Origin: Paludibacteraceae bacterium
Lineage (GTDB): Bacteria > Bacteroidota > Bacteroidia > Bacteroidales > Paludibacteraceae
Assembly: GCA_017446585.1 (NCBI GenBank)
Contig: JAFSQL010000005.1
Span: 1-64,000, forward strand
Direction: 5' to 3'
DNA length: 64,000 bases
Of the stretch, positions 1-64,000 are shown in pieces. Within the stretch, counting starts at the first letter, position 1; the number at the start of each line of letters is the position of its first letter. The notes below the pieces were generated by a model. The model made no database searches. It saw only the letters and a list, made by a program, of their open reading frames with translations, and was not told the origin of the DNA. Both the position numbers and the translations under genes were made by a program.

Positions 1-1125
1 CTTGTGGTCAGAATCACAGACGGAACGTACCCATACGTAGTAAGTAGTGCTTGCCGTGAGACCTGTCAACGCTTTCGTTTTGCTCGTTGAAGTCGTGTTG
101 GCGGCGGTGCCTGCCACGGGAGCGGTGGATGAAGTCGAGTAATAAATGTCGTAACTTGCCGCGTTCGCGGCATCGGTGATGGTGAGGGTTGTGCCGGAAG
201 AAGTCGTGCTGCTTGCAGTCACTGCAGTAGGGACGGCAGGGGTGGAGCAAGAAGCGGATGTAATGGTCACGTAAGTTGGCGTTGAATAGTTGTATGCTAA
301 GTCACGATGGACGATGGCATATCGGTCGCCTGCACTAAATGTGCCAGAATAAGAAGTTGCAGCAGAAGTGACGGAGTTTGATACTACTGTCCAGTGTCCA
401 GATTGGTCTGTGGCAGAGACCGCATAAAGACCTTGGTCATTGAGAGCAAGGTCGTCGGATTCACCTGATGTCCGTCTGAGAATTAATGTGTTTTGAATCC
501 CTGTGTTTGCATCGGTACCATTAGTCCATGTAATAGACGAAGTGGTGGCACTTGCGGAAGTTGCGGAGGTTGGTTTCGTGAGGTCGGTCGCCACATTATC
601 ACTTGTCACATATACTACTATGTCGTCCAAATATACTTTATCTCCTGTGGTAGCGGTTTGCGTTGTTATTCGTAATTCGGTGCTTGTGTAATCAGAAGTA
701 TTACCAGTCTTTTGTCCATAACCTGTTATTCGTTGCCAACTAGTGGTAATGGCAGAATTCGGAGAAACTGATGCAAATGCGCTTCCATTATATAATTGGT
801 GAGTCTTGAGTGTGATGCTATTATTGGTTGTTTTTTTTATGTAACAAATATAATGTACGTATTGTTTACCACCTTTAAATGTTGCAGGCAGGTTTTGAAC
901 TTTAACGGTTTTTGCAGATGTATTATTATTATTCTGCTCCAGTGAATAAGAACCCGTACGATGTTCGGTTGATGATATACTGCGGCTGCCATCCCCAGTA
1001 GACGTAGGAAAGCCAGTCTCGGATATATTGTTGTTCTCAAAACCGTATGCCGTGTCTGCCAATGCTTCTATATTTACGCAGAAGAAAGAGGAAAGTAGTG
1101 AAAGTGTCAATAAGATTTTTCTCAT
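1..1125 (-). CDS. Secreted protein with FN3-like domain, 3' end outside window
   Basis: The reading frame is open from an ATG at 1125-1123 to the left edge (375 codons, no stop), so the C-terminus is missing. The N-terminus MRKILLTLSLLSSFF...ALA is a signal peptide. About residues 30-185 resemble a jelly-roll/carbohydrate-binding-like segment ending in 'KVYLDDIVVYV', a form common in secreted Bacteroidota proteins. The last ~75 residues look like a fibronectin type III domain ('ASYDIYYSTSSTAP', 'LTGLTASTTYYVWVRSV'). It is probably surface-exposed or secreted; a T9SS sorting domain may lie beyond the edge. The 32 bp over its start codon are identical to those at 55262-55293, and it lies downstream of the leader element at 1511-1711. 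Substrate and function are unknown. Confidence 0.8.
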   Translation of the reverse strand, partial: MRKILLTLSLLSSFFCVNIEALADTAYGFENNNISETGFPTSTGDGSRSISSTEHRTGSYSLEQNNNNTSAKTVKVQNLPATFKGGKQYVHYICYIKKTTNNSITLKTHQLYNGSAFASVSPNSAITTSWQRITGYGQKTGNTSDYTSTELRITTQTATTGDKVYLDDIVVYVTSDNVATDLTKPTSATSASATTSSITWTNGTDANTGIQNTLILRRTSGESDDLALNDQGLYAVSATDQSGHWTVVSNSVTSAATSYSGTFSAGDRYAIVHRDLAYNYSTPTYVTITSASCSTPAVPTAVTASSTTSSGTTLTITDAANAASYDIYYSTSSTAPVAGTAANTTSTSKTKALTGLTASTTYYVWVRSVCDSDHK

Positions 1126-1155
1126 AATGATTATGGTGTTTAGTTTGTTCATTTA

Positions 1156-1482
1156 TTATTGTTTTTGCCAAATTGCGTTAGGTCCAAGCATATCAAAGTC
1201 GGTCGTATCAATGAATTTTCCGCTTATTTTCCTGATTCCTAAATTGTTTTCGTTATTCTTCAGAAATTTAGCGATGTCGCCATTGACAACTCGAAACCCA
1301 ATGCCCCCGTTCGGTCTTTTGCCCGGTTTTGCCTTGTTTATTGCGTCGTACAAATCAGAGATGTATTCTTCTTCGTACATCTTTCGATATTTGCGAATAA
1401 ACTGATGGGAAGAGAAAAGTCGATGATGTGCATTGAAGTGTTCCTTAATGACTTGTTGCGCTTGTTGTGGTGTAATTGGCAT
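1156..1482 (-). CDS. Small unknown protein between leader element and secreted-protein gene
   Basis: 108 residues, not recognised. It has no signal peptide or membrane segment and is charged and hydrophilic ('YRKMYEEEYISDLYDAINKAKPGKRP'), probably a small cytoplasmic alpha/beta protein. The ATG at 1482-1480 is preceded by AGGAG about 9 bases upstream, an unusually good Shine-Dalgarno match for this window, where start sites generally lack one. The gene looks more A/T-rich in codon choice than the housekeeping genes. It lies exactly between two blocks that are nearly contiguous in the other copy of the cassette (near 55.3 kb), so it was either inserted here or lost there. It should be co-transcribed with the secreted-protein gene 30 bp downstream. 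Function unknown. Confidence 0.6.
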   Translation of the reverse strand: MPITPQQAQQVIKEHFNAHHRLFSSHQFIRKYRKMYEEEYISDLYDAINKAKPGKRPNGGIGFRVVNGDIAKFLKNNENNLGIRKISGKFIDTTDFDMLGPNAIWQKQ

Positions 1483-1527
1483 CGTTGTTTCTCCTAAAAA
1501 TAGTTGTTCAAAAAGTATAAAAACAGT

Positions 1528-1559
1528 TCACGCCCGGGCGCAAAAGCGTCCGAGCGTGA
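1528..1559 (-). terminator. Terminator-like hairpin inside leader copy 1
   Basis: The arms TCACGCCCGGGCGC and GCGTCCGAGCGTGA flank an AAAA loop (TTTT in the minus-strand transcript). Two positions are imperfect, one of them a G-U wobble in the minus-strand RNA. The minus-strand transcript continues with ACTGTTTTTATACTTTTT. This is the layout of an intrinsic terminator, placed upstream of the coding sequences rather than after a gene. Confidence 0.55.
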
Positions 1560-1627
1560 TAAGAAATGATAATATAATAAGGTTATAAGCTGTTGAGAGC
1601 GTGTGAATTACCCCCCCCGTGCTGCGC

Positions 1628-1650
1628 ACAACTAATTGATAATTAGTTGT
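1628..1650. promoter_or_regulatory. Perfect 10-bp inverted repeat in leader copy 1
   Basis: ACAACTAATT and AATTAGTTGT are exact reverse complements separated by GAT. The same 23 bp recur unchanged at 55432-55454. It could be an RNA hairpin just downstream of the transcription start or a dimeric operator. Confidence 0.6.
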
Positions 1651-1703
1651 TTGCTTGTAGTATTTGCTTGTTGCTGTCAAGAGATAGTGTTGAATGTCAG
1701 TGG

Positions 1704-1711
1704 CAAAGATA
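1704..1711 (-). promoter_or_regulatory. -7 box for leader copy 1
   Basis: On the minus strand the sequence reads TATCTTTG, matching the Bacteroidota -7 consensus TAnnTTTG. Transcription would start near 1697 and run through the leader into the small gene and the secreted-protein gene. Confidence 0.55.
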
Positions 1712-1829
1712 AATGAATTTTTGATGCGTAAGGAAAAACAGAATGTTAAAAATGAAGGCGGCAGGTGAAATTAAGTATCGGTCAAAAATTAGACATGGGA
1801 TAGAAAAAAAAGAAGTAAGAACTTTTACG

Positions 1830-1837
1830 TACCTTTG
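1830..1837 (+). promoter_or_regulatory. -7 box upstream of purD
   Basis: TACCTTTG matches TAnnTTTG. Start of transcription near 1844 would give a leader of about 15 nt before the purD ATG. It also argues against a TTG start at 1835, which lies inside the box. The rest of 1712-1858 shows nothing else recognisable. Confidence 0.6.
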
Positions 1838-1858
1838 CGGCAAGATTTTAAGAAACGT

Positions 1859-3133
1859 ATGAATATTCTTCTTTTAGGTAACGGTGGACGTGAGAGTGCC
1901 ATCGCCTGGAAACTGAGCCAAAGCGCGAAGTGTGACCGTCTCTTTATCGCTCCCGGCAATGCGGGCACGGCATCAATAGGAACGAACCTGCCGGTTGGCG
2001 TGAGTGACTTTGAGGGCATCAAGCGTGCCGTGATAGAGAACGATGTGAAGATGGTGGTGGTGGGTCCGGAGGTTCCGTTGGTGGGTGGCGTGGTAGATTT
2101 CCTCGCCAGCGACAAGGAGTTGCGGGACGTGATGTTGGTAGGTCCGACGAAGCAAGGCGCGATGTTGGAAGGTAGCAAGGAGTTCTCGAAGCGTTTCATG
2201 TTGCGCCACCACATTCCGACAGCAGCGTACATAGGTGTTCAGAAGGTTAATATAGAGCAAGGAAAGGACTTCTTGCGTCAGCATGCCGCTCCTTACGTGT
2301 TGAAGGCTGATGGTCTCGCGGCAGGCAAGGGCGTGCTGATAGACAACGATTTGGAGACAGCGGAAGCGCACCTTGACGAGATGCTCTCGGGCAAGTTCGG
2401 CGACGCGTCATCCACGGTGGTGATCGAAGAGTTCCTGTCTGGCATTGAGTGCAGCGTGTTCGTGGTGACGGATGGCGACCACTACAAGATACTTCCCGTG
2501 GCAAAGGACTACAAGCGCATAGGCGAGCATGACACCGGTCTGAACACAGGTGGAATGGGAAGCGTGTCACCCGTGTCGTTCGCGGACAAGGAGTTCATGC
2601 ACAAGGTGGAGATACAGATTATTCGTCCGACGATAGACGGACTGAAGGAGGATGATATCAATTACAAGGGATTCATCTTCTTCGGCCTCATCAATGTGAA
2701 GGGTAATCCGTACGTGATAGAGTATAATTGCCGCATGGGTGACCCGGAGACGGAGGTGGTGATGCCACGCATTGAGAGTGACCTCGTGGATTTGTTGGAA
2801 GGCGTGGCGCAAGGAGACTTGGACCGCAGGGAACTGAAGATAGACCCAAGATATGCCGTGGCGGTGATGTTGGTGAGCGGCGGTTATCCGGAGGAGTATG
2901 TGAAGGGTTACGAAATCACGGGACTTGACAAGGTGAACGCAGAAACGCTCGCTTTCCATGCCGGGACGAAACAGAAGGACGGCAAGGTGGTGACGGACGG
3001 CGGACGCGTCATCGCGCTCACGTCGTATGGAGCGACGAAGGACGAGGCGTTGCAAAAGTCAATGAAGGCGGCTGAAACGGTGATGTTCACCGACAAGTAT
3101 TTCCGTCATGACATTGGCGGTGACTTGAAGTAA
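1859..3133 (+). CDS. purD: Phosphoribosylamine-glycine ligase (GARS)
   Basis: 424 residues, the usual length for PurD. The enzyme joins glycine to 5-phosphoribosylamine with ATP, the second step of purine synthesis, in the cytoplasm. The N-terminal domain begins [19 protein letters not shown] and contains '[14 protein letters not shown]'. An ATP-grasp domain follows at about residues 105-300 ('[13 protein letters not shown]', 'GFIFFGLI', '[17 protein letters not shown]'), then the C-terminal GARS domain. ATG 1859 was chosen over the upstream in-frame TTG 1835 because the family starts at MNILLLG and the -7 box covers the TTG. It leads a four-gene plus-strand run with a glycosyltransferase and two transporter genes that have no obvious link to purines. 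purN is at 50.8 kb. Confidence 0.95.
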
Positions 3134-3193
3134 GGGAAGAAAGGAACGTCGGGAGGAAACGACCCGAAGAAAACATCAAGAAAAGAAGCAAGG

Positions 3194-4363
3194 ATGAAGA
3201 TAGTCATTCTGTCACCCGCATGGCCCTATCGTGGCGGCATAGCGAAGTTCACGCACCGGCTGGCCCGAGAGTTGCAGGCGGAAGGTCACCGGGTGGATAT
3301 AGAGAACTTCTCGTTGCTCTATCCGTCGTTGCTCTTTCCGGGCAAGTCGCAATATGACGACCTGCCGCAACCCAAGGACCTCAGCATTAGGCGTTCGATC
3401 AACGCCATCAACCCGATAAGTTGGATAAGGACGGGATGGCGATTGCGCAAAGGTGGATATGACCTATGCGTGGTCATCTACTACCTCCCCGCCTTGGCAC
3501 CCGCCTTGGCAAGCATAGCGCGCCTCATCAGGGGGAACGGGAAGACACGTGTCGTGGGCATGTTGCACAACTTGTATCCACACGAGACGAGACCGCTGGA
3601 CAAGACTTTGATAAACTACTTGGTGCGGTCGTGTCACGCCTTCGTGACATTGTCTTCCGCCGTGGACAAACAGTTGGAGGCGTTATTAGGCAAGTTGAAA
3701 GGCAGTGACGAGGCGATGGCTCGTCACGAGATAGCGTTTCATCCCATATATGACTCGTTTGGCGAGAAACCTGCGAGGGAGGAGGCGATAGCCTATCTCA
3801 ATAAGAAGGAGGCGAGGTTTGACTGTGGGGAACGGTATCTGCTTTTCTTCGGTTTCATCAGAAAGTATAAGGGTTTGGACTTGTTGTTGCGTGCCGTGGG
3901 GCAGATTAAGGAAGAGTTGCGGCGGCGGAGCGTGAAGTTCGTGATAGCCGGTGAGTTCTATGACTCGGCGGACGCGTACTTGCCCCTTGCCAAGGAGTTG
4001 GACATTAACGACCGCATCGTGTGGGAGAACGAGTTCATAGCCGATCAGGACGTGCGTCACTATTTCGGGATGGCGGACGCCGTGGTGTTCCCCTATCGCA
4101 GTGCCACGCAGAGTGGCGTGACGCAGATAGCCTTTCATTTTTCGCTTCCCATGGTGCTGACACGGGTGGGAGCCCTTCCGGAGATAGTGCCAGACGGAGA
4201 GTGCGGCATCGTGTGCGAACCGAGCGTGGAGGGAATAGCGGAAGGCATCATGCGCTATCTGAATGCGGACAGGTCAGAATTGGTGGCAGGTGTCAATCGC
4301 CGGAAACAATTGTACAGTTGGAGCAACTTCGCGGCTAAAGTAGTGGGCGTCGCTAACAGTTAG
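3194..4363 (+). CDS. Glycosyltransferase family 4 protein
   Basis: 389 residues with a GT-B fold. The N-terminal acceptor domain starts MKIVILSPAWPYRGGIAKF with the glycine-rich loop typical of GT4 enzymes. The C-terminal nucleotide-sugar domain begins near residue 215 ('LLFFGFIRKYKGLDLLLRAV') and carries 'VVFPYRSATQSGVTQIAF' and 'LPEIVPDGECGIV', matching the donor-binding E-x7-E region. It probably adds a hexose to a surface glycan or lipid on the cytoplasmic face; donor and acceptor cannot be read from sequence. It follows purD by 60 bp and ends 6 bp before the transporter gene, so it is likely co-transcribed. It is not inside a polysaccharide cluster. Confidence 0.85.
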   Translation: MKIVILSPAWPYRGGIAKFTHRLARELQAEGHRVDIENFSLLYPSLLFPGKSQYDDLPQPKDLSIRRSINAINPISWIRTGWRLRKGGYDLCVVIYYLPALAPALASIARLIRGNGKTRVVGMLHNLYPHETRPLDKTLINYLVRSCHAFVTLSSAVDKQLEALLGKLKGSDEAMARHEIAFHPIYDSFGEKPAREEAIAYLNKKEARFDCGERYLLFFGFIRKYKGLDLLLRAVGQIKEELRRRSVKFVIAGEFYDSADAYLPLAKELDINDRIVWENEFIADQDVRHYFGMADAVVFPYRSATQSGVTQIAFHFSLPMVLTRVGALPEIVPDGECGIVCEPSVEGIAEGIMRYLNADRSELVAGVNRRKQLYSWSNFAAKVVGVANS

Positions 4364-4369
4364 GAGTCA

Positions 4370-4969
4370 ATGAAGAAGGCATCGCTCTGGACCATATTTT
4401 ACGAGTTCCTGAAAATAGGCGCATTCACGTTCGGAGGCGGATATGCCATGATTTCGATGGTGGAGAGGGCGTTGGTGAAGAAAAGACATTGGCTTTCGGA
4501 CATGGAGTTTTGGGAGTGCATAGCCTTGGCGCAGGCGTTGCCCGGGGTGTTCGCCGTCAACATGGCACTCTATACGGGTCATCGCATCAACGGGAAAAAG
4601 GGTGCGGGCGTGGCCGCGGCAGGAGCCGTCTTGCCCTCGGTCGTTATCATTTGTCTTATTGCCTCGTTCTTCTACCATCTGCGTGACAATGAGACGGTTC
4701 AATCGATTTTCACGGGCATAAGACCCTGCGTGGTGGCACTCATCTTCGCCCCGGGACTGAAGATGTTGCGCAAGGCGATGCAGAGCGACCCCGTAAGACC
4801 CGCTTGGGTAGCGCTGCTGATAGCCTTGCTCGTGATGGTGCTGATATGCGGATTCGCTTTCTCACCCGTGTATATCATTATAGGCGCAATGGTGGCAGGG
4901 GCGATCATGGCGTTGGGAAGGAAGCCCAGGCATAGCAGGAAAAGCCAAGAAAAAACGAAAAGTAAATGA
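4370..4969 (+). CDS. Chromate transporter family protein, first half-size subunit
   Basis: 199 residues, an integral membrane protein of the CHR family. The family signature 'FLKIGAFTFGGGYAMISMVERALV' starts near residue 10 and 'ALAQALPGVFAVNMALYTGHRINGKKG' follows, then four or five hydrophobic segments and a basic tail. Half-size CHR proteins occur as adjacent pairs assumed to form a heterodimer equal to one full ChrA. The stop overlaps the next start (ATGA at 4966-4969), so translation is probably coupled. Chromate export is shown for some members, but most have unknown substrates. There is no other metal-resistance gene here. Confidence 0.85.
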   Translation: MKKASLWTIFYEFLKIGAFTFGGGYAMISMVERALVKKRHWLSDMEFWECIALAQALPGVFAVNMALYTGHRINGKKGAGVAAAGAVLPSVVIICLIASFFYHLRDNETVQSIFTGIRPCVVALIFAPGLKMLRKAMQSDPVRPAWVALLIALLVMVLICGFAFSPVYIIIGAMVAGAIMALGRKPRHSRKSQEKTKSK

Positions 4970-5508
4970 TTTACGTCTATCTCTTTTGGGTATTTTTCAA
5001 GATCGGACTGTTCGGGTTCGGTGGCGGCATGGCGATGATTTCGCTGATACGCATGGAGGTGGTGGATCATTACGCATGGTTGACAGCGTCGCAGTTTGCT
5101 GACCTGCTCGCCATAAGCCAAGTGACACCGGGACCCATCTCGGTGAACACTGCGACGTTCATAGGTTACACCCAGGCAGGGATAGTGGGTTCATTAGTGG
5201 CGACAGCGGCGTTGGTGTTGCCGAACCTCATACTCATGGTTATAGTCTTGAAATACTATCTCGCCCATCGGGATTCCAAGTATATGCGCTCGGTGATGTC
5301 CATATTGCTGCCCGTGGTGGCTGGGCTGATACTTGCCGCCGCGTTGATGATGTGCAAGGACGGCATCTTCACGAGCGTCACGACCGTGGGAATCTTTGTG
5401 GTGGTGTTGGTGCTGAACCTGTTCACGAAGGTGAACCCCATCTTGCTGATAGTGATGAGTGCCGTGGTGGGCTATCTTATCAACAACAGTTTGCCCGTGG
5501 CCATTTGA
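4966..5508 (+). CDS. Chromate transporter family protein, second half-size subunit
   Basis: 180 residues, partner of the preceding gene. It repeats the CHR signature near the N-terminus ('FFKIGLFGFGGGMAMISLIRMEVV', then 'ISQVTPGPISVNTATFIGYTQAG') and has about five membrane segments. Its last 37 bp overlap, tail to tail, the 3' end of the porZ-like gene on the other strand (5472-5508). No terminator fits between the two transcripts, so antisense overlap at their ends is likely. Physiological substrate unknown. Confidence 0.85.
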   Translation: MIYVYLFWVFFKIGLFGFGGGMAMISLIRMEVVDHYAWLTASQFADLLAISQVTPGPISVNTATFIGYTQAGIVGSLVATAALVLPNLILMVIVLKYYLAHRDSKYMRSVMSILLPVVAGLILAAALMMCKDGIFTSVTTVGIFVVVLVLNLFTKVNPILLIVMSAVVGYLINNSLPVAI

Positions 5509-7658
5509 GTCTCTCCGCCTGATGGCGTGAGTGAAGCCATGATGAAGTAAACGCCTGCCGCCGCCCTCTTGCCATTGGCGAGCCGTAGGTTCCAAGTGGC
5601 GGTTCCACCATTGGCACGGGTCTGGTAAACGAGGTTGCCAGAGGTGTCGGTGAACTTGACGAGCGCATTGTCAACAAGTCCGTTGACGGTGACAACCCCG
5701 TTGAAGTCCGGACGTACAGGGTTAGGAAAGATTTTGAGTTGGCTGCTCTTGAGCTTGGAGTAGCCCTTGGTGGCATCGGTATGGTAGGAGCAAAGTCCGC
5801 TTGCCGTGGCGATGAAGAGTTCGCCTGAATCTTCGTCGTAAGCCATGGAGTAGATGCAGTCGTCGAGCAACGGGCTATTGTGCGCTGTGAAGTGGGCAAG
5901 GGTGCGTGTGCCGTCATCCGAGAGCAGATAAAGTCCAGAACTGAACGTGGCGACCCATTTGCGAGAGGCTCCGTCGATGACAATGCCGGTGATGCGTTGT
6001 TGTGCGAAGAGGTAGTCCGCCAGTCCGCTACCGTCCGTTCGGTTGATTTTAGGACGGAAGAAAGTATAGGATGAGGAAAAGATGTTGGACGGATTCTTAA
6101 GCACGTAGATGCCATCTTCCCACGTACCCATCCAAATGGAGCCGTCGGCATCCTGCGTGAGGCAAAGCGGAGCAACGGAGAGCGCATTGCCATCTTGGTC
6201 CTTGATGGAGGCGATGAAGCGGTAGCGATGGGAGGAGAAAGAGGTGGGTGTCCCTTTGTCATCAATGACGAGCAGACCTCCTGGCAGTCGGGGCGAGGTG
6301 AGCATTTTGAGACCGGAAGAGGTGATGAAGAACTTGTCGAGGACATCGGGGTTTGACATGCCGGGGTAGGAGTGTTCGAACCAGTTGCCATGGGCATCCA
6401 TCACTTTGACGTACTGAGGGCAGATTTCGTTGCCCACCCAGAGACATGAGTTGTTGTCGAGCGCAATGGCGTTGACGGTGATGTAGTCATCAGGAGAGGA
6501 AACGGTGGTAGCCACGTCAAGGGTGCTTGGGACGGCGTTCCAAACGCAGAAGGAACTGTCGGCACTGCAACTGTCACCGATGACGTTGTAGCGTGCGAAG
6601 CAGGTATCGGTGCGAAATTCATAAACACCGTCGCGCGTGGAACTGACGAAGTAGTGGGTATTGTCAGAAGGGTCAACGGTAACGTAGCAGAGAGTCTTGA
6701 AGCGTTTGCCCGTGGCAGGGTAGATTTCGTCTTCGGTGAAGTTGAGCCAGCGTGATCCGTCGTAAATCATCAAAGCCCCGTCAACATCAGTATCGCCACG
6801 GTCATAGAGACCGCGCGGGTGACCCGTGGTGGCATAGAGCCTACCATTGGAGAAAGAGAGTGAGAAGACGGAATTCATGGCAGGTCCGTCGGGTTGGTAG
6901 AGATCCAGGAGTTCACTGCCAGGCGTACGCTTGGCAAGACCATTCTTGCCCTCGGCAATAAAGAAGTTACCATCAGAATCGATAACGGAAGTGAGGTCGG
7001 GCGAAGATAGTTCAGACCAACGGGAGGAAGGGAACTTCGTCCAGTTGTAAGGGTTGACCAAAGTAGGGTCGGAAAGTGACGCACCGTAAACGGCATTGTC
7101 AGTAAGGGCAAAAAGGGAGTCATCATCGACGGTGACACGCTTGGTGACCTCGGTAGTAGAGAAGAGTTTGCTGGGATTGTAAGTCTCAGCCACTTCAGCC
7201 TTCTCAACATTGAGGCAAAGGATGCCCGCCCCGCAAGCTAAATAGACAAAACCCGTGGAAGGGCAGGCATAGAGGTCGTTGACAAATTTGGAGGCGGTGA
7301 CCGTGGCCTCCTTCAGATCATCGATGTTCACGACGGAGCCGTCGTCACGCACCAAGTCAATGTTGCCGTCAGCATATCCGACCACGAGCAGGGAGTGGGT
7401 ATCGTCGTAGGTGATGGCAGTGGCGGAAGAGGAGTTGAGTCCGTTCACCTTGTTGAGGATTCCTATAGATCCGTCGGTCTTGGAAACATGGAAGAGTGAG
7501 GAGGAGGCAATGGCATAGACTCTGTCAGGTGACTGGCACACGCGGGTCACATTGCGGAAACTGTTGTAAACGGTCCATTCGCCCATGCGGTTGGCGGCTA
7601 CGGATAGCAGGTGTAGCGAAGCGAAAGCCAGTAGGAAAGCAAGTCGGGCGATGTTCAT
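5472..7658 (-). CDS. porZ: PorZ-like type IX secretion system beta-propeller protein
   Basis: 728 residues. A signal peptide (MNIARLAFLLAFASLHLLSVA) is followed by 'MGEWTVYNSFRNVTRV' and two stretches of propeller-type repeats ('VYAIASSSLFHV', 'DGSIWMGTWEDGIYVL', 'KWVATFSSGLYLL', 'GELFIATASGLCSYH'). The C-terminal ~85 residues ('LKIFPNPVRPDFNGVVTV', 'GVYFIMAS') are a T9SS sorting-domain-like beta-sandwich. In Porphyromonas gingivalis PorZ is an outer-surface T9SS component that delivers anionic LPS to the PorU sortase; the same role is inferred here. It is last in an eight-gene minus-strand operon, 15 bp after rdgB. The symbol rests on domain order and length, not alignment; another propeller-containing T9SS cargo is the alternative. 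Confidence 0.75.
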   Translation of the reverse strand: MNIARLAFLLAFASLHLLSVAANRMGEWTVYNSFRNVTRVCQSPDRVYAIASSSLFHVSKTDGSIGILNKVNGLNSSSATAITYDDTHSLLVVGYADGNIDLVRDDGSVVNIDDLKEATVTASKFVNDLYACPSTGFVYLACGAGILCLNVEKAEVAETYNPSKLFSTTEVTKRVTVDDDSLFALTDNAVYGASLSDPTLVNPYNWTKFPSSRWSELSSPDLTSVIDSDGNFFIAEGKNGLAKRTPGSELLDLYQPDGPAMNSVFSLSFSNGRLYATTGHPRGLYDRGDTDVDGALMIYDGSRWLNFTEDEIYPATGKRFKTLCYVTVDPSDNTHYFVSSTRDGVYEFRTDTCFARYNVIGDSCSADSSFCVWNAVPSTLDVATTVSSPDDYITVNAIALDNNSCLWVGNEICPQYVKVMDAHGNWFEHSYPGMSNPDVLDKFFITSSGLKMLTSPRLPGGLLVIDDKGTPTSFSSHRYRFIASIKDQDGNALSVAPLCLTQDADGSIWMGTWEDGIYVLKNPSNIFSSSYTFFRPKINRTDGSGLADYLFAQQRITGIVIDGASRKWVATFSSGLYLLSDDGTRTLAHFTAHNSPLLDDCIYSMAYDEDSGELFIATASGLCSYHTDATKGYSKLKSSQLKIFPNPVRPDFNGVVTVNGLVDNALVKFTDTSGNLVYQTRANGGTATWNLRLANGKRAAAGVYFIMASLTPSGGETQMATGKLLLIR

Positions 7659-7673
7659 GGAAATGGTGTTTTT

Positions 7674-8279
7674 TTAGGAATGTTTGTCATGAAGTTTGAG
7701 GAAGTCCGCCAGTTGCCGCATGGCACGTCCACGGTGTGAGATGGCGTTCTTCTCTTCGTCGGTCATTTCGGCAAAGGTACGGCTTTCGCCTTCGGGGATG
7801 AAGACGGGGTCGTAGCCAAATCCTTCGCTACCGCCCCGCCGCAGGGCAATATGTCCGTTGACAATGCCTTCGAACTGGTGGCACTCGTCGCCAAGGAGCA
7901 GGGTGACCACGGTGCGAAAACGCGCCTTACGATTGGTGACACCTTCCATGTTGCGCATGAGCAGGTCGAGGTTGGCTGCCATGTCGTGGGTACCATTGGC
8001 GTAGCGCGCGGAGTGAACACCCGGAGCACCGTTGAGGGCTTCGACCTCAAGTCCCGTGTCGTCGCTGAAGCAGTCAACGCCGTAGTGTTGCTTGACCCAT
8101 TGCGCTTTCTGCAGTGAATTGCCCTCGAGGGTGGGTTGCGTCTCCGGAATGTCGTCGTTGCAAGCAATGTCCTTCAGTCCCACGACATTGTAGGCGGAAC
8201 CTATGATTTCACGCACCTCACGAAGTTTGTTGAGATTGGCGGTGGCGAAAACGATGCGTTGTTTTTCCATAGTCGTCAT
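7674..8279 (-). CDS. rdgB: XTP/dITP diphosphatase (RdgB/HAM1 family)
   Basis: 201 residues, normal for the family. The enzyme hydrolyses non-canonical purine triphosphates (dITP, XTP) and keeps them out of DNA. The nucleotide-binding N-terminus is 'IVFATANLNKLREV'. The signature 'SDDTGLEVEALNGAPGVHSARYA' contains the metal and catalytic aspartates, and the family C-terminus 'ISHRGRAMRQLADFL' is intact. Its start overlaps the stop of the EnvC-like gene by 4 bp, so translation is probably coupled. Either ATG 8279 or ATG 8270 (MEKQRIVF) could be the start. Confidence 0.93.
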   Translation of the reverse strand: MTTMEKQRIVFATANLNKLREVREIIGSAYNVVGLKDIACNDDIPETQPTLEGNSLQKAQWVKQHYGVDCFSDDTGLEVEALNGAPGVHSARYANGTHDMAANLDLLMRNMEGVTNRKARFRTVVTLLLGDECHQFEGIVNGHIALRRGGSEGFGYDPVFIPEGESRTFAEMTDEEKNAISHRGRAMRQLADFLKLHDKHS

Positions 8280-9577
8280 TTTTTTGTCAACCAGAGTTCT
8301 GGGTTTTGCAGTTCGGTGCCTCGGTAGAGCATGAGGTAGAGCACTGTTTCGTTTCCGCGCTCGGTGTCCACGTAGATTTTGCCTAATTTCTGTTTCGCCT
8401 TGACTTTGTCGCCCACCTTGACGTATTGCGACGTCACGTTAGCATAGACAGAGCGGTAGTTGCCGTGCTTGACAATGATGGCGTTGTTGTTGCCCGGGAT
8501 GGCGAAGATTTGAGTGACTTCGCCATCATAGATGGCGCAAGCGTCGCTGCCTGCCGCACCTTGGATGTAGATGCCCTTGTTGTTGACCGTCACGTGGTCA
8601 AGAACGGGATGAGGGTGGATTCCGAACTGACCGGTAATGACACCGTTGACGGGCCACGGCATTCTGCCCTTGTTACGTTCAAAGCCGCCTTGAACGAGTT
8701 CTTCGTCAGCCGCCAAGGAAGAGGTCTTGGCAGGCGTTGACGGTTTGGAAGTCGTTGAGGATTGTGAGGAGGAAGACTTGGCGGCAGTGCCCTTCTTGGC
8801 AGCGGCAGCCTTGCGCATACGCTCCTCCTTTGCCTTGCGTTCACGCTCGGCACGGGCTATCTCCTCGGCAATCATCTTGTCAATTTGCTTGTTCAGCGCA
8901 TTGGCTTGCGCCTGTTGTCGTGCCAATCGTTCTTTGAGTTCCTTGCCCTTCACGGAAAGGTCTTTGACCAATTGCTCCCGATGGGCTTGGTTTTTCTGCA
9001 ATTTCTCGGTTTCAATCTGTTTGCCGGTAAGTGTCTGTTCCTTCTCTTTTTTCACTTGCGCCAATTGGGTCTCCTTCTGCGTGAGGCTGTCAGTGAGGTT
9101 GCGCACCCTTTCGGCTTGACGCTTGCGGTAGTCGGAGTATTGTTGGACATAGCGTCCGCGTCGCATGGCTTGTGTGACACTCTCAGAGGAGAGGACGAAG
9201 AGGGCGGTTTGCGAACGTGAACGGTGGAAGTAGCCGTGGTAGAGTGAGCGGGCGTATTCCGCCTTTTGGCGTTCAAGATCCTCTTCGAGCGCAATGCGTT
9301 CGGTGGTGAGGGTGGAGAGTGAACTATCGAGGAGCGTGACCTCATCCTTCATGGCACCAATGAGTTTTTCGCGCTCGTTAATTTTCTGCTTGAGCAGGAC
9401 GATGTTGCGCTCATGGTTCTTCTGCGATCGTTCGTTTTCTTTCAGCAGTTTGTTGGTCAATTCGATGTTAGCCTTGGCTTGTCGTTGCTTCTTCTTGAGC
9501 GAAGCCACGGTCTCCTTGGCGTTGACAACGCCAAGGACAAAAACGCTCGACAGCAGGATAAAGACAAATCGCTTCAT
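8276..9577 (-). CDS. EnvC-like murein hydrolase activator (degenerate LytM domain)
   Basis: 433 residues. A signal peptide (MKRFVFILLSSVFVLGVVNA) precedes a long coiled coil (about residues 24-255), an Ala/Lys/Ser/Thr-rich linker (about 255-295) and a C-terminal LytM/M23-like domain (about 305-433). The zinc-site residues of active M23 enzymes are not where expected: the HxxxD region reads 'HPHPVLDHVTVNNKGIYI' and the final HxH position reads 'LYLMLYRG'. This matches EnvC-type proteins, which activate cell-wall amidases during division rather than cutting peptidoglycan. Location is periplasmic. It starts 3 bp after the DUF4292 gene. The amidase at 57.4 kb is a possible but unproven partner. 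Confidence 0.85.
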   Translation of the reverse strand: MKRFVFILLSSVFVLGVVNAKETVASLKKKQRQAKANIELTNKLLKENERSQKNHERNIVLLKQKINEREKLIGAMKDEVTLLDSSLSTLTTERIALEEDLERQKAEYARSLYHGYFHRSRSQTALFVLSSESVTQAMRRGRYVQQYSDYRKRQAERVRNLTDSLTQKETQLAQVKKEKEQTLTGKQIETEKLQKNQAHREQLVKDLSVKGKELKERLARQQAQANALNKQIDKMIAEEIARAERERKAKEERMRKAAAAKKGTAAKSSSSQSSTTSKPSTPAKTSSLAADEELVQGGFERNKGRMPWPVNGVITGQFGIHPHPVLDHVTVNNKGIYIQGAAGSDACAIYDGEVTQIFAIPGNNNAIIVKHGNYRSVYANVTSQYVKVGDKVKAKQKLGKIYVDTERGNETVLYLMLYRGTELQNPELWLTKK

Positions 9578-9580
9578 GTT

Positions 9581-10630
9581 TTATTGTTTCAACAGTTCGT
9601 TCAGATGGTCAACGCGGGTGTATTTGGACTTGTTGGTCTGATTGATGGTCACGGTCTTGTTAAACTCAGCCCTCTTGATGGTAATGATGGCTACTTCGGT
9701 ATTCTTGCGCTCCTTGAGCGTGGCGTTGATGACGGTAGGGAAGGTGACGCCACCCTTGAAGGACTCGAACTTGTCGTAGGTGCAAGACAGCGTGGCAATC
9801 TTGTGCGCCACGCGCGTCTCGGTCAGTCGTTTCTTCTTGTCGAGGAAGAAGGCGTGGGTGAATCCGCTCTCGTTCTCGTCAATCATGAGGTCGTATCCGT
9901 CCTTATGCTCGTCGATGGAAGACTTGCGCACCACATCGGCATTGGTGTCAGCCGTGTCGCCCGCCAAAAACAATTGGTTGCCGAGCAACGCTTGCAAGTC
10001 GTAGAAGTCAAGGTCAAGACCGAGGTACTTGGCGAGATCGTCCATGTTCTTGTCCACGTAACGACCGTAAATCTTGTTATAGACCGTGACACGCCGTGGC
10101 GTGATGTCAACCCTCGCACCCTCGATGCCGAGCACTCGGAGTGAGATTTGGATGATGCTGTCACGAATCATTTTGATGCTGGCATTCACTTGCATTTGTT
10201 GCCCGTCATGGGTAAAGTCCACCTCGACGGAGGAGAAATTGGCAGTCGTGAAGTCGGGGAGGTTCAGTTTGAGTTTCACATCTTCGCCTTGACCGCTCAC
10301 CTCACGCGGAGCAACAGGAGCAGCGGTGTCGGTAAGCGTTTCAACGTCTTCGACATTGAGCATCTTTTCCATGGCGTTTTGCTTCGCCTTCTCTATTTGC
10401 TCGTTGACGTTCGCCTTGATGGTGTCGATATGTGTCTTGGTGTTTTCCTTGACATTGTTCCATTTCTCGGTAGCAACACCTTTCTCTTGTTTGATGCGCT
10501 CGATGAGCGCTTTGAAAGCGGCTTGCGCCTCGTCGCTCTTGTCGCCTTTGAGTTCGACGGCACTTGCTGACAGACATGAGAGTAGTGTCAGGAATGACAA
10601 AAGAAGGATATGTCTCATCTTGTTCATCAT
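9581..10630 (-). CDS. DUF4292 family exported protein
   Basis: 349 residues. The hydrophobic leader 'MRHILLLSFLTLLSCLSASA' could be a signal peptide or, through 'TLLSC', a weak lipobox. An unusual charged helical insert (about residues 30-95, Lys/Glu-rich) precedes the beta-rich core ('VSGQGEDVKLKLNLPDF', 'SIIQISLRVLGIEGARV', 'YGRYVDKNMDDLAKYL'), which matches the DUF4292 pattern of Bacteroidota envelope proteins. A lipoprotein-carrier (LolB-like) role has been suggested for such folds but is not shown. The order TPR protein, DUF4292 and LytM protein is common in this phylum and suggests an envelope role. Confidence 0.8.
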   Translation of the reverse strand: MMNKMRHILLLSFLTLLSCLSASAVELKGDKSDEAQAAFKALIERIKQEKGVATEKWNNVKENTKTHIDTIKANVNEQIEKAKQNAMEKMLNVEDVETLTDTAAPVAPREVSGQGEDVKLKLNLPDFTTANFSSVEVDFTHDGQQMQVNASIKMIRDSIIQISLRVLGIEGARVDITPRRVTVYNKIYGRYVDKNMDDLAKYLGLDLDFYDLQALLGNQLFLAGDTADTNADVVRKSSIDEHKDGYDLMIDENESGFTHAFFLDKKKRLTETRVAHKIATLSCTYDKFESFKGGVTFPTVINATLKERKNTEVAIITIKRAEFNKTVTINQTNKSKYTRVDHLNELLKQ

Positions 10631-10638
10631 GTTGATGT

Positions 10639-12240
10639 TTAGTGTTTTTCGTTGTTTGTTCTCTTCAATATGGCATCGTAGTGCATTCTGACCTCGGGGA
10701 TGAGGTTGCCGCCCTTGTCATAGGCTTGTTGGATGTAGAGTTCCGCCATGACATCGTCGCCAAGGAGATGGAAAATCCAAGCGTAGGTGTCAAGGAAGGA
10801 GATGTTTTCAGGTTCGGCGCTTACCGCCTTGGCGCTCATGACCTCCGCGCGTTTCAAGTCACCGCCGGAGAGCGCGAGATAGTAGGCAAAGTTGTTTAGC
10901 AACAGGGGTTCCTCGCTATTGAGAGCGTAGGACTTCTCGTAGTTGGAAAGGGCGTTGGTGAAGTCGCCCATGAGAGCGTAGGTGTCGCCTCGGTACATGT
11001 AGAGTTGCGCCAATTGAGAGGTTTCGGCAGAGTCGGTGAGCGCAAGGGCTTGGTTGTAGAGCGAGAGCGCTTGGTCGTAGTTGCCGGCGCGGGAATATTC
11101 CATGGCACGGGCTCCCTTGAACAACGGTTCCTGCGGAAAGCGGTGGATGGCATCGTCAAGCATGGTCACGAAGCCAATGGTGTCACCTATTTCCTGCGCC
11201 GCGACGATGTATTCCGCCCAGGCGATTTCGTTGTCAGGGTTGATGCTGATGATTTTGCGCAGTTCGGGCAGTGCCTCGTCGAAGCGACGTTGCATCAAGA
11301 GGAAATAGGCGTAGTAGGCGTGCAACAGTTCGTTGTTAGGAAATTGCGCCGCCATGGTGCTCAAGGCTTTCTCGCCCGTGTTGACATCTTGGGGATTGCT
11401 GGAACTGAGGAAGGTGGTGAGCATCTCCATCTTCTTGTCCATGCTGAGCAGGGTGTCAGCCAAGGCGCAAAGCAGGAGGCTGTCGCTGCGTAGTGTGTCG
11501 CCCGCCTCACGGAAGCGAGCCATTTCCAATTCACGCAGTTTATCGTTGCTCGGGTCATTCTTGCGAATGGTAGATTCAATCTCGTTCGCCTTAGCGCGCT
11601 TGCCGTGCATGTAGTAGCATTGGCTCAGTAGGAGTTGGTAGTCGGTGTTGTAAGGAAATCGCTTGCAGAGGCGTTCGAGTTCTTGTTCCGCTTTGCGCTT
11701 CTCGCCCAATTCCTCGTAGAGACGGAATTTTTCGCTCGTGATGCTGGCATCAATTCCCGTTTTCTTCTCCAATCGGTTTAGAGCCTCCAATGCCTTCTTG
11801 GGTTGGTTGGTCATGAGGTAAAGGGAGGAGAGCATGTAGTCGGTCTCTTCGGACTTAGGGTCTTGACGGCGCACGTCCTCATAGACTTCAGCCGCCAGTT
11901 CAGGGTGATGGTTCTTGACATAGAGTTCGGCAAGGAATGTCTTGTACCAAACGTTGTCAGGGTCGAGCAAAACGGCTTCGCGTGCCATGGAGAGGGCTGT
12001 TTTGGAATCGCGCGCCGCAAGGAACACTTGAGCGAACTCCTCCGCCACCGCTGCGTTTTTGGGTTGCAGGATGTAAGCTTCGGTGAGCAGGTCCTTGGCT
12101 CCGACCAAGTCGCCGTTGACACGCTGTGTCACGGCAGCGTCGTAGAAGTAGTGAAAGAGACGTTGCTGAGGGTCTTGCGCCCGTAAAGACAAAGTTGTCA
12201 GTGCAAGAAGCAGAAGTAGTATGAAGTGTTTACTTTTCAA
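10639..12240 (-). CDS. Exported tetratricopeptide-repeat protein
   Basis: About 533 residues from a TTG at 12240, giving a clean signal peptide (KSKHFILLLLLALTTLSLRAQ). The rest is TPR units ('LTEAYILQPKNAAVAEEFAQVF', 'AVLLDPDNVWYKTFLAELYV', 'LYMYRGDTYALMGDFTNALSNYEKSYAL'), so it is a protein-protein interaction scaffold in the periplasm or on the outer membrane. An upstream in-frame ATG at 12285 lies inside the dut 3' end, where the sequence is fixed by dut motif V; I therefore prefer the TTG, but the ATG is possible and would overlap dut by 32 bp. The next gene (DUF4292) starts 8 bp downstream. Confidence 0.82.
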   Translation of the reverse strand: MKSKHFILLLLLALTTLSLRAQDPQQRLFHYFYDAAVTQRVNGDLVGAKDLLTEAYILQPKNAAVAEEFAQVFLAARDSKTALSMAREAVLLDPDNVWYKTFLAELYVKNHHPELAAEVYEDVRRQDPKSEETDYMLSSLYLMTNQPKKALEALNRLEKKTGIDASITSEKFRLYEELGEKRKAEQELERLCKRFPYNTDYQLLLSQCYYMHGKRAKANEIESTIRKNDPSNDKLRELEMARFREAGDTLRSDSLLLCALADTLLSMDKKMEMLTTFLSSSNPQDVNTGEKALSTMAAQFPNNELLHAYYAYFLLMQRRFDEALPELRKIISINPDNEIAWAEYIVAAQEIGDTIGFVTMLDDAIHRFPQEPLFKGARAMEYSRAGNYDQALSLYNQALALTDSAETSQLAQLYMYRGDTYALMGDFTNALSNYEKSYALNSEEPLLLNNFAYYLALSGGDLKRAEVMSAKAVSAEPENISFLDTYAWIFHLLGDDVMAELYIQQAYDKGGNLIPEVRMHYDAILKRTNNEKH

Positions 12241-12253
12241 TGGGGAAGAAAGA

Positions 12254-12691
12254 TTATTGTTTTCCCGTGTGTCCGAATCCGCCATCGCCCCGTTCTGTTT
12301 CGCTCACGGAGGAGGTGAGTTGCCAAGAAACACGTTCGTAGCGTGCGATAACCATTTGTGCGATGCGGTCACCCTCGTTTATCTCGAAGGGCTCTTCGCC
12401 ATGATTGATGAGGATGACACCAATTTCTCCGCGATAGTCACTGTCAATGGTTCCTGGACTGTTGAGCACAGTGACGCCTTTCTTCAAAGCCAATCCGCTG
12501 CGCGGACGCACTTGTGCCTCATAGCCAACAGGGAGTTCGATTTTCAGTCCCGTTTTCACCAAACAACGATCACCCGGTTGGATGGTGATGGTTTGTCCGT
12601 CGGTAGCGGCACGCAAGTCCATGCCGGCACTGCCTTCGGTTTCATATTGTGGCAGTGGGTTGCCGCTCGTGTTCACTATCTTCACATTCAT
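12254..12691 (-). CDS. dut: Deoxyuridine 5'-triphosphate nucleotidohydrolase (dUTPase)
   Basis: 145 residues, a trimeric dUTPase with all five motifs: 'GSAGMDLRA', '[11 protein letters not shown]', '[13 protein letters not shown]', '[10 protein letters not shown]' and the C-terminal '[11 protein letters not shown]'. It converts dUTP to dUMP and pyrophosphate, feeding dTTP synthesis and limiting uracil in DNA. It shares an operon with rdgB, another house-cleaning nucleotide enzyme. Spacing to aroB upstream is 27 bp. Confidence 0.95.
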
Positions 12692-12718
12692 GTCGTTGTG
12701 TCTTTATGTGTTGTCTCT

Positions 12719-13768
12719 TTAGCCTAAGTAATAATCAAACGCTTCTTCCACCAATTGACGGCTCACGTGCTGGTCGATTCGGATGTCACCAATGCCGCCC
12801 AAGAGCGTGAAGTTGATTTCGCCTTTCTGCACGTTTTTCTTGTCGTGGGTCATCAGTTCGTAAAGGTGGTCATACTGCTTGCAACCAAATTCGAGTTTGC
12901 CGTATTGCTCACGGATGAGGTGGGTGGCTTCGAGAAGCGTCGCTTTCGGAAATCCGAGGGTGACGTAACTCAGATACAATTCCGCCACCATGCCCCACGC
13001 CACCGCATAGCCATGAAGGGCAGGACGACCGATTTCGTGTGTGAAACTCTCGAAAGCGTGACCAAAGGTATGACCGAAGTTCAAAGCCTTGCGCTTGCCT
13101 TGCTCGTAGGGGTCTTCTGCCACGATTTGTTCTTTCACGTTGATGGATTTCTCCAAGAGAGGTGACAACGCTTTGAGGTCGAAGGTGTCCATGTCATAAG
13201 CCATCAATTCCTTCCATCGTTGCTCGTCGCTTATCAAGGCGTGCTTGAGCATCTCCGCCATGCCACTGATCAAGTTAGCCCTGTCCAAGGTGCAGAAGAA
13301 GGTGGTGTCCTCCACCACGTACTCGCTTTCACGAATTACACCGATCTCGTTTTTCAGACCGTTGAAGTTGAAGCCTGTCTTGCCGCCCACGGCAGCATCG
13401 ACGGCACCAAGAAGAGTCGTTGCGATGTTCACATAGTTCATGCCTCGCTTGAACGTCGAGGCGCAGAAACCGCCCAAGTCGGTCACCATGCCTCCACCGA
13501 GGTTGATCATCGTGCTCCATCGTGTGGCCCCTTGTTCTTGCAGCCACCGCCATACCTCCACGACCGTATCGATATGTTTATGAGCGTCGCCAGCACCAAT
13601 CACCTTCACGGGGCGGTCTTTCAGTTGCGGTGCGGCTTCAAGCAGTCGAGGCAGACAAAGACGAGCGGTGTTCTCGTCGCAAAGGATGAAGATTTGTTCC
13701 GTATTCTTCCCCTCCAGCACTCGCTTCATGTCTGCCGACAAGTCGTTGGATATGATGATGTTTTGCAT
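12719..13768 (-). CDS. aroB: 3-dehydroquinate synthase
   Basis: 349 residues, usual length. It cyclises DAHP to 3-dehydroquinate with NAD+ and a divalent metal, the second shikimate step. Visible signatures are the glycine-rich NAD site 'INLGGGMVTDLGGFCASTFKRG', 'ATTLLGAVDAAVGGKTGFNFNGLKNEIG' with the catalytic lysine, and metal ligands in 'FGHTFGHAFES' and 'LHGYAVAWGM'. It is the second gene of the operon, 14 bp after the sirtuin gene. aroQ, the next pathway step, is at 58 kb. Confidence 0.95.
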   Translation of the reverse strand: MQNIIISNDLSADMKRVLEGKNTEQIFILCDENTARLCLPRLLEAAPQLKDRPVKVIGAGDAHKHIDTVVEVWRWLQEQGATRWSTMINLGGGMVTDLGGFCASTFKRGMNYVNIATTLLGAVDAAVGGKTGFNFNGLKNEIGVIRESEYVVEDTTFFCTLDRANLISGMAEMLKHALISDEQRWKELMAYDMDTFDLKALSPLLEKSINVKEQIVAEDPYEQGKRKALNFGHTFGHAFESFTHEIGRPALHGYAVAWGMVAELYLSYVTLGFPKATLLEATHLIREQYGKLEFGCKQYDHLYELMTHDKKNVQKGEINFTLLGGIGDIRIDQHVSRQLVEEAFDYYLG

Positions 13769-13782
13769 AGATTCGATGATGA

Positions 13783-14481
13783 TTATTTCTTGTTTATATC
13801 CACGCCCAAGCGACTTGCCAGGTCAGCCACTCCCTCGCTCGCTTTCTTTTGTATGAAGGTCACGCTGCGTCTCGTGGAAACGGGTTTGGGATCAATCACG
13901 AAGATAGGGCAATCTTGAGGGGCATAATTGATGAGGCTCGCGGCGGGATAGACGGCAAGGCTACTGCCTATCACCACAAAGATGTCTGCCTCGGAGACAA
14001 TCTCAACGGCACGGTCCAAGTTGGGCACCGCCTCTTGAAAAAAGACAATGAACGGACGTGCCTGCGTTCCGCCAAGGCATTCGCCCATCTTGATGTCACG
14101 ATAGCCAATGTCCACCACCTCTCGCTTGCTCTCGTCGCATATCTTGGTCAGTTCGCCATGCAGGTGCAATACCTGTGACGAGCCAGCACGTTCGTGCAGG
14201 TTGTCCACATTCTGTGTGATGACGCTCACGTCGAAAAATTTCTCCAACGCTGCCACGTCATAGTGCGCCTTGTTGGGCTTGGCGTGTTCAAGGTCACGGC
14301 GCAGGCCGTTGAAGAAATTGATGACCAACGCTTTGTCAGCCTCGTAGCCATCTAATGAGCAGACCTGCATGACATCGTATTTCTCCCAAAGACCGCCGCT
14401 GTCACGGAAGGTAGAGAATCCGCTCTCCGCACTGATGCCCGCACCTGTCAGAATCACCAATTTCTTTTTGCCCGCACCCAT
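13783..14481 (-). CDS. cobB: NAD-dependent deacylase, sirtuin (CobB) family
   Basis: 232 residues. The NAD-binding start 'ILTGAGISAESGFSTFRDSGGLW' and the catalytic segment 'TQNVDNLHERAGSSQVLHLHGEL' with the active-site histidine are intact, as is 'VVIGSSLAVYPAASLI'. The structural zinc site is not recognisable: the small domain has only isolated cysteines instead of two CxxC pairs. Cytoplasmic removal of acyl groups from lysines is the family role; the acyl preference is not predictable here. It is the first gene of the eight-gene operon and has a -7 box 48 bp upstream. Confidence 0.9.
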   Translation of the reverse strand: MGAGKKKLVILTGAGISAESGFSTFRDSGGLWEKYDVMQVCSLDGYEADKALVINFFNGLRRDLEHAKPNKAHYDVAALEKFFDVSVITQNVDNLHERAGSSQVLHLHGELTKICDESKREVVDIGYRDIKMGECLGGTQARPFIVFFQEAVPNLDRAVEIVSEADIFVVIGSSLAVYPAASLINYAPQDCPIFVIDPKPVSTRRSVTFIQKKASEGVADLASRLGVDINKK

Positions 14482-14528
14482 ATATCGTCTGATATTGTTG
14501 TTACTAACAACACAAAGAGATTAAAACG

Positions 14529-14536
14529 CAAAGTTA
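14529..14536 (-). promoter_or_regulatory. -7 box for the cobB-to-porZ operon
   Basis: On the minus strand the sequence reads TAACTTTG, matching TAnnTTTG, 48 bp upstream of the cobB ATG. No other good box was seen between the eight closely spaced genes. Confidence 0.55.
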
Positions 14537-14587
14537 AGTCTTTTTCCGAATGTTAGTCCAAGGTTAGGGTGACAACATGAGGGTATA

Positions 14588-15808
14588 TTATTCGTAGCGG
14601 ATGGCGTCGATGGGGTTGAGGCTGGCGGCTTTGCGAGCGGGGTACCAGCCGAAGAAGACACCGGTGAGGGCGCAGACGCTGAAACTGAGGAGTACGCTCC
14701 ACGGTTCGATATATACGGGCCAAGAAGCAAGGATGTTGACCAAGACGGTGGCTATGACACCCAAGAGAACACCGATGATGCCTCCCGTGATGGAGATGAT
14801 GACCGCCTCAATCAAGAATTGCGACATGATGTCAATGCCTCGCGCTCCGACGGACATGCGCAGACCAATCTCCTTGGTGCGTTCGGTGACGCTGACGTAT
14901 TCGATGTTCATAATGCCAATGCCACCCACGACAAGCGAGATGCCCGCGATGCATGCCAGTAGGGTCGTCATCATGTCAGTGGTGGAGTTCATCATGGCGG
15001 AGAGTTCCGCTTGGCTGCGGATGGTGAAGTTGTCCTCGTCGGTGTCACGGAGTTTGTGTTGCTTGCGTAGCACTTCGGTTATTTGCGCAATGGCGGCATC
15101 GGTTTGGCCTTCGCTCTTGGCACTGCAAATGACGCTTTGCAAGTAGGTGACGGCAAGGATGCGCTTCATAACAGTGGTGTAAGGAGCCAAAACGACATCG
15201 TCTTGGTCCTGTCCCATGGAGTTGTAGCCTTTGGACTTGAGCACGCCGACGATGCGGAAGGGGATGCTGTTGAAACGAATGACCTTGTCCAAAGGGTCAG
15301 TTCCGTCAGGGAAGAGGTTTTCGACGACCGTTGTGCCGATGACGCAGACCTTGGCGGCTGTCTTCTCGTCACGTTCATTCCAGATGTCGCCTTTCTCGAC
15401 CTCTTGTTTACGAATGGACAGGTAGTCTTCGGTCACGCCGTAGAGTGTTGAGGGGGAATTGTTGTTGCCGTTGATGAGTTGTCCGCTGCTGCGCACTTGC
15501 GGTGTCACGCCGTCCAAGAGGGAGCATTGCTCCTTGATGGCATGGAAGTCTTCCAGTTTGAGTGTCTGCATGGAGCCAGCGTCCATTCTGACCCCGCCAG
15601 TGCTGGAGGCTCCGGGGTGAATCATAATCATGTTGGAACCCATCTCGCTGATTTGGTTGGCGATGCTGCGTTTGGAGCCTTGACCGATGGCGAGCATGGT
15701 GATGACCGAAGCGACACCGATGATGATGCCAAGCATGGTCAAGAGTGTTCGCAGTTTGTTTCCAATCAAGGCTCGAAAGGCTATTTTGAACAAGTTTCCG
15801 TAGTGCAT
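14588..15808 (-). CDS. ABC transporter permease, MacB/FtsX type
   Basis: 406 residues with the MacB layout: an N-terminal membrane helix ('LRTLLTMLGIIIGVASVITMLAIG'), a periplasmic domain (about residues 45-270) and three C-terminal helices of the FtsX domain ('GGIGIMNIEYVSVTERTKEIGLRMSVGARG', 'FLIEAVIISITGGIIGVLLG'). It works with the ATPase gene 35 bp upstream and the MacA- and TolC-like genes as a tripartite mechanotransmission exporter. Unlike E. coli MacB, permease and ATPase are separate proteins. Substrate unknown. Confidence 0.9.
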   Translation of the reverse strand: MHYGNLFKIAFRALIGNKLRTLLTMLGIIIGVASVITMLAIGQGSKRSIANQISEMGSNMIMIHPGASSTGGVRMDAGSMQTLKLEDFHAIKEQCSLLDGVTPQVRSSGQLINGNNNSPSTLYGVTEDYLSIRKQEVEKGDIWNERDEKTAAKVCVIGTTVVENLFPDGTDPLDKVIRFNSIPFRIVGVLKSKGYNSMGQDQDDVVLAPYTTVMKRILAVTYLQSVICSAKSEGQTDAAIAQITEVLRKQHKLRDTDEDNFTIRSQAELSAMMNSTTDMMTTLLACIAGISLVVGGIGIMNIEYVSVTERTKEIGLRMSVGARGIDIMSQFLIEAVIISITGGIIGVLLGVIATVLVNILASWPVYIEPWSVLLSFSVCALTGVFFGWYPARKAASLNPIDAIRYE

Positions 15809-15843
15809 AATCTCTAATCGGTTGAAGTCATCAGGGAGAAGAG

Positions 15844-16581
15844 TTAGTCCTCCTGTGGTAGTTGGCTGAGGGTCAAGGCGGCATCTTCGACATGGGGGTT
15901 GAGCGTGTCCTCAACCTTCCTTCCGTCACGCAGGAAGATGTTGCGAGTGGAGTAACGGCTGAGTTCGGGGTTGTGGGTGACGAAGATGATGGTTCTGCCT
16001 TCGGCATGCAACTTCTGGAAGAGGACGAGAATCTCGAAGGAGGTGCGCGTGTCAAGGTTTCCAGTGGCTTCGTCCGCAAGGATAACCGCAGGGTTGTTGA
16101 CCAGGGCGCGGGCGATGGCGACACGTTGCATCTGTCCTCCGCTCATTTGGTTGCTCTTATGCTCAAGTCGGTCACCCAATCCGACGGCTTTCAATGCCTC
16201 GACCGCCCGAGCGTGTCGCTCCTTGGCGGAAATGCCTCCGTTGTACATGAGGGGGAGTTCGACATTTTCGACCGCCGTGGTCTTGGCGAGCAGGTTGTAG
16301 TTCTGGAATACAAAACCAATTTTGCGGTTGCGCAGTATGGCACGTTCATTTTTGGACATCTTGCTCGTGTCGTTGCCGTCAAGCCTGTAGGTGCCGTCGG
16401 TGGGGATGTCAAGACATCCGAGAATGTTCAGCATGGTGGATTTGCCACTGCCGGAAGTGCCCATGATGGTGACGAACTCACCCTCCTCAATATCGAAACT
16501 GACGCCACGCAACGCATGGACGGTTTCGCTGCCGACCGTGAAGTCGCGTTTGATGTCTTTAAGACTGATTACCGTAGCCAT
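15844..16581 (-). CDS. ABC transporter ATP-binding protein, MacB/LolD type
   Basis: 245 residues from MATVISLKDIKRDF. Walker A is 'GTSGSGKSTML', the Q-loop 'FVFQNYNLL', the ABC signature 'MSGGQMQRVAIARAL', Walker B 'VILADEAT', and the H-loop 'IIFVTHNPEL'. It energises the FtsX-type permease encoded next. The reading frame extends upstream to 16701, but that would overlap the adaptor gene by about 100 bp and add a non-conserved basic leader, so I start at ATG 16581 (ATG 16593 is the close alternative). Confidence 0.92.
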   Translation of the reverse strand: MATVISLKDIKRDFTVGSETVHALRGVSFDIEEGEFVTIMGTSGSGKSTMLNILGCLDIPTDGTYRLDGNDTSKMSKNERAILRNRKIGFVFQNYNLLAKTTAVENVELPLMYNGGISAKERHARAVEALKAVGLGDRLEHKSNQMSGGQMQRVAIARALVNNPAVILADEATGNLDTRTSFEILVLFQKLHAEGRTIIFVTHNPELSRYSTRNIFLRDGRKVEDTLNPHVEDAALTLSQLPQED

Positions 16582-16600
16582 CTTGTTGTGCATGAAAAAG

Positions 16601-17791
16601 TTATCGCGGACCGCCTCGCTTGCCACGTTGCGGCATGAAAGGAGAGGTTTCTTTCTTTTCGTTGTCGTGCTTGTTGGCATTGTTCGCTCCCGGCATTTCA
16701 CCCGTAGTCATTTGAAGGACGAATTGTTCGCCTTCTTTCACGCCATCGGTGATTTCGGTTTTCGTTCCGCTTATCATGCCCACCTCGACGGCGCGAGCGC
16801 GGAACACGTGCCCGTCACGTTGCCAAAGTTTGTGTTTTGCCGTGCAGTCAAAGACCGTGTCGTTCTTGCCCACCATGCCGGCAGAAGTAGGGTTGAATCG
16901 AAGTGCCTTGGAACTGATGGCGAGGACGCTGTCTTTCTCAACGGTGAAGATGGTGACGTTGGCGGTCAGACCCGGTTTGAGTTTGAGTTCTGGATTGGGA
17001 GCGGTGATGACGACTTCATAGGTCACGACGTTGCTTGTAGTCGTGGCTTCTTGTCGCACTTGTCGCACCTTGCCGTTGAAAGTCTCTTCGGGATAGGCAT
17101 CGACGCTGAAAGAGACACGTTGTCCTTCTTTCACGCCACCGATGTCGGCTTCGTCCACGTTGGCGATGACTTGCATGTCCCGGAGGTCTTGAGCGATGAC
17201 GAAAAGCGTTGGTGTGCTGAAACTTGAAGCCACGGTTTGTCCTTCCTCCACGTCCTTGCTGATGACGATGCCGTCAATGGGAGAGGTGATGGTGGCGTAG
17301 CCGAGGTTGGTCTGCGCCTTAGCCACGTCGTTTTTGGACACTTCGTAACTGCTTTTGGCTCTCATGTAAGTGTATTCGGCATTTTCAAAATCGGCATCAC
17401 TGATCATCATTTTCTCATGTAGTTTCTTTTGCCGTTCGTAGTTCTTGCTCTGGTAGTCATATTCGCTCTTGCTCGCGGCAAGGGCGCTCTTCTTGGACGA
17501 GAGTTCGGAGAGAAGGTTGGTGCGATCGAGTTCGGCAATCACTTGCCCTTTCTTGACCGTACTGTTGTAATCCACATAGAGGTGCGAGACGATGCCGCTG
17601 ACTTGGGTGCCGACATCGACCTTGGTGACGGCTTCGAGCGTTCCTGTGGCGGTGATGCTTTGGGAGAGCGTGGTGCGTTCGACCGTGGCGAAGGCGTAGG
17701 TGGCGTTGAAGGGGCGTTCATGAATCAGGAACCACCATGCGCAGAAAGCGGCAGCCAAAAGTAATAAACCAAAGATAATGATTTTCTTCAT
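16601..17791 (-). CDS. MacA-like periplasmic adaptor (HlyD/RND family)
   Basis: 396 residues. A membrane anchor ('IIIFGLLLLAAAFCAWWFLI') is followed by the lipoyl half-motif 'GTLEAVTKVDVGTQVSGIVSHLYVD', a coiled-coil hairpin (about residues 95-165), the second lipoyl half ('ATITSPIDGIVISKDVEEGQTV') and beta-barrel/membrane-proximal domains. The C-terminal tail is basic. It bridges the inner-membrane ABC transporter and the outer-membrane TolC-type channel. It lies between the TolC gene (30 bp) and the ATPase gene (19 bp). Confidence 0.9.
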   Translation of the reverse strand: MKKIIIFGLLLLAAAFCAWWFLIHERPFNATYAFATVERTTLSQSITATGTLEAVTKVDVGTQVSGIVSHLYVDYNSTVKKGQVIAELDRTNLLSELSSKKSALAASKSEYDYQSKNYERQKKLHEKMMISDADFENAEYTYMRAKSSYEVSKNDVAKAQTNLGYATITSPIDGIVISKDVEEGQTVASSFSTPTLFVIAQDLRDMQVIANVDEADIGGVKEGQRVSFSVDAYPEETFNGKVRQVRQEATTTSNVVTYEVVITAPNPELKLKPGLTANVTIFTVEKDSVLAISSKALRFNPTSAGMVGKNDTVFDCTAKHKLWQRDGHVFRARAVEVGMISGTKTEITDGVKEGEQFVLQMTTGEMPGANNANKHDNEKKETSPFMPQRGKRGGPR

Positions 17792-17821
17792 ATTGATTGA
17801 GTTTTGTTTGTCGCGTTTTTT

Positions 17822-19111
17822 TTAGAGAATGCTTTCGCCAGCGTAGAAACGCAACATGTTGACATTGAAATATGCCATGTATTTGGCTTGTAGCGTTTGC
17901 AGTTCGGCTTCGATGAGCGTGGCATGGGCGGACATCAGGTCGGTAGGGGTCTTGAGTCCCGCCTCGTATTGTTCGGACACGAGTTCGTAACTGATGCGCG
18001 CGCTGCGCGCTTTCTCCTTCGCCGCCTTGTAGCTCTGTTGTGCGTTGTTGGCAGCGAGCCAGTAGCCTTGCACGGTTTGGCTCAGTTGTCGCTCCGCCAC
18101 GAGGTTTTCTGTTTTTGCCTCTTCAAGAGCGATTTTCGCTTTTTCTACCTTAGCACGGTTAGAGTAGCCCGAGAGGATGGGTATGCTCACGCTCAATCCG
18201 ATGCTATTGCTCCAGTTGTTTTTGATTTGTTCAGCGAAGTCAATGTCGCTCTTCTCCATGTTGCTGGTTCCGATGTTAGCCCCCACGTTAACGCTTGGCA
18301 TGAAACTGGCTTTGGCTACTTTGGTTTGTGTTTCCGCCTTTTCCACGCCTAAAGCCGCAATCTTCATTTCGGGTCGGTTTTTTGTAGCCATTTCAAAGAC
18401 TGATTGCCACGAAGGAAGCGGAGCCAAGACGGCGTCTTCTTCAACACCGATGCTATCAATCTTCAAATTCCAGTCCAAAGGCATGAACATCAGTGCGCAC
18501 ATGTCAAGACGGTCAGACTTGGCGGCGTTGCGTGCCGCAACAACGCTGTAGCGTCGGTTGCTGAGTTCGCTCTCCATTTGCGCATAGTCAGAGATGGCAG
18601 TTTGGCCAGCGTTGAATTTGGCTTTTGCCAGTTCGGTAAGACTCTCGGTGAGTTGCAACATTTCCTCATTGACACGGATGCTTTCATCGTCGTAGAGGAT
18701 TTGGGTATAAGCCTTGATTACCTGCTCGGTGACGCTGTTCATCTGCTCATGCAGACTTTCGGAAGCGGCAGTTTTTTGCGCTTTGGCGAGGTCGATCTGG
18801 TTGGAGCGAGAGGCGTTCCAGAGCGTCCAGTTCGCACTGACACCATAGGACCCCGTGTATCGGTTCTTGGTGTCACCATAGGGCTGATTGCCGAAGTTTT
18901 GGGAGGTGTTGGCACTGAGCGTTGGTTGCCAGGCTCCTTGCGCCTCGCGCAAGGAGACGGAGGCTTCCTTGTCAGCGAGTTGCTTGTAGTGGATGTTGGG
19001 GTTATGGAGGGCGGCGTAGTCAACGCATTCTTGTAGGGTCCAAACCTTTTCTTGCGCGTGTATCGTCATTCCCGTCAAGAGGAGAGCCAACGCCGTTCTG
19101 ATTCGTATCAT
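17822..19111 (-). CDS. TolC family outer membrane channel protein
   Basis: 429 residues. The signal peptide (MIRIRTALALLLTGMTIHA) is followed by 'VWTLQECVDYAALHNPNI', the standard TolC-family opening, then two repeats of long helices ('YELVSEQYEAGLKTPTDLMSAHATLIEAELQ'). It forms the outer-membrane duct of the tripartite exporter encoded by the next three genes. 131 bp separate it from the upstream hydrolase gene, so it probably has its own promoter; an imperfect -7 box (CATCTTTG) lies near 19154-19161 on the minus strand. Confidence 0.9.
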   Translation of the reverse strand: MIRIRTALALLLTGMTIHAQEKVWTLQECVDYAALHNPNIHYKQLADKEASVSLREAQGAWQPTLSANTSQNFGNQPYGDTKNRYTGSYGVSANWTLWNASRSNQIDLAKAQKTAASESLHEQMNSVTEQVIKAYTQILYDDESIRVNEEMLQLTESLTELAKAKFNAGQTAISDYAQMESELSNRRYSVVAARNAAKSDRLDMCALMFMPLDWNLKIDSIGVEEDAVLAPLPSWQSVFEMATKNRPEMKIAALGVEKAETQTKVAKASFMPSVNVGANIGTSNMEKSDIDFAEQIKNNWSNSIGLSVSIPILSGYSNRAKVEKAKIALEEAKTENLVAERQLSQTVQGYWLAANNAQQSYKAAKEKARSARISYELVSEQYEAGLKTPTDLMSAHATLIEAELQTLQAKYMAYFNVNMLRFYAGESIL

Positions 19112-19242
19112 TCCTTATCGTGTTGATTTTTGTAGAAAAAGACAATATATGTGCCAAAGATGATAAATTTTTATCATATAACACATCTTGACAATACGAA
19201 ATAGGGAAATAACGAATGAAAACGTGTTTTCGTTTGGAAAGG

Positions 19243-20298
19243 TCAGCGTAGGCGAAGTTCTTGTCCTATGTGAATGGTGTTGTCATCCAAGTGGTTCAGA
19301 CGTCGAATATCCTTCACGGGCACTTCGTAGTGGACGGAGATGCTGTAGAGCGTCTCGCCCTTTTCGACGATGTGGAAGCGTGGTGTCTCGTTGTCGTCTT
19401 GTGTGTCGGAGGCCATTTGAACAGGCTGTTTTGATTGCGTCGTTTCGGTGTCGGAAACGGTGACAATGCGTGTCTCCTCTTTCTTGATTGTCAGTTGTTG
19501 ACCGATGGAGAGGTGAATGCCTCGCAGATTGTTCCACTTTTTAAGTTCCTTGACGGAGCAGCCATGGCGGCGTGCTATGGAGAAGAGGTTGTCACCCTTG
19601 CGAACCTCATAGGTGATTTCGGTTTCGACGGTTTCAGTCTTGGTGGTAATAGTGTTAGACTTGGAATAGATGGTATCAGGGGCGGTCTCTTGGTCGTCGG
19701 TATAGGTCGGAGCCTTGCCAAAGATGCGTCGCGCGGTCACATATCGACGGCTGTAGTAGCGGTCGTCACTAAGGTCCTCTCGCACGCCTTGCGAAGTGCT
19801 GGCATGGATGAATCGGAAGGAGCCGTCGCGGTTGTTTTGGGTGACGATGCCAACGTGTCCGATGCGGCTACCCCCCGCGCGTTGTCCGTTGAAGAAGACA
19901 AGGTCACCGGGTTGCCAATCGCCCTTTTTGACCAAGGAACCGTAGTCGGCTTGGGCACTGCTGCTGTGCGGGAGGCTATAGTTGACATGGGAGAATACGA
20001 AGAGCGTGTATCCAGAGCAATCGAAAGCCTTGGGTCCCGTAGCCCCGCCACGATAGCGACTGCCAATGAATCGAAAAGCGTATTGCAAGAGGTCGTTCAC
20101 CTTGGGGTCGGGACTGAGGGTTTGATTGGCGGGGAAGGTGTTCGTCTCAACTTCGGAGACGGGTTTGTCAAGGTTGGTGGTAACGCTGGCAGATTCGTCC
20201 GCGTCATCATCTTTTTCAAGAAAAAGTTGGGCGTGGACAGTTGTATTCCACACCGAGAAGAGTAATGTCAATATGATGGCTATTGCTCTTCTTGCCAT
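19243..20298 (-). CDS. NlpC/P60 endopeptidase with two LysM domains
   Basis: 351 residues with a signal peptide (MARRAIAIILTLLFSVWNTTVHA). The NlpC/P60 domain is at about residues 65-195, with catalytic Cys in 'FDCSGYTLFVFSHV', His in 'SRIGHVGIV' and the third polar residue in 'FRFIHAST'. Two LysM repeats follow ('YEVRKGDNLFSIARRHGCSVKELKKWN', then 'HIVEKGETLYSISVHYEVPVKDIRRLN'). It probably cuts peptidoglycan stem peptides while LysM domains hold it on glycan strands. Most homologues have LysM at one end only or lack it. Its start overlaps the upstream unknown gene by 19 bp. Confidence 0.92.
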   Translation of the reverse strand: MARRAIAIILTLLFSVWNTTVHAQLFLEKDDDADESASVTTNLDKPVSEVETNTFPANQTLSPDPKVNDLLQYAFRFIGSRYRGGATGPKAFDCSGYTLFVFSHVNYSLPHSSSAQADYGSLVKKGDWQPGDLVFFNGQRAGGSRIGHVGIVTQNNRDGSFRFIHASTSQGVREDLSDDRYYSRRYVTARRIFGKAPTYTDDQETAPDTIYSKSNTITTKTETVETEITYEVRKGDNLFSIARRHGCSVKELKKWNNLRGIHLSIGQQLTIKKEETRIVTVSDTETTQSKQPVQMASDTQDDNETPRFHIVEKGETLYSISVHYEVPVKDIRRLNHLDDNTIHIGQELRLR

Positions 20299-21068
20299 AG
20301 TTTCAGTTGGTCGCGTTCGGCTTTTTCCTTCGCCTCCTTGCGATGCAGGTAGTTCTCGTCATCGGCTTCGGTGAGTGTTTCTTCACCGCATCGGTAGTAG
20401 TAGATGACGCCATAGCGTTCACAGTCCTTCTTACGTTTGTAAGGAGGCTCGCCAGCGAAGTGCGCCTCAATGATATTCCAGAGTTTGAGCACCAGTTCAT
20501 CGCCTTGCTCACGCATGGCACTAACAGCGGAGAGGCTGTTTTGGGTGTTGTCTTGGAACTTGCGTTGCTTGAGTGCGTGTTCCTTGAAGAGGTCGAAAAA
20601 GACTTTGACTTGCTGAATGCTCGGGTTGTAGAGTGCCGCCCCGCCGTTTTTGAGTCGTTCCGCTTCACCATTGATGATGTTTTGTCCCCATTTGAGCAAT
20701 GCGTTGTCGCTGCTGAGGTCTGGCACGGAGAAGTCGTCTTCGTTAAGACCATAGAGAATCTTTTTGTCCTTCTTGATGTCACCTCGAATGACGGAGAGGT
20801 TGAGGACCTGGATGAAGTGGGAAACGTAGAGGCGCGCCTTGCGGGTGTTTTGTTGAACTTTTTTGGAGGTGGAGGTTTGCGTTTGTAGCGATTGCAGGTA
20901 TTCGCTGATTTTCTTTTCGTATTCTTGCAGAAAATTGCGGCATTGATAGTAGAGGGCGAAGGGCAATTCGGATTCTGAGAACTCGCGATAGACTTCTTGC
21001 TCTTCGAGCAAACACTTGATGGCACGTGCTCGCGCCTTATCGGTATTTGGCAATCTTCTGTAAGGCAT
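20280..21068 (-). CDS. Conserved Bacteroidota protein of unknown function
   Basis: 262 residues, no signal peptide or membrane segment. It opens 'MPYRRLPNTDKARARAIK', a pattern I associate with an uncharacterised Bacteroidota family. The body is mostly helical and charged, with a basic segment ('TSTSKKVQQNTRKARLYVSHFIQVLN'), and the C-terminus is a charged Glu/Lys helix. It lies 3 bp after the prenyl synthase gene and overlaps the peptidoglycan hydrolase gene, so it belongs to the same transcript. No function is assigned. Confidence 0.75.
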   Translation of the reverse strand: MPYRRLPNTDKARARAIKCLLEEQEVYREFSESELPFALYYQCRNFLQEYEKKISEYLQSLQTQTSTSKKVQQNTRKARLYVSHFIQVLNLSVIRGDIKKDKKILYGLNEDDFSVPDLSSDNALLKWGQNIINGEAERLKNGGAALYNPSIQQVKVFFDLFKEHALKQRKFQDNTQNSLSAVSAMREQGDELVLKLWNIIEAHFAGEPPYKRKKDCERYGVIYYYRCGEETLTEADDENYLHRKEAKEKAERDQLKLWQEEQ

Positions 21069-21071
21069 GGT

Positions 21072-22082
21072 CTATTTTTTTCTGGTTGCCATGGTTGTTG
21101 CCAACTCAAGCAACGGTTTAACTTGTTCGTCGGTCCATTTCCGTCCTTTTTGGAGTGTTTTGACCTTTTGCAGGGCTTTTTGATAATGCAGATCCATTTC
21201 CTCCTCAACGAGTTTGGTGATGTTGATTCGGTCGTAGATGGAGCGAATGGCAGTCAACTTCTCCTGTTCGTCAAGTCCTTGCGCCTTGAGCCATCGGTGC
21301 AGCGTGTGTCCCTCACGCGATTTGCCCAAGATTTCAAGTGCTCTGAGGAAGAGGAAAGTTTGTTTGCCCTCACGCACGTCGCCTCCAATTTTTTTTCCGA
21401 ACGTTTTTTCGTCGCCGTACATGTCAAGATAGTCATCCATGACTTGGAAGGCGATGCCGAGTTCGACACCGTAGTCGTAGAGCATTTTTGCCTCTTCGTA
21501 TTCGCTTCCGCCAATAAGAGCACCGATATAGGCGCTTTCACCAATGAGGATGGCAGTCTTTTTGCGAATCATTTCCATGTATTCAGGTAGCGTGACCTGT
21601 TCGCGGGTCTCGAAATCCATGTCTTCTTGTTGTCCTTCGCACAATTCCAGAGCCATGTGTGTGAAAGAGTTGAACAGGTTGGTCATGCATGCGGGAGGAG
21701 CGAGCGCAAGGATGCGGTAGGCTTCGAGGAGCATGGAGTCGCCGCTAAGAATGGCGGCATTCTCGCCAAACTGCTTCACAACGGTAGGTTTGCCGCGTCG
21801 CATGTCGCTGTGATCCATGATGTCGTCGTGAATGAGCGTGAAGTTATGAAACACTTCCACCGCCATGCAAGGGAAGACGGTGCGTTGCATGAACGTCTCG
21901 TCATGAGCATCGCAAAACAGGCTTGCGCACATGGTTGCCAAGGATGGTCGCAGGCGTTTGCCTCCCTGTTGCAATATGTAGCGCATGGGTTCGTATAGGT
22001 TAGCGGGTTCTTTTTCCAGCCATTTTATACCTTTAGTCATGGCGAGAGAAACAATTTCGCTCGCTTCAGCAAATGTTAGCAT
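21072..22082 (-). CDS. Polyprenyl diphosphate synthase (trans-isoprenyl family)
   Basis: 336 residues from MLTFAEASEIV. Both aspartate-rich motifs are present: 'LIHDDIMDHSDMRRGKPTV' (first DDxxD) and 'QVMDDYLDMYGDEKTFGKKIGGD' (second). 'LQQGGKRLRPSL' is the substrate-binding lysine/arginine segment. The enzyme condenses isopentenyl diphosphate into a linear prenyl chain for quinones or carrier lipid; chain length cannot be fixed from sequence. A longer frame to 22151 would add a non-conserved leader and run over the -7 box, so the shorter start is used. Confidence 0.9.
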   Translation of the reverse strand: MLTFAEASEIVSLAMTKGIKWLEKEPANLYEPMRYILQQGGKRLRPSLATMCASLFCDAHDETFMQRTVFPCMAVEVFHNFTLIHDDIMDHSDMRRGKPTVVKQFGENAAILSGDSMLLEAYRILALAPPACMTNLFNSFTHMALELCEGQQEDMDFETREQVTLPEYMEMIRKKTAILIGESAYIGALIGGSEYEEAKMLYDYGVELGIAFQVMDDYLDMYGDEKTFGKKIGGDVREGKQTFLFLRALEILGKSREGHTLHRWLKAQGLDEQEKLTAIRSIYDRINITKLVEEEMDLHYQKALQKVKTLQKGRKWTDEQVKPLLELATTMATRKK

Positions 22083-22159
22083 GGTTTTTGAATGTTTTCG
22101 TTCAAGAGAAAACTCATGGTAGCGAACGGGCAGAAAGAGAAGGTCCGCCAACTACTTCG

Positions 22160-22167
22160 CAAATATA
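22160..22167 (-). promoter_or_regulatory. -7 box upstream of the prenyl synthase gene
   Basis: On the minus strand the sequence reads TATATTTG, matching TAnnTTTG, with a leader of about 70 nt. It probably drives the prenyl synthase, unknown protein and NlpC/P60 genes. The remaining 22168-22352 holds no gene or clear structure. Confidence 0.5.
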
Positions 22168-22352
22168 AGAAAAGTGGGTTGTAATGGCGAATGCCCACGG
22201 GGGTAATTTGGACGTTCAAGCATTCGCAAAATGTTGAAGGGCTTTTAACAATCGAAGTTTCAGGCTATGTATAAAAAAACATAAATAATCTTTAGATTTG
22301 CATAAAAATGCAAGGAGAGTGATGAAGTATTGTTTTTTTGCTCGTTACAACC

Positions 22353-22360
22353 TAAATTTG
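22353..22360 (+). promoter_or_regulatory. -7 box upstream of the 22.4-kb exported-protein gene
   Basis: TAAATTTG matches TAnnTTTG, 46 bp before the ATG at 22406. T-rich sequence (22330-22340) lies at the -33 position. Confidence 0.5.
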
Positions 22361-22405
22361 CGACAAAACAACTATCAGCAAAAGAAATCAAACAAAAAAT
22401 AAGTT

Positions 22406-22864
22406 ATGAAGCACGTAGCATCAATAATCATTATGGCATTTGCCATGTTGCTATCCGTATCCGCTTATGCCGGAATGGTGGCGATAACCATTGGTCAAGA
22501 CGCGGAGGGTGCGCAAGAGATGCACAAGAAAGCGGGAGCGGTCACTTCGCAAGCGATTCCGATTCGAGATAAGAATTACAACAAGGCAGTGTCCTCAAAA
22601 TATAAAGACGCCGGAGGCACGTATTTGGTGACGGACGAGATAGCCCGTGGCGAGAAGGTGGTGTCGAAGCAAGCCATCGTATCGCTTAGTGGCGTTGACG
22701 ACCTGAAGGGATTGGCAACGTGGTTCAACAAACAAGCCAATTATCAGGTGACGGGTGACAACCAGTGGACAACGGTGGTGGAGTCGGATACCGTCATGAT
22801 TTATTACGCGCCAACCGAGGGTTACGGTGAGGGAATCATCATTGAGAAGTTGCGTTACAAATAA
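22406..22864 (+). CDS. Small exported protein of unknown function
   Basis: 152 residues. A signal peptide (MKHVASIIIMAFAMLLSVSAYA) precedes a mature part of about 130 residues with no recognised family ('DAEGAQEMHKKAGAVTSQ', 'AGGTYLVTDEIARGEKVV', 'LKGLATWFNKQANYQVTG', 'GYGEGIIIEKLRYK'). There is no cysteine in the mature part and no sorting domain. The next gene also encodes an exported protein and begins within 20 bp, so they are probably co-expressed. Periplasmic or secreted; function unknown. Confidence 0.75.
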   Translation: MKHVASIIIMAFAMLLSVSAYAGMVAITIGQDAEGAQEMHKKAGAVTSQAIPIRDKNYNKAVSSKYKDAGGTYLVTDEIARGEKVVSKQAIVSLSGVDDLKGLATWFNKQANYQVTGDNQWTTVVESDTVMIYYAPTEGYGEGIIIEKLRYK

Positions 22865-22878
22865 GAAGCGTGGCGCGG

Positions 22879-23514
22879 ATGGTTCGTTTTTACTTTTTGT
22901 TTTTAGCGGTGTTGCTTTCAGTGAGCATGGAGGCGGCAGTGGGTCACATGTGGCTTGCGAAAGTCGATTATGAAATTAGTTATTCAGGGTTTGAGAGCGA
23001 GGAGTTGGACTTGATGCCGAAGCAGCAAACGATGCTTGTGAACGGAAGCAACACGCGACGCATCATGTCGGTGGGTGACACGAAGACTTACGTGATAGGC
23101 AATGCCGACTCATCGTTGCTCATCAACATGTCCGAAAACGAGGTGGATTGCATGGCGACGCTATGTGACAGTGCGGACATCGCATGGGGACGCTCGACGT
23201 TGCAAATAGTGGTGACACCGCTTGACGAGTCCCGCAACATTTTGGGTTATCCTTGTCACGGTTATGAGGTCAGCATACGTGACACGGTGGACGAGCAGAC
23301 CTATAGTGAAGAGGTTTGGACAACCGACTACATAGGCGGTGAGAAGTTGAATTTTTATCTCTATCCCGAGGTGAAGGGGTGCGTGCTCTACAGCAAAAAG
23401 ACGGATGGAGCCCGCGTCACCATCAGTAAGGCAAAAAAGGTGAGCAAACAGACCGCTATCCCGGCAAGGTCGTTTTTGCCTCCGTCGGACTGTGTCATAG
23501 AGTCCTGTCGTTAA
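22879..23514 (+). CDS. Exported protein, DUF4412/GLPGLI-like
   Basis: 211 residues from ATG 22879 (MVRFYFLFLAVLLSVSMEAA is a signal peptide); a GTG three codons upstream is possible. The mature part is beta-rich: 'AKVDYEISYSGFESEELDLMPKQQTML', then 'NGSNTRRIMSVGDTKTYVI', 'ESRNILGYPCHGYEVSI' and 'VWTTDYIGGEKLNF'. The order (oxidation-state report, 'ILGYPC', 'VWTTDYI') resembles Bacteroidota DUF4412/GLPGLI-type periplasmic proteins, but this is a pattern judgement. A T-rich sequence follows, but no clear terminator. Confidence 0.65.
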   Translation: MVRFYFLFLAVLLSVSMEAAVGHMWLAKVDYEISYSGFESEELDLMPKQQTMLVNGSNTRRIMSVGDTKTYVIGNADSSLLINMSENEVDCMATLCDSADIAWGRSTLQIVVTPLDESRNILGYPCHGYEVSIRDTVDEQTYSEEVWTTDYIGGEKLNFYLYPEVKGCVLYSKKTDGARVTISKAKKVSKQTAIPARSFLPPSDCVIESCR

Positions 23515-23569
23515 GAATTAAGAGTTGAGAATTGGAAATTGAAAAAGGAAAATTTTCAACTCTAATTTG

Positions 23570-23577
23570 TAACTTTG
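23570..23577 (+). promoter_or_regulatory. -7 box upstream of parE
   Basis: TAACTTTG matches TAnnTTTG, 72 bp before the parE ATG. Confidence 0.55.
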
Positions 23578-23648
23578 CCTCCATCGTATGCGTCAAGTGA
23601 AGAACGCACGAGGGATATATCAAAAAGGATTCTAAATCATAGTGTATT

Positions 23649-25508
23649 ATGTCTTACTCCGAGGAGAATATCGTCACGCTTGAAGGATTGGATCACGTGC
23701 GCATGCGTCCGGGCATGTATATCGGAAAATTAGGTGACGGTTCCGCTGACGATGACGGTATCTATGTGTTGCTGAAGGAGGTCATAGACAACTCGATAGA
23801 CGAGTTCCGCATGAAGAGCGGCAACCGAATAGACATTACCATTGAGGATAACTACGTGACCGTGCGTGACTACGGTCGCGGCATACCGTTGGGCAAAATG
23901 GTTGACGCGGTCTCAATCATGAATACCGGCGGCAAGTTCGACAACCGCTCGTTCCACAAGTCAGTGGGACTGAATGGCGTGGGAACGAAGGCGGTGAACG
24001 CCTTGAGCGAACGTTTCATTGTTTCGAGCGTGCGCGAGGGACAAAAGAAGACAGCGGAGTTCTCGAAAGGGAAGTTGGTGAAAGAGTATCCGGTGGAGCC
24101 AACAAGCGAAAAATCCGGTACCATGGTTCAGTTCCTGCCGGACGCAAGCATCTTTCCGAACTATGCTTTCTCCATGCCTTTGGTGGAGAACCGATTGCGC
24201 AATTACGCTTATCTGAACTCGGGGCTCACGTTGACGCTGAACGGAGAGAAGTTCGCATCGGCAGACGGGCTCTTGGACTTGCTGAAGGAGAATATCTCGA
24301 CCGACCCACTATATCCTATCGTTCACCTCAAGAATGAGGACATAGAAATAGCCTTCACGCACACCAACCAATATGGAGAGGAGTTTTATAGTTTCGTGAA
24401 CGGACAGCACACGTCGCAGGGCGGCACGCACCAGTCGGCTTTCAGAGAGGCCATAGCGCGCGTGATACGCGACTTCTACGGCAAGAATCAGGAGTTCTCG
24501 GACATCAGGAACGGAATAGTAGCCGCCATATCAATCAACGTGGAGGAGCCGGTGTTCGAGAGCCAGACAAAGATAAAATTGGGAAGCAAGGACATGGGTC
24601 CGGAGGGTCCGTCAGTGCAGAAGTTCGTGCTTGACTTCGTGACACGTGAGGTGGACAACCTGCTGCATAGGGACAAGGAGATGGCGGAGGTGTTGCAGCA
24701 CAAGATATTGCAGAATGAGCGCGAGCGCAAGGCGATGGCGGGCGTGTCGAAGTTGGCTCGGGAGCAACAACGTCGCGCCAACATACATAACGACAAGTTG
24801 CGCGACTGCCGATTCCACTTCAACGACACGAGGGTGAAGGACGAGCAGAAGAACGAGTATATGGAGCAGTCCTCGATATTCATCACCGAGGGTGACTCGG
24901 CATCAGGTACCATCACCAAGAGTCGCGACACGAACTTTCAAGCCGTGTTCGGTTTGAGGGGCAAGCCGCTCAACAGTTACGGCAAGTCGAAGAAGGTGGT
25001 GTATGAAAACCAAGAGTTCTTCTTGTTGCAGAACGCCTTGAACATAGAGGACGGATTGGACGGCTTGCGATATAACAAGATAATCATAGCGACGGATGCC
25101 GATGTGGACGGCATGCACATAAGGCTGTTGGCGCTTACCTTCTTCCTGCAATTTTTCCCGGAGTTGGTGAAGAAGGGACATATCTACATTCTGCAAACAC
25201 CGTTGTTTCGCGTTCGAAAGACGACGCAAAAAGTCACGACCACGCGTTACTGCTATACGGAAGAAGAGCGCGTGGCAGCCATCAAAGAGTTGACACCGAA
25301 TCCAGAGATTACGCGATTCAAAGGTCTCGGTGAGATTTCGTCCGACGAGTTCAAGGACTTCATTGGCGACGGTATGCGATTGGACCAAGTAATTCTGCGT
25401 AAGGGTGATATGATACAAGATGTATTGGGCTTCTATATGGGAGCCAACACGCAATACAGGCAAGACTTCATAGTCCAAAACCTGACCGTTCAGGAAGATA
25501 TGCTCTAA
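23649..25508 (+). CDS. parE: DNA topoisomerase IV subunit B (type IIA, ATPase subunit)
   Basis: 619 residues. The GHKL ATPase domain shows '[10 protein letters not shown]' and '[24 protein letters not shown]', then '[14 protein letters not shown]'. The transducer domain follows and the TOPRIM domain carries '[10 protein letters not shown]' and '[12 protein letters not shown]'. With ParC it decatenates daughter chromosomes. The spacing in '[19 protein letters not shown]' and the length fit the Bacteroidota ParE form rather than GyrB. parC, usually next to it in this order, is not in the window; rsmA follows instead after 117 bp with its own promoter. Confidence 0.88.
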
Positions 25509-25548
25509 AAAAGTTGGGTTAAGATATTGTCATATAGCAATAACTGAC

Positions 25549-25556
25549 TACCTTTG
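25549..25556 (+). promoter_or_regulatory. -7 box upstream of rsmA
   Basis: TACCTTTG matches TAnnTTTG, 70 bp before the rsmA ATG. Confidence 0.55.
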
Positions 25557-25625
25557 CCCTCCCGATATCCTCGAAAGTTTAACTAATGCTGCCCCGTATG
25601 GACGACCCCGCAACGATACCGCCGG

Positions 25626-26411
25626 ATGCAAGTAAGAGCAAAAAAATCGCTCGGGCAGCACTTCCTCACGTCTGAAGAAATTGCCGCCCGCATTGCCGCG
25701 AGCCTCGGTCTCACGGCACGAATGCCTGTTCTTGAAATAGGACCGGGCATGGGCATCTTGACTCGTCATCTGATGGAGGACGAGAATGTGAAACTCACTG
25801 CCGTGGAGGTGGATGGGGAGTCGGTGGCATATCTGAAAGAGAACATGCCGGAGTTGCGTGTGGTGGCGGGCGACTTTCTCAAACTGAATCCAACGGAGAT
25901 GCTTGGGGAGAAGGATTCAAAGTCGTTCGCCGTCATCGGAAACTTTCCTTACAACATTTCGTCACAGATATTCTTCCGCATACTTGAGTATAAGGATCAG
26001 ATACCTGTAGTGGCGGGAATGTTGCAAAAGGAAGTGGCGGAACGTCTTGCCTCGCCGCCGGGGTCGAAGGACTATGGCATCTTGTCGGTATTCCTGCAAG
26101 CGTATTATGACGTGGAGTATCTGTTCAGCGTTCCACCCGACGTGTTCGCCCCGCCACCGAAGGTCAATAGCGGTGTCATCAGGATGCGTCGCAATGGGGT
26201 AAAAAGCCTTAACTGCGATGAACGGTTGTTCCGAACGTTGGTGAAGACGGCGTTCAATCAAAGGAGGAAGACATTGCGCAATTCATTGAAACCGTTTTGG
26301 CTCAACGCCCGAGTGGCACCGGATGACCACCCCGAGTTCGCCTTGCGACCGGAGCAACTCTCGGTCAATCAGTTTGTGAACCTCACCAACCTCCTCTCCA
26401 CCAACCGATAA
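25626..26411 (+). CDS. rsmA: 16S rRNA (adenine1518/1519-N6)-dimethyltransferase
   Basis: 261 residues, KsgA family. 'RAKKSLGQHFLTSEEIAARIA' is the family start, 'VLEIGPGMGILTRHLM' the SAM-binding motif I, and 'GNFPYNISSQIFFRIL' the catalytic NxPY motif. It dimethylates two adenines near the 3' end of 16S rRNA, late in small-subunit assembly. It is followed after 13 bp by corA. Confidence 0.95.
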   Translation: MQVRAKKSLGQHFLTSEEIAARIAASLGLTARMPVLEIGPGMGILTRHLMEDENVKLTAVEVDGESVAYLKENMPELRVVAGDFLKLNPTEMLGEKDSKSFAVIGNFPYNISSQIFFRILEYKDQIPVVAGMLQKEVAERLASPPGSKDYGILSVFLQAYYDVEYLFSVPPDVFAPPPKVNSGVIRMRRNGVKSLNCDERLFRTLVKTAFNQRRKTLRNSLKPFWLNARVAPDDHPEFALRPEQLSVNQFVNLTNLLSTNR

Positions 26412-26424
26412 AAAAGAAAAAGGC

Positions 26425-27369
26425 ATGAGCGAAATAAAATTGTTCTACAAGGAAGACGCCAGAGTCAAGATGTCACGTGACATCAACACGCTGAAGCGCG
26501 TGCCGCTGTCAGACTTCATTTGGATAGACTTGAATGACGCCACGGATGAGATAGAGGATCAATTGGAGGAATTTCTGAAGATATACATCCAAGAGGAGGA
26601 AGAGATAGAGGAGATAGAGATCTCGGCACGTTACATGCAGACGGAAGACACGATAGTCGCCAATTCGCACTTCATGCAAGACGACTATGTGATGGAGCCC
26701 GTGTCGTTCATAATCAAGTCCAACATCTTGGTTTCCGTTCGATATGCCAGCCTAAAGGCGTTTCACGAGACGGTGCGCCGCATCTATGCCAACCCGCGGC
26801 AATACACGTCGGGCTATCACGTGCTCGCGTCGTTGTTGGAAACTCGTGTGGAGTTGGATGCCGACATGATTGAAGACATGACCTCGTATATCACCAATTT
26901 GTCCTCGACCATCAAGGACGAAGAGGTGGACAACGACATGCTCATCAACATCAAGGACCTGCAGGAAAAAACGATGCTGATTCGTGAGAACATCATAGAC
27001 AAGCAACGCGTGGTGTCGAACATGCTCAAGTCGGGCAGGTTTCCGAAGGACACGCAGGGTCAGTTGTCAATGATCATCAAGGACATCAACTCGCTCATTG
27101 AGCACACGAACTTCTCGTTCGAGCGTTTGGACTACTTGCAGGACGCGTTCCTCGGTTTGGTGAACATTCAGCAGAACAAGATAATCAAGATATTCACCAT
27201 CGTGTCGGTGGTGTTCATGCCTCCGACGCTTGTCGCCTCAATATATGGCATGAACTTCCAGAGCATGCCAGAGTTGTCGTGGGAGTATGGTTACCCACTG
27301 GCTTTGATATTGATGGTGGTGACGGTGGTGCTCATTCTCGTTGTCTTCTACAAGAAAAAGTGGTTGTAG
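26425..27369 (+). CDS. corA: Magnesium transporter CorA family protein
   Basis: 314 residues. The large N-terminal cytoplasmic domain and long stalk helix (about residues 150-245) lead to two C-terminal membrane helices. The signature YGMN, in 'PTLVASIYGMNFQSMPE', sits at the end of the first helix and forms the ion-selectivity loop; the basic end 'YKKKWL' faces the cytoplasm. It forms a pentameric Mg2+ (or Co2+/Ni2+) channel in the inner membrane. Probably co-transcribed with rsmA. Confidence 0.93.
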   Translation: MSEIKLFYKEDARVKMSRDINTLKRVPLSDFIWIDLNDATDEIEDQLEEFLKIYIQEEEEIEEIEISARYMQTEDTIVANSHFMQDDYVMEPVSFIIKSNILVSVRYASLKAFHETVRRIYANPRQYTSGYHVLASLLETRVELDADMIEDMTSYITNLSSTIKDEEVDNDMLINIKDLQEKTMLIRENIIDKQRVVSNMLKSGRFPKDTQGQLSMIIKDINSLIEHTNFSFERLDYLQDAFLGLVNIQQNKIIKIFTIVSVVFMPPTLVASIYGMNFQSMPELSWEYGYPLALILMVVTVVLILVVFYKKKWL

Positions 27370-27393
27370 TTTGTTGTAAGTGGAAATAATTCA

Positions 27394-27401
27394 TATCTTT
27401 A
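27394..27401 (+). promoter_or_regulatory. Imperfect -7 box upstream of the lipocalin-like lipoprotein gene
   Basis: TATCTTTA differs from TAnnTTTG at the last base and lies 33 bp before the ATG at 27434. Confidence 0.35.
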
Positions 27402-27433
27402 ACGCAATTATTAATCACAAAAAACATGAAACT

Positions 27434-28180
27434 ATGACAAAAAGATTTTTTTTCGCCGCTTTGGCCCTTTGCCTCGGTGCGTTCACTTGCGTCTCGTGCA
27501 GCGATGACGATGACAAAAGTGTCGCTTCGTCTTCTGACACTTCCGTTTCTTCATCTGACCTTATTGGCACGTGGCGTGATTGGGACGGCACCATTTCCGC
27601 CACGATTACGCAAGATAATCTCACGGTGACACAGGGTGGCAATCCAATTTACAGCGGACCGTGGTCTTTGACTGGCAGCACGCTCGTCACGGGAGAGAAA
27701 AGTCAACAAGTAGAGTTGCTTCTTGGCAAGAAATTATTTTTGGGAACGGATGAAATAAATGGCAAGATGTACTTCCTCAAGGACGATGTTCGAGGCACGA
27801 CCAAACTTTCTGACATCTATGGCACGTGGTATTATTATATCGACGCGGACGAGAGGGAGATTCGTTCCGCAATCACGTTCAACACGGACGGCACGTTTGA
27901 GTTGATTATCTGCGCATGGGCGGAACGATATGTCGGCACCTTCACCTATACCAACGACGTGGCGAGACTTCATACGATCGATTATTATTCCTCTCGCGGA
28001 ACGTCGGGTGAAGGTTTCGGTCCTGGAACTTTGGACACGAAGACCTTGGAGGCAACGTGGTCGCCAAACCCATCGTATTCGACGTTCGGGAATTCGGTCA
28101 TTGAATTGCCATTCGTCGCAGTGGGAGACAACGCTTATGGTCCATTCGTTGGGCTTCAGGCTTACTACTACAAGCAATAA
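27434..28180 (+). CDS. Lipocalin-like lipoprotein
   Basis: 248 residues from ATG 27434. The leader 'MTKRFFFAALALCLGAFTCVSC' ends in a lipobox, and the acidic SDDDDK after the cysteine resembles the surface-export signal of Bacteroidota lipoproteins. Two GTW-type lipocalin-like units follow ('DLIGTWRDWDGTISATI' and 'DIYGTWYYYIDADE...FNTDGTFEL'). Such units form small beta-barrels; ligand unknown. An upstream in-frame TTG (27380) is rejected because it would place the signal peptide internally. A strong terminator follows at 28203. Confidence 0.75.
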   Translation: MTKRFFFAALALCLGAFTCVSCSDDDDKSVASSSDTSVSSSDLIGTWRDWDGTISATITQDNLTVTQGGNPIYSGPWSLTGSTLVTGEKSQQVELLLGKKLFLGTDEINGKMYFLKDDVRGTTKLSDIYGTWYYYIDADEREIRSAITFNTDGTFELIICAWAERYVGTFTYTNDVARLHTIDYYSSRGTSGEGFGPGTLDTKTLEATWSPNPSYSTFGNSVIELPFVAVGDNAYGPFVGLQAYYYKQ

Positions 28181-28202
28181 TTCAGTCACAAACAATAAAG
28201 AG

Positions 28203-28231
28203 AAGTCCCGAAGGCAGAACCTTCGGGACTT
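28203..28231. terminator. Intrinsic terminator between convergent genes
   Basis: AAGTCCCGAAGG and CCTTCGGGACTT are perfect 12-bp arms around CAGAA, followed by TTGTTTTT on the plus strand. It can end the lipoprotein transcript and, less strongly, the HIT transcript coming the other way. Confidence 0.85.
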
Positions 28232-28256
28232 GTTGTTTTTAAGGTTTTGTTGTCAA

Positions 28257-28661
28257 TTATAAGGAGTTGAACGCTTGTTGAATTTTTTGCGCTATGTCTT
28301 TCATCCGCTCTTCTGTCAGTTTCACCCGTGGTTTGCGGAAGTCCATGTCGGCTTCGGTTTGCAGCGGAACGAGGTGGATGTGGGTGTGTGGCACTTCCAT
28401 GCCGAGCACGGCGATACCGACACGTTGGCATGGAACAGCGGCTTTGAGCGCGAGCGCGACCTTGCGCGCGAAGGAGGTCAGACCTTGGTAGGTGACGGGG
28501 TCGAGAGCGAAGATGTAGTCACACTCCGTCTTTTTCGGAATGACCAAGGTGTGTCCTTCCGCCATGGGTGAGATGTCAAGGAAGGCGAAGAAGTCGTCGT
28601 TTTCCGCTACCTTGTAACTCGGGATTTCGCCGTTGGCGATTTTCGTGAAGATGGTTGCCAT
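28257..28661 (-). CDS. HIT family nucleotide hydrolase
   Basis: 134 residues from MATIFTKIANGEIPSYKV. The histidine triad is 'HTHIHLVPL' near residue 97, and 'FAFLDISPMAEGHTLVIPKK' is the conserved core. HIT proteins of this HinT-like subgroup hydrolyse AMP-linked substrates such as phosphoramidates. The frame runs upstream to 28793, but the family begins at this ATG and the -7 box lies inside the extension. Confidence 0.92.
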   Translation of the reverse strand: MATIFTKIANGEIPSYKVAENDDFFAFLDISPMAEGHTLVIPKKTECDYIFALDPVTYQGLTSFARKVALALKAAVPCQRVGIAVLGMEVPHTHIHLVPLQTEADMDFRKPRVKLTEERMKDIAQKIQQAFNSL

Positions 28662-28729
28662 AGAGTGAGAAGTTATAGTTGGTGTTTTGTTAAGTCGAAA
28701 GCGTGGATGTATAAGCGTTTTTCTCTCCG

Positions 28730-28737
28730 CAAATATA
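28730..28737 (-). promoter_or_regulatory. -7 box upstream of the HIT gene
   Basis: On the minus strand the sequence reads TATATTTG. The remainder of 28738-28913 shows no gene, tRNA fold or repeat that I can support. Confidence 0.5.
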
Positions 28738-28913
28738 CACTTTGCGACAAACAAATCAAAGGCTTGGAAGGGAGTGAAAGACAGAAAAACCAATCTGACG
28801 GTTGGTGTCGGAGCCGTGACTCAGCGTAAAAGGTCTTGCAGGAATTTTCGGATCGAAGTTCCAAGTCGTCATGGACGGCTCGACGTGAGGATAAGAAATT
28901 CGCGTTAAAAAAT

Positions 28914-28942
28914 AAGCGAGGGCGCATAACGCACCCTCGCTT
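28914..28942 (-). terminator. Intrinsic terminator of the T9SS-cargo-like gene
   Basis: AAGCGAGGG and CCCTCGCTT pair around a short inner stem. The minus-strand transcript then reads ATTTTTTA. A second small hairpin (about 28949-28966) precedes it. Confidence 0.75.
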
Positions 28943-28973
28943 TTATTCTCGGTTTCAATAACCGAGTATTTGT

Positions 28974-30719
28974 TTATTTCAAGATAGCGCCTTGTGCGCT
29001 GTAAGTAACACCGTCCTTCTCAATCAGGAGAACGCCGTCAACCAAACGCTTGGTAGTCGTCTTTGCGTCAGCATCCGCTTCGGCATCGCTAACACCTGTC
29101 GATACTTCGAAAGTAGCAACCACATCTACATCCTGACCTGGCATCGTGAAGGAATAAGCACCTTCAACATCCACCAATTCATCACCGTTCACCGTAACAG
29201 TTGCTATTTTGTAGCCAGCATCGGGAGTAACGGTCAGGGTAATGGTCTCGTTTGGAATTCCCAATTTATATGGAGCGGCAACTGTACCGTTTGTCGCCTC
29301 TGCGCAGTTGATAGCGAACAGTTCAGGAGACCGCAGTTCCTCGTCGATCATAATCTGCTGGAAGACTACAGCGGAGGCGTCTGCCATCTTGATGCTTATG
29401 AGTTCGTCAGCGGCAGCAGTGTGGGTGTACACCTTATCCGTAATGCTCATGTCAGCATATTCGCCGCCATTGATAGAAACCAACGGAGTTTTAGCGATAT
29501 TGCCGAACTTGATCTTTACGGTGCTGCCATTCTTGATCCAGAAGTTCAGAGCCGCACCGTTTTGCTTAACCTTCAGACCCAGATAAGCGTAGTTACGCAG
29601 GCCATCGGTCTTGCTGTTATCAAGACTATCAAGAGAACCTGTGATATCAGTTGCATAGCCGGATGTGCCAAGTAGCCCAATGATGTCAAAACTCTTGCCG
29701 TTATTCATAACGTTATTCTCAAAGTTGACAGACTCGGCGTAAGATTTATCGAACAAGCCATAAACGGTCAGGTCATTATTGACAGCAAATGTAGCCAAAT
29801 CTACTGGATTCAGTTCTGCGTCGTACCAACCCGCGAACACAGTCAGCGGGTAAACCTGATACTCACCATACTTGGTTGCGGGGTCGCCCTTTTTAACAGT
29901 CTCGGTGCCCAGTACAGTCTCGCCGTCCATATAAGTAACGGTAGCGGTTGCAGGTTTGATGGCGGAAACGGTGTAGGTCACGGTGTTTAAAGTGTAAGAG
30001 GCCTCCCACGTAATGGGTGTTAGTCCCGTCGCCACTACGTGAATGCTATCGTTCTTGGTGGATGGTGTTGCTTCGCCCACATAATAGGTGTCAGTCTGCT
30101 TGATGAAGGTGACGGTTGGAGCTTCTACAAATTCCCGTGTAAGATTCAGTGTGTGCGATCCGTAGAACAAGGGATCAACTTCAGGACTTTCAATCTCGTC
30201 ACCATTGACAGCTACACCGTTGAGAGTAACTTCTACATGGTCAACTTCTTTCGTTACGCACTCTTCATTGAGGGTATAAGAGAAACCAGTGATTTTGTAG
30301 TCGTAATAACTTCCTTCATTGTCAGCAGAAGAAAAACGAATGTAGTATTTCCCGTTATCCTCAAGAATGTCGTCAGCCGTAAAAGCAATAGCATCGCTGT
30401 ACATGCTTTTCATGGCTACTTTGCGGCTTTCGTCACGCGCGGTACCATTGCTGCCCCAGATAGTAGCAAAACGACTTGTATTGGAACCAGATGAACGAAG
30501 ATACAGATTACCATTAGCCGAAGCGCATGGTACTTCCACATCAATGTACAGCACTTTGTTCAGTTTCTGAGCATCACTAGTCAAACCTGTCTTTAAGTAA
30601 TTCAATGGTTCATTAACAGTCAAATCTTCCAACGCATACGTGGTAGTTGCAGTCGGATACGCCGCCCACAAGCTAAAACTTGTCAGCAAGGCGACGCCTA
30701 AGGTTAATAATTTCTTCAT
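28974..30719 (-). CDS. Large secreted protein with InlB-type repeat and T9SS-like C-terminus
   Basis: 581 residues. Signal peptide MKKLLTLGVALLTSFSLWA, then beta-rich regions ('NLYLRSSGSNTSRFATIWG', 'FRISS-like YYIRFSSADNEGSYYDYKI'), an InlB/Flg_new-type repeat near residues 255-315 ('TVTYMDGETVLGTETVKKGD', 'VFAGWYDAELNPVDLA'), a second domain containing 'YKIATVTVNGDELV', and an acidic linker ('VSDAEADADA'). The last ~25 residues ('KRLVDGVLLIEKDGVTYSAQG') match a short C-terminal signal common on Bacteroidales T9SS cargo. It is probably secreted and surface-attached through the T9SS; binding partner unknown. It is transcribed alone, with its own promoter and terminator. Confidence 0.75.
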   Translation of the reverse strand: MKKLLTLGVALLTSFSLWAAYPTATTTYALEDLTVNEPLNYLKTGLTSDAQKLNKVLYIDVEVPCASANGNLYLRSSGSNTSRFATIWGSNGTARDESRKVAMKSMYSDAIAFTADDILEDNGKYYIRFSSADNEGSYYDYKITGFSYTLNEECVTKEVDHVEVTLNGVAVNGDEIESPEVDPLFYGSHTLNLTREFVEAPTVTFIKQTDTYYVGEATPSTKNDSIHVVATGLTPITWEASYTLNTVTYTVSAIKPATATVTYMDGETVLGTETVKKGDPATKYGEYQVYPLTVFAGWYDAELNPVDLATFAVNNDLTVYGLFDKSYAESVNFENNVMNNGKSFDIIGLLGTSGYATDITGSLDSLDNSKTDGLRNYAYLGLKVKQNGAALNFWIKNGSTVKIKFGNIAKTPLVSINGGEYADMSITDKVYTHTAAADELISIKMADASAVVFQQIMIDEELRSPELFAINCAEATNGTVAAPYKLGIPNETITLTVTPDAGYKIATVTVNGDELVDVEGAYSFTMPGQDVDVVATFEVSTGVSDAEADADAKTTTKRLVDGVLLIEKDGVTYSAQGAILK

Positions 30720-30779
30720 TGTGTCTAAATTTTAATTGTTAAAAATGAAGTTGATTTTTTGTCACTGCGTTTTGTTTGT

Positions 30780-30837
30780 TTTGCTTATTTAAGCAAATAA
30801 AAACACATGCGTTAGTGTAACTAATGACACAAATGTA
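30780..30837 (-). promoter_or_regulatory. Promoter and palindromic leader of the 581-residue secreted protein
   Basis: The minus strand reads TACATTTG at 30837-30830, a TAnnTTTG match. Immediately downstream in the transcript are TTAGT-TAC-ACTAA and, further on, the perfect palindrome TTTGCTTA-AA-TAAGCAAA (plus-strand 30780-30797). The layout (promoter, then small A/T hairpins, then secreted protein) resembles the two leader copies, but the sequence is different. Confidence 0.4.
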
Positions 30838-30895
30838 GGGAATGCGAAAGCTTTTTCCAAAAAGTTGGATATGTTGTGCAACACATTTTTTATAA

Positions 30896-32878
30896 TCACT
30901 CCGCGTCAATGGTCATGCGGTTGGCGGTCATGCGGTCGATGTACTGCTGGACGACCGCCTTGATGAGGCGTTCGTAGTCCAGGCGCCGTTCCGCGGGGAT
31001 CGAGGAGAGCAGGTTATCACGCTGTGGCACGTCGGTGACGAAGTTGTAGATGGCCGTGGTCTTGTCGCCATCGAACTGAATGAGGAGACTGTCACGGAAG
31101 AGTTGGAACGTCTGGTCGTAGTGGTTGATGGCGTAGTGTCGCGCGTAGGCGGTGTCGAGGAGGTTGTTGCCGTAGGCGAAATAAGGCTTGCGGTAGTTGA
31201 GATGTCCGAGAACGGTTGGCATGATATCGGCTTGGCTGGCGATGGCGGGGACGCGACCGGAGAGAGAGCCGTCGGGCGTGAAGAAAATGATGGGAACCTT
31301 GAAGTAGCCGGCATCGGTGAGGTACTCCTTGCGCGTGAGGGCGTTGGTGTGGTCGGCGGTGATGACGAAGAGGGTGTTGTCGTACCAGGGTTGTCGTCGC
31401 GCGTAGTCGAAGAAGAGACGGAGGGCGTTGTCGGTGTAGCGGATGCACTTGTGGAGCGGGTGTCCACCCTCCTCAACGAAGGTGTCCGCATAGCGAGCAG
31501 GAACGTGGAATGGGTGGTGGGAGGAGACGGAGAAGAGCGCCGCCATGAAAGGCTCGCGGAAGGTGGAGAGGGTGTGGCCATAGAACTGGAAGAACTCCTC
31601 GTCCCAGATGCCCCAGTGACCGTCGTAGTCGTCATTGCCAGGGTGGGCGTTGTCGTATTCGGTCTTGCCGTAGTAGTCCTGGAATCCGCTGACGTTGGCG
31701 AACGCCTCGAAGCCCATGGAACCGTTGGGAGCGCCGTGGAAGAAGGCGGTGTAGTAGCCCTCGTCATTCAGGACATCGGCGATGCCACTGACCCGGTTGT
31801 TGCTGTAGGAGGTGAGGAAATAAGGCTCGTAGAATCGGGGTATGCTGCTCAAAACGGACGGCATGGCATCGATGGACTTGCGCCCGTTGGCGAAAGTGTA
31901 TTCGAACGTGAGAGAGTGGCGGATGAGGCTGTCGAGGAACGGCGTGTAGCCACGGTAGGAGCCATTGTCGAGGTCGCGGTTGAGTTCACCGACGAACTCC
32001 TTGCTGAACGATTCGAGAATGAAGATGACGACGTTCTTCTTGTTCATGGGTTCGGATTGCACGTCCCCTTGCTGGCGGAGCGGCGTATAGATGGACTCGA
32101 GTTCCTGCTTGTCGTCAAAGTAGTGCGGGTCCTTGTAAGGGTGCTTGCCGATGGTGCGGAGGAGGCAGAAAGGGGTGTTGAGCACGATGGAGGCTTCGAG
32201 GGGCTTGGAGACATACTGGTTGGCGTTGCTGAGCGTGATGGGGCGGACGAACGATCCGAAGCCGCCGCGCATGCCGTTGACGATGAGGAAGACCGCCGCG
32301 ATAAGCGCAATGGAATTGCGAAGGCAGTAAGCGAGATTGGACGTCTTGGAAGGCTTGTGGGCTGATGACACAGACGGTTTGCGGTAGAGGAGTACGAGCG
32401 CGGTGATGAGAATGACGCCCGTGAGAACCACGTACCAATAGTTCAAGGCTCCGTCAGCGACGATGCCGCCGAGGTTGTTGTCGTTCTGAAACTCGGAGAA
32501 GAACGACATGGTGGTGCGTCGGCTGGTGAACTTGAAATAGATGGAGTCGCTGAGGTTGACGATGACCGCCAACGAGTTGACGATGATAAAAATCCACTTG
32601 GCGACCCGCTGGTAGGCGTGATTCTGTCGGAAACGGAAGGGAATGAGCATGAGGAGGAGGTAGAGGATGTTGGTGTATAGCACGGCTGAGAGGTCGAACT
32701 TCAGTCCTCCGGCAAAGATGGTGGGGAGGGTGGCGGTGTCAAGGTCGGGGAAGAAGTCGGCGGCATTGATGAGGTAGAACTCCAAACGACAAAGTGAATA
32801 GACGAGCATCGCCAGGACGATGTTGAGGGCGGTGGTGGCGTAGAGGTTGGAGCGGAGGCATTCGAAAAGCCGTTTCAT
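30896..32878 (-). CDS. LtaS-like membrane phosphoglycerol/phosphoethanolamine transferase
   Basis: 660 residues. Five N-terminal membrane helices (about residues 10-200) precede a periplasmic alkaline-phosphatase/sulfatase domain. Metal and catalytic positions are visible: 'VVIFILESFSKEF' (acidic ligand), 'FANGRKSIDAMPSVLSSIP' (the LtaS threonine is probably Ser here), 'AFFHGAPNGSMGF', and 'VITADHTNAL'. Gram-negative members modify surface lipids or glycans with phosphoglycerol or phosphoethanolamine; the exact substrate is not known. It follows the sigma-54 activator gene by 51 bp and is probably co-transcribed with it. Confidence 0.85.
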   Translation of the reverse strand: MKRLFECLRSNLYATTALNIVLAMLVYSLCRLEFYLINAADFFPDLDTATLPTIFAGGLKFDLSAVLYTNILYLLLMLIPFRFRQNHAYQRVAKWIFIIVNSLAVIVNLSDSIYFKFTSRRTTMSFFSEFQNDNNLGGIVADGALNYWYVVLTGVILITALVLLYRKPSVSSAHKPSKTSNLAYCLRNSIALIAAVFLIVNGMRGGFGSFVRPITLSNANQYVSKPLEASIVLNTPFCLLRTIGKHPYKDPHYFDDKQELESIYTPLRQQGDVQSEPMNKKNVVIFILESFSKEFVGELNRDLDNGSYRGYTPFLDSLIRHSLTFEYTFANGRKSIDAMPSVLSSIPRFYEPYFLTSYSNNRVSGIADVLNDEGYYTAFFHGAPNGSMGFEAFANVSGFQDYYGKTEYDNAHPGNDDYDGHWGIWDEEFFQFYGHTLSTFREPFMAALFSVSSHHPFHVPARYADTFVEEGGHPLHKCIRYTDNALRLFFDYARRQPWYDNTLFVITADHTNALTRKEYLTDAGYFKVPIIFFTPDGSLSGRVPAIASQADIMPTVLGHLNYRKPYFAYGNNLLDTAYARHYAINHYDQTFQLFRDSLLIQFDGDKTTAIYNFVTDVPQRDNLLSSIPAERRLDYERLIKAVVQQYIDRMTANRMTIDAE

Positions 32879-32929
32879 AAAGTGTTCAGGAAAAATTTTT
32901 TGATTAAGTCAAGGAGGAGGAACTCGGCG

Positions 32930-34087
32930 TCAGGCGAAGTTGTCCACATCCGCTTTGGTAATGGTGTCAGAGCCGAGGATGATCAGTCGCTCGACGACGT
33001 TGCGCAATTGACGTATGTTGCCGGTCCAAGAGCGTTGTTGCAACGCCTTGATGGCGTCATCGCTAAACTTCTTTGGTGTCATGCCCTCGTCTTGGCAAAT
33101 GCGTTCGCAGAAATGGAGCACGAGTTCGGGTATGTCGTCCTTGCGATCATCGAGGCAAGGGACATTGATGAGGATGACAGAGAGTCGGTGGTAGAGGTCC
33201 TCGCGGAAGTTGCCCTTGCGGATTTCCTCTTCGAGGTTCTTGTTGGTGGCGGCAAGGACGCGTACGTTGATTTTGATGTCCTTGTCACTGCCGACGGGCG
33301 AGATGACGTTCTCTTGCAAGCAGCGCAGAACCTTGGCTTGCGCCGCGAGCGACATGTCTCCAATCTCGTCGAGGAAGATGGTGCCCCCGTTGGCTTGTTC
33401 GAACTTGCCGGCGCGCTGTTTGACGGCACCCGTGAAAGAGCCTTTTTCATGCCCGAAGAGTTCGGACTCGATGAGTTCGGAAGGGATGGCGGCGCAATTG
33501 ACCTCGACGAACGGTTGGTCGGCGCGGTTGCTACGCTCGTAGAGCGCGTGCGCGACGACCTCCTTGCCGGTGCCGTTGGCACCCGTGATGAGTACGCGCG
33601 CGTCAGTGGGAGCGACCTTGTCAATGATGTCACGGACGCGTTCAAGCGCGGCACTGGATCCGACCATGTTGTAGCGTCGAGCCACCTTCTTTTTCAACAC
33701 CTTGACTTCGGTGGCAGTGTGCTTCTTGTCAAGGGCGTTGCGCAGCGTGATGAGCAGTCGGTTCATGTCCAAAGGTTTCTCGATGAAGTCGAAAGCCCCC
33801 TTCTTGATGCAAGCGACCGCCGTCTCGATGTCTCCGTGTCCGCTGATCATGACCACGGGGATGTCGTGGTGTTCGGCGCAAATCTTGTCCAACACTTCGA
33901 TACCATCCATTTGCGGCATCTTGATGTCGCAGAAGATGATGTCGTAGTCCTTGGACCTGATGGCGAGCAGCCCCTCCATGCCATCGGCTGCGAGATCCAC
34001 TTCGTTCTTGGGGTTGTCGGTGGTGAAGATGTCCTTGAGAGAGTTGCGAATGGGGCGTTCGTCGTCGATGATGAGAATGTTGGGCAT
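32930..34087 (-). CDS. NtrC-type response regulator lacking the C-terminal HTH domain
   Basis: 385 residues. The receiver domain (about 1-120) has the acidic pocket 'IIDDERP', the phospho-acceptor in 'DIIFCDIKMPQMDG' and the lysine in 'FIEKPLD'. The AAA+ domain (about 140-370) has Walker A 'GANGTGKEVVAHAL', the sigma-54 contact loop 'EKGSFTGAVKQ' (GSFTGA variant), Walker B 'GGTIFLDEIGDMSL', and the arginine finger region. The protein ends 'DTITKADVDNFA' where a Fis-type HTH would normally begin, about 60 residues short of typical NtrC proteins, and no frame continuation is visible. It could act without DNA tethering. No histidine kinase is adjacent. A near-match -7 box (TATTTTCG) is about 25 bp upstream. 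Confidence 0.9.
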   Translation of the reverse strand: MPNILIIDDERPIRNSLKDIFTTDNPKNEVDLAADGMEGLLAIRSKDYDIIFCDIKMPQMDGIEVLDKICAEHHDIPVVMISGHGDIETAVACIKKGAFDFIEKPLDMNRLLITLRNALDKKHTATEVKVLKKKVARRYNMVGSSAALERVRDIIDKVAPTDARVLITGANGTGKEVVAHALYERSNRADQPFVEVNCAAIPSELIESELFGHEKGSFTGAVKQRAGKFEQANGGTIFLDEIGDMSLAAQAKVLRCLQENVISPVGSDKDIKINVRVLAATNKNLEEEIRKGNFREDLYHRLSVILINVPCLDDRKDDIPELVLHFCERICQDEGMTPKKFSDDAIKALQQRSWTGNIRQLRNVVERLIILGSDTITKADVDNFA

Positions 34088-34168
34088 GGTGCGCGGTGTT
34101 GGTTCAGAACGCGAAAATAAACATTTTTGTGTTGTGTTTTTTTGTCGTTGACAACGAATAAGAAAGGA

Positions 34169-34202
34169 AGAAGGGTGGGACCCGCATGGGTTCCACCCTT
34201 CT
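34169..34202 (-). terminator. Intrinsic terminator after gdhA
   Basis: AGAAGGGTGG and CCACCCTTCT pair exactly, with further pairing in GACCC/GGGTT. The minus-strand transcript ends in TCTTCCTTTCTT, a pyrimidine-rich but not pure U-tract. Confidence 0.7.
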
Positions 34203-34231
34203 CTTCGTTATGGTGTTAAATCGAGAGTCGA

Positions 34232-35584
<1,353 letters not shown>

Positions 35585-35654
35585 TGTTTGTTATTGTTTT
35601 TTGTTTGGGAGTTTGTCGCATGGGAAAGCGGCATTTCTCCCTCGGTTCATGGCG

Positions 35655-35662
35655 CAAAACTA
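35655..35662 (-). promoter_or_regulatory. -7 box upstream of gdhA
   Basis: On the minus strand the sequence reads TAGTTTTG, matching TAnnTTTG, 70 bp before the gdhA ATG. Confidence 0.5.
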
Positions 35663-35778
35663 CACTTATAGGATGAGAATTGGTCAGAAAGGCGGGGAAA
35701 TTTCCGTAAATTACCGAATTGGGAAAAAGAAAAAGGTATCGAGGAACGATACCTTAAGACATTATTTATTTTAATGTG

Positions 35779-35850
35779 TAGCCCCGCTGAGAATCGAACT
35801 CAAATTTAAAGTTTAGGAAACTTCCGTTCTATCCATTGAACTACAGGGCC
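35779..35850 (-). tRNA. tRNA-Arg (anticodon CCU)
   Basis: The 72-nt minus-strand sequence folds as a cloverleaf: acceptor GGCCCTG with CGGGGCT (two G-U pairs), D stem GTTC/GAAC, anticodon stem GAAGT/ACTTT with loop TTCCTAA, and T stem TTGAG/CTCAG with loop TTCGATT. Anticodon CCT (CCU) reads AGG. CCA is not encoded. No integrase or att-like repeat is nearby. Confidence 0.9.
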
Positions 35851-35998
35851 AAGGAGCAAGTGGGGATTTGGGGAGTGCAAAGATAGTCGTTAATTTTTAA
35901 TTCTCGGGGAATATTTTCAAATTGCTTGCGGAGCGTGAAGAAAGTCCTTGCTGTTTTGTCAGGGAAGAACGAGACTAAAAGGGCGTTCAGATGACGGT

Positions 35999-36574
35999 TC
36001 AGTTGAACAGGTCGTGAAGGACGGGCAGGGACTTGAGGACGAGCGGTCGGTCGAGGTGCCGGGCGTAGTAGTCGAGAAGCGAGTGGAGTTGGTGGGCGGG
36101 TTGGAGGCTGCGGGGCAAGGACTCATCCTGGAGTGCGAAGCCGAGGAGTTCGGCATAGCGGACGAGGAAAGAAACGGGAAGGTCACGGAGTGGCGATGTG
36201 GCGGAAGAGAGCGCGTCGGAGACGGAGAGCAAGTAGTCGAAGGTGGCGGCATCGGGTTGCGGGTCGGTCTGCGTGCGCATCAGCACCTCGGCGATGAAGC
36301 ACGCGACGGCGTCAGCGGGCACGGAAGCGCAGGGAGAGGAGATCAACGAGGACTCGCGGACGGAGTGGAGTTCGGAATGGTTTTTGACAGACATGACGAG
36401 GTGCACGACCGTCATGGGTCGCAGAAAAGAGGAGGGGAAGCGCGCTTGCTTGCCCCGCACGGAACGCGTGAGGAAAGAAATGAGCCCGAAATGTTCGGTA
36501 TAGACGCGGACGATGACGGCGGAGTCGTCGTAGCGGAGATGGTGCAAGATGATGGCGCGCGTCTTTTCGAGCAT
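35999..36574 (-). CDS. recO: DNA repair protein RecO, short form
   Basis: 191 residues. The N-terminal OB-fold is clear: 'MLEKTRAIILHHLRYDDSAVIVRVYTE' and 'GLISFLTRSVRG'. A helical C-terminal part ends 'LLDYYARHLDRPLVLKSLPVLHDLFN', as in Bacteroidota RecO. The protein is about 50 residues shorter than usual and has no CxxC zinc motif. RecO loads RecA on SSB-coated DNA with RecR. It stands alone between two tRNA genes. Confidence 0.85.
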   Translation of the reverse strand: MLEKTRAIILHHLRYDDSAVIVRVYTEHFGLISFLTRSVRGKQARFPSSFLRPMTVVHLVMSVKNHSELHSVRESSLISSPCASVPADAVACFIAEVLMRTQTDPQPDAATFDYLLSVSDALSSATSPLRDLPVSFLVRYAELLGFALQDESLPRSLQPAHQLHSLLDYYARHLDRPLVLKSLPVLHDLFN

Positions 36575-36675
36575 GTGTGGAAAAAGTTGAAGACAAATTT
36601 AGGCAGGAAAAAGAGAGAAAAAGACAGAAAATGAAAGAAAAATAAAGTTTTTTTTGTCAAAAAAGAAAAACGCCG

Positions 36676-36683
36676 TATCTTTG
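36676..36683 (+). promoter_or_regulatory. -7 box for tRNA-Glu and rpsT
   Basis: TATCTTTG matches TAnnTTTG, 55 bp before the tRNA 5' end. No second box is seen before rpsT, so tRNA and mRNA appear to share this promoter. Confidence 0.6.
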
Positions 36684-36737
36684 CAGCCGCTAAAAAACCC
36701 AGTGACGAGTAAAAAGTCGCGGTTGGAAGGCGAAACC

Positions 36738-36809
36738 GGTCCCTTCGTCTATCGGTTAGGACGAGAGATTTTCATTCTCTAAAGAGCAGTTCGATTCTGC
36801 TAGGGACTA
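36738..36809 (+). tRNA. tRNA-Glu (anticodon UUC)
   Basis: Acceptor GGTCCCT/AGGGACT, D stem GTC/GAC, anticodon stem AGAGA/TCTCT with loop TTTTCAT (anticodon TTC), T stem AGCAG/CTGCT with loop TTCGATT. CCA is not encoded. It lies 41 bp upstream of rpsT on the same strand. Confidence 0.95.
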
Positions 36810-36850
36810 CTAAGAAAGAAAGAGAAACTCAAAAATTTTTAGGAAAGATT

Positions 36851-37105
36851 ATGGCAAACCATAAGTCAGCGGAAAAGCGAATTCGTCAAACGGAAAAGCG
36901 CAACGAACGCAACAGTTACTTCCACAAGTCGGCACGTACCGCAATCAAGGAATTGCGTAACATGACAGACAAGGAAGAGGCACAAGCAAAGTTGGGCAAG
37001 GTTTCGTCGATGTTAGACAAGTTGGCTCAGAAGAACATTATTCACAAGAATAAGGCAGCGAACTTGAAATCCGGTCTTGCGAAGAAGATTAACGCCTTGG
37101 CGTAA
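36851..37105 (+). CDS. rpsT: 30S ribosomal protein S20
   Basis: 84 residues, basic and helical, starting MANHKSAEKRIRQTEKRNERN and ending 'NLKSGLAKKINALA', the typical S20 pattern. It binds 16S rRNA early in 30S assembly. It follows tRNA-Glu and is closed by a strong terminator, so tRNA processing would release its mRNA. Confidence 0.95.
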   Translation: MANHKSAEKRIRQTEKRNERNSYFHKSARTAIKELRNMTDKEEAQAKLGKVSSMLDKLAQKNIIHKNKAANLKSGLAKKINALA

Positions 37106-37152
37106 TCTTGATTCGGAGACACGTATCGCAAGAAAGAAAAAACTGAACGTAC

Positions 37153-37184
37153 AGAGGTGGAATGGAAGGTTCCGCCTCTTTTTT
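37153..37184 (+). terminator. Intrinsic terminator after rpsT
   Basis: AGAGGTGGAA and TTCCGCCTCT pair (one G-U) around TGGAAGG and are followed by TTTTTT. An ATG inside it (37162) is in frame with radC but unlikely as a start. Confidence 0.8.
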
Positions 37185-37197
37185 ATTCTTAGAAGAG

Positions 37198-37908
37198 ATG
37201 GAAAGTCAGGTAGTCAAGAGCGAGAGCGTCATGCGCCGCATGGCGGAGGACGAGAAGCCCCGCGAACGACTGATAAAGATGGGGTGTTCGGGGTTGACGA
37301 CGGTGGAGTTGATAGCCATTTTGGTGAGCGTGGGCACGGCGGAGGCGGACGTGATGCAACTGTCGCAGCAGATATTGGACGACTGCGGCGGTGACCTGAA
37401 CGTGTTGGGTCAGAGGGATTACGAATACTTCAAGAAATATAAAGGGCTGGGTCCGGCTAAAATCACGAAGTTGATAGCGGCGTTGGAGTTGAGCCGTAGG
37501 CGACAGATAGCGCAGGTGTCGAAGCGTGAGCCAATGAGCGACAGCGGGACATTGTTTCAGTTGGTGCAGCCGATGATAGGTGACGGTCAGAGAGAGCAGT
37601 TCGTGATAGTGATGATGAACCACAGGAACGTGTTGATAGACACGAGAATAGTGAGCACGGGCGGTTATGCGGCGGTGATGGTGGACGTGAAGCAGTGTCT
37701 TGTGACGGCGTTGAAGAGCGGCGCGTCGGCGGTCGCCTTCGCCCACAATCATCCTGCAGGCTCGCTGATTCCGTCAATGGAGGATGACCGCCTGACCCAG
37801 CGGTTGAAGAAAGCCTTTGAGGCGGTGGAGATCAGGGTACTGGATCACCTGATAGTGTCGCCAGACGTGAAGAGTTACTATAGTTATTTGGACCGAGGAC
37901 GTTTATGA
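37198..37908 (+). CDS. radC: RadC family JAB-domain protein
   Basis: 236 residues from ATG 37198, chosen because the in-frame ATG at 37162 lies in the rpsT terminator stem. An N-terminal helix-hairpin-helix segment ('YKGLGPAKITKLIAALELSRRR') precedes the JAB/MPN domain with metal ligands in 'AFAHNHPAGSLIPSMEDD'. Despite the name, RadC proteins are not proven DNA repair enzymes; the fold suggests metal-dependent peptidase or nuclease activity. The stop overlaps the next start (ATGA at 37905-37908). Confidence 0.9.
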   Translation: MESQVVKSESVMRRMAEDEKPRERLIKMGCSGLTTVELIAILVSVGTAEADVMQLSQQILDDCGGDLNVLGQRDYEYFKKYKGLGPAKITKLIAALELSRRRQIAQVSKREPMSDSGTLFQLVQPMIGDGQREQFVIVMMNHRNVLIDTRIVSTGGYAAVMVDVKQCLVTALKSGASAVAFAHNHPAGSLIPSMEDDRLTQRLKKAFEAVEIRVLDHLIVSPDVKSYYSYLDRGRL

Positions 37909-38828
37909 GTGAAGACAAGACATCGTGGAAACGCAAAATGGCGAAGCGGTTGAGGGTGTTGGTGGCGGTTGCCGCGTGGGTGGCGTTGGCATGGATGGCG
38001 TGGAACGGTCGGGAGGACATGCGTGCGGTGGTCATGATGAAGTGGTCATGGTGCTGGCTGGCGTTAGCCGTGGCGTTGTCACCCGTGAACTGGGCGTTGG
38101 AGGCGTGGCGATGGCAGGTGCTGTGCGGCGGTCTGGAGCGTCAACGTTTCTGTCAGTCAATGCGCGGCGTGTTGGCGGGTTATGCCGGAAGGGTGTTCAC
38201 ACCGTTCGGTTTGGGAGAATATCCGTCACGCGCCTTGTGTCTGTCGGAGGGGAAGAGGACGATGGGCATGGGATTGGTAGTGGCAGGAAGCTACGCGCAA
38301 ACGGTGATAATGGTAGCGGCGGGAGCGGTGGCGTTGTGCCTGACGGAAGAGTTGAGAGCCGTGGCGGAACAGAAAATAATTGTGGTGACGGTGGCGGCAG
38401 TAGTCGTGGCAGGCTATTTCCTTTTTCCAAGGTTGCTGCGACGGATGGAACGATTCAAGGTGGTGAGGGCGGCAGGAGCCCTCGAGACGGTAAGACTGAC
38501 GGGCGTTCTCGTGATAGGCGCGGTGCGTTACGCGGTGATGTGCGCGCAGATGTATTGCGCTGTCATGGCGTTTGGCGGTGACGCGTCGTGGACGGACGGA
38601 TTGCGCATGATAGCCATTTATTATTTATTTGTTACCTTTACACCCTCATTGGGCGTGACGGACCTCGCGTCGAGAGGTGTGTTAGGCGCGGTGGTTTCAG
38701 GTCAATGCTTTGGCATTGCCGGCATGGTGACATGGGTGTTGAACCAAGGCGTGGCAGCGGTGATAGGTAGCGCGTTGATATTGCCCAAAGGAGAAAAAAC
38801 AATCAAGAACATCAAAAAAACAGAATAG
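37905..38828 (+). CDS. Flippase-like membrane protein (LPG synthase TM family)
   Basis: 307 residues with about seven membrane helices. The 'GYAGRVFTPFGLGEYPSRALCL' segment and 'TPSLGVTDLASRGVLGAVV' match the UPF0104/lysylphosphatidylglycerol-synthase TM region, which in several bacteria moves or modifies lipids; there is no C-terminal aminoacyl-transferase domain. The next gene encodes a PlsC-like acyltransferase starting 4 bp later, which supports a lipid-related role. No substrate is assigned. Confidence 0.75.
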   Translation: MSEDKTSWKRKMAKRLRVLVAVAAWVALAWMAWNGREDMRAVVMMKWSWCWLALAVALSPVNWALEAWRWQVLCGGLERQRFCQSMRGVLAGYAGRVFTPFGLGEYPSRALCLSEGKRTMGMGLVVAGSYAQTVIMVAAGAVALCLTEELRAVAEQKIIVVTVAAVVVAGYFLFPRLLRRMERFKVVRAAGALETVRLTGVLVIGAVRYAVMCAQMYCAVMAFGGDASWTDGLRMIAIYYLFVTFTPSLGVTDLASRGVLGAVVSGQCFGIAGMVTWVLNQGVAAVIGSALILPKGEKTIKNIKKTE

Positions 38829-38831
38829 ATT

Positions 38832-39986
38832 ATGCCTTCATTTGACTTTGAAAACATACGTCCGTATAGGGATGAAGAGGTGCATGACATCATCGTTTCG
38901 TTGCTTGGCGAACAGGAGTTGACAGAGCAGTTGCCCGTCCTGTTCAAAGGGAAAGACATGGAACAGTTGAAGGCGTATTTGCTGTCGTTGCGGACAGTAG
39001 ATGAGTTTCAGATTCATGTGGTGGCGGCGTGGCTTGAGGGGTTGAAGAAAGTGGCGACGAAGGGCGTGGAGATGGACTTCACGGCATGCCCGGACGAGCG
39101 TCAAGCGTATATGTTCATCACGAATCATCGTGATATCGTGCTTGACAGCGCCTTTCTTCAGACGCTGTTGATAAACAGAGGCATGATGCTGACGGAGATA
39201 GCGATAGGCGACAACTTGCTGAAGCGTCCGTGGATAAAGAAATTGGTGCGGTTGAACCGCAGTTTCATCGTGGAGCGTGACCTTGGCGTGAAGGAGCAGA
39301 TGATGAGTTCAATGCGTCTGAGCGCCTATATACGCACGACGCTGCATGAGCGACATCGTAGCATCTGGATAGCGCAACGAGAAGGACGCGCCAAGGACAG
39401 CAATGACCGCACACAACCCGCCTTGCTGAAGATGATGGCGATGAGCGACGAGGGCGGTGACTGGGCAGAGGGCATGAAGCAGTTGCGATTCTGTCCGACG
39501 GCGATTTCGTATGAGTATGATCCATGCGACTACTTGAAGGCGAAGGAGATGCAACAACGACGCGATGACGCTGAGTGGAAAAAAGGTCCGACGGATGACT
39601 TGGTGAGCATGAAGACGGGCATTTTCGGATGGAAAGGGAAGGTGCTGTACCGAATGGCGGGAACGATAGAAAAGGAGATAGACGAGATAGCGCAAGCGAC
39701 AACGAGAAAGAACGAGCGCATCAACGCCTTGGCGGAAGTCATAGACCGGAAGATACACTCTAACTATGAATTGATGGTGACGCACCGGGTGGCGCATGAC
39801 ATCGTGACGGGTGAACGTACCTTTGCAGGAACCTATAGCGAAGAGGAGAAGGCGAAGTTCACGGAGTATGTGGCCTGTCAAGTTTCGAAGGTGGATTTGG
39901 CGTGTAGGGACGAGGAATTCTTGACCTCGAAGATAATGGAGATGTACGCCAATCCAGCAATCAATTACCTCGCCTCGAAACAGTAA
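38832..39986 (+). CDS. PlsC-like acyltransferase domain protein
   Basis: 384 residues. The HxxxxD-type motif is 'ITNHRDIVLDSAFL' (His and Asp near residues 98-103), followed by 'LNRSFIVERDLG' and 'SIWIAQREGRAKDSNDRTQPALLKMM', in the order of glycerol-phosphate acyltransferase motifs I-III. There is no predicted membrane helix at the N-terminus. The C-terminal 140 residues are charged and helical and are not part of the core fold. Likely role: acyl transfer to a phospholipid or surface lipid at the inner membrane. It is 21 bp before the serine acetyltransferase gene. Confidence 0.8.
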   Translation: MPSFDFENIRPYRDEEVHDIIVSLLGEQELTEQLPVLFKGKDMEQLKAYLLSLRTVDEFQIHVVAAWLEGLKKVATKGVEMDFTACPDERQAYMFITNHRDIVLDSAFLQTLLINRGMMLTEIAIGDNLLKRPWIKKLVRLNRSFIVERDLGVKEQMMSSMRLSAYIRTTLHERHRSIWIAQREGRAKDSNDRTQPALLKMMAMSDEGGDWAEGMKQLRFCPTAISYEYDPCDYLKAKEMQQRRDDAEWKKGPTDDLVSMKTGIFGWKGKVLYRMAGTIEKEIDEIAQATTRKNERINALAEVIDRKIHSNYELMVTHRVAHDIVTGERTFAGTYSEEEKAKFTEYVACQVSKVDLACRDEEFLTSKIMEMYANPAINYLASKQ

Positions 39987-40007
39987 AAACAAAAAAGACA
40001 CTTAAAA

Positions 40008-40901
40008 ATGACAACGAAATATAAAGAAATAGAAACGCGCCAGAAGTTGAGTCGCGTGATAGAAGAGTTGAGTGACGAAAGGAATTTGAAGACCGTGGTG
40101 TTCAGCGGTTCGAGCGGCATGTGCATGCCGTCGATGGCTGTGTTGAAAGAGATTATCAACTTGGCACGGAGCGTTCTCTTCCCGGGTTACTTTGAAGAAA
40201 AGACCTTGTCCGCCTACGACCGGAAGTATCATATAGGCGTGGCGATAGAGCGTTTGCACTCGTTGCTGCGCGATCAAGTGCTTGCCGGGATGTGCTTTGC
40301 GGAATGCGAGTGCGAGGACCTCGGTGAGTTGGAAAAGAAGGCGGATGAGATAGCGACGACCTTTTTAGAGCGGCTGCCGGAGATGCGTGAGACGCTGGCA
40401 AGCGACGTGGTGGCATCGTACAACGGTGACCCTGCGGCGAAGAGTTATGGCGAAGTGATTTTTTGCTACCCAGTGATGAAGGCGCTGACGAACTACAGGG
40501 TGGCGCACGAGTTGCTGCTGTTGGGCGTTCCGATCATTCCTCGCTTCATCAGCGAGATGGCGCATTCGGAGACGGGGATAGACATACACCCCGGGGCTAA
40601 GATTGGCAAGTCGTTCACGATAGACCACGGCACGGGCACCGTGATTGGTGAGACCGCCGTGATAGGCAACAACGTGAAGATATATCAAGGCGTGACGTTG
40701 GGTGCGAAGTCGTTTCCATTGGATGACAACGGGAATCCAATCAAGGGAATACCTCGTCACCCTCACCTTGAAGATGACATCATCGTGTATAGCAACGCCT
40801 CGATACTTGGTAACATCACCATAGGACGCGGCAGTATCATTGGCGGCAACACATGGATAGACTATGACGTGCCAGCGGGCAGTCGAATATTCAAACGGTA
40901 A
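40008..40901 (+). CDS. Serine O-acetyltransferase, EpsC type
   Basis: 297 residues. An N-terminal helical domain is followed by 'HSETGIDIHPGAKIGKSFTIDHGTGTVIGETAVIGNNVKIYQGV', the left-handed beta-helix hexapeptide repeats that contain the catalytic His-Asp pair ('IDIHPGAKIG', 'FTIDHGTG'). It converts serine and acetyl-CoA to O-acetylserine, the first step of cysteine synthesis. The long N-terminal region fits the EpsC/anaerobe form rather than E. coli CysE. The next gene starts 25 bp downstream. Confidence 0.9.
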   Translation: MTTKYKEIETRQKLSRVIEELSDERNLKTVVFSGSSGMCMPSMAVLKEIINLARSVLFPGYFEEKTLSAYDRKYHIGVAIERLHSLLRDQVLAGMCFAECECEDLGELEKKADEIATTFLERLPEMRETLASDVVASYNGDPAAKSYGEVIFCYPVMKALTNYRVAHELLLLGVPIIPRFISEMAHSETGIDIHPGAKIGKSFTIDHGTGTVIGETAVIGNNVKIYQGVTLGAKSFPLDDNGNPIKGIPRHPHLEDDIIVYSNASILGNITIGRGSIIGGNTWIDYDVPAGSRIFKR

Positions 40902-40926
40902 AAAAAGAATCAACAACAATAGAGCC

Positions 40927-42894
40927 ATGGAGAATGAAGTCTTTGCCATCATGGGCAAAACGTATAAGGGAATGGAAGAGGTGCTTGCCCGAGAACTGGA
41001 ACAAGCCGGAGCGACGGAGATAGAGATTGGAAACCGCGCGGTGAGTTTCAAGGGCGACAAGAAGTTGCTGTATAAGGTGAACTTGTGCAGCCGTGTGGCA
41101 ACACGCTTCTTGGTGCCTCTGTTGCAGTTCGAGGCGAACAATGCCGACGCTCTCTATGACCACGCCAAGTCGATAGACTGGTCGATGTATTTGGACACGA
41201 ACATGACGTTTGCCGTGGATTCGACGGTGTACAGCGAGAGCTTCACGCACTCAAGGTTCGTGACGTACAGGGTCAAAGATGCGATAGCCGACTACTTCAT
41301 GGAGAAAGAAGGTGAACGTCCGTCGGTGGGATTGACGAATCCAGACTTGATTGTGAACATTCACATAGCGGGGAACCACTGCACGTTGAGTTTGGACAGC
41401 ACGGGCGAGAGCCTGCACAAGCGTGGATACCGGATGGTGCAGAACGAGGCACCCATCAGTGAAGCCATGGCAGCGGGAATGTTGCTGATGGCAGGATGGA
41501 ACGGAGAGAGTGACTTCGTCGATCCAATGTGCGGAAGCGGAACTATCGTCATTGAAGCCGCTTTGATAGCCTTGAACATTCCGCCAGGCATCTTCAGAGA
41601 CAGTTTTGCCTTTGAAAAATGGCATGACTTCGACAAGGAGTTGTTCCAGCGGTTGTATGAAGACGACAGCGAGCAGAAGGAGTTCACGCACAAGATTTAC
41701 GCCCGCGACGTGTCGAAGCGCGCATTGGCGTTTGCTGAGGAGAACGCAAAGTCTGCTGGTGTTGCCAAGTATATAGAGTTCGAGCAAGCCGACATAGCGG
41801 ATCAGCGATTGACGAACGAAGAGGAAGGCGAGGAGCGCAAGGACATGCTGTTGGTGACGAATCCACCTTACGGCGAGCGTATGCATGTGGAGAAGATACA
41901 GGATTTGTATGCCGCCCTGGGCAAGTTCCTGAAGCATGAGATAAAGAACGGCTATGCGTGGGTCATCAGTTCGAGCGAGGAGTTCTTGGCAGCCATAGGC
42001 ATGAAGCCGGAGAAGAAGATAACGCTGCTGAACGGTGACATAGAGTGTCTATTCTGCTGCTACGAGATATTCCAAGGCAGCCGCCAGAAACATATCCAGC
42101 AACAAGTGGAGAGCGGTGAATACAAGCAAAGAGACACGACCGCGATAGAGGTGAAAAGCCAAGACGGAAGCGATTTCAAGCGTGCGGAGGACGGACAGTT
42201 GCGTTTTGACGCCATCAAGACCACGGAGCGTGACGGCATTCGCATGGGCGAGTGGAAACCTCGTGAGGTATTCCTGAACGAAGTGTTCGGAGACGAGGAG
42301 AAACCAGACATGAAAAGGGGCAAAGGACGGAAGGACTTTTCGAGAAAGCGGGATGATGAGGAAGAGAATGCCTATGCTGACCATCACCGTCGCTTTGTAA
42401 GGGCGTATAAGGAACAGCAAGAGAAAGAGCAAAAGGAACGGAAGCGTGCGGAGAAAGAAAATGAGGGGGAAGGAAAGCGTCGTGACTTTGAGAAGCGAGA
42501 AAAGAAATTTGGCGATCGCAAGTTTGGCGACAGGAAGTTCGGCGAAGGGAAGTTCGGTGATAGGAAATTCGGCGAAGGGAAGTTTGGCGACAGGAAATTC
42601 GGCGAAGGGAAGTTTGGCGACAGGAAATTCGGTGAAGGGAAGTTTGGCGACAGGAAATTCGGTGAAGGGAAGTTCGGTGACCGTAAATTCGGTGACAGGA
42701 AGTTCGGCGAAGGAAGGTTTGGTGACCGTAAATTCGGTGACAGGAAGTTCGGCGAAGGAAGGTTTGGTGACCGTAAATTCGGTGACAGGAAGTTCGGCGA
42801 CAAACGTTTCGGTGGAAAGGACAAGCCGAGAGGCGGCAAAGGTAATTTCCGTAAGGGAGGAGAGAGAGAGTCGTGGGGTGACACGGAGGATTAG
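40927..42894 (+). CDS. THUMP-domain rRNA (guanine-N2) methyltransferase with pentapeptide-repeat tail
   Basis: 655 residues from MENEVFAIMGKTYKGMEEVL. An N-terminal ferredoxin-like/THUMP region (about 1-160) precedes the RlmKL/Trm14-type methyltransferase domain with SAM motif 'DPMCGSGTIVIEAALIA' and catalytic 'LLVTNPPYGERM'. This core ends near residue 385. A charged linker (about 395-525) and 21 units of KFGDR/KFGEG (residues 527-631) follow, then a Gly/Arg/Lys end ('PRGGKGNFRKGG'). The core probably methylates a 23S rRNA guanine, as RlmL does; the tail is not part of the known enzyme and would add strong positive and aromatic RNA-binding character. An upstream frame to 40864 is not used. 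Confidence 0.88.
   Translation: MENEVFAIMGKTYKGMEEVLARELEQAGATEIEIGNRAVSFKGDKKLLYKVNLCSRVATRFLVPLLQFEANNADALYDHAKSIDWSMYLDTNMTFAVDSTVYSESFTHSRFVTYRVKDAIADYFMEKEGERPSVGLTNPDLIVNIHIAGNHCTLSLDSTGESLHKRGYRMVQNEAPISEAMAAGMLLMAGWNGESDFVDPMCGSGTIVIEAALIALNIPPGIFRDSFAFEKWHDFDKELFQRLYEDDSEQKEFTHKIYARDVSKRALAFAEENAKSAGVAKYIEFEQADIADQRLTNEEEGEERKDMLLVTNPPYGERMHVEKIQDLYAALGKFLKHEIKNGYAWVISSSEEFLAAIGMKPEKKITLLNGDIECLFCCYEIFQGSRQKHIQQQVESGEYKQRDTTAIEVKSQDGSDFKRAEDGQLRFDAIKTTERDGIRMGEWKPREVFLNEVFGDEEKPDMKRGKGRKDFSRKRDDEEENAYADHHRRFVRAYKEQQEKEQKERKRAEKENEGEGKRRDFEKREKKFGDRKFGDRKFGEGKFGDRKFGEGKFGDRKFGEGKFGDRKFGEGKFGDRKFGEGKFGDRKFGDRKFGEGRFGDRKFGDRKFGEGRFGDRKFGDRKFGDKRFGGKDKPRGGKGNFRKGGERESWGDTED
42505..42819 (+). 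repeat. 15-bp tandem repeat inside the methyltransferase gene
   Basis: Twenty-one in-frame 15-bp units, mainly AAGTTTGGCGACAGG (KFGDR) alternating with AAGTTCGGCGAAGGG (KFGEG). Later units fall into a 45-bp higher-order pattern (KFGDR-KFGEG-RFGDR). Unit length is a multiple of three, so unit gain or loss would keep the frame. Confidence 0.95.
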
Positions 42895-42953
42895 CAGCAA
42901 ACAGAAATAAGGGGAAGGAAAATCGCTTTGAGAAAAGAAGCGAACGGGGGGCG

Positions 42954-43844
42954 TCACGGACGGACGCGGAGCATGCGCGGGCGAGAGAAGCGGTCGTGTC
43001 GCAGGCAGACGTCGGAGAAGCCAAGAGAACGGAAGAGAGCGGCTGTGTCGTTGGCAAAACGTTGGTTGACTTCGACGTAGAGAGCGTTGAAGCGCGACAG
43101 TTTGGAAGCGAGAAGACCTAACGCACGATAGAAAAGCAATGGGTCGCTGTCCGGAACAAAGAGAGCGAGGTGAGGTTCGTGGTCAAGGACAGCGGGATGA
43201 ATGGATGTTTTTTCACTCTCAGTGACATAGGGAGGGTTGGAGACAAGGACAACGGGAGCAGACGGAGAAAGTCGCTCAATCGCCGTCAGAACGTTATCAG
43301 TGCGTTGTTCAGACAAAAGGTCAGACTGAAGGAAAGAAACGTCAGCACGAAGCGACGTGGCGTTAGCTTGCGCCACTGATAGAGCATCAGAGGAGATATC
43401 AACAGCAAGGACATGAGCATCGGAATGCTCCGGGCGCGTGCCGAAGAGGTCCAAGGCAAGCGAGATGGCGATGCATCCGCTTCCGGTGGCGATGTCAGCG
43501 AAACAAGGAGAAGGGGTTAGGGAAAAGTCAAGAAAATCGTCTTCAACCCAGGAGACAAGGTCCTCGGTTTCCGGTCGCGGAATGAGAACAAAGGGCGAGA
43601 CAGAGAAGCGTCGTGAGCGAAAAAGTTCGTAGCCGAGGACGTATTGCAACGGTTCGGACGAAAGAAGACGTCGCACCGCGGAGTCGAACTCGTTTTGGCA
43701 AGCCGCAATGGCACGGTCACGGTCGCAGAGAAGCAGTGAGCGTGAGAGGTGTGTCAAGTGTTCCGAAAGCCGAAGTAAGATTTCGTTGCTTTCGCGTTCG
43801 TCATAGAGGCGTGAAAGAGCTTTTCTCGCTTCGTTGAAGGTCAT
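42954..43844 (-). CDS. prmC: Peptide chain release factor N5-glutamine methyltransferase
   Basis: 296 residues. The helical N-terminal domain is followed by the SAM domain with '[17 protein letters not shown]' and the catalytic '[14 protein letters not shown]', as in PrmC/HemK. It methylates the GGQ glutamine of release factors RF1 and RF2. It lies tail to tail with the repeat-tailed methyltransferase gene (59 bp gap) and overlaps tyrS by 4 bp. Confidence 0.92.
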
Positions 43845-45139
43845 CGCGCGACGATGAGGAAGTAATTCTTCTTGCCCTTCTGCGCCAAGAGATATTTGCC
43901 ATTGAGCAGGAGGTCGGTGTTGATGATGGCGGCAGGATCGGTGAGTTTGTCCTTATTGAGACTGAATCCGTTGCTTTGAATCATTTTGCGTCCTTCGCCT
44001 TTGGAAGCGAAGACTTGCGTCTTCTCCGCCAAGAGGTCGAGTATGCCGATGCCCGCTTCCAATTCCGTCTTACTGACTTCAAATTGCGGTACACCTTCAA
44101 AAACTTGGAGGAAAGTGGCCTCATCCAGATTTTTGAGTTGCTCGCTGGTAGCCTTTCCGAAAAGGATGTTGGCAGCGGCAATGGCACTGTCAAGAGCCGC
44201 TTGCCCATGAACCATGATGGTGACTTCGTCCGCCAGTCGCTTTTGCAGCAGTCGTTGCTCGGGAGCGGTGCCATGTTGACTGATGAGGCTATCGATTTCG
44301 TCCTTAGGCAGCGACGTGAAAATCTTGATGTATTTGGCAGCGTCCGCATCGCTGACGTTGAGCCAGAACTGGTGGAACTTATAAGGCGAGGTGTATTGCG
44401 CCGAGAGCCAAACATTGCCGCTCTCGGTCTTTCCGAACTTGCCGCCATCTGCCTTGGTGATGAGCGGGCAAGTGAGTGCGAAGGCGTCTTCCTTGCCAAG
44501 CGTGCGTCGGATGAGTTCGGTGCCCGTGGTCATGTTGCCCCACTGGTCGTTGCCGCCCATCTGGAGTTGGCATCCCTTGTCCTGATAAAGGTGGAGGAAG
44601 TCGTAGCCTTGGAGCAGTTGGTAGGTGAACTCGGTGAAAGAGAGTCCGTCGCGCGCCTCGCCATTCAGTCGCTTCTGCACACTCTCCTTGGCCATCATAT
44701 AATTGACGGTGATGTGCTTACCCACGTCACGCGCGAAGGCGAGGAAGGAGAAGTCTTTCATCCAGTCGTAGTTGTTGACCAGTTCAGCCCTGTTTGGAGC
44801 GTCGCTCTCGAAGTCAAGGAATCGCGCGAGTTGTTGTTTGATGGCCTCTTGGTTATGTCGCAGGGTGGCTTCGTCAAGCAGGTTTCGCTCGGCACTCTTG
44901 CCCGAAGGGTCTCCAATCATGCCAGTGGCACCGCCAATGAGAGCGACAGGCTTATGTCCGCAACGCTGGAGGTGGCGGAGCATCATGATGCCGCAAAGGT
45001 GACCGATGTGCAGGCTATCGGCGGTAGGGTCAATGCCAAGGTAGGCGGTGACTTGTCCACGTTTGAAAAGGTCTTCGGTGCCAGGCATTATTTGCGCGAG
45101 CATGCCGCGCCATTTGATTTCTTCGAGAAAATCAGTCAT
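43841..45139 (-). CDS. tyrS: Tyrosine-tRNA ligase
   Basis: 432 residues, class I synthetase. The HIGH motif is at residues 44-47 in '[16 protein letters not shown]', the tyrosine pocket includes '[14 protein letters not shown]', and the KMSKS-equivalent is '[14 protein letters not shown]'. A C-terminal S4-like RNA-binding domain ('[19 protein letters not shown]') ends the protein. The start is [14 protein letters not shown]. It is followed by prmC with a 4-bp overlap. Confidence 0.96.
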
Positions 45140-45159
45140 TTTTTCTTAGTATAATGTTT

Positions 45160-46125
45160 TTAGTTTTTCTTTTTTATCAACACGGAGGCAAGAATAGAAA
45201 CGGCCAACACACCAATGATGACGGCGAGTGACCAACCAATAGGAATCTCAATGTCAATCCACTTCAATCCGATAATCATCTTTACGCCCACGAAGAAGAG
45301 AATGAAACCTAATCCATATTTCAAGAAACGGAAATATTGGGTGATGGCACTCAATGCGAAATAGAGGGCGCGCAGACCGAGTAACGCGAAGATGTTGGAG
45401 GTGAGCACGACAAAGGGGTCGTGGCTGACGGAGAAGACGGCAGGAATGCTGTCAACGGCAAAGGCGACATCGGTGGTCTCGATGACGATGAGGGTGATGA
45501 ACAGCGGAGTGGCAAGGGTCTTACCGTTAACCTTGGCGAAAAACTTGTCGCCATGGTGCTGGTCCGTGACGGGAAAGAAACGCTTGAACAATCGCACGAT
45601 GACATTCTTGGAAGGGTCCACGTTCTCATCTTTGCTAACGAACATCTTGATGCCCGTATAGAGGAGGAAGAGTCCGAAGATGGCGAGCACCCATTCAAAG
45701 CGCGTGATGACAGCCACGCCCGCAAAGATGAAAACAGAGCGTAGCACCAAGGCACCAAAGATGCCCCAGAAAAGCACTTCGTGCTGATATTTGCGTTCGA
45801 TGCCGAAATAGGAAAAGAGCATCAAGAACACAAACAAGTTGTCCATTGAGAGGGACTTCTCAATGAGGTAGCCAGCAAAATACTCCATGGCACGTTTGGT
45901 GCCATGAAACAGACCTTCCTGTCCCGGGTCGGCATCGAAAACGTAAATGCCCAAGCCAAACAAGATGGAGACAACAATCCACACCACCGTCATACGCAGG
46001 CTTTCTTTGATGCCTACTTCGTGTTGACCTTTCTTACCAAAACTGAAGAGGTCGATTGCCAACATGGCAAGGACAAGGATATAGAATCCAACCCACACCC
46101 AGATGTTCATTCCGCCAAGTTCCAT
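45160..46125 (-). CDS. TerC family integral membrane protein
   Basis: 321 residues with about nine membrane helices. Family features are 'YLIEKSLSMDNLFVFLMLFSYFGI' (two acidic residues in the first conserved helix) and 'VIETTDVAFAVDSIPAVFSVSHDPFVVLTSNIFALLGLRALYFAL' (the second acidic helix). TerC proteins are linked to tellurite resistance and, more recently, to manganese export and metal loading of secreted proteins. No ter operon is present. A -7 box is 32 bp upstream. Confidence 0.9.
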   Translation of the reverse strand: MELGGMNIWVWVGFYILVLAMLAIDLFSFGKKGQHEVGIKESLRMTVVWIVVSILFGLGIYVFDADPGQEGLFHGTKRAMEYFAGYLIEKSLSMDNLFVFLMLFSYFGIERKYQHEVLFWGIFGALVLRSVFIFAGVAVITRFEWVLAIFGLFLLYTGIKMFVSKDENVDPSKNVIVRLFKRFFPVTDQHHGDKFFAKVNGKTLATPLFITLIVIETTDVAFAVDSIPAVFSVSHDPFVVLTSNIFALLGLRALYFALSAITQYFRFLKYGLGFILFFVGVKMIIGLKWIDIEIPIGWSLAVIIGVLAVSILASVLIKKKN

Positions 46126-46156
46126 AAACAGAAGTGCCTTTTATAAAATTGAGAGG

Positions 46157-46164
46157 CAAAGGTA
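46157..46164 (-). promoter_or_regulatory. -7 box upstream of the TerC gene
   Basis: On the minus strand the sequence reads TACCTTTG, matching TAnnTTTG. It lies between the acyl-CoA ligase stop and the TerC start, so the TerC gene and probably tyrS-prmC have their own promoter. Confidence 0.55.
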
Positions 46165-46180
46165 AGAAAAAGGAGCGGTA

Positions 46181-48025
46181 CTAATGCGCATTTATTGTCT
46201 TTTCCGCTTTGAGTCGGTCGTACATGGAGTCGATAAGGTCAGCATATTTTTGCGTGATGACAGCACGTCGCAACTTGAGCGTGTTGGAGAGTTCGCCCCC
46301 CTCGAGCGAGAATCCTTTGCGAATGAGGGTGAACTTCTTGACCTGCTCGAAAGGCGCCAACCCTTGCAACGCTTGCGCAATGGCACTTTCAAAGACTTGA
46401 AGGACTGTTTTTTCGTTGATGAGTTGTTCGTCAGAAGCCGTCTCAAGGTGGTTAGCGATGATGTCCGGGTGTTGGCGCAGGGACTCGAAGTCAGGAACGA
46501 TGATGGCGGTGACGTAAGGTCGTCGGTCGCCAATGACGGCGGCTTGCTCGATGACGGGGCATGCACTAAGTCGCACTTCGATTTGCTGCGGGGCGATGTA
46601 TTTTCCGTTGCTGGTCTTCATGAGGTCCTTGATGCGGTCGGTCATGAAGAGGTGGCGACCTTCTAACCGTCCGGCATCGCCAGTACGAAAGTAGCCGTCG
46701 GCAGTGAAAGCGGCGGCATTGGCTTCTGGCCGCTTGTAGTAGCCTTGAGTAATGGTAGGTCCCTTGACAAGTATTTCGCCTTCATCTCCAATCTTGACGT
46801 CCACACCGTCAAGCACTTCACCGATAGACCCGATTCGGAAGTTGTGGTTTGTGAAGCAGCTGACAGTGGCGGTGGTTTCGGTAAGTCCGTAGCCATAGAG
46901 GAGCGGAATGCCGAGCGACTTGAGAAACACAAGGATATGGTTGCTAAGGCTGCTGCCTGCCACTGGGAAGAAGTTGCCTCGGTCAACGCCAAGAACCCGT
47001 CGGAGACGGCGCAGAAAGAGTCGTTCGCTAAGGAAGAAACCGAAACGAAACCAGAAATTAGGTTTCTGGTTTTTGTTTTTGTAGATGAGATGATACTTGC
47101 GTCCCATGTCGAACGCCCAAACGGCGAACGCCTTCATGGGCGAAGGAGCACTGAGCGCCTTGCGCATGACTCCGAGGTAAACCTTTTCCCAAAATCGAGG
47201 TACGGCGCACATGGTGGTAGGTCGCACTTCACGCAGTGATTGGAGTACGTCTTTAGGGTTGTAGTTGACATAGACTTGCGCTCCCGCACCAAGGCAGAGG
47301 TAACTCCAAGCGCGTTCGAAGACGTGGCTGATGGGGAGGAAGCAGAGCGAACGATCCGTATTGTCGAAAGAGAGTCGGTTCTGATTGAAGTTGAGCGCGG
47401 CGGTGTAGTTGCCGTGGGTGAGCATGACCCCTTTGGGGTTGCCCGTGGTACCGGAGGTATAGATGAGCGTGGCAAGTTCGTCGGGCGTTTCGGAGCCGTC
47501 ATCGTCAACGGAATTGCCTGCGTTGGCTTCGGCTTCCAAAAGGCGAGAGAAACTGTCAGGTTCGTTGCCATAGAGTCGAATGACATTCGTGACCGAGGGT
47601 ATGTTGGCCCGTTGGGCGGAGGCGGCTTGGAATTGTCGTTCGTCACCGACAAAAATCAATTTGACCGAAGCGTCGTTGGCGATGTAAGCCACTTGTTCGG
47701 GGCTTGAGGTGGCGTACATGGGAACGGTGACACCATGGAGTCGGAAGTTGGCGAAGTCGAGAATGAAACTCTCAACGCGGTTTTGGCTGTAAATGGCCAG
47801 TTTGTCACCAGAGGAGATGCCTAACCGTCGGAGAGCGGCTGCCGCCAGTCCTACTTGACGGTTGAAGTCGTTCCAAGAAAGAGGAATCCACCGCTTGTTG
47901 TCAAGATCGGAACGCTTGGCGTTCTCTTGGTTGCGCTTGAAGAAGAGGGCAGGTCGTTCACCATAACGTCGCGCGCCATAGGCTGGGATGTGACGCAGGT
48001 TGAAACAGTGCTCATTTTCTGCCAT
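46181..48025 (-). CDS. Long-chain fatty acid-CoA ligase
   Basis: 614 residues, AMP-forming. The phosphate loop is 'LIYTSGTTGNPKGVMLTHGN', the adenine motif 'YGYGLTETTATVSCF', and the hinge 'YFRTGDAGRLEGRHLFMTDRIKDLMKTSNGKYIAPQQIE'. It activates fatty acids to acyl-CoA via acyl-AMP, peripheral to the inner membrane. A Bacteroidota-type length without extra domains. No fatty-acid degradation genes are in the window; scavenged host or diet fatty acids may feed phospholipid synthesis. Confidence 0.9.
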   Translation of the reverse strand: MAENEHCFNLRHIPAYGARRYGERPALFFKRNQENAKRSDLDNKRWIPLSWNDFNRQVGLAAAALRRLGISSGDKLAIYSQNRVESFILDFANFRLHGVTVPMYATSSPEQVAYIANDASVKLIFVGDERQFQAASAQRANIPSVTNVIRLYGNEPDSFSRLLEAEANAGNSVDDDGSETPDELATLIYTSGTTGNPKGVMLTHGNYTAALNFNQNRLSFDNTDRSLCFLPISHVFERAWSYLCLGAGAQVYVNYNPKDVLQSLREVRPTTMCAVPRFWEKVYLGVMRKALSAPSPMKAFAVWAFDMGRKYHLIYKNKNQKPNFWFRFGFFLSERLFLRRLRRVLGVDRGNFFPVAGSSLSNHILVFLKSLGIPLLYGYGLTETTATVSCFTNHNFRIGSIGEVLDGVDVKIGDEGEILVKGPTITQGYYKRPEANAAAFTADGYFRTGDAGRLEGRHLFMTDRIKDLMKTSNGKYIAPQQIEVRLSACPVIEQAAVIGDRRPYVTAIIVPDFESLRQHPDIIANHLETASDEQLINEKTVLQVFESAIAQALQGLAPFEQVKKFTLIRKGFSLEGGELSNTLKLRRAVITQKYADLIDSMYDRLKAEKTINAH

Positions 48026-48054
48026 TGTGTGCTGAAACTTTGATGTTTACCCTA

Positions 48055-48062
48055 CAAATATA
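48055..48062 (-). promoter_or_regulatory. -7 box upstream of the acyl-CoA ligase gene
   Basis: On the minus strand the sequence reads TATATTTG, matching TAnnTTTG, 29 bp before the ATG. Confidence 0.5.
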
Positions 48063-48146
48063 ACAAATAAAAAAGATAGTGTTTCTGTTTGGAGGGAAAG
48101 ACATTTCAAGTTTATGCGCTATGTGGCGCGGAGATGAGGGTGCGGG

Positions 48147-48908
48147 TCAGGATTCGGGAGGAATTGGAGGTGTCTGGACGACGGATTGGAGGTGGGTGTG
48201 GGTGAAGAGTTCACGCATGGCGTAGCGGGCGGCGGTTTGTTCGGATTGCTTCTTGGTGTCACCCCAGGCTTCGCTCAGGTGGTGTCCGTTGACGAGGAGG
48301 GTGCAGTAGAAGGCTTGTCGTTTGTCGGCTGGCCGTATGCGTTTCTCGCAAACGTAGTCGATGGAGAGGTTGCGCGGTTGGCACCACTCGAGCAGTTGGC
48401 TCTTGAAGTTGACGGTGGTGTTGGCGACACGCTCGAGATCGAGGGTGTCGAGGAAGTGGGTGTGGATGAATGAGCGGGCGGTTTCGTAGCCTTGATCAAG
48501 GTAGATGGCTCCGATGAGAGATTCGAATGCGTTGCCGTAGATGTCTTCGCTGTTTTGTCGAATGGAGTCTTGGACAAGGAGCAGTCGGTCGATGCCGAGG
48601 CGTAGCGCGGTGGCGTTGAGGGTGCTGCGTCGAACAATTTTGCTTCGTGTCTCGGTGAGAAAGCCTTCACGTCGGTCGGGGAAGTGAGTGAAAAGGAAGT
48701 GGGAAACGACGCTTTCGATGACAGCGTCACCGAGGTATTCAAGTCGTTCGTTGTCAAAGTCACGACGGTTCGCCTTGGAGCGCATGGAGATGTGGGTGAA
48801 CGCCTCGTCGTAGAGACGTGGGTCAGAAATACGTATGCCGAGGACTTCTTCGTAGATAGAAGAAGGCTTGCGCTCAAGCGCAAGCCTTAATTTGTTGAGA
48901 ATAGACAT
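48147..48908 (-). CDS. rnc: Ribonuclease III
   Basis: 253 residues. The catalytic signature is 'NERLEYLGDAVIESVVSHFLF', with the second acidic site in 'GNAFESLIGAIYLDQGYE'. A double-stranded-RNA-binding domain covers about residues 165-240 ('FKSQLLEWCQPRNLSIDYV'). It cuts dsRNA in rRNA precursors and structured mRNAs, and would be expected to process hairpin leaders. It follows fabF by 36 bp; acpP-fabF-rnc is the common order in Bacteroidota. Confidence 0.95.
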   Translation of the reverse strand: MSILNKLRLALERKPSSIYEEVLGIRISDPRLYDEAFTHISMRSKANRRDFDNERLEYLGDAVIESVVSHFLFTHFPDRREGFLTETRSKIVRRSTLNATALRLGIDRLLLVQDSIRQNSEDIYGNAFESLIGAIYLDQGYETARSFIHTHFLDTLDLERVANTTVNFKSQLLEWCQPRNLSIDYVCEKRIRPADKRQAFYCTLLVNGHHLSEAWGDTKKQSEQTAARYAMRELFTHTHLQSVVQTPPIPPES

Positions 48909-48944
48909 TGCAATGAATGGTCTTTGTTCTTCGTCGTCTTTTGG

Positions 48945-50198
48945 CTACTCGTAGCGTTTCATGATGACGCTGGCGTTGTGTCCGCCAAAGCCGAAAGTGT
49001 TGCTGAGAGCGACACGGACATTGCGCTTCTGCGCCTTGTTGAAGGTGAAGTTGAGTCGGTAGTCGATTTCAGGATCTTCGTCGCCATCGGCATGGTTGAT
49101 GGTAGGCGGAATGATGCCAGTGCGTATGGCCATGATGCTGGCGAGCGCCTCGGTGGCTCCTGCGGCACCCAACATGTGTCCGGTCATGGACTTGGTGGAG
49201 GAGATATTGAGCTTGTAGGCGTGGTCGCCAAAGTATTCGATGATGGCTTTGGCCTCGCTACGGTCGCCGGCTCCGGTTGATGTGCCATGGACGTTGATGT
49301 AGTCCACTTCTTCAGGAGCGATGCCGGCGTCGTTGATGGCGCGTTTCATGACAAGTTTGGCACCTTCAGGGTGTGGCAGTGTGATGTGGTATGCATCGGC
49401 ACTGAGTCCGCCACCGATGATTTCGCAAAGGATGTTGGCACCGCGCGCCTTGGCATGCTCGAGTTCCTCGAAAACGAGGATGGTGCTACCTTCGCCCATG
49501 ACGAAGCCGTCGCGCGAAGCACTGAAAGGTCGGCTTGCGGTCTCAGGGCTGTCGTTGCGCGTGGAGAGAGCGGTCATGGAGTTGAAACCACCGACACCGG
49601 AAGGGATGATAGCGGCTTCGCTACCACCGGTCACGATGGCGTTAGCCTTGCCCAGTCGGATGTAGTTGAATGCATCGACCATGGCGTTGTTGGAGCTTGC
49701 ACATGCGCTCTGCGTGGAGAAGTTAGGTCCACGGAATCCGTAGCGAATGGCAATTTGTCCAGCGGCGATGTCGCCAATGAACATAGGGATGAAGAAAGGA
49801 GAGAACTTTGGTCCGAGTTCAGGGTGCGTGGCGAAGAATTTCTCTTCGTTTTCCATGGTGAGCATGCCACCGATGCCGCTCGCCACGATGACTCCTATTT
49901 CGTCCTTGTCTTCCTTCTCGAGGTCGAAGCCAGCACTTTCGATGGCCTCTTTCGCCGCTACGAGTGCGTATTGGCAGTAGTTGTCAAGGTGTCGCAATTC
50001 CTTGCGATCGAAGTAGTCAGCAGGGTTGAAGTTCTTGACTTCACAAGCGAACTTGGTTTTGAAGTCGGTGGTGTCGAAGTGCGTGATGGGTGCAGCACCG
50101 CTGACACCGGCAGCCATGGCTTGCCAAGTCTTCTCGACACCCGTGGCAAGTGGGTTGATGGTACCCATGCCAGTAACGACGACGCGTTTCAGTTCCAT
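48945..50198 (-). CDS. fabF: 3-oxoacyl-[acyl-carrier-protein] synthase II
   Basis: 417 residues. The active-site cysteine is residue 166 in 'STQSACASSNNAM'; the two catalytic histidines are in 'VHGTSTGAGDRSEAKA' and 'TKSMTGHMLGAAGATEA'. The enzyme elongates acyl-ACP with malonyl-ACP in fatty-acid synthesis and controls the last cis-unsaturated steps in some bacteria. Start MELKRVVVTGMGTINPL is canonical. It lies between acpP and rnc in the same operon. Confidence 0.96.
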   Translation of the reverse strand: MELKRVVVTGMGTINPLATGVEKTWQAMAAGVSGAAPITHFDTTDFKTKFACEVKNFNPADYFDRKELRHLDNYCQYALVAAKEAIESAGFDLEKEDKDEIGVIVASGIGGMLTMENEEKFFATHPELGPKFSPFFIPMFIGDIAAGQIAIRYGFRGPNFSTQSACASSNNAMVDAFNYIRLGKANAIVTGGSEAAIIPSGVGGFNSMTALSTRNDSPETASRPFSASRDGFVMGEGSTILVFEELEHAKARGANILCEIIGGGLSADAYHITLPHPEGAKLVMKRAINDAGIAPEEVDYINVHGTSTGAGDRSEAKAIIEYFGDHAYKLNISSTKSMTGHMLGAAGATEALASIMAIRTGIIPPTINHADGDEDPEIDYRLNFTFNKAQKRNVRVALSNTFGFGGHNASVIMKRYE

Positions 50199-50305
50199 GA
50201 GAGTATTAACTTTATATTTTAGGGTGGATATAAAAAAAGTGGAAATCGTGAGTCACGACGTGGCAACCACACTATTCCACTTTGTTTTATCGAATGGTTG
50301 ACGAA

Positions 50306-50548
50306 TTACTTCGTGTTAGCAGCGATGTAGTTCTCTACATCAGCAACGGTTTGAAGTTTGTCAGCTTGGTCTTCAGGTACGCTGATACCAAATTCCTTTT
50401 CGAGCTCCATAATCAACTCAACGGTGTCAAGGGAATCAGCACCGAGGTCGTTAGAGAAAGAAGCTTCAGGAGTTACTTCGCTGGCTTCAACACCCAATTT
50501 GTCAACGATGATAGCTTTAACTTTTTCAGAGATTTCTGCTTTTTCCAT
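50306..50548 (-). CDS. acpP: Acyl carrier protein
   Basis: 80 residues from [19 protein letters not shown]. The phosphopantetheine serine is in '[16 protein letters not shown]'. It carries acyl chains for FabF. The frame extends to 50614, but the extra 22 residues are not conserved. It is followed after 107 bp by fabF. I saw no exact TAnnTTTG box in the 50549-50730 intergenic region on the minus strand. Confidence 0.95.
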
Positions 50549-50730
50549 TTTTGGTAAGTTAAGATTAATATAAAGTTTGTTTTTTCGTAGATTTGTACGC
50601 AATAAGGATAGCATGAAGATGCCTCATCCTAATTGTGAGCGCGAAGTAACACTAAAAGGCGTAAAATGCGCAAAATTTAAGTGTAAAAACTAAGAAATGG
50701 CGCAATAAACATATTAGTGTGCAATTTTTT

Positions 50731-50738
50731 CACATTTG
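50731..50738 (+). promoter_or_regulatory. Near-match -7 box upstream of purN
   Basis: CACATTTG differs from TAnnTTTG at one base and lies 21 bp before the purN ATG. Confidence 0.35.
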
Positions 50739-50759
50739 TTAGTAAATAAATAAAGGATT

Positions 50760-51326
50760 ATGGGAAAGAAAATCGCAATTTTGGCATCGGGCAACGGGTC
50801 GAACGCTGAGAACATCATGAATTACTTCAAGGATAAGGAGGAGGTGGGCAAGGTGGTGGTGCTGTTGGCAAACCACGATGACGCTCCTGTGCTGAAGCGG
50901 GCGGAGAAGTTTGGCGTTCCGACGGTGACGTTCAGCAAGAAAGAGTTGGAGGAGACGACGAAGGTGGACGAGGCGTTGAAGTCGTATGGCGCGGAGTTCG
51001 TGGTGCTGTCAGGTTTCATGTTGAAGATGCCGGAGCGGTTGGTGGCGCAGTATCCGAACGCGATGGTGAACATTCATCCGGCGTTGTTGCCGAAGTTCGG
51101 CGGCAAGGGCATGTACGGCCATCACGTGCATGAGGCGGTGATAGCCGCGGGCGAGAAGGAGAGCGGCATCACGATTCACTATGTGAATGAGCATTATGAC
51201 AGCGGGAATATCATCTTCCAAGCCAAATGTCCGGTTGAGCCAACGGACACGGCGGACACGCTTGCCGCGCGAGTCCACGAACTGGAGTATCGGTGGTTTC
51301 CGGAAGTGATAGCGGAAACGCTTTAA
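50760..51326 (+). CDS. purN: Phosphoribosylglycinamide formyltransferase
   Basis: 188 residues, usual length. 'KIAILASGNGSNAENIMNYF' is the GAR-binding start; the catalytic segment includes 'NAMVNIHPALLPKFGGKGMYGHHVHEAVIAAG' (Asn and His) and the acidic residue in 'YVNEHYDSGNIIF'. It transfers a formyl group from 10-formyltetrahydrofolate to GAR in purine synthesis, the step after PurD. It is transcribed alone, divergent from acpP, and ends at a terminator. Confidence 0.95.
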   Translation: MGKKIAILASGNGSNAENIMNYFKDKEEVGKVVVLLANHDDAPVLKRAEKFGVPTVTFSKKELEETTKVDEALKSYGAEFVVLSGFMLKMPERLVAQYPNAMVNIHPALLPKFGGKGMYGHHVHEAVIAAGEKESGITIHYVNEHYDSGNIIFQAKCPVEPTDTADTLAARVHELEYRWFPEVIAETL

Positions 51327-51340
51327 GGATAAAAGAAAAA

Positions 51341-51366
51341 AGAGAACGCCTTTTCAGGCGTTCTCT
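51341..51366. terminator. Bidirectional terminator between purN and korB
   Basis: AGAGAACGCCT and AGGCGTTCTCT are perfect 11-bp arms around TTTC, with A-rich sequence before and TTTTTTT after on the plus strand. Confidence 0.85.
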
Positions 51367-51400
51367 TTTTTTCATGGTTATGCTGTGCCGCAAAGCGCAA

Positions 51401-52405
51401 TTACTTCACTTCCCAGATGTCGTTGGTTTCGAGGAGTTCGGCGAAGTTGTGGTAAGGTTTTTTCGCGGCGACTTCGTCGAGTTGGGCATAGACGGCATCA
51501 TCGTAGGTAGGCGCGTCCACGTCACGGATGACTCCGAGTGCGATAGGGAAGTCCGGTCCTTCCATCATGGCGAGTTTGAGTTGGAGGGTGTTGTCCTCGC
51601 AATGAGCGTCGTGAACGAGCACGTCGTCGAGGGTGTATCCGTCCTTACCAATTTCGACTACTTTGAGTCCAAAGCCCTGTTGCACAAGTCCGAACTCATT
51701 GTTCTCTCCGAAGACGAGTTTCTCGCCATGGCGCACGTAAATGGCGTTCTTCTTGCGTCCTTCGTTGTTATAGATAGGTTCGTAGGCACCGTTGTTGAAG
51801 ATGACGCAGTTTTGAAGTATTTCGCAAACGGCGGCACCGTGGTGCTTGTAGGCAGCTTGAAGGACTTCAATGGTGCCTTTAGCATCGGTGGCGACGGCAC
51901 GGGCGAAGAAGTGTCCGCGCGCTCCGAAGCAGAGTTCAGCTGGGCGGAACGGGTCCTCAACCGTGCCATAAGGCGAAGACTTGCTGACAAATCCGCGTGG
52001 GGATGTTGGGGAGTATTGTCCCTTGGTGAGTCCATAGATGCGGTTGTTCAGCAAGATCATGTTGAGGTTGATGTTGCGTCGGTTGGCGTGGATGAAGTGG
52101 TTACCTCCGATGGCGAGTCCGTCACCGTCACCGCTAACTTGCCAAACGGTGAGGTTTGGGTTGGCGACTTTGCATCCTGTGGCGATGGCGGCGGCACGTC
52201 CGTGGATGGTGTTCATGCCGTAGGTGGCCATGTAGTGAGGCAGACGGCTGGAGCATCCGATGCCGGAGATGACGGCTGTGTCATGAGGAGCGACACCGAT
52301 TTCAGCCATGGCTTTCTGAAGCGAGGCGAGGAAGGAGTGGTCGCCACAACCCGGACACCAACGCGGTTGTCCTTTTTTATAGTCTTGTACAGTATAGTTG
52401 CTCAT
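51401..52405 (-). CDS. korB: 2-oxoacid:ferredoxin oxidoreductase beta subunit
   Basis: 334 residues. 'RWCPGCGDHSFLASLQ' provides the cysteines of this subunit type; the thiamine-diphosphate motif runs 'SGDGDGLAIGGNHFIHANRRNINLNMILLNNRIYGLTKGQYSP'. With the alpha subunit 32 bp upstream it oxidatively decarboxylates a 2-oxoacid, most likely 2-oxoglutarate, to acyl-CoA with reduction of ferredoxin; the reverse, CO2-fixing, reaction is also known. It fits an anaerobe lacking the aerobic dehydrogenase complex. Confidence 0.92.
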   Translation of the reverse strand: MSNYTVQDYKKGQPRWCPGCGDHSFLASLQKAMAEIGVAPHDTAVISGIGCSSRLPHYMATYGMNTIHGRAAAIATGCKVANPNLTVWQVSGDGDGLAIGGNHFIHANRRNINLNMILLNNRIYGLTKGQYSPTSPRGFVSKSSPYGTVEDPFRPAELCFGARGHFFARAVATDAKGTIEVLQAAYKHHGAAVCEILQNCVIFNNGAYEPIYNNEGRKKNAIYVRHGEKLVFGENNEFGLVQQGFGLKVVEIGKDGYTLDDVLVHDAHCEDNTLQLKLAMMEGPDFPIALGVIRDVDAPTYDDAVYAQLDEVAAKKPYHNFAELLETNDIWEVK

Positions 52406-52437
52406 AATGAAAAAGTCAGTTAAAGTTGTGTCAAGAG

Positions 52438-54285
52438 TTATTTGTCAAGAATGTCGTTGAAAGCCTTGACGAGTTCAGCGACCACGAAAGGTTGTCCTTT
52501 GACTTGGTTGAACTGGTAAGGTGTGAATCCGTTGACCTTCATGCGGAGGAAAGCGGCGAACTGTCCGAGGTTCTGCTCGGCGACGACCACTTTCTTGTAC
52601 TTGCTCAGTACTTGAGCCGTGTTGGCAGGCAGCGGGTTGATGAATTTGAACTGCGCAAGGGCGACCTTCTTGCCATCGGCACGGAGTTCGTCCATGGCGG
52701 CGTGGAGGTGTCCGTAGGTGGAACCGAAGCCCACGATGAGGAGGTCAGCGTCGTTGTCGCCTTCGATCTCGATGTCAGGGACTTGGATTTTGTCAACCTT
52801 GGCTTGTCGCAGTCCGACCATGAGGTGGTGGTTTTCTGGGTCGGTGGAGATGGCACCAGTCTTGTTGTCCTTCTCCAGTCCGCCGAGGATGTGTTGGAAT
52901 CCTTCACGTCCCGGAACCGCCCAGTAGCGGCTGCCCGTCTTCTCGTCCCGCATATAAGGTGTCCATGAGCCCTTGAGGCTTTCAGGGACGTAAGGCGGGT
53001 TGATAGCCGTCATGGCGTTGAGGTCAGGCAACTTGAACGCCGCGCTGCCGTTGGCGATGAAGGCATCGGTGAGGAGCACGACAGGGGTCATGTGCTCGAG
53101 TGCTATCTTGGACGCTTGGTATGCTGCGTCGAAGCAGTCAACAGGGCTGAGAGCGGCGATGACCGGCATAGGGCTCTCACCGTTGCGCCCGAAGAGGGCT
53201 TGGAGGAGGTCGGTCTGTTCGCTCTTGGTAGGAAGTCCGGTGGCAGGACCGCCGCGTTGCACGTCAATGACGACGAGCGGGAGCTCGAGGATGACGGCGA
53301 GGTTCATGGCTTCGCTCTTGAGGCAGATGCCCGGTCCGGAGGTGGAGGTGACGGCAAGCGCACCAGCGAAAGAGGCACCGATGGCAGAGGCGCATCCCGC
53401 AAGTTCGTCCTCGCACTGTACGGTAATCACGCCACAACTCTTGTGCTTGGAGAGCTCGTGGAGGATGTCGGTGGCAGGGGTGATAGGGTAAGAACCAAGG
53501 TAGAGACGCAACCCCGCCTTCTCGGCAGCGGCGATGAGACCATAGGCAGTAGCCTTATTGCCGGTGATGTCCATGTAGCGACCTTTCTCCTTGGTCTTGC
53601 TCTCGATGCGGTAGGTGGCAGGCACGCTGGCGTGGGTGTTGGCACCGTAGTCATAGCCAGCACGCACGACTTTGATATTGTTTTCGGCAATGGCGGGTTT
53701 CTTGGCGAACTTCTCACGCAGGTAGTTGTCCACAAGGTTTTCGTCGCGGTTGAAGAGCCAGCAAACGAGACCGAGCGCGAACATATTGCGGCACTTGAGG
53801 ACGCTTTTGGCATCGAGTCCACTGTCCTTGAGCGTCTCCTTGACTATCGAGGTGACAGGACAAGCGACAACTCGGTCAGGGTCGATGCCCATCTCGCCGA
53901 GGTAGTCGTCGGTCTTGAACTGCGCCTTGGCGAGGTCATTAGGACCAAAACTGTCGGTGTCGATGATGATGGTGGCTTGCGGTTTGGCGTATTTGTATTG
54001 CGTCTTGAGCGCGGCGGCGTTCATGGCGACAAGGACGTCGCATTTGTCACCAGGGGTATAGACTTTGCCTTCACCAATGTGTACTTGGAAGCCGCTGACA
54101 CCGGTGAGCGATCCCTGAGGGGCGCGGATGTCGGCGGGATAGTCCGGGAAGGTGGAAATGCCGTTACCGACGGTGGCGGAAACGGTTGAGAAGATGTTGC
54201 CTGCAAGTTGCATGCCGTCGCCGGAGTCGCCGGAGAAGCGCACGACGACTTGTGAAAGTTCTTTCACTTCGAGTTTTTCAGCCAT
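52438..54285 (-). CDS. korA: 2-oxoacid:acceptor oxidoreductase alpha subunit (gamma-alpha fusion)
   Basis: 615 residues. The N-terminal gamma domain (about 1-190) begins 'VVRFSGDSGDGMQLAGNIF'; the alpha domain follows with 'ALGSYPITPATDILHELSKHKSCGVITVQCEDELAGCASAIGASFAGALAVTSTSGPG' and the C-terminal 'VVVAEQNLGQFAAFLRMKV'. This fusion is usual for two-subunit KorAB. It is encoded just before korB. A near-match -7 box (TAATTTCG) lies about 40 bp upstream. Confidence 0.92.
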   Translation of the reverse strand: MAEKLEVKELSQVVVRFSGDSGDGMQLAGNIFSTVSATVGNGISTFPDYPADIRAPQGSLTGVSGFQVHIGEGKVYTPGDKCDVLVAMNAAALKTQYKYAKPQATIIIDTDSFGPNDLAKAQFKTDDYLGEMGIDPDRVVACPVTSIVKETLKDSGLDAKSVLKCRNMFALGLVCWLFNRDENLVDNYLREKFAKKPAIAENNIKVVRAGYDYGANTHASVPATYRIESKTKEKGRYMDITGNKATAYGLIAAAEKAGLRLYLGSYPITPATDILHELSKHKSCGVITVQCEDELAGCASAIGASFAGALAVTSTSGPGICLKSEAMNLAVILELPLVVIDVQRGGPATGLPTKSEQTDLLQALFGRNGESPMPVIAALSPVDCFDAAYQASKIALEHMTPVVLLTDAFIANGSAAFKLPDLNAMTAINPPYVPESLKGSWTPYMRDEKTGSRYWAVPGREGFQHILGGLEKDNKTGAISTDPENHHLMVGLRQAKVDKIQVPDIEIEGDNDADLLIVGFGSTYGHLHAAMDELRADGKKVALAQFKFINPLPANTAQVLSKYKKVVVAEQNLGQFAAFLRMKVNGFTPYQFNQVKGQPFVVAELVKAFNDILDK

Positions 54286-54402
54286 TATGAAAATATGATT
54301 GGTTGTTTTTTTAGATTCGTGGCGCGAAATTACGGCATATTTTTATAATGCGTTGTTATCAAGTGTCTAATTTCATCAAAACCCTTAAAAGAAGAAAAAC
54401 AG

Positions 54403-54437
54403 CAACCGCCGCGGCAAGCGAAGGCGCACGGCGGTTG
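54403..54437 (-). terminator. Intrinsic terminator after the 255-residue secreted-protein gene
   Basis: CAACCGCCG and CGGCGGTTG pair exactly, with a 17-nt loop. The minus-strand transcript then reads CTGTTTTTCTTCTTTT. The rest of the 54286-54513 gap has no recognisable gene. Confidence 0.7.
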
Positions 54438-54513
54438 ACCTATCATTAGGAGAAAAAATATCTTTGCTATTGGAGGTGATAGGAATTTTAGGAAGACATA
54501 GGAGGGGTTTTGA

Positions 54514-55281
54514 TTAGTTCAGCGAGATGGTGAGGCCTGGGTCGGTGCAGAAGTCTTCTACCCACTTGGCATAGAGGGTGGTGTTGGCAGCGATGCTGCT
54601 TATGGTTGCACCTACGGCATAGTTGGTGCCGGAACCATTGGGCGCCGTGTTCCATCCATCAAAAGTATATCCCGTTTTTACTAAAGAGCCGGTGTTGCCT
54701 AACACAGTGACGTTAGAACCAGCGGTATAAGGGCTGCTTGCGTCGGTTGGCGCGGTACCGCCCGTGTTGCCGTTTCCATTGTAAGTGACGGTGTAGGTAG
54801 TAGAACCGCCAGAGGTAGAATATACCAAATCAATGGAGGTGATGGTTGTGTTTCTGTTAGAAGAAGAGGATGTTGCATCGGTACAAGTCAAAGTAAAAGT
54901 CATGCTTGACGTTATAGAAAGACCTGTTATGGCTGTTCCGAAGGTTGATACTGAAGTGCCGTTTAAGTCGTATGTCGTATTATTATTTTTTGTTCCGTTA
55001 ACAGTGAAACTTGTTATGGTAACTCCAGATGCAATTGTGAAAGTGATTGTAGCAACCTTTTTTTCAGTTTTTCCTTGTACGGTAATTTTTGAACCCGAAT
55101 TATATGCAACTTGGTGTCCTCCTGCTCCTGCAATTGCAGTTACTGCTGTTCCATCTGCTATAAAAAAGAATGAACCTGCTGAACCAGTAGGACTGCTGGC
55201 AGTTGATATAGTTGCATTTGCTGCCCACGCAGTGACGGAGCAGAGGAGGGTGGTAAGTAAGGTCAATAAGATTTTTCTCAT
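54514..55281 (-). CDS. Secreted protein with InlB-type repeat, apparently truncated
   Basis: 255 residues. The signal peptide MRKILLTLLTTLLCSVTAWA shares its first eight residues (MRKILLTL) with the protein at 1-1125. A beta-sandwich-like region (about 25-155; 'KVATITFTIASGVTITSFTVNG') is followed by one InlB/Flg_new repeat (about 160-240; 'TYTVTYNGNGNTGGTAPTDA', 'KTGYTFDGWNTAPNGSGTNYAV', 'NTTLYAKWVEDF'). It ends 'CTDPGLTISLN' with no T9SS sorting domain, and such proteins are usually longer, so it may be a truncated cargo or a secreted fragment. It lies downstream of leader copy 2. Confidence 0.75.
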   Translation of the reverse strand: MRKILLTLLTTLLCSVTAWAANATISTASSPTGSAGSFFFIADGTAVTAIAGAGGHQVAYNSGSKITVQGKTEKKVATITFTIASGVTITSFTVNGTKNNNTTYDLNGTSVSTFGTAITGLSITSSMTFTLTCTDATSSSSNRNTTITSIDLVYSTSGGSTTYTVTYNGNGNTGGTAPTDASSPYTAGSNVTVLGNTGSLVKTGYTFDGWNTAPNGSGTNYAVGATISSIAANTTLYAKWVEDFCTDPGLTISLN

Positions 55282-55332
55282 AATGATTATGGTATTTGGT
55301 TATTGTTCGCGAGTGAAAAGTATAAAAACAAG

Positions 55333-55364
55333 TCACGCCCGGACGCAAAAGTGTCCGAGCGTGA
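55333..55364 (-). terminator. Terminator-like hairpin inside leader copy 2
   Basis: Arms TCACGCCCGGAC and GTCCGAGCGTGA pair around an eight-base loop, with one G-U wobble in minus-strand RNA. The transcript continues CTTGTTTTTATACTTTT. It sits between the promoter and the secreted-protein start, so read-through must happen for expression from this promoter. Confidence 0.55.
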
Positions 55365-55431
55365 TAAAAAAGTGTGTAAAAATAAGGTTATAAACGGTTG
55401 AGAGAGTGGAAATTACCCCCCCGTGCTGCGC

Positions 55432-55454
55432 ACAACTAATTGATAATTAGTTGT
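55432..55454. promoter_or_regulatory. Perfect 10-bp inverted repeat in leader copy 2
   Basis: ACAACTAATT / GAT / AATTAGTTGT, identical to copy 1 including the loop. This is the longest unchanged block inside the leader, including the flanking GTGCTGCGC. Confidence 0.6.
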
Positions 55455-55507
55455 TTGCGTGTAATATTTGATTGTGTTGTTCAAGAGATAGCGTTGAATG
55501 TCAGCGG

Positions 55508-55515
55508 CAAAGTTA
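55508..55515 (-). promoter_or_regulatory. -7 box for leader copy 2
   Basis: On the minus strand the sequence reads TAACTTTG, matching TAnnTTTG; start of transcription near 55501. 55516-55645 holds no further recognisable element. Confidence 0.55.
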
Positions 55516-55645
55516 AGGATATAATTGAGAAAAGGAGGGAGAAGTTGATAATTTAACATTTGGAGGAAGGAAAGGGAGGACGCGAAAAGGGCTTGGCGGT
55601 TTTGAAGCGGGCGGCATCGGTGGAGCCATAACCGTGAGGGGGATG

Positions 55646-55867
55646 TTAGGATTCGGTAGGGGAGAAGAGGGCACGGAGTTCGTCACGGCTGTAGAAGCGT
55701 CGTTTGAAGCGCAGGATGCCATGGATGAGTCCTTTGCGTCGGTAGCGTCGGAGTGTCTCGACGGTGGTGCCATAGAGTCGTGCGGCATCGTCGGCATTGA
55801 TGTATCCGTTGTAGGGGTCGATTGTGTCAAGCGGGCGTGCCGCGGAGTTGTCAATGGAAGGGTTCAT
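55646..55867 (-). CDS. Small MerR-like helix-turn-helix protein
   Basis: 73 residues. The core 'YINADDAARLYGTTVETLRRYRRKGLIHGILRFKRRFYSRDELRALF' is a winged HTH of the MerR/excisionase (HTH_17) type, with a disordered N-terminal 18 residues. Such proteins bind DNA as recombination directionality factors or as single-domain repressors. It stands alone in a gene-poor stretch; no integrase or transposase is visible within the window, so it may be a leftover of a mobile element or a local regulator. Confidence 0.7.
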   Translation of the reverse strand: MNPSIDNSAARPLDTIDPYNGYINADDAARLYGTTVETLRRYRRKGLIHGILRFKRRFYSRDELRALFSPTES

Positions 55868-56041
55868 GAATAAAATAATTTTTTTGGTTAAATGGTTGAT
55901 AGTGTAGAGGTTAATGCGAATTGGGCGTGTCGATAGGGAGAAGGCAATCGGGTCACGTTCCTTTGCAAAGGTGGTGGAATTTTTTTGAAAGAGAAAGTTA
56001 AAAAGAGGGAAAAAATTCAGAAAAAAAATGGACGGGAAAGA

Positions 56042-56072
56042 GCGAGGGCGATCCGATAAGGGTCGCCCTCGC
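56042..56072 (-). terminator. Intrinsic terminator after the 267-residue unknown gene
   Basis: GCGAGGGCGA and TCGCCCTCGC pair with an inner GATCC/GGTC extension; the minus-strand transcript then reads TCTTTCCCGTCCATTTTTTTT. Confidence 0.7.
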
Positions 56073-56099
56073 GAGAGAGAAAGAGGAGAGCGGAGAGGG

Positions 56100-56903
56100 C
56101 TATTCGTTGCCGCCGTCCCAAGCGGCGATGGTGCGCAATGCGTTGGCGTCCTTGAGGACGTAGTTGACGCCGCCTATCTGCTGGTAGAAGACGATGGCGA
56201 CGGACGCCACGAGGGTGGCGGAGTCGAGCGCGGCGACAGGGTTGGCGAGCGTGACGGTCTGAGTCTCGGTGGATTCGGAGAGGGAGGTGAGGTTGCCCAG
56301 CGAGAGCGCGGACCGCATGTCAGCGGCAGCGTTGGCTGGAGCGTAGTCGTTCTCGCCATCGGAGAAGGTGAGGTCGGAAACGGAACTGACGAGGAAGACA
56401 AGCCGGTAGTGGGTGGCACCCGAAGGAGGAGCGATATGCTCGGTAGGCGAGAGCGCGGGCACGGTGAAGGTGACGGAGGCACCAGAGCGTGAGGCAGTGA
56501 CAGGCGCGAAGAGGAGTGACTGGAAGGGGTTGTTGACATTCCAGTCGAAGCCGACAAGGAGCGCGGGGTTGCGCGAGAGGGCGAAGGAGCGTTTGCCACG
56601 CACGGAGACGGTGTCGAGGAATCGCAGTGGCGAGAGGAGGTGGGTGAGGCGACTCTGGATGTTGAGTTTGCTGACGGCACTGGGCTCGACTGAGGCGGTC
56701 ATCTTGCGCACGGCGGCGGCGAGTCGCGTGAGGGCGGCGAACTCGGAGGCGTTTTCACGCACGCGGACGAAGTTGGAGGAAGAGCGGAAGGTGTTGAGGT
56801 TGCTGCCCGCCGCCTTGCGGGCGAAGATTTTGCCACCACGCTTGAAGAAGACGATGTCTCCGATTTTGCCACGGAGATCGACAATGCTTGAAGTTTTAGC
56901 CAT
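56100..56903 (-). CDS. Unknown protein with basic N-terminal 'GKIGDIVFFKRGGK' segment
   Basis: 267 residues, no signal peptide. It begins 'MAKTSSIVDLRGKIGDIVFFKRGGKIFARKA', a pattern found on a group of uncharacterised Bacteroidota proteins, some in phage or mobile DNA (from memory). A helical region (about 50-75) and a beta-rich C-terminal two-thirds ('ASVTFTVPALSPTEHIAPPSGATHYRLVFLVSSV') follow, reminiscent of FN3/Ig-like folds. It has its own promoter and terminator and long non-coding flanks. Function unknown; DUF6266-type family membership is possible but not certain. Confidence 0.6.
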   Translation of the reverse strand: MAKTSSIVDLRGKIGDIVFFKRGGKIFARKAAGSNLNTFRSSSNFVRVRENASEFAALTRLAAAVRKMTASVEPSAVSKLNIQSRLTHLLSPLRFLDTVSVRGKRSFALSRNPALLVGFDWNVNNPFQSLLFAPVTASRSGASVTFTVPALSPTEHIAPPSGATHYRLVFLVSSVSDLTFSDGENDYAPANAAADMRSALSLGNLTSLSESTETQTVTLANPVAALDSATLVASVAIVFYQQIGGVNYVLKDANALRTIAAWDGGNE

Positions 56904-56984
56904 AATAAAAAAAGATTTTGGTTAATGAAAAAGTGTTCGTGACGAAGGCGAAGGGTGGTACCGAGTCCTTGACTTGTCACGACG

Positions 56985-56992
56985 CAAAGGTA
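56985..56992 (-). promoter_or_regulatory. -7 box upstream of the 267-residue unknown gene
   Basis: On the minus strand the sequence reads TACCTTTG, matching TAnnTTTG. The rest of 56993-57399 contains a seven-G tract (57253-57259) and short A/T-rich runs, but no gene or structure that I can support. Confidence 0.5.
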
Positions 56993-57399
56993 GGTTGAGG
57001 GAAAGATACGGGAAGAAAAAAGCCGCCCACAAAGAGCGGCGAAAGACGGACAAACGCGGACGAAGCAAGTCATCGGCAAGCGGAAAGTCGTTGGCATGTC
57101 GGTTTTGAGTGAAAAAGGGAAACTAACTTCAACTTAAACATAAAAGGGTGAGAATGCGGAAGGGGGATGTCGCAGTGGCAGAGGAGATGGATTGTGGAGG
57201 CAATCTCAAGTGTTTTTTTGCGTTCATGATATGTTTTTATTTGTTATTTTTTGGGGGGGTGATTAGAAAAAAAGCATGAAAAGATTCTTTTTATCGTTAC
57301 GGGCGCGATACGTCAGGACAAGTCCGGAATCTCGTTGCCGAACTTCTTCTACCGTTTGGATTTTTAATCAGGATAGAATTGCGGAGAGGGGCGGTGCGG

Positions 57400-57990
57400 T
57401 TACTCGAGTTGGAGGAGGAACCAGTCCCAGTCGAAACCCCATGGGTCGGTCTTGCGTCGTGGCGCTATGTCGCTGTGGCGGAGGATGTGGATGATGGGGT
57501 ATCGGCGTTGGAGGTGACGGACAAGGCGGATGAGGGCGTCGTATTGTTCGGGCGTGGGACCTTGCGATGGCGTGGAGGCGACTTCGATGCCGATGGAGCG
57601 GCGGTTGAGGTGCCCTTCGCCAGTGGCGGGGATGGTGCCACGCCCGGCATGGTGGGCGATGTGTGATTCGGGGACGAGCGAGAGTATGCGTGCGTCGCGC
57701 GTGATGAAATAGTGGGGCGAGACGCGGTAGCGTTGCCAGAGGCGAAGGATGGATTGTGTGTTGAAAGTGTCGTTCCTGACGGGATTGTAGGAGGAGTGGA
57801 TGATGACGCAATCGATGAGTCGCGGCGCGGTGGGGATGTCGTAGCCATGGCGCACGGGTTGGAGGGTGACGGGCGGCAGAGAGTCGAAGTCGTTGCGCAC
57901 GTCAAGGACAGAGGTGGTGCGTTTGGCGTTGGCGAATGCGCACAGGAAGAGTAGTAGAAATGGAAACGGAAAATGATTACCTTTGCGCAT
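57400..57990 (-). CDS. N-acetylmuramoyl-L-alanine amidase (amidase_2 family)
   Basis: 196 residues from ATG 57990. Signal peptide MRKGNHFPFPFLLLFLCAFANA. The zinc/catalytic residues of the amidase_2 fold are visible: 'CVIIHSSYNP' (His), 'SHIAHHAGRG' (His), 'SIGIEVAS' (Glu), and 'ILRHSDIAPRRKTDPW' (His, Lys, Asp). It cuts the bond between MurNAc and the stem peptide in the periplasm. Its ATG is 1 bp from the aroQ ATG on the other strand. An extended frame to 58089 would bury the signal peptide, so it is not used. The EnvC-like protein at 8.3 kb is a candidate activator. Confidence 0.88.
   Translation of the reverse strand: MRKGNHFPFPFLLLFLCAFANAKRTTSVLDVRNDFDSLPPVTLQPVRHGYDIPTAPRLIDCVIIHSSYNPVRNDTFNTQSILRLWQRYRVSPHYFITRDARILSLVPESHIAHHAGRGTIPATGEGHLNRRSIGIEVASTPSQGPTPEQYDALIRLVRHLQRRYPIIHILRHSDIAPRRKTDPWGFDWDWFLLQLE
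57978..57985 (+). promoter_or_regulatory. -7 box for aroQ, inside the amidase gene
   Basis: TACCTTTG matches TAnnTTTG and ends 6 bp before the aroQ ATG (57992). With the usual start about 7 bp downstream, the aroQ mRNA would begin at or next to its start codon, i.e. be leaderless. Confidence 0.55.
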
Positions 57991-57991
57991 T

Positions 57992-58414
57992 ATGAAGAAA
58001 ATATTGATTATTAACGGTCCGAACTTGAATCTTGTGGGTGTTCGCGAACCCGGGATATACGGGAACCGGAACATGGACGAATATATCAAGGAGTTGACGG
58101 CAAAGTTACAGAAAAGAGTTGAAGTGCTCTACTTCCAAAGTAACCATGAAGGGGCGATAGTGGATAAGTTGCACGAGGTGGGTTTCGGTGGCGTGGATGG
58201 CGTGGTTCTGAACGCGGGCGCGTACACGCACACGTCGTTGGCGATAGCGGATGCCATTAAAGGGATAAAAGTCCCTGTGGTGGAGGTTCACATCTCGAAC
58301 ATAGCGGCTCGCGAGGAGGTGAGGAAGCATTCGTTCCTGTCGCCGGTGTGCGCCGGGTGCGTGTTCGGTTTCGGGTTGAAGAGTTACGAGTTGGCGATCG
58401 AGGCTTTGCTGTAG
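57992..58414 (+). CDS. aroQ: 3-dehydroquinate dehydratase, type II
   Basis: 140 residues. 'KKILIINGPNLNLVGVREPGIYG' contains the catalytic Tyr/Arg region of type II enzymes; 'FQSNHEGAIVDKLHEVG' and 'VVLNAGAYTHTSLAIADAI' (with Asn, His) and 'PVVEVHISNIAAREEVRKHSF' complete the active site. It makes 3-dehydroshikimate in the shikimate pathway, following AroB. A TTG in frame 9 bp upstream lies in the -7 box and is rejected. Confidence 0.95.
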   Translation: MKKILIINGPNLNLVGVREPGIYGNRNMDEYIKELTAKLQKRVEVLYFQSNHEGAIVDKLHEVGFGGVDGVVLNAGAYTHTSLAIADAIKGIKVPVVEVHISNIAAREEVRKHSFLSPVCAGCVFGFGLKSYELAIEALL

Positions 58415-58424
58415 AAAAAAGATT

Positions 58425-59975
58425 TCACTGTTCCGCTGGCGCAAGGGTGTTGTTGGCATCCTTGCGCACGAAGAGCCACAGGTTGCAGACGGATGGGTCT
58501 GTCTGGGCTACGAAGTCGTAGTCGTTCATGATGACTTGCGAATCCCAAGGCATGACGGCGGAGTTGTCACAAATGAGCAGGTAGAGAGGACGATGCAGAC
58601 GCAGGTCGTCCTTTTTTTGTAGTTCGACGTCGGAATCAATCATAGGGCGGTCCCGATAGGTGAAGAAGGAGCAAGGTATGATGTCGTTGCGCCAGAGGGA
58701 GGAGAAGTAGATTTTCTCTCCCCAAGAGAGGTTGTAGTTCCAAACGCTGTCACGGCATTGCTGCGGTATTTGCGCTATGAGTGCGTCAACCTCGCGATAG
58801 AAAGGTTTGAGTTCGCGGTCCTGACGGTGGTGGAGTTTGGAGCGCATGGAGATTTGTTTGAAGCAGTAAGGGAGCGTCATCTTGTGCTCGTTGCGGTCGC
58901 GCGTGATGGGGAAGACGCAGAGGAGAGCGATGAGGAGCGTCGTGTAGAGAGGTTTGGACGCGAGGAACGCGGCGGTGAGGAAGAGGCAGATGAGCGGCAG
59001 GGTGGTGATGTAGTAGTGCGGGTAGAGTCGGCTGCCGATGAGCAGCGCAGTGAAGAGAGCCACAGGGAGGAGGATGAAGAGTTCGCGTCGGAAGTTGTTG
59101 CGGAAGGCGAAGAAGGAGAAGACCCCCCCACCCAGTAGTAGGATCGTCATTCGCGCGAAACGGACGTTCAGGTCAGAATTGAATGCGTCGCCCGTGCCCG
59201 CATAACGGAGGTTGAAAAGAAGGAGACCATCGAGGAGGTTCATGAACGCGGAGTGGTAGGCGAACCAAGCGACAAACGGGATGAGGACAAGCACGGCACC
59301 GATGGCGGCGAAGGCAAAGGCGGTGAACGCCTTGGGACGTGCGGAACGGATGAACCAGAAGAGGAGAACGCCGAAGAAGGAGGCTCCGGTGACGGAAACG
59401 GCATCGTTGGGCCGGATGAGGAATCCCGCTGCGAAGCAAGCACCGATGATGAAGGAGAAAAGGCGAAGGTGGCGCATGTCGTCAAGGTCAGCACGGAGAA
59501 GTCGAAGGCAGAGATAGAGTGCCGGCACGGAGAAGTAGAGTCCCCACTCCTCGCATTGTCCGCCCTCCTCGATGAAGGCGGTGAGGAAGAAGAGGGAGAG
59601 GAGCACGACGAGGAATGACTTGGCAGGGGAAATGAAAGATTTGGCGATGAGGAAAAGGAACGTCAGCAGTGACGCGGCACAGAGCGTCTGGATGATGAAG
59701 ATGCCCCAGTTGCCAGGATGCAGAAACTGTCCGAGGGCGAAGATGGCGTAGAGGACGGGTCCCTTGTGGTCGAAGATGTCAACGTAGGGAACCTTGCCGT
59801 GCAGGAGCGCAAGTCCCATGGTCTTGAAGACGGAGGTGTCCATGCCCTCGTGGAGGAAAAAAGGCGAGGTGGCATAGGAGAAGAAGGAGAGGTAGAGCGC
59901 GGCGATGGGCAGGAAGACGAGGGGGAAAAACTTGTTGGCGCACAGGGCTGCGAAAGCGGTGGAGAATCGGTTCAT
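58425..59975 (-). CDS. Polytopic membrane glycosyltransferase-like protein (GT39/ArnT-like)
   Basis: 516 residues with roughly ten membrane helices. 'SVFKTMGLALLHGKVPYVDIFDHKGPVLYAIFALGQFL' resembles the first periplasmic loop of PMT/ArnT-type transferases, where an acidic residue and the 'DxKGP' stretch contact a polyprenyl-phosphate sugar. The C-terminal ~150 residues are soluble ('IPQQCRDSVWNYNLSWGEKIYF'). It probably transfers a sugar from a lipid carrier to a surface molecule. It is converged on by aroQ (10 bp gap) and diverges from proA. Confidence 0.7.
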   Translation of the reverse strand: MNRFSTAFAALCANKFFPLVFLPIAALYLSFFSYATSPFFLHEGMDTSVFKTMGLALLHGKVPYVDIFDHKGPVLYAIFALGQFLHPGNWGIFIIQTLCAASLLTFLFLIAKSFISPAKSFLVVLLSLFFLTAFIEEGGQCEEWGLYFSVPALYLCLRLLRADLDDMRHLRLFSFIIGACFAAGFLIRPNDAVSVTGASFFGVLLFWFIRSARPKAFTAFAFAAIGAVLVLIPFVAWFAYHSAFMNLLDGLLLFNLRYAGTGDAFNSDLNVRFARMTILLLGGGVFSFFAFRNNFRRELFILLPVALFTALLIGSRLYPHYYITTLPLICLFLTAAFLASKPLYTTLLIALLCVFPITRDRNEHKMTLPYCFKQISMRSKLHHRQDRELKPFYREVDALIAQIPQQCRDSVWNYNLSWGEKIYFSSLWRNDIIPCSFFTYRDRPMIDSDVELQKKDDLRLHRPLYLLICDNSAVMPWDSQVIMNDYDFVAQTDPSVCNLWLFVRKDANNTLAPAEQ

Positions 59976-59997
59976 GACAGGTTAACGTAGTTTTGTG

Positions 59998-60005
59998 CAA
60001 AGATA
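59998..60005 (-). promoter_or_regulatory. -7 box upstream of the membrane transferase gene
   Basis: On the minus strand the sequence reads TATCTTTG. It lies 13 bp from the proA -7 box on the other strand, so the two promoters face away from each other in a 73-bp intergenic region and may compete. Confidence 0.5.
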
Positions 60006-60018
60006 GGGGAAAAATGCG

Positions 60019-60026
60019 TACCTTTG
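60019..60026 (+). promoter_or_regulatory. -7 box upstream of proA
   Basis: TACCTTTG matches TAnnTTTG, 22 bp before the proA ATG. TTTTG at 59991-59995 sits near the -33 position. Confidence 0.6.
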
Positions 60027-60048
60027 TGGTTTAAGAACCCAAAGAGAT

Positions 60049-61299
60049 ATGACAAACGACTGGAAAGAGCGCGCGAAACGCGCGGCGGACTTTTTGACTG
60101 GCGTGAAGGAGCCAGAGATAAACGCCCTGCTGCTGAAGTTGGCGGACGAGGTTGAGGACGCTAAGAACGCATCGGTGATATTGGCGGCGAACAAAAAGGA
60201 CTTGGCGCGGATGGAAAAGTCGAATCCCAATTACGACCGTTTGCAGTTGACGGAAAAGCGTTTGTCGGACATAGCGAACGACATGCGCAAGGTGGCGACG
60301 CTGCCTATGCCGACGGGGAGGGTGATAGAGGAGCGCGTGTTGCCCAACGGTTTGCGGTTGCGTAAGGTGAGCGTGGCGTTCGGGGTGATAGGCGTGATAT
60401 ATGAAGCGCGTCCGAACGTGAGTTTCGACGTGTTCTCGCTGTGCGTGAAGAGCGGCAACGCTTGCGTGCTGAAGGGCGGGACGGACGCTTACGAGAGCAA
60501 CAGAGCCATTGTGGATTTGATAGAGAAGACGTTGCGTGAGCAAGGCATGGACGAAGGCATCGTGACATTGATGCCCGCCGGCAGGGACGCCACCGCGGAG
60601 TTGATGGCGGCGAGGGGCACGGTGGACCTGATCATTCCGCGCGGCGGTTCGGGACTGATCAACTTCGTGAGGGGAAACAGCAAGGTGCCTGTGATAGAGA
60701 CGGGTGCGGGAGTGTGCAACACCTATTTCGACAAGACGGGTGACGTGGAGAAGGGGCGTGCCATCGTGAACAACGCCAAGACACGTCGCGTGAGCGTGTG
60801 CAACGCTCTTGATACCCTGATAATACACGAAGGGAGGTTGAATGACTTGGCGGCAGTGTGCGAGCCGCTCGCCAAGAACCGAGTGGTGATAGAGGCGGAC
60901 GAGAGGTCGTACGGAGCGTTGGAGGGGAAGTATCCCGCTGAATTGTTGGAGCACGCCACGGGCGAGAGTTTCGGAACGGAGTTTAGGGATTACCGCATGA
61001 GCATAAAGACGGTGGGGAGTCTGGATGAGGCTATAGAGCACATCGGACGGTACGGTTCCGGGCACAGCGAGAGCATCGTGACGGAAGACGCGGTGGCAGG
61101 CGAGACATTCCAAAGGAGGGTAGACGCGGCGTGCGTGTATGTGAACGCGCCGACGTCGTTTTCGGACGGAGGTCAGTTTGGCATGGGGGCAGAGATAGGC
61201 ATCAGCACGCAGAAGTTGCACGCGAGGGGTCCGATGGCGTTGCCAGAGATGACGACCTACAAGTGGTTGGTGAACGGTGACGGTCAGGTAAGAGAATAA
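60049..61299 (+). CDS. proA: Glutamate-5-semialdehyde dehydrogenase (gamma-glutamyl phosphate reductase)
   Basis: 416 residues, usual length. The catalytic cysteine is in '[19 protein letters not shown]'; '[29 protein letters not shown]' is the NADPH-binding region and '[24 protein letters not shown]' the C-terminal signature. It reduces gamma-glutamyl phosphate to the semialdehyde in proline synthesis. proB is not in the window. The next gene begins 8 bp downstream, and argF' follows, so glutamate-derived amino-acid genes are grouped here. Confidence 0.95.
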
Positions 61300-61307
61300 G
61301 ACGGATA

Positions 61308-61883
61308 TTGGCAAGGATAGTCTTCATATTGGCGATGGTGATGGCGGCGACAGCGTGTTTCGCTGTCGGCGACGGAGGAATGGCATCGGGCAACGTTGCA
61401 CGGTTGGACTTGCGTCCAGGTTTTCGGGAGTTCAAGTTCAAGTCGCGGGCGGAGGGCTACATAGGCATGTTCAACATGCACAAGACGGATGTGTATGCCT
61501 GGCCAGACATCGTTCAGGTGTATTCGTGTTCGTATCACGCCACGATAGGGAACACGAAGATAGACAGCGTGCATGTGTTCTTCTTGGGGAACTCGTTGGT
61601 GAGAACCTTGGTGTTTCTGCATGACACGTTGAGCGACGCGTACTTGAACCGATATTTCGGCACGCCAATGGTGAAGGGGACGTATGCGGAGCGGAAGGAC
61701 GGTGACAGAAGCCGTCCGAGGCAGGGCAGGCAGGAGGTGAAGGTGTGTCCGTTTCAGTACGTGCCAGAAAAACGATGGGAGGCGGATATGGTGCGAATGG
61801 AAATCATGAAGGCAAACGGGTTGCCTGTGATGGACGTGTACATGAAGGACTTTGGCGACATGATGGAGATTTTGGACAAGTGA
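61308..61883 (+). CDS. Small exported protein of unknown function between proA and argF'
   Basis: 191 residues from a TTG at 61308; this start gives a signal peptide (ARIVFILAMVMAATACFA), while the first ATG (61335) would remove most of it. The mature part has no recognised family: 'RLDLRPGFREFKFKSRAEGYIGMFNMHKTDVYAWPDIVQV', then 'DSVHVFFLGNSLVRTLVF' and a basic patch 'RSRPRQGRQEV'. It is probably in the proA transcript. Periplasmic location likely; function unknown. Confidence 0.6.
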   Translation: MARIVFILAMVMAATACFAVGDGGMASGNVARLDLRPGFREFKFKSRAEGYIGMFNMHKTDVYAWPDIVQVYSCSYHATIGNTKIDSVHVFFLGNSLVRTLVFLHDTLSDAYLNRYFGTPMVKGTYAERKDGDRSRPRQGRQEVKVCPFQYVPEKRWEADMVRMEIMKANGLPVMDVYMKDFGDMMEILDK

Positions 61884-61934
61884 GAGGGAGTTAAGAACAG
61901 AAATTATAGAACAACAAATAAAAAATAGACAGGT

Positions 61935-62885
61935 ATGCGAACATTTACGAACGTGAAGGACTTGGGCAATCTGAAAGCCGCCGTAGCCGAGGCGTTGGAG
62001 GTGAAGAAGAACCGATATGCCTACAAGAATCTGGGAGAGAACAAAACGGCGTTGTTGGTGTTTTTCAACAACAGTTTGAGAACGCGTCTATCAACGCAGA
62101 AGGCGGCGATGAACTTGGGCATGAACGTGATGGTGTTGGACGTGAACCAAGGGGCGTGGAAGTTAGAGACGGAGCGCGGCGTGGTGATGGACGGCGACAA
62201 GAGCGAACACCTGCTGGAAGCCATTCCTGTAATGGGCAACTTCTGTGACGTGATAGGCGTTCGTTCGTTCGCACGTTTTGAGGACAAGGACTTTGACTAT
62301 CAGGAAACCATTTTGAACCAATTCATACACTTGTCGGGTCGTCCGGTGTTCTCGATGGAGAGTGGCACGGTGCATCCGTTGCAGGCTTTCGCGGACTTGA
62401 TCACGATAGAGGAATATAAGGAGCGCGAGCGTCCGAAGGTAGTTCTGACGTGGGCTCCGCATCCAAGGGCACTGCCTCAGGCCGTCCCGAACTCGTTCGC
62501 AGACTTCATGAACGAGGCTGATGTTGAGTTTGTGATTACGTGTCCGAAGGGTTACGAATTGGCACCGCAGTTCGCCCGCAACGCGAGGGTGGAGTATGAT
62601 CAGGACAAGGCGTTTGAGGGGGCGGACTTTATCTACGCCAAGAACTGGTCGGCATACGCAGACCCGAACTACGGCAAGATACTGTCGAAGGACATGAGTT
62701 GGATGGTGACGGAGGAGAAGATGGCGTTGACGAACAACGCTCACTTCATGCACTGCCTGCCAGTGAGAAGAAACATGATCATGACGGACGACGTGATAGA
62801 GAGCGAGCGTAGCCTCGTGATTCAAGAAGCCGCCAACAGGGAGATTTCGGCACAGGTGGTGTTGAAACGCATTCTTGAGGATTAG
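61935..62885 (+). CDS. argF': N-succinylornithine carbamoyltransferase
   Basis: 316 residues, closely matching the Bacteroides type (recalled, not aligned). The carbamoyl-phosphate motif is 'FFNNSLRTRLSTQKAAMNLGMN', and 'FMHCLPVRRNMIMTDDVIES' is the C-terminal signature; 'GRPVFSMESGTVHPLQAFADL' carries the ornithine-side residues. Residue 90 is Ser, where Bacteroides fragilis has Pro and acetylornithine enzymes have Glu; published changes of that Glu to Pro or Ser favour succinylornithine. It therefore probably works in the succinylated arginine pathway. Confidence 0.88.
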   Translation: MRTFTNVKDLGNLKAAVAEALEVKKNRYAYKNLGENKTALLVFFNNSLRTRLSTQKAAMNLGMNVMVLDVNQGAWKLETERGVVMDGDKSEHLLEAIPVMGNFCDVIGVRSFARFEDKDFDYQETILNQFIHLSGRPVFSMESGTVHPLQAFADLITIEEYKERERPKVVLTWAPHPRALPQAVPNSFADFMNEADVEFVITCPKGYELAPQFARNARVEYDQDKAFEGADFIYAKNWSAYADPNYGKILSKDMSWMVTEEKMALTNNAHFMHCLPVRRNMIMTDDVIESERSLVIQEAANREISAQVVLKRILED

Positions 62886-62921
62886 TTGAGAGTTAAATAA
62901 GAATAAAAGGCATATAGTTTA

Positions 62922-64000
62922 ATGGAAAAAAAGATGACGAAGATAATCGCAAGCGTGAGCGACTTGCGATGTGACGTGGAGTTTATTCGCTCGCTGTATG
63001 AAGCAGGAATGAACGTGGTGCGCATGAACACGGCGCACATTGAGGATGAGGGTTTCCTGCGCGTGATAGCGAACACGCGCGCCGTGTCGAAGGACATAGC
63101 CATCATGGTAGATACGAAAGGTCCGGAAATCCGCACGACAAAGACCGAGACGGGCGAGGGCTTGAAGATGGTGGCTGGCAGACGGACGAAGATAGTGGGC
63201 AATCCTGACCAATTGACTTCGGAGGAGTGCATAGCGGTGTCGTACAAGAAGATAGCCGAGGACCTGAACGTGGGTGACAGCCTGCTGCTTGACGACGGCG
63301 AGATAGAGATCAAGGTGGTGGAGAAGTTGAGCGACGCGTTGATAGGTGAGGTGCAGAACGACGGTGTGCTGGGTTCGCGCAAGAGCGTGAACGTTCCGGG
63401 CGTGCGCATCAACCTGCCGTCGGTGACGGGCAAGGACTTGCACTTCTTGAAGATGGCGATAGAGAACGACGTGGACTTCATAGCCCACAGCTTCGTGCGG
63501 AACAAGGAGGACGTGGCGGAGATTCAGAAAATACTTGACGAGTACAACAGTGACATCAAGATCATAGCGAAGATAGAGAACCAGGAGGGCGTGGACAAGA
63601 TAGACGAGATATTGAACGTGGCATATGGCGTGATGGTGGCTCGCGGTGACTTGGGCATCGAGGTGCCGCAGGAGAAGATTCCGGGCATACAACGCGCCAT
63701 CATTCGTCGTGCCGTGCGTCACAAGAAGCCGGTCATCGTGGCGACACAGATGTTGCAGTCGATGATAGAGAATCCGCGTCCGACGCGCGCTGAGGTGACG
63801 GACGTGGCGAACGCCATCTACTATCGTACAGACGCCATCATGTTGAGCGGCGAGACGGCGTACGGAAAATATCCGGTGGAGGCGGTGAGGACGATGGCGA
63901 AGATAGCTAAGGAGGCAGAGTTGAGCAAGGTGCGCGAGAATGACATCAAGGTGACGTTTGAACCAGAGGAGCACGACACGACGATGTTCCTTGCGGAGAC
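62922..64000 (+). CDS. pyk: Pyruvate kinase, 3' end outside window
   Basis: The frame starts at ATG 62922 and is open to the right edge (359 full codons). '[37 protein letters not shown]' is the N-terminus, with 'RMNTAH' replacing the usual RLNFSHG, a Bacteroidales feature. '[11 protein letters not shown]', '[17 protein letters not shown]' (catalytic Lys/Glu), '[13 protein letters not shown]', '[30 protein letters not shown]' and '[19 protein letters not shown]' follow. It makes ATP from phosphoenolpyruvate. The C-terminal regulatory domain is not covered. It is 36 bp after argF'. Confidence 0.95.

Follow-up and report, generated by a model that had tools for sequence, protein, structure and literature searches.

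A repeated structured leader ahead of secreted-protein-like genes in one Paludibacteraceae genome is a candidate attenuator

Variable surface-protein families are usually viewed as being switched one locus at a time, by promoter inversion or by slippage in coding repeats. In the available part of PMC7315117, UpxY-type control in Bacteroides is described for surface-polysaccharide operons that are held by premature termination in the untranslated region. This control of capsule operons demonstrates that brakes of the kind proposed here occur in the group (PMC7315117, same part). The tlpB leader of Helicobacter pylori carries a G-repeat that is acted on by the sRNA RepG, with lengths of 6-16 G tested (excerpt of PMC8295292). 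The CwpV switch of Clostridium difficile operates by inversion of a 195-bp segment between inverted repeats (excerpt of PMC2784873).

The window analysed here comprises 64,000 nucleotides of a Paludibacteraceae genome and contains a real leader repeat at 1711-1511 and 55515-55316, both on the minus strand (copies E1 and E2). The two are 87% identical by BLAST (E = 1.1e-62 with the longer query and 1.7e-62 with 1511-1711 as query), and 172 of 202 alignment columns are identical (range 85-87%). The match noted in the first-pass annotation thus stands, although its wording, almost base for base, was generous. The common order of parts that it described is borne out by sequence and alignment. Its statement that the element occurs twice is superseded, as the genome's own assembly (1.20 Mb in 16 contigs, 51.6% complete) holds eleven copies, E1 to E11. 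BLAST located ten places and the covariance model R1 a different ten; R1 and a further model, R2, together yield the eleven.

Read in the sense direction, the leader consists of a TAnnTTTG box, a spacer, a hairpin (P1), a tract of 6-8 G, a TAA with the conserved CTCTCAACC stretch, a second spacer, a GC-rich hairpin and, usually, a U-tract. TAnnTTTG is the Bacteroides -7 consensus as quoted in the accessible part of PMC7366714. The parts of the two window copies are the following.

1704..1711, minus strand: -7 box TATCTTTG of E1, which fits TAnnTTTG (sequence)
55508..55515, minus strand: -7 box TAACTTTG of E2, which fits TAnnTTTG (sequence)
1628..1650, minus strand: P1 of E1, in which a stem of 10 bp closes a 3-nt loop, with three more pairs past a 2-nt bulge (alignment, folding)
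55432..55454, minus strand: P1 of E2 (alignment, folding)
1611..1618, minus strand: G-tract of E1, 8 G (sequence)
55416..55422, minus strand: G-tract of E2, 7 G (sequence)
1528..1559, minus strand: second GC-rich hairpin of E1, putative attenuator terminator (alignment, folding, terminator scan)
55333..55364, minus strand: second GC-rich hairpin of E2, putative attenuator terminator (folding, pair counts, terminator scan)
1519..1523, minus strand: U-tract after the second hairpin of E1 (sequence)
55324-55328, minus strand: U-tract after the second hairpin of E2 (sequence)

On the sense strand of the window R2 matched only E1 and E2, and its two weak matches on the antisense strand (17.2 bits) are the P1 palindrome read from the opposite strand. 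The box is kept in ten of the eleven copies, being absent from E10, and P1 is a 13-bp hairpin (10 bp and three further pairs beyond the bulge). Box and P1 are 63 nt apart in nine of the ten box-bearing copies, counting E11, for which 62 was printed owing to an anchor one base earlier; in E9 the distance is 52 nt, about one helical turn shorter. The gap between P1 and the G-tract is 9 to 11 nt. From E1 to E11 the tract measures 8, 7, 7, 7, 7, 7, lost, 7, 6, 7 and 7 G. As with tlpB in the excerpt of PMC8295292, a surface-related gene has a homopolymeric run of G in its 5' leader, here of 6-8 G. In contrast to tlpB, the tract here has a hairpin ahead of it, at a fixed distance, and a terminator-like hairpin behind it. 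This second hairpin is present in all copies except E10, and a U-rich tail follows it in nine of these ten (E11 has none). A terminator-like hairpin in a surface-protein leader, proposed to decide expression after initiation, is also the point of likeness with CwpV (excerpt of PMC2784873). Inverted repeats of the kind that flank the CwpV switch were limited, for both window copies, to two weak pairs (14 nt at 86% and 16 nt at 81%, 542 and 675 nt apart).

Among nine copies, P1 has a mean pairwise identity of 0.95 and the -7 box one of 0.93, compared with 0.64 and 0.70 for the spacers. The second hairpin reaches only 0.76 by its letters, because several of its pairs change together. E7 and E10 look like decaying copies, as E7 has no G-tract and only a 112-aa short ORF behind it, and E10 has neither box nor second hairpin. 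In E10 (L026 near 7893-7965), nine A are inserted ahead of the seven G, marking a mutational hot spot at the tract.

Each of the eleven copies is followed, in the same orientation, by an ORF whose start resembles a signal peptide, mostly MRKILLTL... (by eye). As first noted, both window copies precede genes of this secreted-protein-like kind, with a 108-aa ORF intervening at the copy at 1511.

1156..1482, minus strand: small ORF of 108 aa between the E1 leader and the secreted gene (ORF translation)
1..1152, minus strand: secreted-protein-like gene with MRKI start codon at 1123-1125, truncated by the contig end (ORF translation)
54514..55281, minus strand: secreted protein of 255 aa behind E2, with an MRKILLTL start and a Listeria-Bacteroides repeat, ending in CTDPGLTISLN

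Three of the secreted proteins were scanned and have Listeria-Bacteroides repeats and Ig-like domains in their bodies. A small ORF of ~92-151 aa precedes the secreted gene in five of the eleven copies (E1, E4, E5, E6 and E9). Those of E1 and E5 are homologous (38% identity over 108 aligned residues), while the others align at 10-15%; relatives of this pair occur in two of 120 family genomes, one of which is the own genome. The small ORFs belong to no family in Pfam, NCBIfam or PADLOC. A single-sequence structure model reached a pLDDT of 68.9 and had no Foldseek match at E 0.001 (best 2.7), and no sequence relative was found in the PDB.

The leader forms one end of a larger cassette, in which it is followed by a variable secreted protein, in some copies with a small ORF in between, and then by a conserved 3' terminator block. 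This block, TTTTTTCTCCTAATNATAGGTCA with a terminator-like hairpin, comes after the secreted gene, from which it is separated in E11 by one further ORF. In the E2 cassette it reads as follows.

54437..54458, minus strand: 3' block TTTTTTCTCCTAATGATAGGTC, the reverse complement of the cassette gene starts
54404..54436, minus strand: 3' terminator hairpin of the cassette, then a T-rich tail (alignment, terminator scan)

The block is found in seven cassettes whose far end lies in the assembly (E2 to E6, E9 and E11) and at two places near contig ends; it was not seen at E7. Its hairpin shows two-sided changes in the C9 and C16 copies (alignment by eye). In most copies, 15 of 16 bases of the block are the reverse complement of the region around the cassette start codons, and 20 of 20 match the ribosome-binding region of a short ORF in E12, a related cassette without this leader. 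Genome-wide, the pattern ATNATTANGAGAAAA has 22 sites, 21 of them in cassettes, and a control with the reversed pattern has none. The sites divide into nine 3' blocks, nine MRKI starts, three short-ORF starts and one lone site. Duplex energies weakly support pairing between the 5' and 3' parts of the mRNA: all nine tested cassette starts reach -18.5 kcal/mol or lower with some 3' block, and the support is weak because five of 76 control starts attain the level of the weakest cassette start. The E11 start and its own 3' block mismatch at the variable base. The inverted start motif may be an RNA-RNA contact or a DNA repeat.

Several features of the surroundings were seen in passing. The lone site (L094 1501-1522; G000:C10 near 23684) has no cassette and adjoins a tRNA-Ser gene at L094 1575-1662; it may represent an empty attachment site or have survived by chance. 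A leader of a second kind, with a short ORF for a G.CGG.LLP-like peptide and hairpins, precedes the same MRKI proteins at L077 ~1600-2000 (G000:C14 near 55.6-56.0 kb). It also lies behind the leaders of E8 and E11, which thus have both kinds, and E12 has the second kind alone. An extra ORF of 226 and 214 aa, with a restriction-nuclease-type look by eye, follows the secreted gene in L058 (the E11 cassette) and L059 (the C9 end), respectively. Gene pairs that look nucleotidyltransferase/HEPN-like by eye lie downstream of the C9 and C14-end cassettes. Four contigs of the assembly (G000) end in one coding repeat of the cassette proteins, VAGTAANTTSTSKTKALTGL (C13:1, C11:1, C9:24829 and C14:208328). 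Such ends point to assembly breaks at near-identical stretches common to several loci, a sign of recent exchange.

The E1 and E2 leaders fold at z-scores of -4.84 and -5.84, and none of 200 shuffles was as good in either case. Unguided, RNAalifold on nine copies returned P1, a helix between the G-tract and CUCUC (P2) and the terminator-like hairpin, with a small covariation term (-0.53). Given this structure, six pairs in the nine copies show two-sided changes, in 11 cells; shuffles gave 4.0 +/- 1.6 cells and 0 of 500 reached 11. In the same copies 92.4% of cells are paired, as against 32-45% when the partners are slid. The number of further pair types shows no excess (13 versus 13.1 in shuffles, 329/500). 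Five of the six two-sided pairs belong to the second hairpin, one to P1 and none to the G-tract helix. When all eleven copies are counted, two-sided changes affect three pairs of P1 (in E5, E10 and E11), a number reached by 5 of 500 shuffles, and two more of its pairs show wobble changes that preserve pairing. P1 and the second hairpin thus keep their pairing through two-sided changes. P2, predicted by folding yet without any two-sided change, is unproven and was set aside. The changes are few and shared, since all copies are paralogs of one genome. E8, E9 and E11, which share part of a replaced hairpin, may have inherited it as one, so that independent events are fewer than the cells counted. 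With this caveat, which touches part of the terminator evidence, the two-sided changes speak against the copies being remnants of a single recent duplication without compensatory change, the outcome that the first-pass annotation had named as fatal to its proposal.

The Infernal search against Rfam that had been suggested was run, and no Rfam family matches the leader. With Rfam 15, the window gave two tRNAs only at gathering, and the loci of ten copies (L001-L010, E11 excluded) gave no match at E up to 5. A DNA search of 101 relatives matched two, the own genome and G014, the latter over 28 bp of spacer only. R1 found the leader in one of 300 family genomes, again its own, and five other genomes of the same genus lack it; the 3' block pattern was likewise confined to the own genome among the 300. 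Among 393 genomes of the order, R2 matched the own genome and G669 (30.7 bits, E 0.0016 per genome, with ~0.6 expected over 393). The G669 match has G7TAATT...CTCT.AAC but no P1 stem, reads away from the neighbouring gene and was taken as chance. R2 matched none of 79 loci with related Listeria-Bacteroides-repeat proteins. The exact P1-plus-G pattern had no match in genome_contigs or viral_contigs, collections from which the records closest to the own genome may be absent, and the 3' block pattern had none in viral_contigs. A G-tract-plus-CTCTCAACC pattern hit two near-identical viral stretches, which have five G and by eye no P1 hairpin and were rejected. Among the papers listed by a literature search, none describes this leader.

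Going by these searches, the leader is convincingly found in one genome alone and is therefore not a phylogenetically broad RNA family. The initial suggestion of an unrecognised regulatory RNA family or a reused expression module holds in so far as the leader is reused and structured, with paired changes, no Rfam match and a sense position before secreted-like ORFs in all eleven cases. It does not hold as to breadth, and what is reused belongs to a bigger cassette with a conserved 3' end.

We give a probability of about 0.5 to the reading that this is an attenuation leader, so far of one genome, which co-regulates a paralogous surface-protein family through a factor acting at P1 and the G-tract. 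Transcription would start just past the TAnnTTTG box and produce a leader RNA of ~180 nt with P1, G-tract, GC hairpin and U-tract. By default, many transcripts would stop at the GC hairpin and U-tract. If a trans-acting factor (a protein or an RNA) recognised P1 together with the G-tract, RNA polymerase would be able to pass. Read-through would then express the small ORF and the secreted protein, and the whole family would be switched together. In this scheme we infer the transcription start site, the termination at the first hairpin-plus-U, its regulation and the factor itself.

What points to attenuation in the sequence is the set of eleven copies, the hairpin with a U-tail before the gene and spacers that vary while box, P1 and G-tract stay. 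In addition, inspection by eye revealed no further conserved promoter in the interval from the hairpin to the gene. The leader thus has the expected layout of an intrinsic-terminator attenuator, a GC hairpin with a U-tract between the putative promoter and the first gene. Against it stand E11 without a U-tract, E10 without box and hairpin, a modest terminator scan and, by eye, no sign of a common antiterminator. In the pattern scan, terminator-like sites were modestly above shuffles (2 versus 0.6 +/- 0.8, and 4 versus 1.8 +/- 1.4). By eye, E1 and E4-E7 contain a CACGCTC repeat that could pair with the 3' arm, and E2, E3, E8 and E9 do not; no antiterminator pairing common to all copies was seen in the alignment.

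A close parallel is provided by the UpxY/UpxZ capsule leaders, where transcription of several variable-surface loci terminates early, within the 5' untranslated region, if no factor steps in, a mechanism that is putative here (available part of PMC7315117). In the UpxY/UpxZ operons described there the regulator genes come first, and a small ORF takes this place in five of the eleven copies here. Unlike the capsule operons, the cassettes carry a secreted protein as cargo and have a leader sequence common to the loci. Their small ORFs fall outside the families of the databases named above, five of them having no NusG match in Pfam, and the assembled 51.6% of the genome offers no NusG paralogue. 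The sole NusG homologue found there sits within a housekeeping cluster, so that no UpxY-like factor is in view.

The same parts allow other readings. P1 might be a DNA operator, a 10-3-10 palindrome downstream of the start site on which a dimeric regulator blocks or aids transcription of the family. The dyad is perfect, the two-sided changes in P1 would preserve its symmetry as well as RNA pairing, and the box-to-P1 distance, constant in nine copies and shorter by about one helical turn in E9, suits such a site. However, G-U or U-G pairs break the DNA symmetry in E9 and in the possibly decaying E10, a palindrome accounts for neither the G-tract nor the second hairpin, and no regulator was found. 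We regard this as unlikely. The leader might also be a structured 5' UTR with a stabilising or insulating effect on the mRNA, duplicated together with the gene family and without any switch. This reading would explain the strong hairpins and the retention of the hairpin in E11 without its U-tract. As it assigns no role to the G-tract and CTCTCAACC stretch, and a U-rich tail does follow nine of ten hairpins, we think it quite unlikely. If each copy were a self-contained sRNA gene (promoter, RNA and terminator) acting in trans, its position would be incidental or historical. The distance from box to terminator fits an sRNA, and the G-tract could be a seed, the opposite of the tlpB case, where RepG targets a G-repeat in the leader (excerpt of PMC8295292). 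The invariable sense position before secreted-protein-like genes (by eye) and the lack of a second conserved promoter behind the hairpin make this highly improbable.

Finally, leader and 3' block might be the ends of a mobile or recombining cassette, with the hairpins and the inverted start and 3' motifs serving DNA recombination. Conserved ends around differing contents, inverted motif copies almost confined to cassettes (21 of 22 sites, none in the reversed control), the one site beside tRNA-Ser and the four contig ends within a shared coding repeat are in line with this. On the other hand, no transposase lies next to the copies (by eye), and none of three tyrosine-recombinase matches in the assembly is obviously cassette-borne, one being ~0.5 kb from E6. 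The leader has no match in plasmids or phages, replicons in which an insertion sequence or MITE might also occur. An empty site was not seen either, since the neighbourhood upstream of korA differs in the four same-genus genomes that were read. The korA gene itself differs by ~29-33% in DNA from those of the four same-genus genomes where it was found. Overall, we hold a mobile cassette to be very unlikely.

The leader also contains an open frame. A TTG 32 nt ahead of P1 is common to ten of the eleven copies; the frame from it is open as far as the G-tract in 10/10 and terminates at the TAA right after the tract, at 23 codons, in 7/11. The earlier statement that there is no common reading frame is thus not strictly correct, though substitutions in this frame have no coding signal.

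1528..1680, minus strand: open frame from the shared TTG of E1, which with 8 G extends over 50 codons and ends in a UGA at the hairpin's 3' base; no support for coding
55413..55484, minus strand: open frame of E2, which begins at the shared TTG and closes after 23 codons with the TAA behind the G-tract; no support for coding

Synonymous and non-synonymous changes number 55:172 in frame, compared with 44:171 and 66:188 in the other frames, and stop-making changes were 1 observed versus 1.40 expected downstream and 2 versus 2.50 upstream. A protein-coding leader peptide was rejected, as neither count differs from controls. Leader-peptide attenuators such as pyrBI resemble the leader in having an open frame up to the terminator-like hairpin or, as in E1, through it. 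They differ in that the frame here lacks a coding signal and that 7 G, the length in most copies, stop it before the hairpin.

A variant of the attenuation reading, which we consider a long shot, is a length-tunable attenuator in which the number of G, changed by slippage on DNA or of RNA polymerase, sets the frame of the ribosome. Ribosomes would enter at the shared TTG and then meet the G-tract. With 7 G the UAA next to the tract would halt them, so that the terminator forms; with 6 G they would stop at +25; with 8 G, as in E1, they would traverse the hairpin as far as the UGA at its base, keeping the gene on. The exits of such a switch are at the same places in nearly every copy, since stops at +0 and +25 in two frames occur in ten of eleven and the third frame (b) is open to or beyond the hairpin end in nine of eleven (to its end in E1 to E7 and further in E8 and E11, with stops at +59 in E9 and +35 in E10). 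The family would be phase-varied locus by locus, and the 3' block, complementary to its start codons, would add a second, cross-acting layer.

If the leader is only a paralogous 5' UTR, the finding is a modest one, an unnamed leader confined, on present evidence, to one genome. If the length switch is true, a single homopolymer in a shared leader would phase-vary all members of a surface-protein family, each locus on its own. If one structured leader on at least 11 such genes acts together with a shared 3' block complementary to their starts, this would mean co-regulation of, or choice among, variable surface proteins at the level of RNA.
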